A DNA stretch of 64,000 bases, from NCBI GenBank assembly GCA_950295325.1, contig OX485806.1, forward strand, positions 16,368,001 through 16,432,000. The letters run 5' to 3'. The number at the start of each line of letters is the position of its first letter. Position 1 is the first letter of the stretch. Positions 1 to 64,000 of this stretch are shown here, piece after piece. Source of the DNA: Polytrichum commune (Eukaryota > Streptophyta > Polytrichopsida > Polytrichales > Polytrichaceae). A program made the translations under genes and the position numbers. The notes under the pieces were generated by a model. The model did no database searches. It was not told where the DNA came from and was given only the letters and a program-made list of their open reading frames with translations.

Positions 1-564
1 TGATGGTGAATTTCTGGACTGGTCAAATCGGTGATGCCATTAGTTGTCTTGCCATCTCAAAAGTTGTATTATTTACGGCCTTAATGGACTGTGCATGTGG
101 GGACCATTTTTCTGAATGATAAATCCAAAACCCCTTCACACTAGAGCTTGAGTTGAGAGCTCAAAGTTGCAATTTTCGGGAGTTTGATACTTGGAGATAC
201 TTTGATACTTGATGCTTGAATCCAAAGCTCTAACTATTGAAAGCTTGACTGATCTTCAACCTCAATAGTTTGAGCAAGTGTAAATTGACCATGCTTCAAG
301 TGAGAAATTAATGGGGTATATAATACTAAACAAGAAGTCATCATGACAAGCCAAAGACTGCTGGAAAGCCCACAAAATGCAAGCTAGAACTCTCGAACAT
401 TCCTACGCTACATCATGGAGGTAGCTTACGATTCTGATTAAATTTGTCAAAAAATGAGCAAGCGCATGCTTGTCATAATCGTTCCACATGAGATCCATCA
501 AGGTGCCATCTACACGTTGCAAGTCTGCTAAAAAGTTGAAGCTCTTGAGTTGAGAGCTCTGTGT

Positions 565-602
<38 letters not shown>

Positions 603-674
603 GGATATGACATACTCAGACTTGTTTTTCTCTAAAAGCATTTTATTTTGGCCAATTTTCTCTTTGCTGTACAG
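1..674. other. Intron or upstream sequence of the reductase gene
   Basis: I see no exon here. The next exon (from 675) opens in the middle of a nucleotide-binding fold, so at least one upstream exon must exist. It would encode the glycine-rich loop, and it is not found in these bases, so this is probably part of a long intron. A (CT)15 microsatellite lies at 568-597, just upstream of the acceptor. Confidence 0.5.
568..597. repeat. (CT)n microsatellite
   Basis: An uninterrupted CT dinucleotide repeat of about 15 units, 78 bases upstream of the first visible exon of the reductase gene. On the plus strand it is a long pyrimidine run, which is compatible with an intron. Confidence 0.95.
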
Positions 675-2291
675 TTAGCCAAGATAGCAGGCAATAAGGT
701 TGTAGCTACATGCGGTGGCGCAGACAAGGCTGCACTCCTTCATGAATTGGGTGTAGACCGGGTTATTGACTACAAGAAAGAGACAATAAAAACGGTATGT
801 GCACCCTACAAAAGCAGCTAAATATTTAATCTCACTCTTGAAAAATAATCAATTTGTCGCCCGAAATCTAGTGTTTGCGAAATAGACTTGAAATTGATAC
901 TGAAATGGGCTACCTGCCCTTCCTGAGCTTTGCAAGTGGTGTTTCAGGTCTTGAAGCAGGAGTATCCAAAAGGTGTGGATTTGATTTATGAATCAGTGGG
1001 AGGACAGATGTTTGAAACATGCATGAATGCGTTGGCGGTTTACGGTCGCATGGTGGTCATTGGGATGATTTCACAGGTCTATTTTTCTACTCATATTCTT
1101 TGTATTTTTTTCTTAGCCGCACGTTTTGAGGCCAACAACTTCTCACCTTGGACTTGAGCAATGTTTTCCACAAAGAAATGTCAGTGAAAGTTATGATCAA
1201 TCCAGAAATGAACTCAGTGGTAGACAACTGGTTGCACAAATTTAGCCTCTTATCCCAAGTCAAGTCAATTATAGGGCACTTTTTTCCCACTGCATTTAAA
1301 TCAGCCAAACCTTTGTTTTGGAGATTTCTGTTATATTTATTTTCTTAAAGAAATGCTGTTCACTGGCATTTTGAGCTACTTTTTTGGTGAAAGTCATTGT
1401 CTTAGCCAGTATATCCAGAGGAAGACACTATATAAAGTCTAAAAACCATAATTTTTTGGGTTGCAGTATACAGAGGGTGCTGAAGGGGGATGGAAGCCAG
1501 CTACTTACCCTGGCCTTTGTGAGAAGCTTCTTTGGAAGTCTCAAACAGTGGTAACTATCACTTTTATTTTCAATGTCATTTTCGTTCACCACGCCAGTAT
1601 TGCGGTTTTCATGTTGAAAGTGGTAAACCACATCCTTTGTTCCGGATTCTTAAACCAAAGTAAATGTTTTTGGGGGTATTTGGGCAGGCTGGATTTTTCT
1701 TGAATCACTACGTCAAACTGTGGCAAGAGCATATATGGAAACTATACGATTTATACAGTTCTGGTAAACTTAAGGTAAGTAGGGGTAAGTTTATTGACGT
1801 TTAATTTTCTTGTTTGATAATTTTAGAAGAATTTAAACCTAACCAGAACTTGAGTCTTCACCTTTACACGAAAATTCCCATCTCTAGATTTTCTCATAAG
1901 TTTATAAGCAAATGTTGTTCCAAATCAGGCATACTGACAAACCTTATCAAGCCTCCACCCCAAACAGTCTCCTAATGCATTGCAATTCTTTAAACCTGCA
2001 GATTGCAATCGATCCAACAAGATTTGTAGGACTTGAGTCTGTAGCTGACGCTGTTGAACATCTCCACTCAGGAAAGAGCTTGGGAAAGGTATGTAAATTT
2101 TTGTGTTGCTTTAAAAATGTTAAAAAAAAAAAAAAAAACTTTTTGCACTTAATTGCATACTCTCAGTTGGCACCAACTGAACTTGTTTACAGAACCTGAA
2201 GTGTTTTCTCTGGCATTTACTTTGACAATATCTGAATCCCAAGAAGAAAGACTTTGTTGATCTAATTTTACAGGTTAAGAGAGGAAACTAA
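675..2291 (+). CDS. PTGR3/ZADH2-like zinc-binding-dehydrogenase-family reductase, 3' part
   Basis: Partial gene; the 5' end lies outside the window. Six exons fit in one frame with GT-AG introns: 675-794, 948-1076, 1467-1550, 1688-1774, 2002-2088 and 2274-2291. The product starts [15 protein letters not shown], the second half of the Rossmann fold of the medium-chain dehydrogenase/reductase superfamily. It continues through [14 protein letters not shown] and [10 protein letters not shown] to a C-terminal stretch ([40 protein letters not shown]) that I recognise as typical of the PTGR3/ZADH2 (quinone oxidoreductase-like 2) branch. Members are NADPH-dependent double-bond reductases, usually lacking catalytic zinc; the substrate in plants is unknown. 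The last exon gives only VKRGN and a stop, whereas relatives usually end in a longer hydrophobic strand, so the true 3' end could differ. Confidence 0.85.
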
Positions 2292-5190
2292 CAGTTCAAG
2301 AATCCAGTAGCATGTCAAGTAGTGAAGTTAAGTACTTGCAGAATTTGTTACACATGAGTTTCTACCAGCCAAAGGGAAAAACTAAACCAGAATTAGAATT
2401 TGTAAGTAAAACATCTGTATTAATTTGGCGTCTTGGATTGTGAAATTGTGAGAGGCAATTTCAATTGCCACCCGCTCAATGCTTCATCATTCTCAACATG
2501 AATTCTTTGAAAAATGGCATCACCTGGTCATGTAGTCTGATAGAGCAAATTTCTGAGTGGTGCAGGTGGTGGTGCAAATTACTGCAACTTCTCAAATTCA
2601 ACAAAGATCACTGCTTTGAGTCTTGGAAAAAGGCTATTTCTGACCACTCACAACCTTCATTTTCCCTGGTATTTATTACAACATCAAAATTGTGCACCAT
2701 CAAAATACTGTAGACCTTTGCCTGGGGAAGGAAAACAACGGCAATCATTTGCAAGTGTACACAAAAAGCACGTGATTTGAGCACAACATCAGGCTCAACA
2801 GAAATCATTCTCTTGCTTGTTTGGCCCTTATGATCCATATTAGTAAGGTATATTTTCAGACAATAAACCAAACTCGAAGTAAGTCAGTATGCATTCAGGA
2901 AGCAATTCACTTCCAAAGCCTCACAACACAACAAGTTTCATGACTTCTACCCATGCTGTCCTTGGACTCTGCTTTCAGTACTAGGTCCTATGACAAGTAA
3001 TTTGATCCTACGAGTGTACAGTGGCCTAATTTTATAATGAAAGTTATACAATTTTTTTCTTTGGTGACATCTTTCACAAGCATGGTTCTAACAGACTAAA
3101 CTTCACACACTAAGTGGGAACATGAGGAGGATGGACATAGCATTCTTCAGCTTTCTTGTGGAGTTCTCTTCATAAGAGGAGTTACCAGATTCAGCTTGAA
3201 TTTGGTATCCCGGCAGATGGATCTTTATGGAATTATTCTAGCATTATATTCCAGTTATTATGGGGTCCTCTTGAAGGTTGAATAATGTTATGGAGCACAT
3301 GGAGTTGAAGCGACACAAATAGCAACAAGCACACTTGAGGCTCATGAGAATGCCTATCACCTTGGCTCATTCCACAATTATTCCAAAACTCCAAGGTATA
3401 GCAAGCAACTGTGAGCACAGTTTCTATTGTATGACACGGTCACTAGAAACATGTGAGTTGAATGAAATGAAATTGATTCGAAAGTCTTAGAAGCCAAAAG
3501 GCTCATGGACTAAAAGTGCGGTATGATGGTTTCAAACTAGCGAATTCGCTAGAGTGGTGGTATGAGGTAGTCTTTGTGAGATAAGAGGCTAATGTCAACA
3601 CTAATGGTCCAATTGAAACAAAGGCTTGAGGCTCCCTAATGCTACATTCCCAAATAGTGATGGAAACTTATCTCTAATGGGGTTATAAAAGGGACATTCC
3701 AATGCGAAGTGTCCCTCATTTTCAATTGCATCATGAACTTACAGTGTCTTGGGTGTGTGAATGTTTTGAAGCCCAAGGTGTGTGGCCCTATTGTGGACAC
3801 TTCCAATTGCACATATAATATTGGTTGTTGGATCGGATGACGAATTGTCCTTTTTGGTCAACATGTGCAAATTATGACAATTGTCATTTAAACCTTCAAA
3901 AATTGGAGTTCAGTTGCAAATGATTTTAAAATTAAAATAAATATAAAAGTGAAGATTCTCTTTCGGTTTAAATGATCACAGAGGTCCTCCTAATTGTGGT
4001 GACCATTAAACCTAGAACAATTACTTTATTCTAGGTACGTACTCCAATCTCATAATAAAACATGTCATTTTGGTTTTCATTCTTAATCACAAGCCTTGCC
4101 ATACACCACTTTAGTAAAGATTGTGTCCTGGTAAGAAAAGTGACCACATAAAGTTCACATGCCATAGCACTAGAGAGTTACATGAATTGGTTTGGTCCAT
4201 GGTCACACAATGAACATGTATTGGTCATCATAGTACGGCAATTCCACCTAATATCTCATTATGTGACCTATCATGGATCCCTATTTTGTGGGGTATTGTG
4301 GATACAAACATAAGCTACAACCCAAAATTTGGTGCCACAAAGGCATGGGCGCAATACATGCTTGGGAATGTCTTCTTCTTTAGGGCTTGACTTGGAGGTC
4401 ATCTTTTCAACAATTCCAAATATTGTTGAGTTTTCTGAGAATGATAGAAGTGTTAAAATTACCCTCAAATGATCAAGATAGTGGGCAAAATACAAGGAAA
4501 AAATTCTGAGCTTCATAGAATCTATATTCTTATGTACCTATGAATAAATATAATGTCAAAGAGTTTTTTTCCTTTTATTCTTGACCTCGCCGGAGTTTAA
4601 GGTAGAATCACCTCAAACCAAGACAACCCCAAAAACCAACGCCCTCAAAATCTTGCATAATAAGTACATGTTGATTTTGAGAATGTTCATGATGTGAACA
4701 TCAAGCCCTTGAACGTTTTATACTCGATTAATTTTTCTGTGCCTCTAGTCGGGTAGGCGCCGGGGCGCCTTGAGCTAAGCCACACCACAGGGCGACGACT
4801 AATGCGTTGCCCTGGCTGCCAACATAGTTTTCACTTCATAGCATTGTGTCTTCCAAATTATAAGTGACACTAAATACAATATTTAGTGTATTGGTCGGCT
4901 CTCCCTATTCATTGGTCTACAAAACCCATCTTAAGTGCACCTCACCTTTAAGGTCCAAAAGCCAGTATATATGTTCACTTTCACTTAGTAAATAAGCAGT
5001 TGACTAGAATTTCATTTCCAAAATGCATTTCTCATTAGACTATTAACCCTTGATGGTCAAGCAATTTCTTGAATTATTAAATTCATGCAAAATTATCGTG
5101 TCTTTATTTTAATTATTTTAATTATTACTTTAAACAAGGTTATTACAACATTATTGATAATTCAATTTGCATGATATCTTATGTTTCATT
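2292..5190. other. Intergenic region; 3' UTR of the reductase and decayed repeats
   Basis: No coding region recognised. The first few hundred bases are presumably reductase 3' UTR. The stretch 3900-4260 resembles 27720-28020 (dispersed repeat). 4592-4710 resembles 6400-6500 in biotin synthase intron 1. The right end of a 'GTGTCACT' MITE lies at 4837-4892. A GC-rich patch at 4750-4820 has no recognisable identity. Confidence 0.55.
4837..4892 (-). mobile_element. MITE family A, solo right end
   Basis: The segment reads as the right end of the family seen complete at 25853-26079: a 'TTCCAAAT' stretch, then AAGTGACACTAAAT and a short self-complementary end (ATATTTAGTG). No matching left end was found nearby, so this is a truncated copy. 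Confidence 0.6.
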
Positions 5191-5679
5191 AAAACTCGGA
5201 GCGGGCAGGGTTTTTTTTTTGGGCACGGCCAGGCGGGCAGAGGCGTCGGCACCCTTTTGAGGGGCCCTTAGTGCCCAGGATCGGCTTCATAGGTAGCTCC
5301 GGAAGAAACAAAGAAGGAAGCAAGGAAGGAGCTTTGTTGACGCTGCTTTCTACGCATCCGGAGAATCCTCAACACCGAATCTCTCATATTCGGTCACTTG
5401 CTCGATTGAGAAATCGAGTACTGCATTTAGGCTTGAGGAATTTCAGCTGTCTTGTAAGCATTCCTACTTCTCCGAGGGTCACATTCCTTGGCAATAGGTC
5501 AGGATATATTTGATTCGATCCTTGGTTCGGTGTCGACTTGTGTTTCGAGTTCATGCTTAGCATGTTTCTGGATTTGGATTTGGATTTGGGTTTGTGTGTG
5601 ACTGTCAAGGATTACGAATATGACATGGATGTAGATTGTTTTGTGCAGGTTGTGTTTAGGGTACGGTAAAGTGCGAGCT
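5190..5679 (+). promoter_or_regulatory. Probable promoter and 5' UTR of biotin synthase, possibly with a 5' UTR intron
   Basis: This stretch is GC-richer than the surrounding DNA and lies directly upstream of the BIO2 start codon. A good donor (CTT|GTAAGC near 5453) and a good acceptor (TTTGTGCAG at about 5640-5648) would remove about 190 bases. That leaves a short second leader exon before the ATG at 5680. No clear TATA box was identified. This is inferred from splice-site appearance only. Confidence 0.4.
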
Positions 5680-8600
5680 ATGGCTTGGAGGCGGGCAACC
5701 ATCCGGTGCCTGTCCAATGTAGCCACCATATCCACAGAACCGACAACATCATCAATTTGTGGTCGCAATCTGGACAGAACTCCTGTGATGAGCTCTCAGT
5801 GTCGCAGTAAAATTGGGAATTCATCAAGATTCTCTTCGTCGTCTTCGTCTGCGGCCTACTCTCAGAATGTGGTCACGTCGTCGGAGACCTCTTCGGAGCT
5901 TTCGAAGAATGGCGTATTTGTGATGAATTCAGCGCCAGTTTCGTCGCGCCAGGATTCAGCAGCTGCCGTGGCGGGAGAGAGTGCTATTCAAAATGGGCCT
6001 AGGAACGACTGGACACGGGAGGATATTCAGGCCATCTACGATTCCCCGTTAATGGATCTCTTGCTCTATGGGGTAGGCTCTTGGATTGAATGTTGCTTGC
6101 ATATTTTTGGTTATCCACACCTTTTGCAATTTGTGTCTCGTAAAGGATGAGAAACATCTTCTCATTCCAAAGAAAGGGTTTCGGGTATAAGTTAGAGCTT
6201 GCTTTCGGTTTGATTGTCATTCACCAATTTCAGGTATGTTTTAGTTCAGATAATCTCCTCTGGGTTAGTTACCAAGATTTGGAATAGAACTGTCTGGAGC
6301 AAGGATTACTCTGTTTGTTGTATCCAAACTGACTACAAAGCTATTTGTACTTGGCTTGTGAAAACTGAAATGCGTACTAACACATTATAAAGGTAGATGG
6401 TCCTGAAACCAACATCCCACCCAAAACTCACACCTAAAAGCTTGCACAAATAAGTACATATTGCTTCTGATAATGTCCACCACGTTAACATCAGGCTCCA
6501 GTGTTGGTTTTGGGGGCATCTACAATAAAACTTCAAACCCTTAATAACTTTTGCATATGGGATTCGAATAAGACATGCTTTGGTGCTTTGGAATCTCCTG
6601 GCAATGCTAACGAGAATAGATTAAAAAAAAAATTCAAACTAATAACGGGATCTATGGTTAGCGCTTAAAGTGACAGTCTAGCACTATCTACCTCAGCGTT
6701 GTGTAATTCCAAATAGTACTCGTAACAGTGTAGTTGGACGGTTGTAAAATAGTGCCACTTTTAATTGAGAATTTCTACTGAGTACAAAAGTCTTGATCCT
6801 TGTGCAGGCGCAAGTCCACAAACATGCACATAAATGGAGAGAGGTCCAGCAGTGTACATTGCTCTCTATCAAGACAGGTGGTTGTTCAGAGGATTGCTCA
6901 TACTGCCCTCAGTCTTCACGCTACGATACAGGGGTTAAAGCTCACAAGCTTTTGGCGGAAGACGTAGTCCTTGATGCAGCTAGGAAGGTATGAGTTCTAT
7001 AATAATTTTCGAAGATTTATATTTATTAACCCTATGAATTCATGTGGCCTTATACAAGTATGGGTTCTAATGGATCTCACACAGCTTCACACAGATTTGA
7101 TGTTGAATGTTTACACCTTCATTGCAAACATTGCTTGTCTGCAATTCCTCAGGAAGGGTCTGCATGCGTGGCAGCTTTAGGAAGTTGAAATTGCATATAA
7201 CCAAGAGAGGACATACGTCCTAAAGTAGCCTTTTGACATTGGTTCATGAGTCTACTGTATGCAATGTCTGTCGGTGATTGCTCCTAATGATGCTGTTTCA
7301 GGGTTTAGGGTATGATCTAGCAGTACAATGCCTCAGCAAGAGGGCTGATAGTTAAGAATTTGTTGTTGAATGAACCTACCATTTGCTTCCATTTCCATAG
7401 ATTGATTTTTTGAGTTTGTTGTGTGCTTGTAATTACTTGGATTTTTAGGCAAAGGAGGCAGGAAGCTCAAGATTTTGTATGGGTGCGGCATGGAGGGACA
7501 CTGTGGGCAGGAAGACCAACTTCAATCAGATTCTAGATTATGTTAAGGAAATCAGGTACACTATTAAAGTTATCCTCTAAGTCAACATGACGTTTGGTTG
7601 GGAGTTGGTTGTTTTGCATACAACATCTTCCAAGTTTGGTAAAATTTCAGTGCATGCTCGGAGGTAGCTTTTGAATTTGAATGAAGAGCAAGTTATATTG
7701 GTTCATTGAGGGCCAAACTCGTTCTAGCTTGCTCTTCATTTAAATTCAAAAGCTACCTCCGAGCATGCACCACCACAAATGGAAAGTTTTTTTTTTTTTT
7801 AATATATATTCTATGCAAACCAACCAATGAAAAGTCATAGGAGACTAACTCCCAATAATTTGCCCCATTGCATTAAAGGATAACTCTACTATCAGACTAA
7901 AAATTTGCCTTTTCTGTTCTATGTATAAGTTGTTCAATGCAGAGTCTGTTTAGAAAATGATGAAGCAATTACCCTCATCATTGCTGTATTAATTGAATGA
8001 TTTTGTGCTACACAGGGGCATGGGAATGGAGGTCTGCTGCACGTTAGGTATGTTGGAGAAACAGCAAGCAGACCAACTTAAGACTGCAGGTCTTACTGCT
8101 TATAATCATAACTTGGACACGTCGAGGGAATATTACCCAAATGTGATAACGACACGCTCGTATGATGAGCGACTGAAAACTCTTGAATTTGTACGCGATG
8201 CAGGGATCAGTGTTTGCTCAGGTATGAAATTGAATACCCTTCTCCCGTTACATGCAATGTCCAGCCATCATGGAAACTTCAATTGATTGTCTCTGGGCAG
8301 TTTAGGTTTTTTCTTTCTCTGTAAAGCTATTTTAGGTGTGAAGATGGTTAGGGTGATTTATTATTACTGCCATGTGAACGTGAAAGTCATTCCTGAACTG
8401 TGCATTTTTGTTCAGGAGGTATCATTGGACTTGGTGAAGCTGATGAGGATCGTGTCGGGCTCCTACACACACTAGCCACTTTGCCTGAACATCCAGAGAG
8501 TGTGCCTATAAATGCACTTCTAGCAGTCAAGGGTACCCCTCTGGAAAATCAGAAGGTGATTTGTTAGTGAATTTGAGCCATTTTAAGCTAATTATGTCAA

Positions 8601-10002
8601 AATCGACTCTATCTAAAATTAACTTGTTCTTCAAGTGCACTTTTGAAATCGGCTGAATACCTTAATGTGTCTGGAGATTGGGTTCATATACACAGTCTGG
8701 GTGCCCTTGTGCCCTTAAATGCAAATACATACTTAGTATTTCAATTACCCATGTCACATAAGAGTACCCATATCTTAATTTTCTCCTTGACTTAAGATAA
8801 TGCATTGAATAAAATTTCAAACCCATAAATAGATACACATTGATTATTAGACTTGGTGAGGCTCATAGAAATTGTGTATATGGGTTGTCCTATGAGCCCC
8901 TTGGTCCTTTAAGGTTAATAGATTACAACATTTTTCAGCTACACATAGAGATTGCTTGCTTTGAGAGGTATGTGCTTTCTTGCAAGTAGATCTTGAACTC
9001 AAAGCACTGATTTAAATTTTCTGCAAAATTTGGGCACAGCCAGTTGAAGTCTGGGAGATGGTGAGGATGATTGCAACTGCGCGCATTGTCATGCCTAAGG
9101 CGATGGTGCGTTTATCGGCTGGACGAGTGCGATTTTCTCAGCCAGAGCAGGTTCTATCTCTGACCTGTGAATACCTTGTTGGTACCGCGTTTGGCATCCT
9201 GTCGAGTGAATAGGAACAGTTTACAGTTCTTTTGACCTTCCTGAGAGGAATTTTACACCAGAGCTTGAGGGCCCATTACCATTGAAATTAAAATCTCTCA
9301 TCGGTAAAAAATGCCAAGACCATCTCACTTCACTTTACACTAGATCTTGAGGGCCTAAGGGACGAAGGAAGTTTGAATGGATGAAAACCTTACATGGCTA
9401 CATGGAAAACAATGGATAATGTTTCATGGTCACAGATTTTGCATCAAGCCCACCGCAAAGAGGGGGGTCTAACTCAAAACTGGGAGACCATAACACTTCA
9501 AAAGCTCAGAACTCTTGAATTATTTTAATTTATTGTGTAGAAGGGCCCACATGAATAGGAATTGAATAATGAAGTAGCATTCGTTTGAGAGCAGTTGCTT
9601 ATTTGTTTACACTACACTTGAAGGCCCATGATCACACAAAATTCAATTTCAATGTTCCATGGTATAGCCTTTGGATGAGTTTCAAGGGCCCTCACAATTT
9701 CATGGTCATAGTAATCTGGTGTTGACCATTTTATTCAAAAGAAATGGTGTTGATGACTTATCTGATGTTTGACCTACTCATGATGTGTTTTTGTGAAGGC
9801 ACTATGCTTCATGGCAGGAGCCAACTCCATTTTTACAGGCGAGAAGTTGCTGACAACTCCAAACAACGATAAAGACGCAGACCACCAGATGTTTGAGACT
9901 CTGGGTCTTATTCCCAAGCCTCCCAATTTTGATCAAGGACACCCTGCCTCCAAAATGGATGACAACAGTGAGAGGTTAGAGGCAGCAGCTGTTGCTGGAT
10001 AA
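5680..10002 (+). CDS. BIO2: Biotin synthase, mitochondrial (BIO2)
   Basis: Radical-SAM enzyme that inserts sulfur into dethiobiotin, the last step of biotin synthesis, in mitochondria. Seven exons: 5680-6072, 6808-6987, 7449-7555, 8016-8221, 8416-8555, 9040-9150, 9799-10002. Phases all agree and give 446 aa. The radical-SAM [4Fe-4S] motif is [15 protein letters not shown] (Cys157, Cys161, Cys164). [2Fe-2S] ligands expected from the E. coli enzyme are present as FCMGAAW (Cys201), EVCCTLG (Cys234), SVCSGG (Cys294), plus RLSAGR. Conserved blocks [15 protein letters not shown] and [16 protein letters not shown] are intact. The first ~105 residues are Ser/Arg-rich and poorly conserved, starting [10 protein letters not shown], as expected of a mitochondrial targeting region; it looks longer than the Arabidopsis one. 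The ATG at 5680 is the first in frame after an apparent leader splice site. Confidence 0.95.
6400..6530. repeat. Small inverted-repeat element in BIO2 intron 1
   Basis: AACCAACATCCCACCCAAAAC near the left end pairs imperfectly with GTTGGTTTTGGGGGC near 6503-6518. The interior resembles intergenic DNA at 4592-4710 (shared 'ATAAGTACAT...GTTAACATCAGGC'-like text), so it is probably a dispersed MITE-type repeat. Confidence 0.4.
7598..7855. mobile_element. Foldback MITE (family D) in BIO2 intron 3
   Basis: Terminal inverted repeats begin TTGGGAGTTGGTTG and end AACTCCCAA. Internally 7650-7692 and about 7728-7770 are complementary over 43 nt with a single deviation, which becomes a G:U pair in the sense RNA. 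A relative with the same termini lies at 11407-11704. The element sits inside the intron between exons 3 and 4 and does not touch splice sites. Confidence 0.8.
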
Positions 10003-11406
10003 AAGGAAAACATTAAATCTGTTTTGATCAAAATTCTCCAACAGGGATGGAAACTAGTGTACTTCAATACGGCTCCTGATGATCAATGCCACCTGAGATT
10101 CAGACAGGTTAGCCTTGGCAAATTCATGAAAACATATCTTTTGCTATTTATTTCTCTAGGAAACCCTGGCAAATCTATTTTTTCTGCCTTCTCTTTGGAG
10201 AGATGTACTATGACTTCACGGCTGGTGCTCAACACGTTTCTTATCAGATTTTTTTTTGAGGTGTTCTATTTAATTTTGAAAAATGAATCAGTTGCCACCA
10301 TTTTATAGGTGCATGTCCATGTCTTAAGATGGGTTCCTTTGCAAAAACTCAAATGTCAATACGAATCTCATAAGAATCTCAACTAGGACCTTCTGAAGCT
10401 CTGAATATACATCGCTTTTCTTTTGCAAGTTGACTTAAGGAATGTACACCTATTTTTCTTGTAGTAGTTGGTTGTAAATTTATGTAGGGGATTGAGGCTG
10501 ACCTTATGACAAGAGGGACCTTTTACATAAGCGATTTACACAGTTTTCATGATTAAGAAGCAATTAAACTGATGCAACCTTCCCGCGTGCCCATCAACTT
10601 GTATCTTGTACGATGCAATTAAAAAGTCGGGTTCTTTATAAAGGATTTAGTATGCTGAAGAGATTCTTTGAAGGAACTCAACTACGTCCATCTAGATAGT
10701 ATTATAACATTCTCAGAATTGCAAACTTTTGCAGATCTTACCAATGTATTGACATGAACACACAAAGTTCTCAGATTGATTAGGCAGGCCTATTCTAGTC
10801 TCTTTTTTATTAGCAAATTTTGTTTTCAGGTGATGGTTGTCTTCCTTTTATGTGTTTGTTGTTATCACAGGAACTAATCACTGCAGTGTAACAATCAAAT
10901 TTTATACAAATTAATATGGCAGCCGCTTGTGCATCTTTGATCAGTTGGAATCAAGTCTTGTTTGTAGTTTCTCTGCTATGACTCTTCGATAATAATCTTT
11001 CAAATTTAGTGTTGAGAGGAAGAAAGAAAAAAAAAAGGGGGAAAAAAGACAAAAGTATAAGTTCTAGCATGCAAATTGTATGCCTCAATTGTGTCATTTG
11101 AAATAATCAACCCAGCTGCACACTGACCCTCAATAAGTACCTGTGTAATAGGAGAAATGGAAAGGTACGCAGGTTGATCAAGCTGAGGATCTTAACATTT
11201 AGTGTTCAAGCATTCAAGTATTTATGACACGAACTTGTATCACCTATTGAAAAACTTTCTAACTTAAATGCACTAATGTCACTACTTACAACCACATGAT
11301 GTAGTTATTTGGGAAGTGATTCAACCTTTCTATATTGACATACTGACAGAACTTAAGACACGGGTGAATCAAGAAAGTTAATCCTTTAATTCAAAAGGAC
11401 TTTTTG
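10003..11406. other. BIO2 3' UTR and downstream spacer
   Basis: AT-rich sequence without a supported gene. The first several hundred bases are presumably BIO2 3' UTR; I could not fix a polyadenylation site. An A/G-rich run lies at 11018-11050. Confidence 0.5.
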
Positions 11407-11704
11407 TTGGGAGTTGGTTGGTTTGCATACAACACCTTCCATGTTATGTAAGTTTTCCGTGCATGTTTGGACTTATCGTGGAGTAAATTCAAACCAAATA
11501 TATATATATATATAGGTTCATTGAGAGTCAAACTCATTTTAGCATTCCAAAAAGATGCTAAATTAAGTGAACCAAAATAGATTGCACTTCATTTAAACTC
11601 GAGCACTACCTCCAAACATGCATCACAAGTGGAAAGAAATTAATGATCTTGTATGGAAAAACAACTGAGACAAAAATCGTCGGGGAGGGCCGGCCAACTC
11701 CCAA
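11407..11704. mobile_element. Foldback MITE (family D), second copy
   Basis: It starts TTGGGAGTTGGTTGGTTTGC and ends with the complement GGCCAACTCCCAA. The interior carries the same 'GCATGTTTGGA ... TCCAAACATGC' complementary arms as the BIO2 intron copy, more diverged and with a TA-repeat (about 11500-11515) in the loop. Confidence 0.75.
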
Positions 11705-12099
11705 CGAAAAGCCTCATTGAATGAAAAGGATAAACTCCAATCATGTTATGAAGGTTTCCGGTGATTTCTAATGTTAGTCTACTGCACCAGGCCTCACTCG
11801 TCTTCCCAAAGCAGCTATGAACCAACCACAGAAACTAGTGCAGGTGGGTCTGACCCCAATTTGCTTTAAGAATCATGGGAAACTACTTTCCATGCAATCT
11901 GCCATGCTTGAGCACCATCAGTAGCTGCTACTGGCGTACTGGAAACTCGAAAGTCTAGTCCTTACTCATAATTCCCACAATGAATTCGGAGGCGTTGAGC
12001 TGCAAAGCCAGACTTACTGCCGCCCATGGAATTAGTTAGTGCATGTGAACTAACCCAACATACAAACACGGAATTATCATTGCCTGCACCAAATTGGCC

Positions 12100-12535
12100 A
12101 TGGAATGATTATTAAACATGTGATGCAGCTGCCACACGGATCCCTCAAATTTCATCCGAGAGTAAATCTCAGAAATGCGTGCATAGATTCGTCAACCCTG
12201 GAAGAATCAGAAATGGGAAGATGGGCCTTGTTTTGGTTGTTTTTTCTGTTGTTTGCTACCTTATGCTACTTGGATCCGCAAGTCTATTTGAATTTTTTTT
12301 TTTTTGTGGGTCTGTAAATTCATCTGAAGAAGTCAAATCAATCCCAGGAAATTTTGGAGCTACACTTTTTCTTCTTTCTAGTATGGGCTTCATTATTTTA
12401 AAGCTTTTGCAATGGTTCAGCTATCTTGGCATGATAAATTTAAATATCATTGTAGTATGCAAGACATTACCTTTCTTAATTTTATGTGACCTGGAGTCCG
12501 CAAGCACAGACTTAACTACTAGAAGAGTCTAAAAC
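12100..12535 (+). other. Possible small membrane-protein fragment
   Basis: Two overlapping frames give hydrophobic N-terminus-like peptides. One, starting at 12212, is MGRWALFWLFFLLFATLCYL. The other gives GKMGLVLVVFSVVCYLMLLG and further hydrophobic stretches. A T-tract at 12292-12304 separates the two halves, so a frameshift relic of a multi-span protein is possible. I recognise no family with confidence; the second reading faintly recalls the start of DUF1218 membrane proteins. It may be chance. Confidence 0.2.
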
Positions 12536-13159
12536 GCACAACTCATGTCAATCAGTGGCGACCTCAAGGCATGACAAGTTGTCTTAAGATTTTTAAAGGT
12601 ATAACTCACTTTGATATTGTAGTGGTGACCGTTTGCAAGGAGTGGTGGTCAGATAATTGGTGCCAGAAGCCCATGCAATGATTTGTGCAAACAACAATTA
12701 TTATATTGAACCACTTTATTTCACAAAAAAAATTTCATTGAAAGTCGGAAACCCTAATATGATGGCACATTATGTAGGAACCCACACTAGATAGAAGAGT
12801 GGAAACCCATATGGTTATGGTCTAACAAACTCCACTAACATGTAGTCATAAGAACACCAAATAAAAATTTCATGGCCCCTCCCCCCAATTATGCTAACTT
12901 TTGAGCTTAGAATGGTTTACACATTTTGAGCACGTACTCCAATCTCTTTTGAACATGTGCATTTATGATGTTTGTTCTTAGATATGCACCAATGTTGGGT
13001 TATTATCGTATTTTTTGACACCACTCAGGTGTTTCCAATGAGAAATTTAATTTTGTTTTTTGAATTCAATAGGTTGTGGATACTTGAGGATGTTTTTGTT
13101 GTTGATATCATTCACATCTATATACCATCCATAAATCTTCATACCTAGGTAAAATCCCT

Positions 13160-14680
13160 ACATGTACAAGATATAAATCATGAATTAAATACGTCTTTAT
13201 TACATATGAAATAAAATTTCACTTTTCAAAAAGAAAATCATTTGAACATTTTTTCAACCATGGCATGTAACTCAACAATTGCATCAAACAATCAAAGACA
13301 AAAGCATATTAACTTAGCCATAATTTGGAGAGCAGAACTCAAGGGAGCCCACAAGCACTCCAAGAGCCTCCAGTTTGTAAACACCTAGAACCCAAACTAT
13401 AAACCCTAATAAGATTGGACATGGTAGTCACGGAGGACTATTACCATATGACAGCAGTGGATGAAAACATGAATTGGATGAAACTAACACATCTATTTTC
13501 AAGTTTTTCTCTAAATCTTAGGGCACCCTTTTGTACATCTACGTTTACATCATATTTTGTAATAACCTTTTTCAATGTACACACTAGACAAAAATACTAC
13601 CTCTCCATTATGTATGTTGTGTACGCTAATGCCTCAAAGACCGCCCCTTCTTACACTCACGTTAGTTTGTACGTGATGTGAAGAGCCCAAGCCCCCCCCC
13701 CCCAACAGGGTAAAATCATCCTATTATCAATATGGTCTAGAATGCTATTGACCCATATTATAACGAGGGCAAACAAAGGTTCTCTCACCTTGTGATATCC
13801 ACCAAATATCAATATTTGACTGGTGTTACAATTTTGATAGGTTCTTTGATACCATTATCGTTGTGCTTAATTGATACCATGCATTGAGCCACCTATATTA
13901 ATAATAGTCCAACATCAATGTGCTCCAACCACCTACCACTCAATACCGGTGTCTGATTAAGATAAGTAACCAATTTAAGCCCATCTACCCCTAGTGGGTG
14001 GACTCTTCATACCACGTACAAACCAACATGAATGTAAGAAGGGGTATTACTTAAGGTATTAATGCACATAGTATACAAAATGGAAAGGTGTGATATATTT
14101 TCTAGTGTGTACATCTTGAAATGTTATTAAATTCTTTGCAGTATAGGTAGTTGCACAAAAGGGGGCCCTAGGGTTTAGAGAAAAATTTGATAATAAATGT
14201 GTTAGTTTCATCCATTTTTTCATGTTTTCATCCATTGTTGTCGTATGGTCATAGTTCTCAGTAACTATCATGTTTGTTTTGTCAGGGTTTGCATTGGGTT
14301 CTAGGTTTTCACCAACTAAAGGCTTGTGGAGCGCTCATTGGCTTCCTTGATTCTTGCCCTCCCAAATCATGGCTAAGGTAAAGTGCCTCTTGTCTTTGAA
14401 CTTTGTTTGATACAATTGTTGAGTGACATGCTATGGATGAGAAAATGTTCAATGACTTTCTCATTGGAAAGTGAGAGTTTATTTTATGTGTAATAAAGGC
14501 CTATTTGATCCATGATTCATAGTTTGTATATGTAATGGAGGCGTTTATCGCATCAAGTTGAAAAGTTTTGTATAAATACATGAGTCCATTTTCTAGCACG
14601 CCAATTTTACATACACATTTGTTTTTCTCAATAAAATTCTCATATATAAGGGTTGATTTCATAATGACCCGCGCACTTCA
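13160..14680. mobile_element. Large inverted-repeat (foldback) element, family E
   Basis: A left arm of about 530 bp (13160-13690) is the reverse complement of about 13985-14560, around a 290-bp centre. Examples: 'TCCATTTTTTCATGTTTTCATCC' (right) mirrors the left 'GGATGAAAACATGAATTGGATG'-type text, and 'GTACATCTACGTTTACAT' has its mirror near 14100-14150. The right arm continues to about 14680, where it still matches a third single copy at 37739-38412. Arms have diverged by many substitutions and indels, so the insertion is old. No transposase seen inside. Confidence 0.75.
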
Positions 14681-15436
14681 TTTAGGCTTTTAATGAAGAG
14701 TCTACCCCTATGGGCATCTACCTTACATGGTTGTACACATTGTTGTGAAGATTTTTTTTACTTAATAGTTCAAGGAACGGGTGACTACTGTATTACACTA
14801 AATAATCCTATTACTGCACTTCGAAGATTAGCATGAAAACAATCAGCCTAAGCCACATGAATTTTCTAGTCAAGATGGAATTAACATGGGTCCAAGAACC
14901 TACATTTTTCCCTAAGTCTTGATATTGAAGACTTCCAACCAACACATTGAATATTAATTTTACGGGAAAAAGTAGCACAAAATAAACTGACCACCCACAT
15001 TAAGCTTCTAGAGAAAACAATGAATGTAGTCCATGCTGATTCTCTGCTAGAAATGTAGCATGGGTTGAAGATCAATGTGGCCCACATGAATTCTCATTTT
15101 GAGCATTAGCATGGGCTCTAGAAAATTACTGTGGCCACACAGTAATAATTAGTGTGCTGATCTTGTGAAAGGTTGCCGTTCCCTTGTTCCAAATTGTATG
15201 CAAGTGACATAGAAAAAACTTTTAAAAAAAAAAAAAATTATGTTACTTGAAATGATTTTTGTCACTTGTGTGAACATGATGTTGCTCATGGGTACTAATG
15301 AAGCCAACACCCTTGAAGACTTATTTAATTAACCTGACCTTTTGGCAGCGACTCACTAAGATCAACTGAAAAAGTTCACTGTAAGGCCTGAAATATTGTT
15401 CTCCCTCTCAGAAGCAACTGTGCTGCTGCACTTCAT

Positions 15437-16440
15437 GTACTACCAAATCGCTTTGGTACGAGGCAAGCATGCATCTATCTATCTTCTTTGCCTCTCTAAA
15501 TTATATAATGAAATGAAATGAACCAAATTGCCTCAAACCGCTACACCGTTTATGGTATTTAGGGCCACTTCAACACACGAGACTAAAGGCCCATACCCCA
15601 TTGCATTCAAGATCGCTTCTTCGTCAACAAAAGGCCAGGACTCTCCAAGTTCACTTCACACTAGAAGGTGAAAGCTTACGGGTCCAAAGAAACTATCATG
15701 AATGTAAAATGTACGTGGACTCCTACATGGCAGATTATGGATAAGTCATATGGATCAGGAGTAAGTTGAAGTACTATCAAATCGCTTTGGTACAAGGCAA
15801 GCATGCATCTATCTATCTTCGTTGCCTTTCTAAAATATATAATGAAATGAAATGAACTGAAATGCCTCGAATTGCTACACTGTTTATGGTATTTAGGGCC
15901 ATTTCAACACACGAGACTAAAGGCTCACGCCCCATTGCATTCAAGATCGCTTATTCGTCAACAAAAGGCCGGGACTCTCCAAGTTCGCTTCACAATAGAA
16001 GGTGAAAGCTTACGGGTCCAAAGAAACTATCATGAATGTAAAATGTACGTGGACTCCTACATGGCAGATTATGGACAAGTCATATGGATCAGGGGTTAGT
16101 TGAAGTATTACCAAATCGCTTTGGTACGAGGCGAGCATACATCTATCTATCTTCCTTGCCTCTCTAAAATATATAATGAAATGAAATGAACCGAATTGCC
16201 TCGAACCGCTACACCGTTTATGGTATTTAGGGCCACTTCAACACACGAGACTAAAGGCCCACGCCCCATTGCATTCAAGATGGCTTATTCGTCAACAAAA
16301 GGCCGGGACTCTCCAAGTTCACTTCACACTAGAAGGTGAAAGTTTATGAGTCCAAAGAAACTATCATGAATGTAAAATGTACGTGGACTCCTACATGGCA
16401 GACTATGGATAAGTCATATGGATCAGGGCCGGGGTAAGTT
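15437..16440. repeat. Three tandem copies of a 334-bp unit
   Basis: Units start at 15437, 15771 and 16105, each opening with GTACTACCAAATCGCTTTGG or a close variant, so the period is 334 in both steps. Each unit holds CACCGTTTATGGTATTTAG (the terminus of MITE family A) fused to GGGCCACTTCAACACACGAG (terminus of family B), then a block ending in a GTCATATGGATCAGG motif. The copies are very similar, implying recent amplification. Short open frames inside are not convincing genes. Confidence 0.95.
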
Positions 16441-19400
16441 GAAGTCTTCCAATGAAATCGCCTTCAACTAGCATGTAGCTTGGAGATTATTTTTCAAAGT
16501 TGCTTTGACGCCTCGTAAATCATAATATACAACCCTAAACCTTAAATCCTAAACCATAATATGCAACCCGATTCCCCCTTTTTCAGATCCCAAGCCCACA
16601 TATATGATCATCTATCTTCATCTCATACGAGATTCTAGGGGTTCGGCAATTGCTCAATTTCGATCAGTGTTGATAATGAACTTGAAAATGGGGATGAGCC
16701 TTCATACCATTACCTTTATTTTTATTTTTATTAGCTTCAAGAAAGAAAATGGATTTTCAACGCATTAAGAAGTACAATCTAAACAAGGACATCGGAGCCT
16801 TAGAAAAGTGCTAAAAGGGCCAAATTTAGGGCACACTTTCTCTAGTACTACAAATTTAGGGATCATTCTCATCTAGGTTAGCATTTAATGGATTGATAGT
16901 ATGAAAGTGGAGAGCACCCATTGTCTTAATGGAATTATTGATAATAAGAGTTTGTCAATACCCAATGAAACCACAGTCTCAATTTGTTGGATGAATGACA
17001 ATCAAGTTATTTGTAAAGTAAAGCAACTGAAACCATCATGGGTTTAGTCCCAAGCCCTGGGTTCGTGAGAATTAACACATCTGTATTGTGGATTTGATCC
17101 TTCTTTGAGGAAAAAATCTACAAAGAACTTGTTATATCAGAGCCTATTTTGAAAGCCAGGTAAAGAAATTTAAGAGATTTTTGGACCTCCTCTTTCCATC
17201 TCTCAAACTTTGAGAGAATTTTAGGATCTAAAATAGGGTGAGCACATGGGATAAATTCTAACAAACTCAGGGTTTGGGACTTTTATAGATAAATCTAACA
17301 AGCTAACACTTGTTGTCATGCCTTGGACAATATATATGGTCACTATGGCTCTTCTATGGTCACTCTTCTTCATTGGGTACCCATATTTCTGGATGGCATA
17401 TGACAAGGCTTATACTTAAGATTGGACACCAAAGACAAATGAAATATCATCCACCCTACACAAGTTGGTTATCAGTCATAACCAATTAGCTTATGGACAT
17501 TAGCTGATAACTATGGATGGTCTCTTGTCCTCATGGATGCTACATCGTCTGAGGACTCATGCTAACCCCTTCTGCTCTTGGATGAACGATCGATTATGCC
17601 CGGCTTATGGAATCATTTCACTTTGACCTCATGTAACTTTTGCATCTCAATCCCAATTCAGACACTTGAAACGATCGACAACCCATTGTGCTCCATCGCA
17701 ATTGCTAGCCGGGGACCGGATGGGACGATTCCCAATCACGATCCAACGCCCAAAATTGTCTGTAGATCATGCCAAACTTACCTTATCTTCAGGAGCAGTC
17801 GTCCTGACCACCGTTCATTATAATAACCTCATCGCTCGATTGTTCCAGCGCCTTAATTAGGCTACAGAAACTACAGTTGCATAGCTGTCGACGTGTATAG
17901 TACGTCAAATTTTAAGCAGTCGTACTGAAGGATGGCGTGATCATCTGAAAGAAAGTGAAAGTCAAGGTTTTCTTTTTACGCAATAGCATTGCAGTGCCAT
18001 CATAAGTTAACAAGTACATACTGCCACTGCCATTTCGAAGAATAACATGAACAAGCAGGTGTAATATCAACGAGTTGAAGGTGAATTTGAGTTTTCAAGT
18101 TGTGATGAACAGTCGGAGACCTTTTTATTTCCCACATTTAAAAAATGAAAAACTTTAAAATTGAGTGGAGAGTCACTGTAGCCGCCACTACTGAAACTAA
18201 CAAAAACATGAACCGATAAAGGTTATTTGCATTGATTACTTGTGTGCAACATGGAACAAGGTTCATTCGCCACACACCACATCTGAACTACATTCTGTTT
18301 TAAAAGTACTACCTATATTAAGTCATGGAGCTATGTATAGTGATACATGCAAGAATTAGGCTGCCTTTGCAAATAGGGAGCCTCTTTACCCATGCAAATT
18401 ATCTTGGATCAAAATCAGATCACAAAAACTTTGCTCATTTATTCATTTAACAACCACAACAAAAACCCAAAAGAAAAGGTTACTTTTGCTTTGCTTTCTG
18501 TGGTGATAAATATTTCAAATACTGCATAATGTCCCTAATCGCGATTCACAGCTACATATCAGTGTAGAAATTAAGACGCCGTTTTCTGCCAACAGATAAT
18601 AGGGACTTCAAACTTCAAAATAACTTATAACCAACCATTAGACTTTGCAACTTGAGGTTGAAATTGCAGGCAGAATTAATGTGCTAACAACAGATTCTTA
18701 GAGTCGTTTTTGAGAAACGACAGGGGTTAATTACTACATCATCAACAACTCCAGGAAAGTCTTATTCGTTCAGAATCTGGCAGAGAATTGCAATTCTTTT
18801 TTAATGAGCGGAAGAATCGAGTTGAATGTATCATCATTGAGTTTAGCACTATTTTATGGTCTAGGCTTACAGGAGATGCTTTCAACCCATTAATAAATTG
18901 AGGCTCACATTATGCCACGAGATTCATCATCTTACAGGTGACCTGCAGACCTGACACCAGGATCCGATCCGAAGGAAGGAAGAGTTCGCAATGCAATTAA
19001 TGCCAGATGGATAGACTACTTAACGAAACGTTGACAATCATGCCACATCATGCAAAGTCGTGATGCAAAATTACCGGCCCTAAAATACCGGTTATTCATA
19101 TTCTTCATTCTTGGGCCGAAAATTACAATATCCACGTAGGATTTGAGAGGGCCTCACCTAGTGCGAAACTGTCACGTGGCAAATCATAAACCAGCTGATG
19201 ATGCACACTTAACTAAGTAGGTTTACGTTTCATTTTTAATTTCTTGCCAAAGAATGTGGCAACTGTTTTGTAATTAATTAGTTCGGCTGCGAGAATGTCC
19301 CCGAAGGTATAATGTGCACCGACGCCAACATGATCGGCCGGCAAAGCATAAGTTCTGCTCAACATATAACTTCGTGATGGCATATTCATAGCTGCGGCCT

Positions 19401-20485
19401 TCATCAGGAACTATTTTGGAACAAGGCATTTGTTGCGGCTCTATTTGGAGTGCGATGGCGGGGCCCAGCTGTCGGGGATCTTCAGTTTTGCTTTGATGAC
19501 GAACAAGTGGCCGGGAGCAGCAGCTACAGAAAAAATGGGTAACCTTATTATGTATCACCAAGTTTCGTTCCCGATTATTCGCATCCCGCCGCCTCACATG
19601 CATCGACGGCATAACTACTACTAAAGTTTAAATTCAAAAACATAATGAGCGATCACATGGTTCGGCAGAGCAGCTTTGGTGGTTGCATATGTATCAAAGT
19701 TAGTTATGCTTGCACCAAAGGTTCTGATTTCTAACTTGCACCGAAGTACTGAAGCTTTGCTTTCTAACTTACACGGACCAGTGCAAAGAACCACGAATAT
19801 TACACGGACCAGTGCAAACCAATTGGTAGGGTTATCATGACTTAGTTCCAAAGCGCTTCTGATCACCAAGTTTTACTCTGGGCGCCATTTCCAACTCTAT
19901 TTCTTTTTGTGGATAGGTAACCAAGTACAACCACAGCGGGAGTCAGCCCAACACATCAATGTTGAAGCTGCGTCCAATTCTCAAGCACTAAAGTATGGGG
20001 TATCGTGAAGTGAAAACTAAAAAATATCAAATAAAAAAAAATCCAAAAATCTGTTGCAAAGTAGTTGCTGAATACTCAACTTTCAGCACACTACTTACAT
20101 GGTGTACTCGATGGAGGGGTTACTGGAAGAAAAGACAGCTTTTGGGAGATGCCACCAAAACATCTAAGGAATACATATCGATGTATTCCCAAAGCTTGAC
20201 CTACAAAAGCTTGACTTTACAAAAAATATGAAAGCATCATATCGTTTACAAGACATCAGATGTTGTTCATATGCAGTTGAACACCGCAAAACAACTGGGT
20301 TTGGGAATCATCAACCGTCGCAGATATCAACTGATTCACCAGATGGAAGAACGTTAACTTAAGCAGGCTATCAAGTGTCTTCAATTCTCAAGTTGTAGAG
20401 ACGATCGAATGGGACAGAAGTAAGAAACCAAGTAGCGTGCGATCAAAGCGGTACTAGATATCCCTATTCACCCCACAACCCTATT
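16441..20485. other. Gene-free stretch, no feature recognised
   Basis: No conserved coding frame, RNA gene or complete mobile element was recognised. Scattered frames of 60-110 codons (for example 17578-17823 +, 19274-19612 -) show no family resemblance. From about 19850 the DNA begins to show the degenerate unit that recurs up to 21790. Confidence 0.5.
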
Positions 20486-20515
20486 GTCAGTGTCAACTCA
20501 TTGCCAAACCTATAT

Positions 20516-20603
20516 ATCAGTGTCAACTCATTACCAGGTTTGGCAATATATCAGACGTCTTTTTGGAGTATATTACCAAACCTGGCAATGAGTTGACACT
20601 GAT
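20516..20603 (-). ncRNA. Candidate small-RNA hairpin
   Basis: 35-nt arms at 20516-20550 and 20569-20603 are complementary with two deviations. Both deviations become G:U pairs if the minus strand is transcribed, giving 33 Watson-Crick plus 2 wobble pairs and an 18-nt loop. A third, direct partial copy of one arm lies at 20486-20515. It is on the same strand as, and about 1.3 kb downstream of, the MIR171 hairpin. It could be a young MIRNA, a siRNA hairpin or a MITE; no known mature miRNA is recognised in it. Confidence 0.4.
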
Positions 20604-20639
20604 CAAATTTCATTCAAAACAATTCAAAAGCTTGTCACT

Positions 20640-21790
20640 TCGTTTCGAAAAGTTCTGATCACCAAGTTATACCCTCCGCTGCTTCCCTATAATTGTCAAG
20701 CACCAAAGCATGGGGCATTGAGAATTGGACAAATCAGGGACAAATCACCTCAAAGAGGGATTTAGCTTTAATCCGAAGTACACCTTTTAATGACACTACA
20801 CGGTGACAACAGATTTGCGTCAACAAGTTTCATGAATGCTAGTGGTAAAACATAATACTACATACTTCCAATCCACTAAGGTTTCAGCAATACACCTGAT
20901 ATCCAGAAAGCAACAACTGACACCCATAAAGGCTGTTACTTCGAACCAAAGCAGGTCTGATGATCACCTAGAAATAAACTTCTTCCCTGTTTACAATTCT
21001 CGAGCTCCAAGATATAGGTCATTGAAAATTCTAGTCCGAACCGTTTCACTAATTTCTAGCACGTGGATCGGCACTACATGAAAACCTCAAATTCAACCAG
21101 TGAAGGTCAACTTACAATAATGCACCTGTGGAGAGTGGGTACGAAATGTAAGTGCTAACAAAGTGTAGCTCCTGACTCGCTTCTGAAATATCTTTACAAG
21201 GGCCGTTGCTTCGTTTTAAATGTTCTAATCGACAAGGTACACTCCGCACCGCTTCCAATTCTATGGGGCATTCAGAATTCCAAAGCCTCTCCATCTTTCA
21301 TTCAGGGGGGTTAACTATGGTTGGTTTGACCAATTTCTGAACACACTACGGAGTTTCTCTTGAACATCACTAAGGCGAAACCATGTAACTTCAGGAAAAT
21401 CAACCGAGTCAGCTTTTAACAATGCACCTAGCATATTGACACTGCTGCCTCCTCACAGAGGGCCACCACTTGAGAGCCTTCTCTGGATCACTACCCAGAG
21501 CCTGAGTTGAGAGCGCACTCAAGTGGAGACTGTTAACGGTACACACCACACTGCTTGCAAATTCTCGAGAACCAAAATATAGAGCATTATGTGAGAATTG
21601 CAGAAACCGTTTCTTTCAAGCAAGGGGGTTAAATACGAGTTTGTTTCACCCAACCTTGAGCACGCTACAGTACAGTTGCTCCTGAATGCCACCGAGTAAT
21701 CAAAAATACTGCACAAATTTCCACCGACTATAGTAACTTTCAACACTGAACCTACAACCTATACTCACACATGAACCCCCATTTGCAATG
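20640..21790. repeat. Degenerate tandem repeat, unit about 300 bp
   Basis: Related blocks recur near 20654, 20951, 21219 and 21530, with an outlier at 19853. Each has a 'TCTGATCACCAAGTTATACCC'-like start, then 'AATTCTCAAGCACCAAAG' and 'ATGGGGCATTGAGAATT'-like text, then 'AACAATGCACCT' and 'AAGGGGGTTAA'. Copies are strongly diverged and spaced 250-315 bp. The array lies immediately downstream of MIR171 on the minus strand, so it could be part of its primary transcript. Confidence 0.6.
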
Positions 21791-21894
21791 TCAGGACCAG
21801 TCCAGACTGAGCCTGAGTTGAAAGCAAAGTGGAGAATGTTATCAGTCAAGGAAATACAATGAAAGGAGGAGAGGGAAGGAAAGGAGCGCAGTAA

Positions 21895-21990
21895 ATGAAG
21901 GATGTGATATTGGCGCGGCTCAATCTGATGGCCACGCCACGTTCTGGCATGGTCATCTGATTGAGCGCCACCAATATCGCATGCCCCACC
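21895..21990 (-). ncRNA. MIR171: MIR171 precursor hairpin
   Basis: The minus strand folds into a stem-loop whose 3' arm (21903-21923) contains TTGAGCCGCGCCAATATC followed by ACA. As I recall it, this matches the conserved miR171 core. The 5' arm (about 21956-21978) reads GATATTGGTGGCGCTCAATCA, as expected for miR171*. The duplex has WC pairs at TTGAGC and CCAATATC, with two mismatches and a G:U in between. The stem then extends through GATGACCATGCCA opposite TGGCGTGGCCATC to a five-base loop. miR171 in land plants directs cleavage of HAM/SCL6 GRAS transcription-factor mRNAs that control meristems and branching. Mature miRNA on the 3' arm and star on the 5' arm fit the family. The transcript should run from above 22 kb toward lower coordinates. 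Confidence 0.9.
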
Positions 21991-22028
21991 ATATGCACAC
22001 TCACTTACTGTCACTTGAATACCTCGCC

Positions 22029-22238
22029 TTACCGGCTTACCCTATAACCCACATTGTTGATGTTGCACCCCGACAAAACCCATGGCGACACTTCAGCTCC
22101 AAGTACGCCATTTGATCCCAAAACGACCACATGATCAGCATGTGAGTCAACCCAACCCAAGCTCGAACACGTGTTTCCAGAAGCCCATGTCAAGCAAGAG
22201 GAGCTGATCAGAGAGCGAATGTATCCGAATATGGCCAC
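22029..22238 (-). other. Short ORF upstream of MIR171 on the same strand
   Basis: A 69-codon frame begins with ATG at 22238 and stops 39 bases before the hairpin region. Short upstream peptides (miPEPs) are reported for some plant pri-miRNAs, including miR171 genes. The sequence (MAIFGYIRSLISSS...) resembles nothing I recognise, and the frame may be chance in a GC-richer stretch. Confidence 0.2.
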
Positions 22239-22550
22239 TGCTTCCTAGTTGTCCACCAGTAAACAGGTCCGATGAGCTCACTAGTAACCCAGCAGCAAAA
22301 CTTTGGGGCTCTAGAATGCCGCGGCTGAGAAAAGCTCCAGTATTGCGGTACTACTGCTACAACTACAACGACTGCCACCCGGGGTGCATGCAGCGCAAAG
22401 CAAAGTTAAGACTAAGCTAAGCTAAGACAAGACAAGACAGACTACTAGTACAGCAGGGAGCAGCACCAACACACGCACACAATGCGTCTACCGAACTTAA
22501 CTATACCCAATCATCCTAAGCAAGCAGAATAAACAAACAAACAGCGGTGT

Positions 22551-22965
22551 CACTGATCACTCGCTTCACAACTGCAATCCCCATTGAGCGCAGGAGTCTT
22601 TAACTTATAGCCTAGCGCTAAACCACCCCATTTACGTACTTATAACCTCACAATGCCAGCTCAACCGCCACCTCTGCAGCAGCATCAGCATAACCCAACC
22701 CAGTCGGCAACTACTTACCGCAGAAATAAGTAAGGTAGATCACTCTCATCATACACGAGCATAGTTGAGCACGGGATCCCCAAATCCATCCCTTGCACTT
22801 ACTACCACTGATCACTCGCTTACCGCTGCAATGCTGATCTCAGGAGGCACACTCTTAACTTATAGTCTAAAGTAGCTCTCATAAACCCCAAATGACATTT
22901 ATGATGTTACACCTAATAAATCCCTCCGGATGCCAGCTCAACTGCCACCTCTGCAGCAGCACCCC
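22551..22965. repeat. Two-copy direct repeat upstream of MIR171
   Basis: CACTGATCACTCGCTT occurs at 22551 and 22806, 'CTTAACTTATAG' follows in both, and 'TGCCAGCTCAAC' then 'CCACCTCTGCAGCAGCA' close both units near 22690 and 22965. The offset is 255-277 bp. The second copy ends in a 16-base C tract (22962-22977). This is where the MIR171 promoter would be expected if transcription starts within about 1 kb of the hairpin. Confidence 0.75.
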
Positions 22966-22979
22966 CCCCCCCCCCCCTC

Positions 22980-23658
22980 TCTCATCTCACGATGATCATC
23001 ATCAGCACCCGCAGGGTGAAGTCACCATTCCTACTTCTTCCTGCAACCTCCGCCCCCGGAGCTACAAGCTAGTGCTGATCCTGCAACAAAGAAGCCTCCT
23101 CCGGCATTGATGAGGAGCGGAACTTAACTTAGGCACAGGTGGGTAGGTAGTGGGCGGAAGCTTCACCGGATTTATGGTTTATTCTAATAATAGACCGTCC
23201 ACTTTTAAAAGGGTACAACTCCTAATAAGAGCCGGGGGATGCGACGACTCTTCATTGACGCCTGCCCCAATTCCAAGCTCCAACAGCTTCCCAAGTACGT
23301 AGTCCCAAGCCCGAGAACGATACGCCAGTCTCCAGACTCCCTGACTCCCTCCCCCCACCATAGCTATGGCGTCGTAATTAGAAGCTCATAACTTACTACA
23401 TACTTCCACCCTCCGCCGCCTCCTGCCAGTCACCCTAATCAAAGCCCTCCCTCCGCACCCATAGCCGGAATTCTCCCACCCCTTCATGGCCTTCTGGCCA
23501 CTTGGCACGCCCCCCTTGCTCCCTGCCTCCCGCTGTCTAAACATAGCAACTCCTGAGCGAGGAGCCGCAGTCGCTCATGCTGCTGCTGATGAAGATGGAG
23601 ATGAAGATGAGGAAGACGAAGATGAAGAAGAAGAAGAAGAAGAAAGGTGCACCACAAT
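22980..23658. other. GC-richer segment, possible MIR171 upstream region
   Basis: The composition is richer in C and G than surrounding DNA, with simple (GAA)/(GAT)-rich sequence at 23588-23645. No gene with conserved features was found on either strand. It may hold the start of the MIR171 primary transcript, but I can see no decisive TATA box. Confidence 0.3.
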
Positions 23659-23863
23659 ACACTGTTCTGTCTAATTAGTGTGGGTTGCCATTCAGAGTCC
23701 CGCATTTGCCATAACCTCGTACCCACATTATTATCGTTCCTTGCCAACTAAGTTATATCGTATTCTTAGGTGTGCACACTAACTGCTTATGTTGTTTTGG
23801 GGAAGAAATGATACTCTCCGTTGACTCCAAATGGCAACCCACACTAATTAGACAAAACAGTGT
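23659..23863. mobile_element. MITE family C, complete copy
   Basis: It begins ACACTGTTCTGTCTAATTAG followed by TGTGGGTTGCCATT and ends with the mirror AATGGCAACCCACACTAATT then AGACAAAACAGTGT. Both arms run about 40 bp. Length 205 bp, no coding capacity. Confidence 0.85.
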
Positions 23864-23997
23864 ACTTGGATAATTATGTTTAGTGTCACCAATGACCGAG
23901 TCCTATAAATGTCTTGCCCGATATTGTGATGTACCGATTATCCTGATAAGTGCATGTTGCTATTTGGAGTCACGCACTGCTATGACTATAGTACCAT

Positions 23998-24213
23998 TTT
24001 GCCTAGTTGGTGTGGGTTGCCATTTGAAGTCGCCCATTGCACTAACATTTTACCAAGAGTGTCATTTCTTACCCGTAATAACATAAGCAGTTAGTATGCG
24101 CACCGAAGAATATGATGTGACTTAGTTGGTAAGAAACGATCATGTGGGTAGAAAGGTTATAGACAACACGTAACTCCGAATGGTAAATTGACACTAAATT
24201 AGACAACACAGTG
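23998..24213. mobile_element. MITE family C, diverged copy
   Basis: The left end has TTGGTGTGGGTTGCCATTTG; the right end has GTAACTCCGAATGGTAAATT followed by GACAACACAGTGT. Relative of the element at 23659-23863, with less well preserved termini. Confidence 0.6.
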
Positions 24214-24661
24214 TACACATTGGACTCTGTAACATCAACCTCCTTAATGTCACTCCTTCTCTTGTATCCTAAAACTCTAGGGAATGGATGTTCTCGATTG
24301 GAATATCGCTCCTTATTGTCACGTTTCCCTCCCATATATCATGGGTGTTGACATTAAAATAAACCACCGAAGAATTCAAACCACACGTTCGCATGCATCA
24401 CATTGTCATCATTTGTAATTATTGTCATTATTGCATTGTTGACTTTGTGTTATTCCATAATGTCACATGCTACACTAGTTCTCTTTGATCACACATCCAT
24501 GTTAACACTACATAACTCCTTAATATCATGTGCAGTTTGGTTGCCACAAGCATGATATTATGGAGTTTTGAATGTATTTAATGGGAATGTAGTATTCTAC
24601 CATGCAAAGATCTTCATGTTCTGTAATGTCCAAACAACCTATTGAACTCAGGAGTAAAACT

Positions 24662-24863
24662 TTATTGTAGTGCGTAACTCCAAATAGTAACACGCACTAG
24701 TCGGGATACTTGGTGTAATTGTAAACCGCCCATGTAGTTGTCACCCACACTAAATGGAAACGTTATTGTAGTGCGTAACTCCAAATAGTAACACGCACTG
24801 ATTGGGATACATGGTGTAATTGTAAACCGCCCATGTAGTTGTCACCAACACTAAATGGAAACC
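24662..24863. repeat. 101-bp tandem duplication of a MITE-like segment
   Basis: The text starting TTATTGTAGTGCGTAACTCC at 24662 repeats from 24763 with few changes, including 'CCAAATAGTAACACGCACT', 'GTAATTGTAAACCGCCC' and 'TGTAGTTGTCACC'. Each half resembles the end of families A and C. Confidence 0.9.
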
Positions 24864-24899
24864 TAACATTAGTGTCATTCCTTGTAAAAGATTTTTGGG

Positions 24900-25180
24900 C
24901 ATTATAGATTTATAATGTTGCGATTACTGTCGCTTGCTAAGTGATTTTTCATCCAAATTTCCAATCATTCATGATAACATCTCCTTACGCAAATGTGAGG
25001 ATGCAGATTATACAAAACTTTGTATCAATGATTGGCATTTAGTTGAACAAAGGCTACGTTGGGATGACATTACTTGTGAACTTATTCATGAGAAGTGTCA
25101 TTCAAGAAGTTACCACAGTGACATAAATATTAGATTATATCACGACAATAAATACAATGCTTAGTGTAGCTCTTGCGATT
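24900..25180. repeat. Dispersed repeat (copy also at 33840-33990)
   Basis: 'ACTTGTGAACTTATTCATGA' then 'GAAGTGTCATT...AAGTTACCACA.TGACATAAA' occurs here and near 33876-33950. The short open frame inside is within the repeat and is not taken as a gene. Confidence 0.6.
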
Positions 25181-25852
25181 GATGAGGACAGAGATCGCAC
25201 ACATTCAAAAACTAAATGCTGGTGGTTTCTTTAGATTCCTCTAAAAAATGATGGACAATTTTCCTAAAGTCTAGAACTTCAACCGGTTATTTCTCAAACT
25301 CAACCGGTTCATTTGCAACCCCAGGGAGTGCACTGTTCAAGTACTGTATTTATACACGTGGGTGCACAAAAGGGGTATTATTTAAAACAAGCATGTACAA
25401 AATGTACGTACAAGAGACATATTGCTATTAAGCAAGAAGTAGATATACATGAGGCTATAGAAAAATATATGTAAAGTACGCATTTATGCGTTTACGCGTT
25501 CAAGTTAGACCTGGACCAAGAATCATGTGTTTTTTCATCCACTAAGTAACGACTTTATAACTAAAAATCCATGATTTGATATTATACATATAATAGGGCC
25601 ATATTTTTGCATTTCCAAACATTTGTACACATGTTATATACAATTTCTGTATTTGTTTTTGGACCCTTGTCTATGTATGGAAATGTATTTTGAAGCAATG
25701 AGATTTGTAAGTATATTGCTTGATTTTAGCAAAAATAAAATGTATACAGGGGTATTTTAATAAGGGGCATGCACGCACGTGATGCTTGGTTTTAATGAAT
25801 AGTGCACACCCTGGGTTTGCAACTAGCGGCTGGTTCAACCCATTCATTAAGC

Positions 25853-26079
25853 ACACTGCCTATGGTATTTAGTGTCACTTACTATTTTAAAGCTACATTG
25901 TGTTATAACTTTTTACTATGGATCTCATCTTTTTATCTACAAAAGTCAAATTGGTCATTTGGACATTATATAACATTATTATATGTTACTTGATATAAAA
26001 AAATAACATTGACAAAAAAAAATTATATCAATGTGTAATTCCAAATAGTAAGTGACACTAAACACTGCGAACGGTGTAG
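25853..26079. mobile_element. MITE family A, complete copy
   Basis: The left end is CACTGCCTATGGTATTTAG followed by TGTCACTTACTATTT. The right end is its mirror, AAATAGTAAGTGACACTAAA then a GGTGTAG end. Length 227 bp, AT-rich centre, no coding capacity. The consensus terminus in this window is CACCGTTTATGGTATTTAG then TGTCACTTACTATTTGG. Confidence 0.85.
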
Positions 26080-26783
26080 TCCACTTTCCCTCCATGGATA
26101 ATTATAGCCATTGTTTTGTGTGCTTACCTACAAGGTGTAGTTGAGATAAGTTAGTTTATGCAGTTGTAGGATAAACGGACTCCCTATACACGGGCCGATT
26201 CGACTCCTTGATGGTCTACTTATAACTTGAACTTCTAACACCCCAAAGAGGTTGCCCCCCCACCACTCCCAAGTGCCTACTCCACCATTTTTGGTGGCGC
26301 ATGCTTGGGGGTTGGGAAGTAGTCATGCTCGTGAGTCAACGGATTTAATTTGGTGAGGGAGTGATTTTTGTTGGGGATCTCGACCGTTAAGTTAGTTTTT
26401 GTTAAAAGCACATGAGCGACGGTTGACGCCGGTGTCGATTTGTATGAATCAATCCTAATATTAGATACTCCTTTTACAAGTACCATAAGCATTGAGAGGT
26501 TTGGAGTAGGGCACGATCATGTAGCTTGGCGTTTGACTTCACATGTTTCAATTATGAAGCCATCGAAAGAACTCCTTAGCAAGTTGGAGGATTCAAGTAA
26601 AAAAAATTTACTTGTAGGATAAATTGGAATTGACATGGTCAATCCACACAAGTCTGCAACTCACTTGGAAATGTGACCCTTTGTGACTTGAAAAGCCAAT
26701 AATGTTTTTAGGATATCCTAACGGAATGCTCTTTTTAACAAGGGTCTTGAACAACAACTTCTTAGAACCACCAACATGTAATA

Positions 26784-27576
26784 CAGTCTACCCTCTATAA
26801 ATGTTAACCCTCGGGAGTGGATCAAAGTTAACATTTATAGAGGTGTTAACAATTAAAAATTATAAAATTATAAAATTACTTTTTTGAGCAATATACAAAT
26901 CATAACATTTATAAATATAAGCAATTGTGAAGAGTCCTTGTGAGAGAATACCATTCATAAAATTGCAAACCCAATCAAAACTTTATTCAATATCAAGTTT
27001 ACAAATCACGGGTGAAGTATGAATCAATGGTTCTTTGGTGAGATTCATCTGCACAACTTGCAAATATTTCTCAATCTGCACCAACAAACCCACATACTTG
27101 GACACATCACATGAACGTGATTCCATGTACCTTCTAATGATACCAAAACTAGATTGCAAGTCACTATAAGATGGAATGGGTTCCACCTCACACTCCTCTC
27201 CCTCACAATCATCATTTGAGACATTAGAAGTCCCACCAATAGAGCCTAAAACATCCCATACATCCTCTTCGGTGACCTCATATGGATTGTTCAAATCAAA
27301 GTCTAATTTGTATTGCACATACTCTTGTGCCTCCATTCTTGAACTCATGGTGAGAGAGAGAGGAATGTAACTGGATGTGTAGTTTTTATCATCCATATTA
27401 TGGTTGTATTTCATTCGTTAACATCAATAGAGTCAAATTTACAAAGAAGGGAGTACCATTTTGTAAACAGTTAACACGTTTAACATTTATAGTGTGCAAT
27501 ATGTGGGGAGTAGAAGAAAGTCAACATTTAGAGAGGGTTAACACTTATAGGTGTAACATTTATAGAGGGTGGGCTG
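26784..27576 (-). mobile_element. pogo/Tigger-like (Tc1-mariner superfamily) deletion derivative
   Basis: The left end CAGTCTACCCTCTATAAATG mirrors the right end CAGCCCACCCTCTATAAATG (reverse strand). TA flanks both sides (26782-26783 and 27577-27578), the target duplication expected of Tc1/mariner/pogo elements. A second internal TIR motif, GTTAACCCTC, recurs at each end. Length 793 bp. The interior has an open frame on the minus strand resembling a transposase tail, so most of the transposase gene has been deleted. Confidence 0.85.
26983..27414 (-). pseudogene. C-terminal remnant of a pogo/Tigger-like transposase
   Basis: Up to 143 codons stay open inside the TIR-bounded element at 26784-27576. 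The reading has an acidic middle (EEDVWDVLGSIGG, DDCEGEECEVEPIPS) and ends in a helical segment (SYSDLQSSFGIIRRYMESR ... LLVQIEKYLQVVQ). An acidic linker followed by a short helix pairing segment is the usual tail of pogo/Tigger/Jerky-type DDE transposases. No DDE catalytic core or CENP-B-type DNA-binding domain is present. The first ATG inside the homologous part is at about 27342. An intact source element elsewhere in the genome is likely but not visible here. Confidence 0.6.
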
Positions 27577-27599
27577 TAAATGAGCACCTAGTAGTTGTA

Positions 27600-28320
27600 T
27601 GATGAACTTGGCTATATGTGGTTCGATCGTGAGCATTTCCATCCACTCCATAAACAATTTGGCCATTGCATTGGATTGGGGATCATCTCATTCACTCAAC
27701 AATTCAATTCATATGTTTTCGTCATTTGAAATTTCAAAGTCAAAGTTGAGTTATAAAAAACTATAAAAGGTCAAAGCGAAGAGATTCTTCCTCTTCAAGT
27801 GATCACATAGGCCCTCCTTGTTGTTTTAAGAATCGGTTGTGGAGTGGTGAATATGCTTTGAGCGCATAGTCCTATCCCTTCATTGTCCAATGTTTTTACT
27901 TGCAAACCTTGCCATACATCATTCAAATAAAGGCATCTAGTAACAAAGAATGACCATATAAATCCCATGTCATATTTCGTAGCATTGGGAGAGAGAACCC
28001 TACAAGGATGCAAGTTTCTTTCATATCGCTACATTACAACAAACATAGGTCTAAATTATATATCCCAAAGTGACCAAAAGCCTACTTGATGGTGTCACTT
28101 AGACTGGCTAGCAAGAGACACGATTGTTTCAAAATAGTCATGATATGTCCCTTGGGGGGTTAAACAACGTGATGTCATTTTCATCATTTCAATTGTGTCA
28201 TTTAGATCCATGTTTTCTTGTATTGCTATGTTGACATTCAAACAACTCACAACATTGCTGTACCTACTTTCAAAAAACATCTTATTATTAAGATTACAAA
28301 GTGATTATTAAGTTTGTCGA
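27600..28320. other. Intergenic, dispersed-repeat fragments
   Basis: 27720-28020 resembles 3900-4200 (shared 'GATCACA.AGG.CCTCCT' and 'CTTGCCATACA.CA' text). No gene recognised. Confidence 0.45.
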
Positions 28321-28324
28321 AGTA

Positions 28325-30515
28325 TAATGTTATGGTATTTAGTGTCACATGTGTAGTTGTGTCACAACCCTACTTGGAGGCATATTTTAGGTTACACTAA
28401 TGACCAACAACTTCACCATTAGTGTCACCTCATGACACTTGGCGTTCATGTACGCTTACCAATATCTTAGCATGAGTATACTAAACAATGTTATGAGGTA
28501 CATGCCTATGTTACATAATGGTCTACAAGTTGACCAAAAGTGCACACAACTAACAGTTGGCATGAGTATGCTCAAGTTCAATATACATTGCTCTTGCATA
28601 CTAGAATGTAAACACATGATTCTTCACATAGTATGTTCACTAATATCTTCCCTGGCATACTAAAAGGCAAGATTATCAATTCAAGTATCCCAATGTGCTA
28701 CAATAAATACCATAATGTGAATAACATTTCACTTTAAAAGTTGACAAAGAGTATCATATTGGAAATTAGCGGACGTGACACTTTGAGACCTCTAGGCATC
28801 TAGTTGAGGCCCTTCCCAATGGTGCACGTGAAACTAATACCACAAACAATGTAGCATCGATAGGTGTAAGTCAAAAAAGTGGGCACTCGTGGTAATAAAA
28901 ATGATAACCTCCTTTTTGTTTTTAGACTAGATGGGGTTGTCAACAAACGTTCAACAGGATTCCGCTCCGATGAATAGGGCTTAGACCGCCAACATATTGT
29001 TACTAAAAATTTCCTTTCGGTTTCCAATTGGGAATTTGACAAAGATAACCTTTCCCACCAATGGGGGGGGGGGGAGCCCCTTTCCGGTGGTTGTGTTGGT
29101 GATCTATCAAGGCCCTTAAACGACAAGATCTGGCCTCGAGAATCAAATTTCTGGAATGGTGTGGGAGCCATTAGATCTTGGGATTCCGGGCCCTCCCTAC
29201 CCCAACCCCAACCCCAACCCCAACCCCTAGTGTCATAACCACTCTACATTCCCGAGTGCAACTAAGTTGTATTAATGTCTAAAAACCACGCCATTGACCA
29301 ACTTGAACTTCCTGGCCGCAAATCTACTTAAAATATTCAATGACACTATATAGGGAAAAGAGAGAGAGGGAATTATCGTACACCTCTCATGCATCCAACA
29401 TAAAGCTTGAACCTTTATAAGTTTGTGGCCGATTCATTTCAAATGATCTGAGGTAGATTGAATCGGGTTAAAGTTAATTATGGTGTTGAATCAACTCAAA
29501 CAAATAACTTCCGGGTTGCATGTTATTTCAAGAGTTTTACGTTGGATGAATCAGAGGTACACTCGTATTCGATAACTCCCTCTCTCTCTCTTCACTCTAG
29601 TAGACAAACCCTTTTTCAATAATCTCCCCCTCCCCCCCCCCCCCTTCATCTTGATACATAGAGTTCCTAAAGTTGTGAAGTTCCACACATGCAGCCGTCA
29701 TTCTCTATCATGATGGAAAAAGCTTTGAAGAATCACACATGTTGTTGTTGCATTCGGCGTGATGGAAGAAGTAAGTTAAAAGGGCCCAAATTTGGCTCCC
29801 TTGAAAAGAGCGTTGGTGTACTCAAGTTTTCGTCTTCCAGTTATCGGAAATAGATCCACCTATGATGTGAATGTGGGTTGGGAGAGAATCTTGCCTTTGG
29901 AAATTGTGACATTGATTTCCCAAACATGTGGAAAACCACTCCAGTATCACACTTGTACTACACTTATGTGGAATTGCTTACATGTAAAGGAAACGTGTAT
30001 GTCAACCTTATATATAGGTAGTAGAAATTAGTGGTAATACACCGTTTATGGTGTTTGGTGTCATGCACACTATTGACAAAAAAAAAAACCAAAAGTGGAT
30101 GCCTAGAGGTCTCAAAGTGTCGTGTCCATCAACTGTCAACATGATATTATTCGTCAAAATACACAACTTTTCGAAGTGAAAAAAAAAATGTACATTACGA
30201 CATTTAGCGTAGCACATTTGGACGCTTGAGATGATAGTTTTGTGTTGGGAGATATTATTGAGCGTAGTGATGGCAAGTGTCATGTGCTTACATTTTAGTA
30301 TGCAAGAGGAAGATACTCTTGAGCATACTAATGGCAAATATCATTTGTACACTTTAGTCAACTTTGTAGACCATCATGTAACATAAGCATACACCTCATA
30401 ACACTACCGAACATACATGCGAAGACATTAACATGCACATTTAAACGCCAAGTGCCATGAGGTGACACTGATGATGAAGTTGTTGGTCATTAGTGTAGCC
30501 TAGCATACGCCTCAC
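28325..30515. mobile_element. Inverted pair of about 450-bp repeats (family F)
   Basis: 28325-28800 reappears as reverse complement at about 30070-30515. Shared text includes ATGACCAACAACTTCA, CCTCATG.CACTTGGCG, 'GACACTTTGAGACCTCTAGG' and 'GCATGAGTATGCTCAAG'. The arms enclose about 1.27 kb without a recognised gene, including G12 (29063-29074), four CCCCAA units (about 29198-29222) and C13 (29632-29644). Either one large foldback element or two independent inverted insertions. Confidence 0.7.
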
Positions 30516-30523
30516 AATCAGGT

Positions 30524-31022
30524 AAGGGCCACTTCACACACGAGCCAAGAGCCGTGACCATGAAATTGCGAGAGCCTGAAAGAAAATGTCCAAAGGTTGT
30601 CCCAAGACACTTCCAAAATTGTGTAGTGTGGTCACCAACCCTCAAGTGTAGTGTGAAGTCATATGTGACCGGACCCTCAACCAAATGCTATTTCAATGAA
30701 TTTCTATGCATGCGGGTCCTCACACATGATAAAATACAATAAATCAGCGGTTGTGAGTGTTCAGAGTGCCACGGTCTCCCAATCTACCACCAAGAGATGG
30801 TTTTTGAAAATAGTCCAAGTGAGCATGAAACATGATCCATTCGATGCCGCGTAGGAATCCATGTCGACTTCACATCCAACTTGCATTCACATACTCCGTT
30901 GGTCCCTCAAGCGTAGTGTGAAGCAAGGAACTTAGACCGACCGGCTCGACCTTTTCCACCAATGAGAGTGCTTGAAGTGTAATGGTCACGGGCTCTCAGT
31001 CTCGTGTGTGAAGTGGCCCTAA
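30524..31022. mobile_element. TIR element family B, copy 1
   Basis: It starts AGGGCCACTTCACACACGAG and ends with the mirror CTCGTGTGTGAAGTGGCCCT. About 495 bp, no coding capacity. The interior repeatedly carries 'CCCTCAAG.GTAGTGTGAAG'. A second copy of similar length lies at 31926-32413. Confidence 0.85.
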
Positions 31023-31449
31023 GTGACACTATTACACACGTGACACCAAAGACCATGAATGATGTAGTTGTAGTAGTAGTGGTGGTCCCTCAAGGGTAGT
31101 GTGAAGTAACGAACTTGGACCGACCGGCTCCGCCTTTTCCACCAATGAGAGTGCTTGAAGTGTAATGGTCATGGGCTCTCAGTCTCGCGTGTGAAGTGGC
31201 CCTAAGTGACACTATTACGCACGTGACACCAAAGACCATGAACGATGTAGTTGTAGTAGTGGTGGTGGTCCCTCAAGCGTAGTGTGAAGTAACGAACTTG
31301 GACCGACCGGCTCCGCCTTTTCCACCAATGAGAGTGCTTGAAGTGTAATGGTCACGGGCTCTCAGTCTCGTGTGTGAAGTGGCCCTAAGTGACACTATTA
31401 CGCACGTGACACCAAAGACCATGAACGATGTAGGTGTAGTAGTAGTGGT
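30901..31449. repeat. 183-bp tandem array, three units
   Basis: GGTCCCTCAAG starts units at 30901, 31084 and 31267, exactly 183 bp apart. Each unit is the right end of family B (through CTCGTGTGTGAAGTGGCCCT) plus a family-A-like tail (AAGTGACACTATTAC... ACGATGTAG) and a GTAGTAGT run. The array therefore grew from the 3' flank of the element at 30524. Confidence 0.95.
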
Positions 31450-31925
31450 AGCGTGGAGGGTCCCTGTCTAGTTAGGGTAAGTTAGCGGGACTGGTAAGGC
31501 CCAACTAGGGGTGTCAATGGTGACGGTTTGAAGGAAGACCTGGGGTTTGTTGGTCACCAAGAGCCACTATTTTGGTGGCAAGTACCTTAACTAAGAGCTC
31601 AGGCGGCAGGTGGCTCACGAGAGGTGGATGGGCGAGGCTGTCGAGTCAATGCATAACTTAGACTCTCGTACTTACATTTAGTACAAACTTAATGGCTCCC
31701 TTGGCCCCCCTAATCGTTCCGTGCATTACCACATTCTTATTACGGTGGGTGGATGCATCGTGCTTTCGTTTTTCTAATTCTATTCCGGTATCTATGGTGA
31801 GGATTCACATTTGCTTGTGATTGATTGGTAGGGTGTGGGTGGTGGTACTTGAGGATGTTTGTTTGTTTTATTTTTGATACTATTTGCTTCTATAGAGCAT
31901 GCAAGAGCACCAATATATATGGGTA

Positions 31926-32413
31926 AGGGCCACTTCACACACGAGCCGAGAGCTGTGACTGTGAAATTGTGAGAGCCCAAAAGAACGTCTCAAGATACCT
32001 CCACAACCATGTAGTGTGGCCACGGACCCTCAAGTGTAGTGTGAAGTCATATGTGGCCGGGCCCTCAACCAAATGCTATTTCAATGAATATGGATTCATG
32101 CGGGTCCTCACGCATGAGAAATTAGAGTGAATCAACGGTTGTGAGCGTTCGGAGTGGCCATGGTCTCGTGGTTTTGTGTTAGGCCTACCTCCAAGAGATG
32201 GTTTCTGAACATAGTCCAAGTGACCATGGAACATGATCCATTTGGTGTCAGGTAGGAAACCGTATAGACTTTACATCCATCTTGCATTCACTTACTCCGT
32301 TGGTCCCTCAAGCGTAGTGTGAAGCGAACTTGGACCGGCCCCGCCTTTTCCACCAATGAGAGTGTTTGAAGTGTAATGGTCACATGCTCTCAATCTCGTG
32401 TGTGAAGTAGCCC
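31926..32413. mobile_element. TIR element family B, copy 2
   Basis: It begins AGGGCCACTTCACACACGAG and closes with CTCGTGTGTGAAGTAGCCCT. It aligns along its whole length with 30524-31022 (shared 'GTAGTGTGGCCAC..ACCCTCAAG', 'CATGATCCATT', 'ACTCCGTTGGTCCCTCAAG'). Confidence 0.85.
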
Positions 32414-34758
32414 TAATATCCGTCCTAGTATCAATATGTTTTAGAATGGTATTGTCCAGATAGTGACTCATGTATATAAAAGGTTTTCTCACCTTGACAT
32501 ATATTACCCACGAAATACTAGAATTTCACTGGTATTATAAATTTCAAATCCATGGGTAGGCTCGTTGAACTCATTGTGAATGTTGATTATTGATAACTTG
32601 CATTTATCTACATATTGGTCCAACGTTGATTTACAGTAGGGTCTAAGACCAAAGAAAACTCCAAAATCGAGCAATCCTATTTGTCGAAACCATAAATTTG
32701 GATCCAAAGAGTTTACACCAGGGTCCAAATCCAACATATGGAGAAATGAAGTGGCGTTCGTGTGACGTTACTTCCCCACCAACTCTCAATATGTTGCACT
32801 TAAGAATACTCCTCATGAGTGTGATAAATTGGACCACGAAGTTGGTCAAGCACGCCGACAATTGAAATCGCAATTTTTGGTCAAATAACATGGAGTGGTG
32901 CCAAATTGTCTTTGAGTTGGTTTTAGTTTTCACAAAGTCCTCTATTGTTGTTACAATTACTCAAATCCAAAATATCAAAATGATATCTTCAAAAAAGTAT
33001 ATCCACAAATAGATGGCTATATTTGGTTCCAGATGCAAATTGATGACCTTCGATAATTTGAAGTTAGATTTTATATATATATATTCCTTGACTTCATGAT
33101 GCACTTGAGGGATTCATCAAAAAAATGTGCATGAAAACATCAAAATTAATGTGTTTTAGCCTATTTTTTACTATAGACTATCTTGACTTGACTCAAATTG
33201 CTTTTTCCAAGTTTGGTTACCTTTACCATCTTAAAAAACAAGTCCATGACTCCTTTGAGATTTTTATTTCAAACATTTTAAGATTATTGATGCATAACAT
33301 TTCAATACCTTCTAGATATTAAAGTATCATAAAATTCGAAGTTAGTGTGAAAATTTGAACTTTCGAATGTTGCACCTTCGTATGGTACATATGTGGTCCA
33401 CTTTGATGTGCTTGTAGTTTGAGAAACTCATCTTCAAACTTGAGTCAAATCTTCACTTCAAAAACAAGGTCCATTAAGGGGTATAGTGAACCCCAAATTC
33501 CTTAGACCTGGACCTTAATGTAAACCCACCCTTAACCCATTGAAAAATTCAAATTTTGTAGGCTATTGAAGAGCCTACAATTAACACGTCTCAATTGTGT
33601 GGATTCCGAGCTTCCAAGTGAAGATGTCACTTCATCCTCCGGCTTCAATTTAAATGCAACAATTTCATTATTTGGAGGAGAAATCGGATGATATGTCCTT
33701 TAGGAAAGTGGCATTTGTGACAAGCTTACCTTAAGCTATACCAAAATGGAAAGGGGCAAAGGGTTATGTTGCTACAGGATGTTATGGAAAAACAAGTTAC
33801 AAAACTTAACATTATCTATTGTTGTGAGGTCTTAGGGCATCTCTACCACCACCACAAATCGATTATCCGTGACACTACTTGTAAACTTATTCATAAGAAG
33901 TGTCATTAGAAAAGTTACCACAATGACATAAAATATTATATGACACTAACTACATTATTTAGCGCAGTGTGAGTCACATGAACATACACATGTAGAACCT
34001 AAGGGCAAGTTTTCAAATTCATGTGTGTGACGGTGTATCCCAAACCAGTCACCAATTCAGCCAAAACAAGTGAACATTCAACCGCTATTTCTTGTAATCA
34101 GTCACGGAAGTTGTGGCTATCCTCCCTACATTCAAGAGGGCCTCTTGAGAGGTGAAAGCCATAATAAATTATCGGTGAATGGGGTAAAACTATGAAGTGT
34201 ATTTATGGACTAGATAACCATCAAGAGGAGGGTGGATAACGAACTGCAGTGATTCGTCCACCTCATTGAGTTGGTTATTGATCCTAACCGGTATGTTCAT
34301 GGATGCAAATTTTATTTATGGATGAAATAGTGTCTATATGAATAGAAAACACAAGGAAGTTGTTGGAAATGCCTCCACTTGGATGAGCAACTAGTTATGT
34401 TGTCTATAGGGCCATCTACTTTTATCAAAAATGAAAATGAGAGATTTGACATTCTTGAAATAGACTTAAGTTAGATTTCATTTCTCAATCGATAGGCCTT
34501 CAGTCATACACCTACACTACTAGAAAATCTCCACATCCTTACACCAAAAATAAAAAAATAACAATGAAGACAATACGGTATTGTTTGGATGATATATTTT
34601 TTATTTTTATTAATGTTTATTAATGTTTATTATATCTTTTATTAATGTTTATTACCATCCAAACATTAATAAAAGACAAGCTGACTAGATAACAATTAAG
34701 AGCTACTACTACCCTCCACACAAGCGTAATTGATAATATAAAACAAAGCACTTAAACA
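32414..34758. other. Intergenic, no gene recognised
   Basis: AT-rich DNA with scattered short frames and no family resemblance. 33840-33990 is a copy of the dispersed repeat at 24900-25180. A short inverted repeat around 'TTATTAATGTTTATTA' lies at 34605-34675. Confidence 0.5.
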
Positions 34759-34760
34759 AA

Positions 34761-34883
34761 GTCCACCTACAACAAGGTAGGTAATAAACCCTATAATTGT
34801 ACCAAGGGGACTCTTGAACATGGTAGGGCCAATGGGCTCATATTCCCGTTGGTATATACCAATATTCATTTTTCTTCACTTTC
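34761..34883 (+). mobile_element. SINE-like element, 3' fragment
   Basis: 'GTCCACCTAC', 'GGTAGGTAATAAACCC', 'ACCAAGGGGACTCTTGA' and 'GGTAGGGCCAATGGGCTCA' match the 3' half of the copy at 46260-46545. It ends with a small stem TTGGTATATACCAA and a T-rich tail. Confidence 0.6.
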
Positions 34884-35049
34884 AATGACGATTATGTAAG
34901 CTATGATTTGTGACGTTTGATCGGTTCAATTACGTTGAATCAACATAGTTGATTCTGTACGATCTCGTCCCGTCCCATAACATCAATGTTTAGTGACATC
35001 AAAAAACAATTGTTTCAAGTTAAGTTAACCATTTAAGGCTCAATGGTCA

Positions 35050-35290
35050 CTCAACATTATCTTGGGGAGAGGGGGGGGGGGGGGGACTATATGACCATTT
35101 AGTGTCATTGAGAGTTTTTACTTTGGAAACGAAGAAGATATTCATATGAGCTATGAAAACTATGAGAAAATTGGCTATGGACACAATTTGGAATTGGCCA
35201 TCCTCTCACACTAATTGTGCATTTTGCAATCTATGAGAAGTAGGCGAAGAGCTTTAAGTAGCACCATTTAAGACTTGCTTACCCTACAAG
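35050..35290. repeat. Dispersed repeat with a G15 tract (relatives in MIA40 intron)
   Basis: The G tract (35071-35085), a 'TAGTGTCATTGAGAG' segment, 'ATATTCATATGAGCTATG' and 'GAGAAAATTGGCTATGG' recur at 58620-58800 and 58920-59215. Confidence 0.6.
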
Positions 35291-37190
35291 GCTCTAACCC
35301 CTAACCCCTAAATTCTCAAGCAAATTTTGTAATTCATAGATGAGTTCCAAACTTTGACTTTTTGTCTTCAAAAGGCATTTTAATATTCTACAAAGTTGTG
35401 GATCACTATTTCCAGATTACATTCCCCCTGCATTCATAGAGTTATGATGTTAAAAAACTTTGAGCTTCATAATTTCAATATAAGAGTAATTGACTTCAAA
35501 TTTAGACAAGATCATGACATGATACAATTGAGGGTCCAACTTGTGTCAAAGTTGGCACAAAACAATGTGCTTGAATGAATCTACCAGAAAGAGAGAAAGA
35601 AAAGAAATGTGAAAGATATAACAAAGCTTCCCACTTTTATTGAGAAACTAACAAAGAGGCAAAACCCACTCAAAAAATGAAAAATCAACAACTACTTTAT
35701 CTATTCTAAGAAACTCAATCTATAGTAGATAAAGAAGTTTCTCCTATAGATGATCCGTTTGTTTATCTCAATCCATTCAAGCTACCCCTCTCATTGCTGG
35801 CCTCAAAGTAATAAAAATTGGATCATTTTGGAATATCAAAATATTTTCAAATAGGGGTTGAAGGCTTAAACACCCAAATGTAATTCTCAATGTCAACCAT
35901 ATAGATCATGCTAGAAACAAGACTCAATCTTATTTACTACTTATGCACTCACGTGGAGTTATTAAAATTGTTCATCACCTCCAAAAGCTTGTCCAAAATG
36001 TACATACATGTGTAGGTTGAGGGTCAGTTTTATTCAAAACCGGAACCCATCAAATTAGTTGGGATCTCGGATGTCATTTTCAAAGTCAACTCCTCTAGAG
36101 TAGAAGTTTTTAGGTGTATCGATAAACTTGGTTCATTTACTTCTTCATGATGGATGCGGTTTTAGTGAAGCCACAGACTCTAGCCATCTCTAACCATGTG
36201 TTGGGCATTTGCTACTAGTTTTGGTCAAATGTTGTGAACTTCTACATGGCTCATGCTTTGTGAAGTCTAGGTAAAACTTGTCCATTGTGAATGAAGGGGC
36301 TCTAGAGAAAGAAAAATAATTAAGAAATTAACTTCTATATAAAACTTTAATAGAAAAACTTCTAGGTTGAGTGTTGACCCATCCCAATTAAATTTCAATA
36401 ATTCAATGAGAGGATTTTAAAAGCGATTTTTTTCAAATATTAGAATAAAATTATTTGGAAAGTGACTCAGTCTTAGACTAGATGCCAATGCACCATTACT
36501 TTCCATTATAGGTTTAAGAGTTTAGATGTAAAATCTTTGGGATTAGGGCTCCTAACACAACATGTTTGCCAACAAAGGGTAACTACTTGGGTTTGCCACC
36601 AACCAACAACCGAGCCCAAGGGGTACACAATCTCCGCTTTGGTATAGTTATGCAATCACCACTCTAGCTCAGGCTCTAGCTTAGTTGATTCATTAGCATG
36701 TAGATTGATAGCAACATAAGCATATGCCACCCTACAATTCTAGTAGATCTTTGTGTTGCTCCAACATACTAGCACCTCTTCGTACTTCCTTTAGGGTTTA
36801 CAAGAAGACGGACACCAATATGAGGGTTTCTTGCAATGATAGCTCCAATGACAATATTCTTGAGGAGTTGGAGGATGAGTTCATGGGTATTTGCACCATG
36901 ATGTATGTTTGCAGTAACACCTAGGAGTTTTGCAATCCTAATGAGCTAGGGGATGGAGGATAAGGTGTAGTTGATCACCACCACTGCATGATGTCCTTTT
37001 GATTTGAGAATCATTCCTCAAAACTTTTAAACCCTTACAAACTTCACCATATAGTTGATTTACACAAGTGCAACCACATGTTCATAGAGAGAATGATGTA
37101 CCTCAACCAAAAATGTTTACACACACACATCCACATTGAAATGTGTGGGCATTTTACAAGTTTCAAACCTTCACCAAATCTATGAAGCTA
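35291..37190. other. Intergenic, no gene recognised
   Basis: AT-rich spacer. No convincing coding frame; the 66-codon frame at 36724 has no visible homology. Confidence 0.5.
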
Positions 37191-37191
37191 A

Positions 37192-38877
37192 TTACAAACC
37201 CATCAAGACCCTCACTTGGTCCTTCAAGCTCTCTTTGCTAATGACATATGGATTGCGAGCTTTCTCAAGGTTGGCTATCTTCAAGTGAAGCTCTTTTTTA
37301 TTCATTAATCTTAACCCTAGCCACCCACAAGAAGTCCCTAGAATCACTACTAGCCTCCACATCCTTGTCATGCTAACCATACTCTTTGACTATGCTCCTA
37401 ACATCTCACCCTTTGTCATAGGTCTCTGTACTTGCTCTTGTGTGGATGTGGCGCTAGCAACCTCTGGTGTAATGGGGAGACTAGAGACATAATCGTCTAC
37501 TTGAACATGTGGGGTTTTTTTTTCTTGCAGTGGGTGCAAAACCTTGTAAAATGGATTGCCCACGCTTAAGAACATTCTTAGTTGCATGCTCGTATGTACT
37601 TGCTAATCTTTGAAGTACCTCATCACATTGAGGTACTGCCTTCCCAATACCTTGCTCATTAGATGTCCTATCTTGGTTGAGTTCAATGCGTCTCTCAATC
37701 TCCCGGGGTGGACTCTTCCTTTGAAACCTAAATGACATGTGCGGGTCATTATGAAATTAAACCCCTTATATACAAGAAGTTTATAGAGAAAAACATATGT
37801 ATATGTACTAATGGCCTACTAAACAATGGACTCATGTACTTATACTAAGCTTTTCAATTTAATGTGATAAATGCCTCCACTACATATACAAACTCATGAA
37901 TTAAATCATCCATTATTATATGTAAAATTCACTTTCACTTTCCAATTTGAAAGTCATTGGATATTTTTTCATCCATGGCATGTAACTCAACAATGGTATC
38001 AAACAAACAAAGATAAGAGCACAATAACCTAGCCATAATCTAGAGAGAAAAACTAAAGGCAGCCCATGAGAGCTCCAAGAACCTCTAGTTTGTAAAAACC
38101 TAGGACCCAAATGGGGCAAATGCAAAGCCTAACAAGAAGACCCATGGCAGTCATTGAGGACTATGACCATATGCAAACAATGAATGAAAATGTGAAGCGG
38201 ATGAAACTAACACACCTATTGTCAATTTTTTCTCCAAACCTTAGGGCTCCCTTTTGTACATCTACCTTTACTTAAATTTAATGGCATTTTTAGATGTACA
38301 CACTAGAGAAAAACAATACCTCTTCCTTGTGTATACTATATACACTAATGCCTCAAATAATATCCCTTCTTACACTCATGTCAATATGTACATGGTATGA
38401 AGAGTCCACCTTCATGGCTCAAACTCTCCTTTAGGGTCTCCACTCAATATGTGATATTAAGGAACTCATTATAGAACTCACTGTACACTTTCCACCACAC
38501 TAAATTTGGCACAAGTTGAGTGACATTCTTCCTTGTGCGAGAATACTTTGTAAAATGCACATAATAAGAATGACATATCTTGGCCAACATCTCCTACTCC
38601 AAAGTAGGCTTGTGTCCATTTTATTTCTTCGGTATCTTCAAAGTCAGCACATCTTGGGGCATGTTCTTAGGTGGGGAGAGTTAGGTTGACATGATTGAGG
38701 GTCTCCCATGCCATCTATAACTTGGTAGTCCTCATCCTCTTTTGCCAATGACTCTAGCAATGCCTCATCATCATCCAAGCTGAAGTGGTGACCACGATTG
38801 CGAGCTAGCTCAGCAATTATCAAACTTTCATAATTTGGTGATGTCAAACCTAGCCACGTACGCCATTCTACCACCAA
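37192..38877 (-). pseudogene. Possible transposon gene relic split by a family E repeat
   Basis: Three minus-strand frames lie in order: 38877-38644 (MVVEWRTWLGLTSPNY, acidic LDDDEALLESLAKEDEDY), 37738-37390 in two overlapping frames (FRFQRKSPPREIERRIELNQ, then DDYVSSLPITPEVASATS), and 37380-37192 (ELHLKIANLEKARNPYVIS). They suggest one frameshifted gene. Between the first and second lies a single family E repeat (37739-38412), which could act as an intron because a TTTAG acceptor sits at its downstream edge. Homology to the foldback at 13160-14680 continues into the second frame, so the frames probably belong to the same transposon family. No catalytic domain recognised. Confidence 0.35.
37739..38412. 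repeat. Family E repeat, single copy
   Basis: Colinear with 13160-13690 and the reverse complement of 13985-14680. Shared text includes 'ACATCTAC.TTTAC', 'CATGGCATGTAACTCAACAA' and 'ATGAAACTAACACA.CTATT'. Unlike the 13-14 kb copy there is no inverted partner here. Confidence 0.8.
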
Positions 38878-39556
38878 AAACCATCCACATGTGAGTAATG
38901 ACCTTTAACCTTGATTCATAGTATGTTTTGGGTATGTATAAATGAATTGGAACAAGAAGATAAACATGCATTTAAAAAAAAATTAGCATGGCTTCTGCAT
39001 GTTTAAATGAATTGGAGAAGAAAAAAAACATGCATTGATAAAATTTCAGCATGGCTTCTCTACATGTGTACATGAATTTGGGGAAAAAAAAACAAAAAAA
39101 ACATGCATCTCTAAAATTTCAGCATGGCTTTTGCATGTATATATGCATTTGTTAGAAGAAGAAAAAAAATCTTGGATTGATAAGATTTGAGCATGGCCTT
39201 TGCACATGCTAGAGATTATTGTAAATTTGAAAGTGCACTTTGAAGCTTCAAGGATAGCATTCATCCGAAGTCACCTCCTAATCCACCTTCAAAATCTTAG
39301 CTCCCAGCTCCTAAACTTCAACCTCGCATGAGCTTGCTCTAAACTCCTAGACTTTGATCTTGTACAAGCTCGCTCTAAGCTCCTACTCTCACCTCCTAAT
39401 CCAACTCCTAACCTAGCTCCCAATTCTAGTATGTAAGGTTAAACCAAGCAACTCCTAGCTCTGAGAGCAAGCAAATGGAAGGGCCTCCATTTCGGAGGTG
39501 GAGGTTGTTCAACGAAAAGGCTGGCTACATAAGAAACTCAAGTTTCTCAGGTTTTT
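38878..39556. other. Spacer with short imperfect repeats
   Basis: A segment of about 70 bp with 'ACATGCAT..ATAAAATTTCAGCATGGCTT' is imperfectly repeated about four times between 38965 and 39200. No gene recognised. Confidence 0.5.
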
Positions 39557-39672
39557 GATACCCCAACCACACCGGGGGTCCATCCGCCCCCCAACCAGCC
39601 TGGAGGGTGTGGGGCCCCCTCGCAGATGGGGATGGCTGGGGGTGGTTGGACCCCCTGGTGTGGCCGGGGTAT
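39557..39672. repeat. GC-rich hairpin
   Basis: ATACCCCAACCACACCGGGG at 39558 pairs with CCCCTGGTGTGGCCGGGGTAT at the other end (one bulge, few mismatches), enclosing a further CCCCCAACC/GGTTGG-like pairing. Much more GC-rich than the surrounding DNA. Likely the core of a foldback element. Confidence 0.6.
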
Positions 39673-39865
39673 GAGTGGGGAAGGAGTTTCTACTGGAGTT
39701 TTTTTTTAGTATACATGAAGGCTAGAACGGAGAATAGCACATCTTGTACAAATCACCCCAAAACACCCGGTTTTGAAACTAGCTTTGTTACTTTCCATAC
39801 AACTTTCATAGCTTGTTACATTTTTGCCTTCTCAATAGATGAGGTTCCCTAGACAACACAAAACT

Positions 39866-40282
39866 CTAGCCCTTGTAGAGATGCCCTTTGTTGATACCCA
39901 ACTTGAGCCTAGATACACGAACAACATTGGTACAAAAAGAATGCGAGACAACCATGGCGCCAACCATGATCCAAGAACCAACCTCCGTAAACCCTAATTT
40001 CTCAAAACCGACGACAACGTTTAAAGAATGCAAACAAAATGTTCTATTGTGTTCCCCATGGATGGAATCGCCAGAATCGTCCTCCAAAATCATGAAATCT
40101 GGATGAAACTGCCCAAAATGGGAAGGAATAGTGTCCATATTTGGATGAAAATATGCAATGCCATCCGTACACGACCTCATCACTTCAATGATCGTTGGTG
40201 TTTTTAATTTTCTTTTATTTCGTTTTAAAATTGAAGAAGAGCCGTGGCCTCCAGAGTCCATGTGAAGGAGAATGATAGGCAT
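39866..40282 (-). other. Unrecognised 138-codon open frame
   Basis: A single uninterrupted frame starts MPIILLHMDSGGHGSSSILK, is basic near the N-terminus (KRNKRKLKT) and later contains FMILEDDSGDSIHGEH. It matches no family I know. Its downstream flank (about 39820-39880) resembles 46125-46175, so it lies in repetitive DNA and may be a transposon remnant. Coding status uncertain. Confidence 0.25.
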
Positions 40283-40498
40283 GTCACGTGTAGATTTGGG
40301 TACTCATATTTAGTGGAGATTTATGGTACCTACCGCATAATGAGCATGGCCAATTCGGCACCAACATGCCGAATAATCGATTGGTCTCTCAAATGATTCA
40401 TATGATTATTCTATGCACTTGAGTTTCCATTTCTTGGAATTCCCACAACATATATAGTATGTGCAAAAACACATAAGTTTCACGAGGAAAATTAGGGT

Positions 40499-41094
40499 TT
40501 CAGACCTTGGACAACTGCCAAAACAACTATAGTTAACTAGAAATTTTTTAAGGCTAAACTCAAGAACAACTATAGTTAACTAGAAAATATGTTGGAGGAA
40601 GTTTGCCTCTTGATTTGCTTCAGTTGAGGTCTTTAATATGCTCGGGCTATTGAGGATCATCAAGAAACGCCTTTATACGATCACTCATAGTGTTGTGCTC
40701 CAAAACAACCTTCATGTACACCATCAACACAAATAACACACTAGTGACACTTCAACATTATAGTAGAAGTATGTGAACATGTTGCGCTCAACTTTAGTTA
40801 ACTAGATATAGCTATAGTTAACAACCTTCATAGTGTTGTGCTCCAAAACAACCTTCATGTACACCATCAACACAAATAACACACTAGTGACACTTCAACA
40901 TTATAGTAGAAGTATGTGAACATGTTGCGCTCAACTTTAGTTAACTAGATATAGCTATAGTTAACTAGATTTATCGGCAAAACAACTATAGTTAACTACA
41001 TTTTTTGGCAAGTCAAATCGCGAACAACTATAGTTACGAAAGGCAACTAGTTAGCTAATAGTTGAATTAGTTGGTTAGTTGTCCAAGGTCTGAA
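40499..41094. mobile_element. TIR element family H with AACTATAGTT subterminal repeats
   Basis: It starts TTCAGACCTTGGACAACT and ends with the exact mirror AGTTGTCCAAGGTCTGAA. Length 596 bp. AACTATAGTTAACTA-type motifs occur many times near both ends, as subterminal transposase-binding repeats do in several DNA transposon superfamilies. A 142-bp internal segment (40687-40828) is directly duplicated at 40829-40966. No transposase. Confidence 0.85.
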
Positions 41095-41348
41095 GTAGGA
41101 TTTCCTTGAATGGTTTTGGCATTTTCAGAAATATTGCAAGTAAGTTAGCTGTGATTTAGTTGTAACTAAGTGTAATTAGTGGCAGCCTGGGCATGGTGGT
41201 ACAGTAGGTACTCCGGGGTGGTTGCCACCAGATTTAGCGGCTATCATGGAGCTCATTTCCTCATAATTAGGTACCACCACCTTACACTGATCATCATCAT
41301 CATCTTCATCATTATTATTATGATAATGATGATGTATTAGTATTTAGT

Positions 41349-41575
41349 ACACTAAATGTTGTATCTAGTGTCACTTGCTATTTGGAATTATGCGATTGCT
41401 ATATCTATTTACCGGTTATCTCATATTTTACTAACAAATGTCAAATCGGTTGTTTGGACATTATGGAACATTAACAACTTTATTTGGTAAGAAATTACAT
41501 TACTTTATTCGTTAAAAAGATATAGCATTGTGTGACTCCGAATAGTAAGTGACACTAAATATCATATTTAGTGCA
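41349..41575. mobile_element. MITE family A, copy
   Basis: The left end has CTAGTGTCACTTGCTATTTG; the right end has the mirror GAATAGTAAGTGACACTAAA. About 227 bp, with secondary short palindromic ends (CACTAAAT ... ATTTAGTG). Confidence 0.8.
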
Positions 41576-42132
41576 ATAGTAGTAGTATTGTTAGACGTAG
41601 GAGCATGGGATTCTAAGGGAGCCCAACTGCCTGGACCTCATCTCCCCTCTCTTCACATAGGAAGGTAACTTAAGTGGGTGCAAAGTGTCCCATGAGCTTT
41701 TTGGGAATGATCCCAGCGTTTCCAAGTCCAACTGGTTACCATAACATTATTCAATTGCTATCAGCCATCCCATTCTAATAATATTTAGTGACAGTGCTTT
41801 ATCTAAATAACTCATAGTTTATCAAGATGTATATGCTTAGACAAGCATCCACAAGGTATAATTCAAACACCTTACATGGCATATTCATGGCCCCACCCAA
41901 CTTGGTCACTCAACTAAATAATGTTATGCATTTTATGATCTTTTGGTTTTTCTTTACTATTTTGGGTTGTATTATATAGATTCCTCTAACATGATCAGTG
42001 ATTTTCTTGAAAGTCTTGAACTTCAACCAATTCATTCATAACTAGCGGTCCGTTCTCCCCGTCCATTGAGTGGGTGTTATTTGAATTGCCACATTTGTTG
42101 CACAATCATTATGTATATGTATAATATAGACT
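41576..42132. other. Spacer, nothing recognised
   Basis: AT-rich sequence without gene, RNA or repeat signature that I could support. Confidence 0.5.
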
Positions 42133-42756
42133 TGGGTGCAAGCATAGTAAAGTGGATAGCTCCTGATCCTTGCTTGGTGTTAAGTGGGAGTGATTCAATT
42201 TGATGTATTCGAATTTCATGAAGAAAAAAAATCATAATTAAAAAAAAAAACATATCGATCTACAAAATCCAAGCAATTTATGATGACCAAAATAAAACAA
42301 ATCCAAGAAAAGTCTACATATTTTAGAAGACGGTGCAAGTGGTGTGCAAGTAGGTGATATTGAACAAGTGATTGTCTAAAGCTTGTTTAAAGTATGACAA
42401 AATTACATTAATTTGATGGTTTTCTACAAAGTTTTGTGATGATGCCCTCAAGTAGATAATGAATTCAAGGTGAATATTAAAAAAAAAGACCCCAACTTCA
42501 AAATAGTTAAGGTCATGAAATCTTCATCCAAAACTAGACTTAACCATTTGCTTTTGAGCATCACTTTTGATGTTAAGTATTGAAGATCTCAGCTTGAAAT
42601 TCTACATTTGAGTATTTAACACATCAATAAAGCTCATCATGAAAAAAACTCCATTTAAATAACGTTTTGCTACTGTTTTTAGGCCTTTGACCCCAAAAAT
42701 AATGGTTCTAGTATACCAAAGCACTTTTTTGGTCCACTTTACCATGCTTGCACCCA
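42133..42756. mobile_element. TIR element family G
   Basis: It starts TGGGTGCAAGCATAGTAAAG (then TGGA) and ends with the mirror CTTTACCATGCTTGCACCCA preceded by TCCA: 24-bp terminal repeats with one mismatch. Length 624 bp, AT-rich, no coding capacity. Only copy noticed in this window. Confidence 0.85.
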
Positions 42757-43837
42757 CTTACATGTTAATATATGTATTTTTGTGAGCATTTTCAATCACC
42801 AATTGAGGGTCATTGAAGGCATATTTGACCCCGCTTTCCTCTTCTAATGGTAGGTAATTGACCACCTAAGATCGGTTCATCTAGTTTGGAGCCTCCCTAT
42901 TTTGTGTTTGTTAAGAAACGAATGGAGTCGATCTAACCAAGGCTTTACACCAATTGAAAGGTTAGCATGGAAAGTAGGAGCCAAATTAAGTTTCTATCTT
43001 AAATGGTAAGGTTGAAACTTGAAGGCCCAATAGAGCATTCCAAGGATAGGTTCCCAAGGGCTATACTATTTCTTTGATTTAGATTTAGTGTGAGTGATCA
43101 TATAAAATGCCATCAAATTAGGGTGGACATTGACTTTGATTTTGTGAATAATATATAGTGTCATACTAAAGATAATGTTGCGACAAAATCGTGGGGTTTT
43201 GGCATGCACAGGCTTCTGCCATGGTCGTTGAAGTGCGCAATGTGTAACTTATAAAACTACTTTTCACTTTCCAAAGATCTTGAGAATCCTTTGCACACGG
43301 ATTTGCAATAGTTATTTAATGCAAGTTCACCCCAAGGGTCAAGTTCGTTTCCAATTGTGGAATGTGTTGTCTTGCACACACCACAATACTTTTCTTCATT
43401 TTGCAAAACATTGTGATACTACAGCATGCTTCTGGCTTCTGGTGAGGCCACGCTGCCTGTGCTTTCTCGACCGTCGGATTTGACTGATGTAACCCTCCTC
43501 CCCTGATCTCTTCCGTTCCTGCCAGACAGACAAACAAACAAACAAACAAACACTCACTCTCTTCACCTTCCCGATTACGATATCTTTTAATGCAAGTTCA
43601 CCCCAAGGGTTAAGTTAGTTTCCAATTGTGGAATGTGTTGTCTTGCACACACCACAATAATTTTCTTCATTTTGAAAAACATTGTGATACTACACTATAA
43701 TGTGCATCACATTATCAACTCAAGCCAAATAATACGAGTGACAAAAGTTTGAAACAATCAAGCCCACACTAAAGACCAGACTAAAAATGTAGTTAGAGAT
43801 ATAATAATAATGATATTATATACAACGTCAGGCAATT
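42757..43837. other. Spacer with a local duplication
   Basis: 'TTTAATGCAAGTTCACCCCA' with the following ~100 bp (to 'AACATTGTGATACTACA') occurs at about 43316-43422 and again at about 43586-43695, a direct duplication of 270-bp offset. Otherwise nothing recognised. Confidence 0.6.
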
Positions 43838-44512
43838 CGACGTGAATTTGAGTCCCTACCCTGCTGAAGGATCCCCTTGGTGCAGGGTGGGGTTTACAAC
43901 CTACCTTGTGGTGGGTGGGCTCTTGGTTTTTTCGTCAAGTAGAGAGAAGGTTTCACAATAGAGAATCGATATGCCAACTTCTTTGTTGGCTCTGTATGTA
44001 GGACAGAGACTATGCATCAACTTCTATGTTTGAAGAGCAAATTTCTTAACCACTTTGCATTCACACTTGGATGTTACTTGTTCTTGTTATTTTTGGTCCA
44101 ATTTATTTAACATGAATGATGAAAGCTCACATACCTTGGACAACTAACCAACTAATTCAACTATTAGTCAACTAGTTGCCTTTTGTAACTATAGTTGTTC
44201 GCGATTTGACTTGCCAAAAGATGTAGTTAACTATAGTTGTTCTAAAATATGGTTAGTTATAATTAAATATATCTAATGAACTATAGTTCTTCCCTAAATA
44301 TATATTGAAAAAATCTAATTGATTATAGTTGGTTATAGATCTAGTAATTAGCCATCAACTGGCATGAGCAAAGTGTACAACTACAATTATAGTCTTTCAT
44401 AAGAAAGGACAGAGCCTCACGGTTCCACCATTTTCTTGTTAAGAGTTGGGTACCTCTCCACTATCATCTAGTAGTTTAAGGTCATCTCGGACCGGTAGTT
44501 GGAGCTAATTAG
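43838..44512 (-). mobile_element. SINE-like element interrupted by a family H fragment
   Basis: Read on the minus strand, 44512-44400 matches the head of the SINE copy at 46260 (GGTCCGAGATGACC, GATAGTGGAGAGGTACCCA). 43985-43838 matches its tail (TCTACTTGACG, GTAGGTTGTAAACCCC, GGTAGGG...CTCAAATTCACGTCG). About 400 bp of foreign DNA separates them, including a truncated family H segment (44137-44260: ACCTTGGACAACTAACC, AACTATAGTT). This nesting dates the H insertion as younger than the SINE. Confidence 0.6.
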
Positions 44513-46259
44513 TGCATGTTATTGCAAGTGATGAGGGCGAGCTCTTTGAGTTTTGCCCCACCAATGTAACATGAGGTGAAAATGCAATCAATTATATGGC
44601 AACACATGAATTACCTTATGAAGTTGATTTGAGTCCGAAATTAGTCTAGGAAATTGAAGGGAATGAAACAACCATAGACCTTACGCCACATTGGAAGGGG
44701 GGGGGGGGGGGGGTCTTTTTGGGTATACCAAATCCCTTTTACCTTGGTAAGATTGGTGGGGGGCCTAGTGCACCCAAAGTCCTATTGTCTAGGAGGACGG
44801 TTCATGGATCCGTCACCGGAGCACAATTTAGAGGTTGTGAAATCTTAATACATCATTCAGCTCAATGAGTCCATTTCATTACGAAGTTGAATGCATGCAA
44901 CAATATGAAAATTAAACACCTTCAATAATATCGTAGTTTTTCAAGTTGAATTTCCCAAGTGAGGCATATGCAAGGAATAGTTCTTGGACCTCATCTGACG
45001 TATTCTTGGTCTTACTAAGCCTCCCTCTTCAACTAGATAATGTTATGCCTCTAGCCTCACCTATATACAAAAAGAACTTCATTATTGGTTCAACATCGTT
45101 TGCTTGAGATGGTAATCTAGGTGTTTGTCGCAACATGACCACACTATCCCAATTAGTGAGGGAGGGCTAATAGCGAGTGTGGGAAGTTAGTGAAGGTGAT
45201 ACTAAATTTCTTTACGCTATGAAATTAATGCCACCCAAAGATCTAGGAATCAACGGTCATCTTGGCATTATGCACTAAAAATACTATTTATATCAACAAT
45301 ATTCACAAAATACCGGCACTATTCATCTTGGCACTATCCACTGACAATCCCTTAGTGCATACACTAATGTTCTTAAAATGTATGGTAAATGAGCATGTAA
45401 TCATGGATTAGTATCACTTAGTAGGCAATTTAGCCCTCACTAATTTTGAGACTTGGCAAAATTATGAGTGTTTCAAAAATTAATACCACACACATTACTT
45501 AGAGAATTAGTGTAGTTGAACTCGATCCCCATTGTTTTAATGCATTCGTTGGATGCCTAGAAGAGTTTCTCCCTTAAACAACCCAATTTCTCCTTGTAAA
45601 TGTGACATGCAAGATTTCCAAAGAGTGCACCACATGGCCAACATCATTTTATCTTCACCACATGGACTCCCAATGATCCCTTCACATACCCGAGAGGCAT
45701 GTAACTTACACCCGGCTAGGTGGGAATGCTCTTACAATTGTTTTTTTGGTTTGTTTCCCAACACTTTCCATGGGGGATGTGATAAGAACTTACACCCGAT
45801 AGTTTTGTTGCCAATCCATCCTAATTCAATACCGATAGACTAATTTGGGGTCTTTGATCCCTATTTTGACTTTAAAAAATAGTATTTGGGTTGTACTTAG
45901 CAATAAGCAAATTCATCCTCCCCTAGGGTTTGGGATTTGTGGCATCTGCGTGAACGAGTTAAACATTGTGGATTAACGGGCTCCAGTTGAAAAAAAGTCT
46001 CCTACAAGATTGAGAGTTGATTCATTCCAATTCGACTCTACTAGACTAATTTGGGGTCTCTTACTCTATTTTCAGAGTCATCTAGCCTAAACATAAACAC
46101 CTACATGTTATAATATAATTTGCTGCATTTTCACCTTTGCAATGGATGAGTTTACGTAGACACCACAAATCCCTAGCCCTCCTTTAGGTAAATTTATGAA
46201 ACATCGCCCTCTTACAAGCTCATCGATAGTACAGATCACTGAACTAGGAGAACCAACCA
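44513..46259. other. Spacer with a G17 tract
   Basis: Mononucleotide G run at 44697-44713. No gene supported; the 96-codon frame at 45553 has no family resemblance. Confidence 0.45.
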
Positions 46260-46545
46260 CTAATATAGCTACAGATGAGGTCCGAGATGACCCTAAACTA
46301 CCGGGTGATAGTGGAGAGGTACCCATTTCCAAAAGGAGTGGTTGGCGGTTCGATCCCTACTGTGAAATCTTCTATCTACTTGACGGAAAAACTAATCAAG
46401 TAGGTAGGAAACCAAGAGTCCACCCATCGTAGGGTAGGCAATAAACCCCGCCTTGAACCAAGAGGATTCTTGAGCAGGGTAGGGCCAACGGGCTCAAATT
46501 CACGTCGGATTGCCCGACGTTGGTTACTTATTCATTTATTTGGTT
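46260..46545 (+). mobile_element. tRNA-derived SINE-like element, most complete copy
   Basis: The head GGTCCGAGATGACCC leads to a perfect RNA polymerase III B-box-like GGTTCGATCCC (46349-46359). Body blocks are 'TCTACTTGACGGAAAAA', 'AAGAGTCCACCCA', 'GGTAGGCAATAAACCCC', 'ACCAAGAGGATTCTTGA' and 'GGTAGGGCCAACGGGCTCAA'. It ends in a stem ACGTCGG-ATTG-CCCGACGT (46502-46520) and a T-rich tail. Relatives at 34761, 43838 (minus) and 49440 share the 3' half. The A box is not clear. Confidence 0.65.
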
Positions 46546-47119
46546 ACAGATGAGCTGGTTGAGTTTGAGAAATAAACAGTCGAAGTTCAAGACTTCACGA
46601 AAATTACCAACTATGTTAAAGGAATGCAAAGAACATACCTCAAACTAATGAAGAAAAAACTGAAAGATGTCAACATGTAACCGGTTGGACTTGGACACAC
46701 TAGGATCTCGACCGATTATGCCCAAAATCTCCCGGGACACCTCTATCATAGATGTTTGTGTATTTCTAACAATGTGTGTTGGGAATTTGATGAGGATGTC
46801 CTTTTTTAATCTCACCTTTTATGAGTGAACTTAACATAGGTCCCAAAAGAACACTTAATACGACCAATGGGGAATGTGAGAGAGATCGGCACCGAATCAT
46901 GAGGAGGGGTACACACGTCGCACATTCGATTGTGTTGGACGGAAGTTATTGATGAGGGAAGGATCCATCCCGATCCTCACAATAACGCGGATGAGAAGTA
47001 TTTGCACATTCATTATTACATTCATCCGTCACTCCGTACTTGGGCACCCCAGGAAATCGGGCTTTTCCCAGAACTTGTTGAGCTTCCCCAAAACAAAAAG
47101 CAGTCTGGGACGGCGGTGA
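46546..47119. other. Spacer, nothing recognised
   Basis: Moderate GC content. No coding or repeat identity that I can support. Confidence 0.45.
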
Positions 47120-47730
47120 ACGGTCGTTAACTTATGGCCGTCCAAGTCGAGAGGCCGAGGGATTGAATGGAATGGAGTGGCCACACTTTGTTGATTGAGA
47201 GTCCAAAGAAATGGGCTGAAAATGCATAGCCAATAAAATAATATAGGAATTAGAGAGACTTCGGCTGGGTATAGTGTGAAGCTCTCAAAGGTCAAGCCCA
47301 CAGTCCAAACCTTTGGCCATGAATTCCCAGGGCCTCTCCACTTGGACAACCATAGTGTGAAGCCTCCAAAGGCCAACCCCAAAGTCCACATGAAGAAGGA
47401 GCATCCCACTTTATTCCTTGCCCAAAACAACCCCTCCAATCTAACGGTCAAGATCTTGTCAGTTTTTGATCTTCTTATGAAAAGAAATCGATGGCCTCTC
47501 GACCATAGTTCGGGTTTTCATTCATGCCTGACACAAACTTCCTTCGAGAATCCGTCGCCTTGATAAAAAAAAAGTACTATCATGTAGGCATTTTGGAGAG
47601 TGACGGCCTTTGGGCTTTGGCCTCTGGTGTGAAGGGTCGAGAGGCCGAATTCTTGGTCTCTTGCAATATGATTGGTGGAAATCGACGGCCTCCTGACCTT
47701 CGGCCATCGTGTGAAGCGGCCGTTACTGAA
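47120..47730. mobile_element. Foldback element with TTCACAC-type termini
   Basis: The left end 'CGTTAACTTATGGCCGTCCA' then 'AGTCGAGAGGCCG' mirrors the right end 'GAGGCCGTCGATTTCC', 'GATGGCCGAAGG', 'CGGCCGCTTCACAC' (reverse strand). Internally 'AGTGTGAAGC.CTC.AAAGG' is repeated (47273 and 47352). Overlapping open frames on both strands are by-products of the inverted structure and are not called as genes. Confidence 0.6.
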
Positions 47731-49439
47731 GAAGCATAGAGCAAAGTATTCTGATCTTAGTAGAGTTATCGAATTCATGTATTTTCTCATTTGTAAGATC
47801 TAAAGAAACGGTTCCAATGCACTAATGAAAGCATGGTTTGGACATCGTATGTAAAAGTTATAAGGGTTTGAAGTTTTAGGTGTGTGTATGTGACTCAAAA
47901 ATAACACTTGTATCAAATGTTCAGAAGATGTACATATTCATCATGAATATATACACATTGTAAAATATTTTTGGATGTTGATTTTGAAGCATTCCTACCT
48001 TAGGTGGTCTCTTGTGAGATGGGGCACTAGAAGCGGGGAACAATACAATCTTGTATTGGTTGTCGGTCATTTAACTATGGGAGTGATGGAGAGGAACCGC
48101 CCATAGGTGAATTTCAATCCACATGTGTGTGGAAAGTTGCCCATAGTGAGTAGATGAAATAATTTCCAAGTAATCCAAGTAGGGTTTAGGGTTTAAACTT
48201 TATTGGTTTAGTGGTCTTCATGACTTATCATTCAACACAAAGTGTCATATGACAACCTCTTTAGATGCCACTCCCTAAACCCTTAACCTTAAACCGGACT
48301 AAGTTTAAGTCTAGAATTATAACATGTTGAATTCATTGTAGAATCCTATGATAAGTTCCTACAATAAAATATGCAAAGTTGATTATGATAATATTATATT
48401 TAAAGAATTATATTTCCACCATTCAACAATTGATTTTATAGATTTAAAATAAGAAAATAAATATTTTTTCTTTTCCATCATAATCTTGATAGCATAACAT
48501 TCAAATAATCACTAAGGATTCACATATTTCTCATGAAATCAAAAGTGTATGGATGAATCCGCTTATAGAACTGAAGCAACTTAAAAGTCTGACAAATTTT
48601 GAGAATATTTCCAAATTTACTTAAAGATGAGTTTGAAGCAAATGGAATGGATTCAATTCAATGTTCAAAAAGCCAAAGAACTTATGAGACTTGAGAATCT
48701 ACACAACTAGAGAGACCCTAAGTAATCCTCTAAAAGAACCATCACATGTGCACTTTCACTCATTATAACCAAATTAAAGCAAAGTTTATTTTCAACCCGA
48801 TTTCGGTTCATGATTTATCATAGATTCGCTAATGCAACCCAAGTTGTAGGTAATATCAAGTTACATCGGCATGTGTGTGGTCATTGGCAGTCAATTACTG
48901 CCTTCGTCCCAAAATTATTGTCCTACTCCCTGGAGTTTAATATCTTAAAATGTTTGTCCAAATGGCTACAAATGGAGGTATACGAAAGCTTGCCAAATCA
49001 GAGCAGAGGTGGCCATAAATGATCATGGAAGAGACTTTGTGCTAGATTTGGAGAAGTATAAGGCGGTGCAAATTCTTCTGTGTAGGAAGATAGAAAATTT
49101 TGAGGATTGCGATTTTTTTTGGTAATTTACTCCTTAAATTGAAATTATTATGAATTTTTGAAGCCAAAAGTTGGTCAAAACACATTACCAATGTCCAGAG
49201 TTTGCCATAACTGCTCATTCCTGCTCACTTTAGCACTCAAACCAGGGACATGTGTCATGGCACTATTGGTTTCGGCTTGATCAAATTCAGTGCCCAACCT
49301 TATTGAAATTTAATCCTAGCTTGATAAGAATCATGGCATCCTATAAGTTTTCGATGGGGTCCTGATCGGGAATAAGCACCTCCACTCTAAAAGGTGCATG
49401 AAATAACAAAGTACTAAGGGTCAGTTTCCATGTAGACCG
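47731..49439. other. Spacer, nothing recognised
   Basis: AT-rich DNA with no supported gene or structured repeat. Confidence 0.45.
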
Positions 49440-49572
49440 CTTGCCCATTGGATTCTAGATAAGTAATAGTATTGCATTATGGGCAACCATAAGCAATATA
49501 GGGTGAACAGGCTCATATTCAAGTTGGTGACATATACGTTAGAGTTCTTTTTCTTTTCTTTCTTTCTTTCTG
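49440..49572 (+). mobile_element. SINE-like element, diverged 3' end
   Basis: 'GGGTGAACAGGCTCATATTC' and 'AAGTTGGTGACATATACGTT' align with the tail of the SINE at 46260-46545 and are followed by a pyrimidine-rich tail (TTCTTTTTCTTTTC, then TTTC repeats). Confidence 0.45.
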
Positions 49573-50286
49573 GACAATAATGGGTTGGGGATGTTCTCAT
49601 GGAGATAAGCACAAGCCACCAACCAACCACATTCTAGTAGCCTACTAGAATGTGGAGGGCCATGGTCATGGGCCGCAGGAACTTCCATGCGCCCACTAAA
49701 GCACTTTTTAACCTACAAGTGTCAATCACCAAAGCTTGGAGTTACCAAAGCCGGTCCTTTGTGACCTTAAAGAGGAGGTTATTAGGTGGGCCCAGATTTG
49801 AGAAGATGAGAGTAGCTAATTGACACACACAAACCCTACCCCACCAGATTCCATCTACATTTGGGCGAGTTTGTCCTTATTCCCACTAGAACCGGTGGGC
49901 AAGCGGCCTACATGGAAACTCACCCTAATTAGGTTCTTTGCCAACATTCCCCCAAGTTCCAACTCTATCGGTTTGGTTTCCTAACACTTACCAAGGGGGT
50001 AAGTAATACAATAATAAAAACTTGACCACCTTGTTGGGGGTACATTTTTCACAATACTTAAGGGGAGGGTGAAAACGATGATTCCTATGTAGAGCCTATG
50101 GATGGTTATTCTTAGACTAGTCAAATCAAGGTCAAAGACCTTGAATTAGTCTATTCATTTTGATTTGGTATGAATCAACAATAAATTTATAATGGTAGAT
50201 TTTTATGCACCCCCGCATTGTAGATGTTAGGAAACGAAATCCCCTTATAGTGTGTTGGTTGGTGGGTTATCCCAATTTAAGTTCAA
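49573..50286. other. Spacer, nothing recognised
   Basis: No supported gene. A short palindrome CATTCTAGTAGCCTACTAGAATG lies around 49630-49652 (23 bases). Confidence 0.5.
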
Positions 50287-50508
50287 TACATCGTTTCCAG
50301 TGTTTGGGAGTCACTTACGATTTGGAACTTTGCAATGTTAAGTTTATTTACATTCAATATCATCTTTTATCCGTAAAAGATCAAATTGATTGTTTGGACA
50401 ATACAAAACAATAATATTGTTTCTTGGTTAAAACTTACATTAACAATAAAAAATACCAGCATTGCATAAATCTGAATAGTAAGTGACACCAGATATTATA
50501 AACGGTGT
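50287..50508. mobile_element. MITE family A, first of two abutting copies
   Basis: The left end has ACATCGTTTCCAGTGTTTGG then AGTCACTTACGATTTGG; the right end has GAATAGTAAGTGACACCAGA and closes ATAAACGGTGT. It directly abuts the next copy. Confidence 0.8.
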
Positions 50509-50730
50509 ACACCGTTTATGGTTATTTAGTGCCACTTACTATTTGGAGTTCTACAGTGCTATAATTGTTTACTAAGAATGTAATATTTTACCATGTAAAG
50601 TCATTTATTTTTGAAAATGTCTCAGCAAACCTAGTTGACCTTTGTGAGGAAAAAATTGAATTTTAGAGTAAGAAGTTGTAGCATTGCATATTCCAAATAG
50701 TAAGCGAGACTAAATACCATAAACGACATA
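50509..50730. mobile_element. MITE family A, second of two abutting copies
   Basis: It begins ACACCGTTTATGGTTATTTAG then TGCCACTTACTATTTGG and ends 'CCAAATAGTAAGCGAGACTA' then AATACCATAAACG. With the previous copy it makes a head-to-tail dimer of two roughly 222-bp elements. Confidence 0.8.
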
Positions 50731-51419
50731 GACTAATTTGGGGTCTTTGGCGGAGATTTGGGAGTTAGTATGTCTTAAAATAGAAACATGGGCTTGATAA
50801 TAATAACCAACATTTTAACCTCCCCACCCTTGGTTCGCCCTCCCCCTCATACATGAGCCACATCGGGGGGTCTAGTCAGGGCCGAGCCAACCCGGCCAGT
50901 GTGGTTGGGCTTTCAGTGGGTGTTGCGAAAATTCATCCCAATTCTATCCCTTGGTCAAGGTTAGATATCCGAGCCTTTGAGGTAGGCCCCACCACGTTTG
51001 CCGAAGGTAAAACAACAATCGCCTATAACGCATATATGAAGTGATTCGACCCCGAATTGAGATCTATTGTGATAAATCAACCACCACTAACTTGTATAAG
51101 TAAAATCGGCCTAGTGTCCATTCCATGCATAATTACAACATGCCTAAATTGTATGATACCAACCTCCTATAGAATTGCACCTGCTCACACGATTATGATA
51201 TTGAAAAAACAATGTTTTGATTGGAGTTGTGTTATTTAACAACCGAACACACAAATGTCAGATCTCAAATAATCGTTACGCGGTCACTCTTTTCGAGCGG
51301 TCACTTACCCTTTGTGTGGGGTATATGGCAACGTTTGTAGCTAAGAACGGACACCGAAAAGGTCACGGCACGTGTTATGACATTGAGATTGGATTACGTG
51401 CTCAAATATAGACACCATT
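50731..51419. other. Spacer, nothing recognised
   Basis: A GC-rich patch at 50840-50920 (CATCGGGGGGTCT, CCCGGCCAGTGTGGTTGGGC) resembles the GC-rich hairpin at 39557. No gene supported. Confidence 0.4.
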
Positions 51420-51910
51420 CTAGGTCCAATCGTTATCAACACAACTGGGAAGGGGTCTCTCTCTCTCTCTATGTATTACTAAACAAGAGAGAGAATCTCG
51501 AAGAGCTTTGACCTCTTCCAACTTTTGCATCTTCGCTTCGATTCCGAAGTTTGAAACGACAATCTTCGTGATCCACGATCTCCGATCGAACCGAACCGAA
51601 CGTTCCGGCGCCGATCCAACGGTCCCAAAGTGCATGGGGGGGGGGGGGGGGAGTCGGAGGTTCCCACGAAATAGGACCCCATAGCTCACCTTCCCCTTGT
51701 TACGTGGCCAAAGCCCCTGCAAATCCTCGCGAGTATTCAGAGCCGCGCCAGAAAAGCCGCAGGTTGTGTCTCTCTGACGATTAAATGCAATCCTTGGTTC
51801 TTGGAGATCTACCTGATCTGCACACGAATTGATCTCCTAACCCCCTCTGGATCGGTCCGGACAGTCGGGGGATTCAGCTGACCTAACTCCATTTCAATGG
51901 CTCACAAGTT
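51420..51910 (-). other. GC-rich island, possible first exon of an unknown gene
   Basis: Distinctly GC-rich compared with neighbours. A minus-strand frame of 100 codons (51722-51420) contains VRFDRRSWITKIVVSNFG followed by EAKMQKLEEVKALRDSLS, which looks like real protein (amphipathic helix). A possible donor TTA|GTAATA follows near 51476. No downstream exon was found toward lower coordinates, so this may be a gene fragment or a leader region. A G16 tract (51636-51651) interrupts the upstream part and would cause frameshift-prone reading. Confidence 0.3.
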
Positions 51911-51947
51911 TGGTTACATTTGAAGGATTGTCAATGGGCCAGCGAGA

Positions 51948-52040
51948 TTAAAAAAAAAAAAGAAGAAGAAAAAAAGAAAAAAGAAGAAGAAAGAAGAGGA
52001 AAGATAAGAGTGAGTGAGAGAGAAAGAGAGGGAGAAAGAT
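51948..52040. repeat. Purine-rich (GAA/GA) tract
   Basis: About 90 bases of almost only A and G, from an A12 run through GAAGAAG repeats to GAGAGAAAGAGAG. It is low-complexity sequence; the minus-strand frame across it is not a gene. Confidence 0.9.
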
Positions 52041-52325
52041 TGCCTGCATAACGTTTCTCAGCTGCGTGCGTTCCCGAAGGGATATGTATTGGGAAAGCAT
52101 GATTATCTATCCTTTGATTTTGGGGTTCCCTGTTTATGGGGAGCACTACGGCTGTGTATTGTGGAGTTTTGACCAACAACTAGTATTTGTCATGAGTTTT
52201 TTTTAATCGCAACTTCTTTTTATGGAAAAAGATCATCATCTAGTTGTTTAGTAATGTTATTGTTGAATATTTACTTCCCCCACTCTCGCGATGATGTTTT
52301 TGGGTCCCTAGGCCTAACCTTCTCC

Positions 52326-54326
52326 ATCAATGGGAGGCTTATGGTTATGCTCATCTCCGTAATGCCGCATTCCTTCCCAAAGCCATCCGGTGGGCCCGCA
52401 TAGCATCTCAACATAAGCCATGTAGCCCGACCCTACTCCTCATCCTACATGGTGATTGGAAACACTCTCCACCACCTATTCTAAAGTACTCAGATATACA
52501 CCATGCCATCACCATTCCCCCACCCCCTTACCATGCAATACATCCCCACTCTTATACTCCCCCCTTATTACACCACCAATGTACCAAAACTTCTCACTAT
52601 CCTATACATCCATCACAACTCATTAAAGCATACCCTGAATAATATGTTGTCATATGTGCCTACCAACCTCTTACTTGCATTTCACACCTCTATAAACGTT
52701 CCCCTTCTCAATAGCACGCTTCTAACTCCCCCATCATACGTGGCAAGACATTTACCCCCCCCCCCCCCAACACCACTACCACCCAGAACCACCACCCCGC
52801 CATGCCATCTTCTATCACCCACCTCCATTCCCTCAAATATACTCCGTGATGCTCCTACTACATTGACGGATCCTCCACACCCCCCTGATAACGAAGGTAA
52901 TGGTAATATTGCCAACGTTGAAATTTTGAATGGCTCTAATCACACATCCATTGCAAATAAACTCCCGGATTATCCCCATATTCCTCCACGTTGAACTGTA
53001 TGCGCTCCTCCTAGCAACTCAACATACACAATATCTCTCCCATGATGTACACATATTCACGGATGGCCTAGATAGTATTTACCTCCACCCCGACAAACTC
53101 TTCATAGCAACTACCTTATTCCATACTAATCACAAAGTTGTGATGAACAAAGTTTGAGCTCATGCAAACTTATTTGGCAATGATGTAGCCAACAAACTTG
53201 CAAAACAATGATAAAATAATGACCCATTCCTCTAGACCAAATGCCCTTCCACCTTATTGGTCATCGCATTCCATATTGGCCTTCCAACGTACCCGCCTCT
53301 ACACAATACGATGGATCAATTCACAACATCAAACGTTACATAAAAATTGGATACCATAGCTAAACTATTTCCTCATTGGCCAATGCATTCCCTTACGTCG
53401 CCAAATGGGTACACAACTCACATTCACCAATTATAGTCAAACCTTTACTAGACCTCTAAATCTATCAGTGATGCCCAAATCACACAAGTTCTTAAGTTCC
53501 GTTACAACCACTATATGGGCAACCAACACAAACACCAAATTCCTAACCCAAAGTTATACCTTTGTAGACTTAACCAAAATGACATATGCCTCCACCTCCT
53601 ATCATGTTGCACTAACAAACACATCAACACCTTGCGCACAAATAGACATAACAAAGCAGTCCACACTTTATCCGCCACCCTCCTTTGCCAACCTACTATA
53701 CGACACTTCACCTTTTAATATATGCCGGCATTCATAACACTCGACACCCCAAAAACACACTATCCTCTTGGTTACTCCCATGCACATGTTTCCTACCCAA
53801 ATGCAACTGCCTTGCCCACCTAAGACTGGACATTCTTTGTATCGAAGGGAAATCGCCCAATGATACCCTCCTCCCCTACATTTGATGTATTCAATCATTT
53901 CAGTCCTCCCCTAAAATGATTGAATTATGGAACAACTACCATTTGTAAACACTCTCATCCCCCATCTACAAAAACTTGGTTGGAATACCCTTCCAACATT
54001 GGTTATCACTACCAACATTTGACGCATTATTTACAAAACATGAACACCTTCTTGACATCAAAATTCCACAAAATAAAATTTCAAAACCTCATGGAATCCA
54101 TTTCCCTTAATGTCATTAAATACTTTACATGTATCATTTTTAACAAAAGAAAACTCAAAAAATCCCAACCCTAGTTCCCTTTCCTTAATCATCCTCTCAC
54201 ACTCTTTAGAACCACCTATCATTACCCCATCCTCCTCTTATTTGTCCTAACAACCCTATTATGAGGATGGCAAATGGACCAACTTCACATCGGTCAACTG
54301 ACGTTATTTTTCTTTTCTTTCTTGGA
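52326..54326 (+). pseudogene. Decayed LINE: RNase H domain and cysteine-rich C-terminus
   Basis: Frameshifted remnant of a non-LTR retrotransposon ORF2. In order: a linker (YGYAHLRNAAFLPKAIRWAR), then RNase H with IDGSSTPPDNEGNGN (52862 on), ELYALLLATQHTQYLSHDVH (52993 on), IFTDGLDSIYL (53054 on) and AHANLFGNDVANKLAKQ (about 53158 on). These supply the D, E, D and final D positions of RNase HI, with TDG where TDS is usual. Next comes a C-terminal zinc-like region, YLCRLNQNDICLHLLSCCTN, then LRTNRHNKAVHTL and SWLLPCTCFLPKCNCLAHLR. A basic tail (FNKRKLKKSQ) ends near 54171 and a T-rich 3' end near 54326. At least four frame changes and internal stops; not functional. The proline/threonine-rich plus frame at 52503-52994 is part of this relic. 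Confidence 0.8.
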
Positions 54327-55471
54327 AGGGTGGTCAGAAGCGTTTTTAGAACATGATTTCTTGTGGGCCAAGGCAAAGAGGTTTTGGCCTTGACATGTGC
54401 CTAACCTTTGGGATGTTGATTTCAAGGTTTGTCCCCCCCCCTTTTTTTGGGTTAATGTTTGTTTTCCCCTTTAACTCAATCTAGATATCCAATTGGTATC
54501 CAAAGAAGACTAGTCCAACACTGGTACCAACCCCTTGAAACCTACCTCCGCAAGCATAGGCACATGTCAAGGCCATCATTCGTTTACCTTGGTCTACCAA
54601 ACCTTGTTTCAAAAACAATGTATTCAAACGTGGATGGCCACCACATGAGGACCTCATGTACTTGTGCTCATTTTTATCAAGGGCGACAATGGAGACAATT
54701 GAAATATGATTGTTGATCACTGTGAATTGTTGCAAAATAATTTCTTGCCAAATTTGTTCATTCAACCTATCAGGTCTCGTGTTGTTGGCTAAAAGGCACA
54801 TTCATGTTGGTGAATGGGGTAAGTAGAAGGGTTGGATTTTGTTGAGGATCAATCAAGGCATTGAACACAATGAAGAAGATGAAGGTATCACTCAAAAAAA
54901 AAAAAAAAAAAAAAAAGGAATAAAAAGATTGCAACATTTCTAGCTCTACTAATCGTAATTTGGCATGTTGTTTTCAATCAACTTCATCTCCAAATGCAAG
55001 TGACCAATGTTTAATATTGAGTCAATTTTGATACAAAGCCTTCAAGATTTACCATCTATTAAGCAATGATGCAATCAACATCAAATTTAACTCATATTTC
55101 AACCTTCTAGGTCTTGCAACAATGAAGTATCGCTTCAACTTGAAAGATTAAAATTCCATCCATGTTTGGTAGGCATTGATTCAATATATTAGTGGTTTGT
55201 GATGCTCAATGTTGGTTCATGCATTCTTATACGGTTGCACATCATCACCAATTTAATGAGAATGGTTTCATTGCAGTGTTTCCTGTACAAATTTGAGGCA
55301 CAACTCACAACAGTCACAAAGTGTAGCCATTTCTCGATCATTATTCTAATAATTACTCACAATCCACTTGTACAAGAGCCACTTTGCAAACTTTGTGAGT
55401 TAGAATCACTTGAACATTGATAGCCAGAGAATCGTGTAATATAAATATAATACACAATCATACAAAATCAG
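54327..55471. other. Spacer upstream of the acidic-protein gene
   Basis: Contains C9/T7 at 54431-54447 and an A22 run at about 54895-54916. No gene seen; the last few hundred bases presumably include the promoter and 5' UTR of the gene starting at 55472 (AT-rich GTAATATAAATATAATAC at 55435-55452). Confidence 0.45.
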
Positions 55472-57510
55472 ATGCAGGAGCCGTCAAAGTTCAATTGCAC
55501 GGCTGAGCAATTGACGAGTGCTCTCAAAGAGCAGCAATGCTTCGGTGCCTGGGACATGGAATTCAACAGCAACGAGGAATATCTGAAAGCTTTCCCTCTC
55601 AAAGGCCCAACATTTGGGTCACAAAGATTTGCAGATTCAGACTTGGATGATTGTCAGTCGTTGCCCCAAATTGTAATGCAGGTAACCAAAGTCACGAATT
55701 TAACTCATGTCTAATTGATTTGTATTATAGTGAATCAAGTACACAAATCTACATGTAACGATGTGTAAAACTCTATATATATGCACACACACACTTGCTC
55801 CCAACAACAGCATCAATACATGTAGGTTGATGTTAACACCGGCTTGAACATGACAAACAAATCACTGTGCTATCACACATTTTGGTGATAACAGCTGGTG
55901 TAACAATATTAGGTTTACTTCCCTCATATATCACCATTTCTATGTACCTATGAATTGGGCACGCTTTTTAAAGAACCCCTGTTATGGCGGGAAGCCTCAG
56001 CACCCTGCTCTCAACCAACCAAAAGCTGTCATGACACCAAGACATCGCCAGAAACCGGTTACGAATACATTTGAATTAGCGATTAAAAGATATCATATGT
56101 GCTCACGAGCACACCTGGATTTGTGTGAACAAATAATGTCCTTTGTGTGCAAAAATAAAGGCATCAGGTTTTCAAAAGAAAAAAACAGATTGCCTACATC
56201 ATATCAGACAAGTGAACATATTACATTTATTGTCTGTAAAGACAAAATGCTTTTCCTTCATGAGTTCTTGCAATGGACTTACATTGATGCTATATATGCT
56301 GAATTCATGTCTAACTTCTACTTAAAAGTGTTGCACTTTAGGAAGCCTGCCAGGAGGGAAATCTACTGCAAGAAGAACCCTATATTGAACAAGAATGTGA
56401 TGGAAACCTCAAAAATGATGGGCGTAAGGAATCCCAGGACGTCATCCTTGATGAAGATCTTACTCCAGTGCAAGAATCTGTGCAAGAATCTGAAACTGCC
56501 GAACTTGTCTCCCAACAGGTAAGCACATATTTCAATATAGAAATTAACACCGATTTCCACCAAATTCCTCCAAGTAAATTAACACTGATATGGAGAAGTG
56601 GAGGAGGTGCTTATCAGTTCACAGTCAACCTGCTCTATCTATAGATGTGCAAACCTTCAAAAGACCTCAAGTAAATTACTACATAGAGTTCAATAAGAAT
56701 AACCATTGACATTGTTCATGCACGTCGATTTCATGTCTGAATCTGGAACCTTGAACAATCAGAGTAACAACAAAATGAAAACCTTACTGTTAACAGGTGG
56801 ATAATGAGATGGTTGCTGCACTAGTCGAGATCACACTAGCAAGCGGAAGTGATGAGGTTGAGGATGTCATCAAGACATCAGATCTTATGATAGACGCTGT
56901 GGAGAAGTCGACAATAAGTGAAATTTGTGACCTTACAGTTGAAGAAACAGTTGACTTGATGGTAGGGGCTGTTGAAGAACCAATGACAACGACGACGACA
57001 ATAACAACAAGTGAGAATTTTGATGACAGTGAAGGTCCTACTGTTCCAATAAAGGAGGTTATTGAAGAGATTGTCATTGAACCCACCAGCAGAGGTGATC
57101 TTAAACTTGAAGAAGAAACAATTGACTGGATGGTGGATGTTGTCGCTGCAACAGCACCCTCTGTTGCAAATTTAGGTTTGGAGGTTGAAGAATCATCAAT
57201 CGTTGTCACAAAAGAGATCATGGAAGAAACTTCTATGGAACCTGAAGTAGAGCAGGGTGAGGTTGGAGAGATGACTTACCATGTGATGATGCATCATGTT
57301 GAAAAGAGACCGATTGCTGACAGTGTCGTTAAACTTGAAGCCATCGAATTGATGGCAGATGTTGTTGGGGACGAAAATATTGAGGTTGTAGAATCCACTG
57401 TTGCAATGGAAGAATTTGAAAACATTTCTACTGTTCAAGCTGAGGGAGGAGTTGAAGAGGAGGCCAAATGTATAAGCTACTGTATTGATAAAAACATGGA
57501 CAGTGGATAG
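55472..57510 (+). CDS. Unrecognised acidic protein with degenerate repeats
   Basis: I do not recognise this family. Exon 1 (55472-55681) encodes MQEPSKFNCTAEQLTSALKE through AFPLKGPTFGSQRF to SLPQIVMQ. Exon 2 starts after TTTTAAAG at 55974 (PCYGGKPQHP, AVMTPRHRQKPV); its end is uncertain, with phase-0 donors at 56057 (CCG|GTTACG) or 56144 (TTT|GTGTGC). Exon 3 (56342-56518) and exon 4 (56797-57510) join in phase 0 with good sites. Length about 394 or 423 aa. The C-terminal 296 residues are strongly acidic and repeat a loose motif DLxxEETxDLMVxAVEE (ICDLTVEETVDLMVGAVEEP; LKLEEETIDWMVDVV; VKLEAIELMADVV). No signal peptide or membrane span. The short basic TPRHRQKPV stretch in an acidic protein suggests a disordered nuclear or cell-cycle-type adaptor, but that is only a guess. 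It converges on MIA40. Confidence 0.6.
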
Positions 57511-58260
57511 GTAGTCTGCATTGCATAAAATATATAAGAGGGGGCAAAATAGAAAAAGCTTCTCAGTAGCTGACCAAACCAACCATGAAAATAGTATCTT
57601 GAGGAAAATAATTTAACCTTCTGAGCAGGTCAAGCAGACACCTCCATGAAGACATTGACTCAACAATTCCATTCTCTTTGTAACTTACATTTCAGTATAT
57701 CCAAATACTTTGAACCAAATTGCATTGGGGAACACAATTCAACCCTAGGAAGCTTGTTACTGGCACTAATTCTCCACCTAGACATATTTAAAATCCAGTG
57801 CAACAAAAATGTCATCAAAACTATTGCAAATTTCTGCTCTACTGAACAATGTATTTACCACTGGACACAAAAACTCAATGTAGAGGGGAGAATAGCTGAA
57901 ATTTGGAGTTGGTTGAAATATTAGACACAATGGACAGTATGATGAAAAAATGCAGATGGTGTATTCATATCAATCTCATGCAATAATAGATGACCCATAT
58001 TGCAGCTTCCCAGCACTAGATCCGTGAAGGAAAATTGGAAGCATCAATCTTACTGCTACAAGGACTGCTCTAAGTAGGAAACTCTGGTTCAAACCCAAAT
58101 AGGGTGGTGAGCACGACCAGTGATTCACAATTGTATGTGACCTGCCCTGAGGTTGCTGAAGCTTGGAAACATTGTCAAATTTAGTCCCCAAGAGATCAAC
58201 AATTTGGCCTAATGCCATTGCACTTGTCGTCCTCAAACCAATTTCTACATTTGTGTGTAG
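57511..58260. other. Convergent 3' flanks
   Basis: About 750 bp between the stop of the acidic-protein gene and the stop of MIA40. It presumably holds both 3' UTRs. Open frames here show no conserved features. Confidence 0.6.
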
Positions 58261-60809
58261 CTACAAAATGGGATTTCTGATAGCTCCTGTTGGAGGAGAA
58301 GCTGGAACTGGTACACTTCGTTTTTCAACCTCTGTAGACTCACCTGGAGCAGAACTTTCCTTCCTGTCCTCACCTGTGTATTGAACAAAGGCTTCGGGGT
58401 TGGCAGCCATGCATGTTTGCATTGCTACAAATGGCTTGATGCAATCCGAGCCCTGCAAAAGTGCAGTTTCATAATTTGTCAAAGAACATCAGTTAGTAAA
58501 CACACACTGCCCTATTATGTAAAAAAGTATCGTATGATTTGTATGGTTGTAAGGTAGACAATCCTTATTCGCCTACTTTTCATATTAGGAAACCTATATT
58601 TTAAGTAATATGTGGTTTGGTGTGGCTCCAAGAACGGATACCAAAAAGACATCATGTGTTTAAACAAAATATTCATGTGAGCTACACAAATTATGAGGAA
58701 AGTGGCTATGGCCTCAATTTGAATTTGCTAACCATCTTGTACTAATCGCGTGTTTTGTATCCTAGGAGAAGTGGGCTAGTCAGAAATACTATCCATTTTT
58801 GACCAATCTACCTTATATAGAAGTGTATGGATGTATGTGGTTGTATATGGTTAAGGTTAGCGGGATAGTTTGATTGCTTATCTTAATTGGACACCTTCAT
58901 TTGAGTGGTGTATGCTTAAGTGTGGATCTAAGAATGGACACCACAAAGACATCAAGTGTTTAAAAGAGATTACACTACATGCTCAGAATTTGTTAACCAT
59001 TCTATGGACAGTAGTCAACATAATTGGGGGGGGGGGACCTTTATGATCATTCAACAAGAAAGAGAATCTCCACTTTGACAATGAACAAGATATTCAAATG
59101 AGCTCCAAATATTAAGAGGAAATTGGCTACATGCACAATTTAGATTTGCTAATCATCTTGCACTACTTGCATGTTTCATATCCTACAAGAAGTGGGTGCA
59201 GAGCTCAAAGTGTCTGTGTAAGGCTCGCTTGCCTTACATATACAACAACATACAATGTAAACACTGTATACAATGGAATCCCACAAGTTGTATCTAAAAT
59301 TATACCTGATCTTCAGCTTCGCTTGTAAGGAAGCAATAAAATGCTTCACTGAATTGTATGCCACATGGTCCTTCACGAAGTTCGGCCACACAGTCACACT
59401 CCAATGCCTTTCGAGCCCTCTCCTCCCTTGAAAGCTGCTGATATCATCACGTACACAGTTCTAAGAGGTCAAAACAAAAAAATAAAAATCTAAATTGCTC
59501 ACAGTGAAATACTAAAAACTGCAGAAAATTGGCTCATGTTGTCAACCGACACTGGCTTCTTGGACTTGTAAGTAATGTAACATGCATTCTTGAAAGAATT
59601 TATGAAGAAATCTAGTCATCAAATGACAATAGGCAGCACTTACTTAATTGGGAGAAGGCTAAGCTACGGACCTCTGTATCATCGCCATCTGCCAAAGCCG
59701 TTGCTTCTGCACATCATCATCAACCCGAAACCCCAAATTCAAAATAGTAGGACTGGTGGAAATTCCACTAATCCAGTCACTACCTTCTTTCCACTTCAAA
59801 ACTGAGATTTCTACAATCCAAGCACTAAACAATGTGGAATTTACTACTCTTGAGGAGAGCCCAATCCATTCTTCAGCAGAATGATAGATAAGTTTAAGTA
59901 AAACCTAATCCTTCAGGGAAAAAATGAATTGGCAGATCCTTTCCAGAACACCATCGTTCTCACATGTTGCACAATCAAATGATAGCTCTTCACCAGATTG
60001 AGCATCTCAATCATGTAGGATTCAGACCAACAAGTAAATGCATCCTGACGCATCAAGGAATTTGATGCAACTTCCAGAATGACCTAATATTCTCCTAGGC
60101 TTTAGTGCCTTGATGATGATTCATGCTTGCGACCACATACATGGAACATGACAAAAGCTACTCTTCAAGTTGACCAGAATGCTCACATTCTTCTCCACAC
60201 ATATATCTAAAACACTCAAATCACTTGGGTTTTTGTGTGCAATTCACTCCAAGAAACGACATGGGAGAGTGAACTGAAACTCACTCAAAAAACTGTTGCC
60301 ATCTTTCCATTCCAAAACTGAGACTCGTACAATCCAAGCACTAAATATTGTAAATTTACTACTCCTAAGGAGAACACAGTCCATTAACCCTAGAGGAGGA
60401 AAATTGCGTGTGGCAGATCCTTTCTGGAACACCATCATTTTCATATGTTGCACAGGAAATCAGCAGATTGCACCTTTACCAAATTGAACACCTCAATCAT
60501 GTAGGATTCATACCAACATAAAGTCGCATCCTGATAATCAAGCCGTATAACGCAACTTCCAGAATGACCTAAAATTCTCATAGGTTTTAGTGCCTTGACG
60601 ATAATTGATGATTGCAACCACATCCGTAGAGAAATGACTAAGGATTATCTTGAAGTTCAATAGAACGTTCACATTCTTCTCCACATACAAATATATTCAA
60701 AAGACTCAATGACTTGGGGTGTTGTGTGCACTTGACCTCAAAAAGGACATGGGTTAGTGAACCGAGTGGACATACCGGCAGCCAAGGAGCCCAGCGATGC
60801 TTTGACCAT
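58261..60809 (-). CDS. MIA40: MIA40/CHCHD4-like intermembrane-space import oxidoreductase
   Basis: Receptor and thiol oxidase of the mitochondrial disulfide relay, which traps twin-cysteine proteins in the intermembrane space (and, in plants, peroxisomes). Four exons on the minus strand: 60809-60776, 59706-59672, 59437-59306, 58452-58261; 130 aa. Start MVKASLGSLAAEATALADGD; the split codon between exons 1 and 2 restores Glu12. The CHCH core has Cys48/Cys58 (CGIQFSEAFYC) and Cys71/Cys81 (CIKPFVAMQTC), both C-X9-C, and MAANPEAF follows as in plant orthologues. The redox motif upstream is ECDCVAELREGPCG, that is CDC (37-39) instead of the usual CPC. The exon 2 donor is weak (GAG|GTCCGT), and exon 3 could start three bases later (59434). 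No N-terminal membrane anchor, as in plant and animal members. Intron 1 carries a ~515-bp tandem duplication and intron 3 carries dispersed repeats. Confidence 0.85.
58620..59215. repeat. Two diverged dispersed-repeat copies in MIA40 intron 3
   Basis: 58620-58800 and 58920-59215 share 'ACACCA.AAAGACATCA.GTGTTTAAA', 'GAGCT.CA.AAATTA.GAGGAAA.TGGCTA', 'AATTTG.ATTTGCTAA.CATCTTG' and '.CCTA..AGAAGTGGG' text, and both resemble 35050-35290. A G11 tract lies at 59026-59036. Confidence 0.65.
59790..60762. repeat. Tandem duplication inside MIA40 intron 1
   Basis: The segment from about 59791 (CCACTTCAAAACTGAGA, CAATCCAAGCACTAAA) is repeated from about 60307, an offset of roughly 515 bp. Shared text runs through 'GGCAGATCCTTTC.GGAACACCATC', 'CTCAATCATGTAGGATTCA', 'CAACTTCCAGAATGACCTAA' and 'AAAGGACATGGG'. 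The right unit ends 14 bases from the exon 1 donor. Coding exons are not duplicated. Confidence 0.85.
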
Positions 60810-61118
60810 GGCTTTGTTGGAGAAGATGTTGAAGAAGATGATTGAAAGGGCTATGGCGGCACACAGCTGCGGCCGTTGCAATTTCTGATGAGTTCTTCTT
60901 CCTCCGGGGACTTAGGTCCCGTTTACACCATGCACCATGAAGTCGGACCACGGAAGATGGCCTTTTTCGTTCGATGGTCCAACTTCCATGGTCCCATTTC
61001 TTTAAATATTAATTTACAAAGCCTTTGGGCCCCTCACTAAGTGTAAACCAATTTTGGACCAAGAGGAATGATATGCACCAAAAAGTGATTGTGTTTATTT
61101 TTTTAATATACCACTTCA
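60810..61118 (-). promoter_or_regulatory. MIA40 upstream region
   Basis: The 5' UTR and promoter of MIA40 are expected here. 60810-60930 is GC-richer and purine/pyrimidine biased (CTTCTTCAACATCTTCTCC on the minus strand), as plant leaders often are. No stop was noticed for some distance upstream of the ATG in frame, but no upstream ATG was seen either. No TATA box assigned. Confidence 0.35.
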
Positions 61119-61495
61119 TTGTCAAGTTGAACACCACATGCAACCAAAAAGAATCTACTTTTGGTAAGTTGCATCACCAAAATGGGTCAAAATTTTATCA
61201 ATGTTTTTTTCATGAGTAGATATACACGGTATCTATTACCTAGTAGAAAATGGTAACCAAATTTGATGATTTGTTTCTATAAATAAAGAATACCGTTTCT
61301 AACTAGAATGACACAGAATTGAACTCAAACAAATACTATTAAAATGAAGATGACTTAAAATTTCAAAAACAATATAAAAAATATATTATCAATGGTTATG
61401 TATATGTAGAAAAAATATCATAATTTTAAAAATGATCTATGGCATATAATATAGGGGTAGCAAACTTTGGCCGCACGTGGTGTTCAACTTGACAA
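61119..61495. mobile_element. MITE-like TIR element upstream of MIA40
   Basis: It starts TTGTCAAGTTGAACACCACA (then TGC..CCAAA) and ends with the mirror GTGGTGTTCAACTTGACAA preceded by TTTGGCCGCAC. About 30-bp arms with few mismatches, 377 bp long, AT-rich inside, no coding capacity. Confidence 0.8.
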
Positions 61496-61539
61496 GGAGT
61501 GACCGCCCCCGTGACAACAACTACTCCCCATCCTATGTC

Positions 61540-62880
61540 AAAAGGACCCATATACGTACCTAGGAATTTGGCTAGTCCCCTCCTTCAAATGGGCAATATA
61601 GAAAGGAATCGCTATCGCAAAAAGAAGAAGGAAAACAAAACATTGCTCTATTTTTATCGCCCGCATTGTTACAACAAAAAATAAAAATCCTCAACACAAT
61701 CATCCATCATGGCATTGAATATGCATTTTATGTCACACCCTTCTTTGTCCCAAACACCATGAAACTAGATAAACTCCTCATCAAACTCATAAAATCCATA
61801 TGTAACATCCCCAAAGACTTCACTAACATTCTTACCCATCTACCCCCGCAAAACATTCAACGCTGAAGGAATCTCCCTACTCTCAAGATATGCTACTACA
61901 TTGAGCGAACAAGTCATACAAACACTTCATGACCCAAACCCACTAGGCAAATTATACCAAGGGATAGTGAAATTTATAGACAACAAATATGGTGGTGTTA
62001 AACACTTCACAATTAAAACATCAAGCATGCTCCAGATCACCAACCACTAGATCCCTATACATATGGAAAAGACACTTCAACATCCATCTAGACTCCATAG
62101 ACACCACCTTCTCTCGTAATAACTCACTGCTATCGGAAAATTGGTACAAAAGCCTATTTTACCCCTCACGTACCTCACAAAAAAAGATCCAACACAAAGA
62201 AATTCCTTACAAAACTCTCTTCATTCAACGTTACCACCCTACCCCAAATCCAAGATCACATCAATATCCGCGTACTTATCTTCAAGAATTCCAAGATAAA
62301 TACCATACCAAATCAAAAATATTGAAAAATACACTCTCACAAGCCACCGTAGTCTTCTCAACACAAACCCATTGTACACCACCCCCCACCTAACACACAC
62401 CCCATCCCCATCCACAACCCCAAACCCTACTCCACACCCAAGACATTATACAATCATACAACCACTAGGTATCCCCATCTCATACATCTATAGCTTTCAA
62501 ACCACATACAGAGAAGACAAATAGGAAGCCATGCAACATATGAATGAATTCCATTGTTACTGGCAAATTCCACAAACCGACCATTCCAAATAAATCACAT
62601 AACACAAATTTTTAAATCCTAAAACATCATCTACGAATACAACTTGCTACTTGTCACAAAATTCACACAAAAATAAAACAATGCGACATTGAAAACAAAC
62701 TCTCGACGATCAAAAAACTCAATAACCATGTGACAAACGAATTGTTTGCCCTAGCCTTGACATCCTGCACCTTATCCTCCCAACCCAATAATGTAATTCA
62801 AACAAAGACATCATTGTCATATCACCCACAAATACACTCTTCTCTTGCACAAATATACAACAACTTGGGATACTATTAAA
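61540..62880 (+). pseudogene. Decayed LINE: reverse-transcriptase C-terminal region
   Basis: Frameshifted non-LTR retrotransposon remnant of a family similar to that at 52326. YLGIWL (61557 on) is the conserved block after the RT palm/thumb. Then follow LNTIIHHGIEYAFYVTPFFV (about 61690 on), KLDKLLIKLIKSICNIPKDF, LTHLPP, and after a frame change EGISLLSRYATTLSEQVIQT and LGKLYQGIVKFIDNKYGG. Further degraded linker follows (YIWKRHFNIHLDS, YKTLFIQRYHPTPNPRSHQY). The YXDD catalytic core, the endonuclease and the RNase H domain are missing. Not functional. Confidence 0.75.
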
Positions 62881-64000
62881 CTAGTATACTACTTGAAATA
62901 TTACCATGCATGGTGTGAGCTACCCAAACCGATCGTGATTTGAATGAAGACTCACTTTCTAGGTAAGAAAAGAAGTTAATTGTTAGGGGTTACATTAATA
63001 TCGATTAGTTAGCATTGTTACATGAATAAATAATTCATGAAGGCCCGGCATGGCGGATCAAAGAACGAATGGAAAATATATTAAAGAATAATACCAATGG
63101 AAATGATGCAGATGAAGGCATTATGCGATGGAGACATTACATGGATGAAGACCAAGGCTGTTGAATCAAGGTGGCGGCGAATGAAGATCTTAGGATTTAG
63201 GGATGTAGAAGAATGATAGGTAGTGTGAAGTCGACCATAGATGTTGACCGTTAGATTTAAGCCTAGCTAGATTTATGGCTGGTAGGCCTTGTGGTTGGAA
63301 TGTGGTGGTCCACGAAGGTTAGCTCGACTTATTCTCATGGCTCTCTCGGTTAGAAATCTCTCTCTCTTCTCCTTCATGTAGATGGCGGCGCTCCTTGTGG
63401 GCACTTCCTTTTCCTTGTTGATTAAAAATATTGAAGCTAATCTTGATTAAAAAAAATTATGAACCCTATTAATGTTCATTAAAATGGTTGGTAAACCATG
63501 TTGGAGAACAATTGCGTGAATCCATAGATGTTGAAGTTGGAGACCGTAGTTGTTTATATGTTTGTCTGTTTCCAAGTTTTGATGGTTGTTGTGGGTTTTG
63601 AGGCTTAAAGGCATAATGTAAAGATAAAGTTGGTAGGTAGTTGCTAGTTGCTAGTTGTTAAAACTAAAACTAAAGCTCTAGCTTTAGTTTTGATTAGATT
63701 GTTGGAGTGTTGGCTTGGAGTGTGACAAAAGGTCACTTATCCAAGCACTATTCCATGGAAGTGTGACTTAAACCCCAGTTCTTTCCACCACTTGGCCACC
63801 CCAACTAAGGGTGGTTGGAGTGGAGTTTGGTAGAAGTTAGATACTTAGAGCCAAACACCCTTGTGGTAGAATTTTTTTTAGTAGATTCTTGAATGATTTT
63901 ACTAGTATTATTAATTTGATCAAATAGTTCACTTCAATAGCTTTCCAACAACATCTTACATGTCCAATTCCAAGCTAGAATGAATAAGTTAGGAATTTCT
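62881..64000. other. Intergenic, no gene recognised
   Basis: No supported gene. A perfect short palindrome (AAAACTAAAGCT-CT-AGCTTTAGTTTT) lies at 63664-63691, preceded by a GTTGCTAGTTGCTAGTTG direct repeat. Confidence 0.5.

Follow-up and report, generated by a model that had tools for sequence, protein, structure and literature searches.

A conserved MIR171 hairpin and a complementary, probably HAM-type GRAS gene in Polytrichum commune

Introduction

Does a strong stem-loop in an apparently gene-poor stretch of the Polytrichum commune genome represent a gene for the plant microRNA miR171, and if so, which strand would be the sense strand and which mRNA its target? The stretch, hereafter the window, comprises 64,000 nucleotides (contig OX485806.1, positions 16,368,001 to 16,432,000), and an initial annotation had proposed that it harbors a conserved MIR171 gene on the minus strand. 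In the duplex that a microRNA forms with its star strand, mismatches are expected to be few and the overhangs to measure 2 nt. The vast majority of miR171 mature sequences are stated to contain the blocks GAGCCG and CAAUAU (PMC10340099).

Results

The precursor hairpin, as delimited by Rfam family RF00643 (MIR171_1) and by folding, occupies 21894..21988 on the minus strand. It scored 60 bits against MIR171_1, above the gathering cut-off of 48 that marks family membership. The initial annotation had suggested folding the minus strand as a check, and this gave a strong hairpin: 126 nt reached -66.2 kcal/mol (z -7.38), and none of 200 shuffled sequences was equally stable. Among 2556 tiles of 102 nt, placed every 50 nt on both strands of the window, the MIR171 locus was the most stable. 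The 18-nt core TTGAGCCGCGCCAATATC lies at 21906-21923 (minus) on the 3' arm. Allowing up to three mismatches, the core has two matches in the window against 0.01 expected, namely the core itself and the star arm as read on the plus strand. The position of the core and the fold bear out the proposed stem-loop with the miR171 core on the 3' arm and a star-like 5' arm at 21959-21979 (minus). The hairpin resembles Rfam MIR171_1 and Physcomitrella miR171 in its layout and in the 3'-arm location of the mature sequence, and differs from the MIR171_1 consensus in the loop and some star letters. Of possible promoter elements, only TATAAG motifs were found, at about -624, -659, and -879 relative to the hairpin.

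Judging from the letters, two 21-nt registers are plausible. The predicted mature miR171 TTGAGCCGCGCCAATATCACA (21903..21923, minus, 3' arm) is identical to Physcomitrella 4-72, which was cloned and detected by blotting in protonema (PMC1838911, Table 1), and includes both the GAGCCG and the CAAUAU block. The alternative register AGATTGAGCCGCGCCAATATC (21906..21926, minus) is identical to Physcomitrella miR171-1*, a computational prediction (PMC1838911, Table 2). The star strand predicted from the fold for the 21903-21923 register, CGATATTGGTGGCGCTCAATC, is located on the 5' arm at 21959..21979 (minus) and leaves 2-nt 3' overhangs. In this 21-nt duplex, three positions of the 19-nt core are unpaired and one pair is G:U, so that the predicted miR171/star pair shows the few mismatches and 2-nt overhangs typical of a microRNA. 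The assignment to MIR171 is supported both by the Rfam score and by the identity of the 21-mer to a cloned Physcomitrella miR171.

We searched the genome (407.8 Mb in 64 contigs, seven of them 42-78 Mb long) for the 18-nt core and found it exactly at three places, with one mismatch at none, and with two mismatches at eight. The exact places are the window hairpin, a second MIR171 hairpin at C1:59395145 on the plus strand (49.7 bits against MIR171_1), and, as the reverse complement, a site within the GRAS gene L028. Five of the eight places with two mismatches lie in a repeat, while the other three (L007, L010, and L011) coincide with none of the 70 GRAS matches. The Rfam search of the genome scored 46 of 115236 candidates, and the number of MIR171 loci is therefore at least two. 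When control genomes were searched with MIR171_1 at an E-value limit of 10, 3 of 14 gave a match and none exceeded the cut-off. The same genome also contains the first 19 nt of miR1212, a microRNA listed for Physcomitrella and Polytrichum juniperinum (PMC1838911), exactly at C1:7202550 and with one or two mismatches at two further places (reversed pattern: none); all three miR1212-like places (L063, L064, and L065, on C1) fold into a hairpin. The miR1212 matches, the letters of miR171, and the seven large contigs, a number in keeping with n=7 as in Polytrichum, fit a moss genome very well.

The initial annotation had also called for a complementary site in GRAS genes of the same genome, and L028 provides one. 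This gene matches the GRAS domain (PF03514) with 388.5 bits, its ORF is on the plus strand with the GRAS domain at C1:13676944-13678059, and the complement of the core is found at C1:13677006 (minus). The site GATATTGGCGCGGCTCAATCA lies in frame and codes for ILARLN. Its letters are identical to those of the site reported, together with the ILARLN motif, for the three Arabidopsis genes HAM1-3 as well as 37 orthologues in 13 plants (PMC3727082). L028 thus shares a feature of the HAM subfamily, a miR171 site coding for ILARLN. We scored complementarity on both strands of 30 loci derived from the 70 GRAS matches, several of which are exons of one gene. L028 received a penalty of 2.0 for the 21903-21923 register and 1.0 for the 21906-21926 register; the next-best locus, L032, received 6.0 and 8.0, respectively. 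A GRAS tree of 13 rows, all from this genome and with no outside HAM protein, gave no firm placement of L028 or L032 and a long L028 branch. At L032:1566-1583 we observed a degraded miR171 site (penalty 6.0) with the aligned codons ILVRLN; this gene has perhaps ceased to be a target, or it represents a lineage of its own.

In Physcomitrium, PpGRAS12 was placed in the HAM subfamily and validated as a miR171 target, and two validated GRAS targets are described there (PMC8648639), compared with one good predicted target among the 30 loci scored here. For Physcomitrella miR171-1, a non-GRAS target had been predicted in 2007, before GRAS targets were validated (PMC1838911).

The plus strand raised a point that is absent from the initial annotation. 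The antisense hairpin at 21896..21990 (plus) also folds stably (-59.8 kcal/mol, z -6.72) and scores 50.8 bits against MIR171_1, above the cut-off and higher than the C1 copy in sense orientation (49.7 bits). Which strand is sense is therefore decided not by Rfam alone but by the exact core together with the complementary GRAS target, and the minus strand held up. Since the antisense strand of the C1 copy falls below the cut-off and no good antisense site was found among the 30 scored GRAS loci, the plus-strand hairpin is most likely the mirror of a near-perfect stem.

If both strands were functional instead, an antisense transcript would give rise to a second microRNA, TTGAGCGCCACCAATATCGCA, with targets of its own. 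In addition to the stability and Rfam score of the plus-strand hairpin, this reading could draw on Physcomitrella, where some cloned small RNAs resemble reverse complements of miR160 and miR477 (PMC1838911), and on a repeat family near-complementary to the antisense arm, which accounts for 175 places with up to two mismatches versus 3 for the reversed pattern. However, a near-perfect stem yields a good hairpin on both strands in any case, the antisense strand of the C1 copy reaches just 37.2 bits and differs in the antisense arm, and the best antisense penalty among the 30 scored GRAS loci was 6.5. The antisense arm TTGAGCGCCACCAATATC matches exactly only at its own locus, and the four places with one mismatch, for which the 21-nt penalties are 4-5, all belong to a single repeat that looks non-coding. 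We therefore regard two functional strands as very improbable. It is highly improbable that the locus produces a minus-strand miR171 along with a plus-strand miR171-like RNA aimed at transcripts of the abundant repeat with its near-complementary site.

This repeat (L006, L008, L009, L012-L015, L018-L021, and L060) is about 420 nt long and carries TTGAGCCCCACCAATGTC or close variants, near the antisense miR171 arm in sequence. With up to three mismatches, the core occurs at 221 places in the genome versus 54 for the reversed pattern, and the letters TTGAGCCCCACCAATGTC are present in 65 of 89 three-mismatch places among the matches listed. A rice retrotransposon, MIKKI, is described as a decoy of miR171 (PMC5599236). 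We considered such a role for the repeat and rejected it, as the penalties of the 12 copies examined ranged from 6 to 9 against miR171, which makes the match too weak. A coding function was likewise discarded: sense ORFs across the site reach at most 134 aa, and the copies have the stretch of about 420 nt in common, some with short inverted ends. The repeat looks MITE-like. According to a rough hand estimate, made with no computed control, a single high-copy repeat with such a core-like match is unsurprising and may be due to chance.

Comparison of the two MIR171 copies revealed nine differences, five on the 5' side, two in the loop, and two in the upper 3' stem, whereas the last 35 positions, which contain the mature sequence, are free of differences; under even scatter, the chance of 35 such positions is about 0.01 by hand estimate. 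None of the nine differences is compensatory. The one pair altered on both sides changes from C:G to U/U and loses its pairing; two changes keep pairing (A:U to G:U and G:C to G:U), A:U to U/U loses a pair, one C-to-U change adds a pair to the fold of the C1 copy, and the rest are unpaired. The compensatory G:U pairs that the initial annotation had noted in the upper stem were overstated, as this part of the window hairpin contains a single G:U pair along with an A/C mismatch. Moreover, the remark is unsupported because a single sequence cannot reveal compensation.

The existence of two copies would permit the view that the window hairpin is a relic that persists without expression and that the C1 copy does the work. 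Yet the window copy is the better one both in Rfam (60 versus 49.7 bits) and in the 102-nt fold (-57.7 versus -46.6 kcal/mol), and its mature arm is intact although the flanks of the two copies no longer align. We therefore consider a relic very improbable and retain the reading of the window hairpin as a MIR171 gene. Apart from the hairpin, the window and the 10 kb around the C1 copy have repeat-like stretches in common; the nearest stretch, at window positions 24817-24983, shows no collinearity.

The description of the surroundings as gene-poor is supported for part of the long ORFs, while short exons would escape an ORF check. No ORF longer than 117 aa is present between 14 and 26 kb in the window. 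Of the 18 ORFs of at least 110 aa, counted from stop to stop, 10 were scanned against Pfam, and none matched above the cut-off. The ORF at 5635-6147 has no Pfam match; its end is reminiscent of the N-terminal region of biotin synthase. With ARAGORN, the window yielded no tRNA, and a scan for bacterial promoters and terminators, whose models are not applicable to plants, found nothing. Tandem arrays are located at 15437-16428 (334 nt, three units), 30900-31449 (183 nt, three units), and 40685-40965 (143 nt, two units, 100% alike). At 20516-20603, an inverted repeat with 35-nt arms that are 94% complementary forms the most stable fold after the two strands of the MIR171 hairpin. It matches MIR4387 weakly on both strands, below the cut-off, and is probably MITE-like.

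The proximity of this inverted repeat and the abundance of repeat-like stretches in the window could suggest that the MIR171 hairpin is itself the inverted repeat of a transposon or MITE with a chance likeness to MIR171, but its low copy number (a 2.6-kb query around it recurs elsewhere only as the C1 MIR171 hairpin, 88 nt at 90%, in a search that skips very common words) and a GRAS gene with the matching site make this very unlikely, to the point of being negligible, and the core, with up to three mismatches, is expected just 0.01 times per window.

Discussion

The locus is almost certainly a conserved MIR171 gene whose minus-strand transcript would yield miR171 as a 21-nt product of the 3' arm and direct cleavage of the mRNA of the probably HAM-type GRAS gene L028. 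Seen directly in this genome are the hairpin with its family match, another MIR171 copy, and a GRAS gene that bears the complementary site. By analogy with other land plants, the gene would be transcribed from the minus strand and the hairpin diced to release 21-nt miR171 from its 3' arm, which would guide cleavage of the L028 mRNA within the ILARLN codons. Such cleavage would limit HAM activity and, as in other land plants, may have a role in development. In Physcomitrium, a miR171-resistant reporter was visible in archegonia and egg cells and a sensitive one was not (PMC8648639). The arrangement is like that of the land-plant miR171-HAM module (SCL6/PpGRAS12): here too, a GRAS gene contains GATATTGGCGCGGCTCAATCA coding for ILARLN.

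We did not find the window locus in print in a literature search that was not aimed at one named species. It is a further copy of a very old plant microRNA, ordinary but worth annotating, and introduces no new principle. With two hairpins and a matching target, the miR171-HAM pair is now documented in this genome, which is useful for annotation and for tracing the ancient module.
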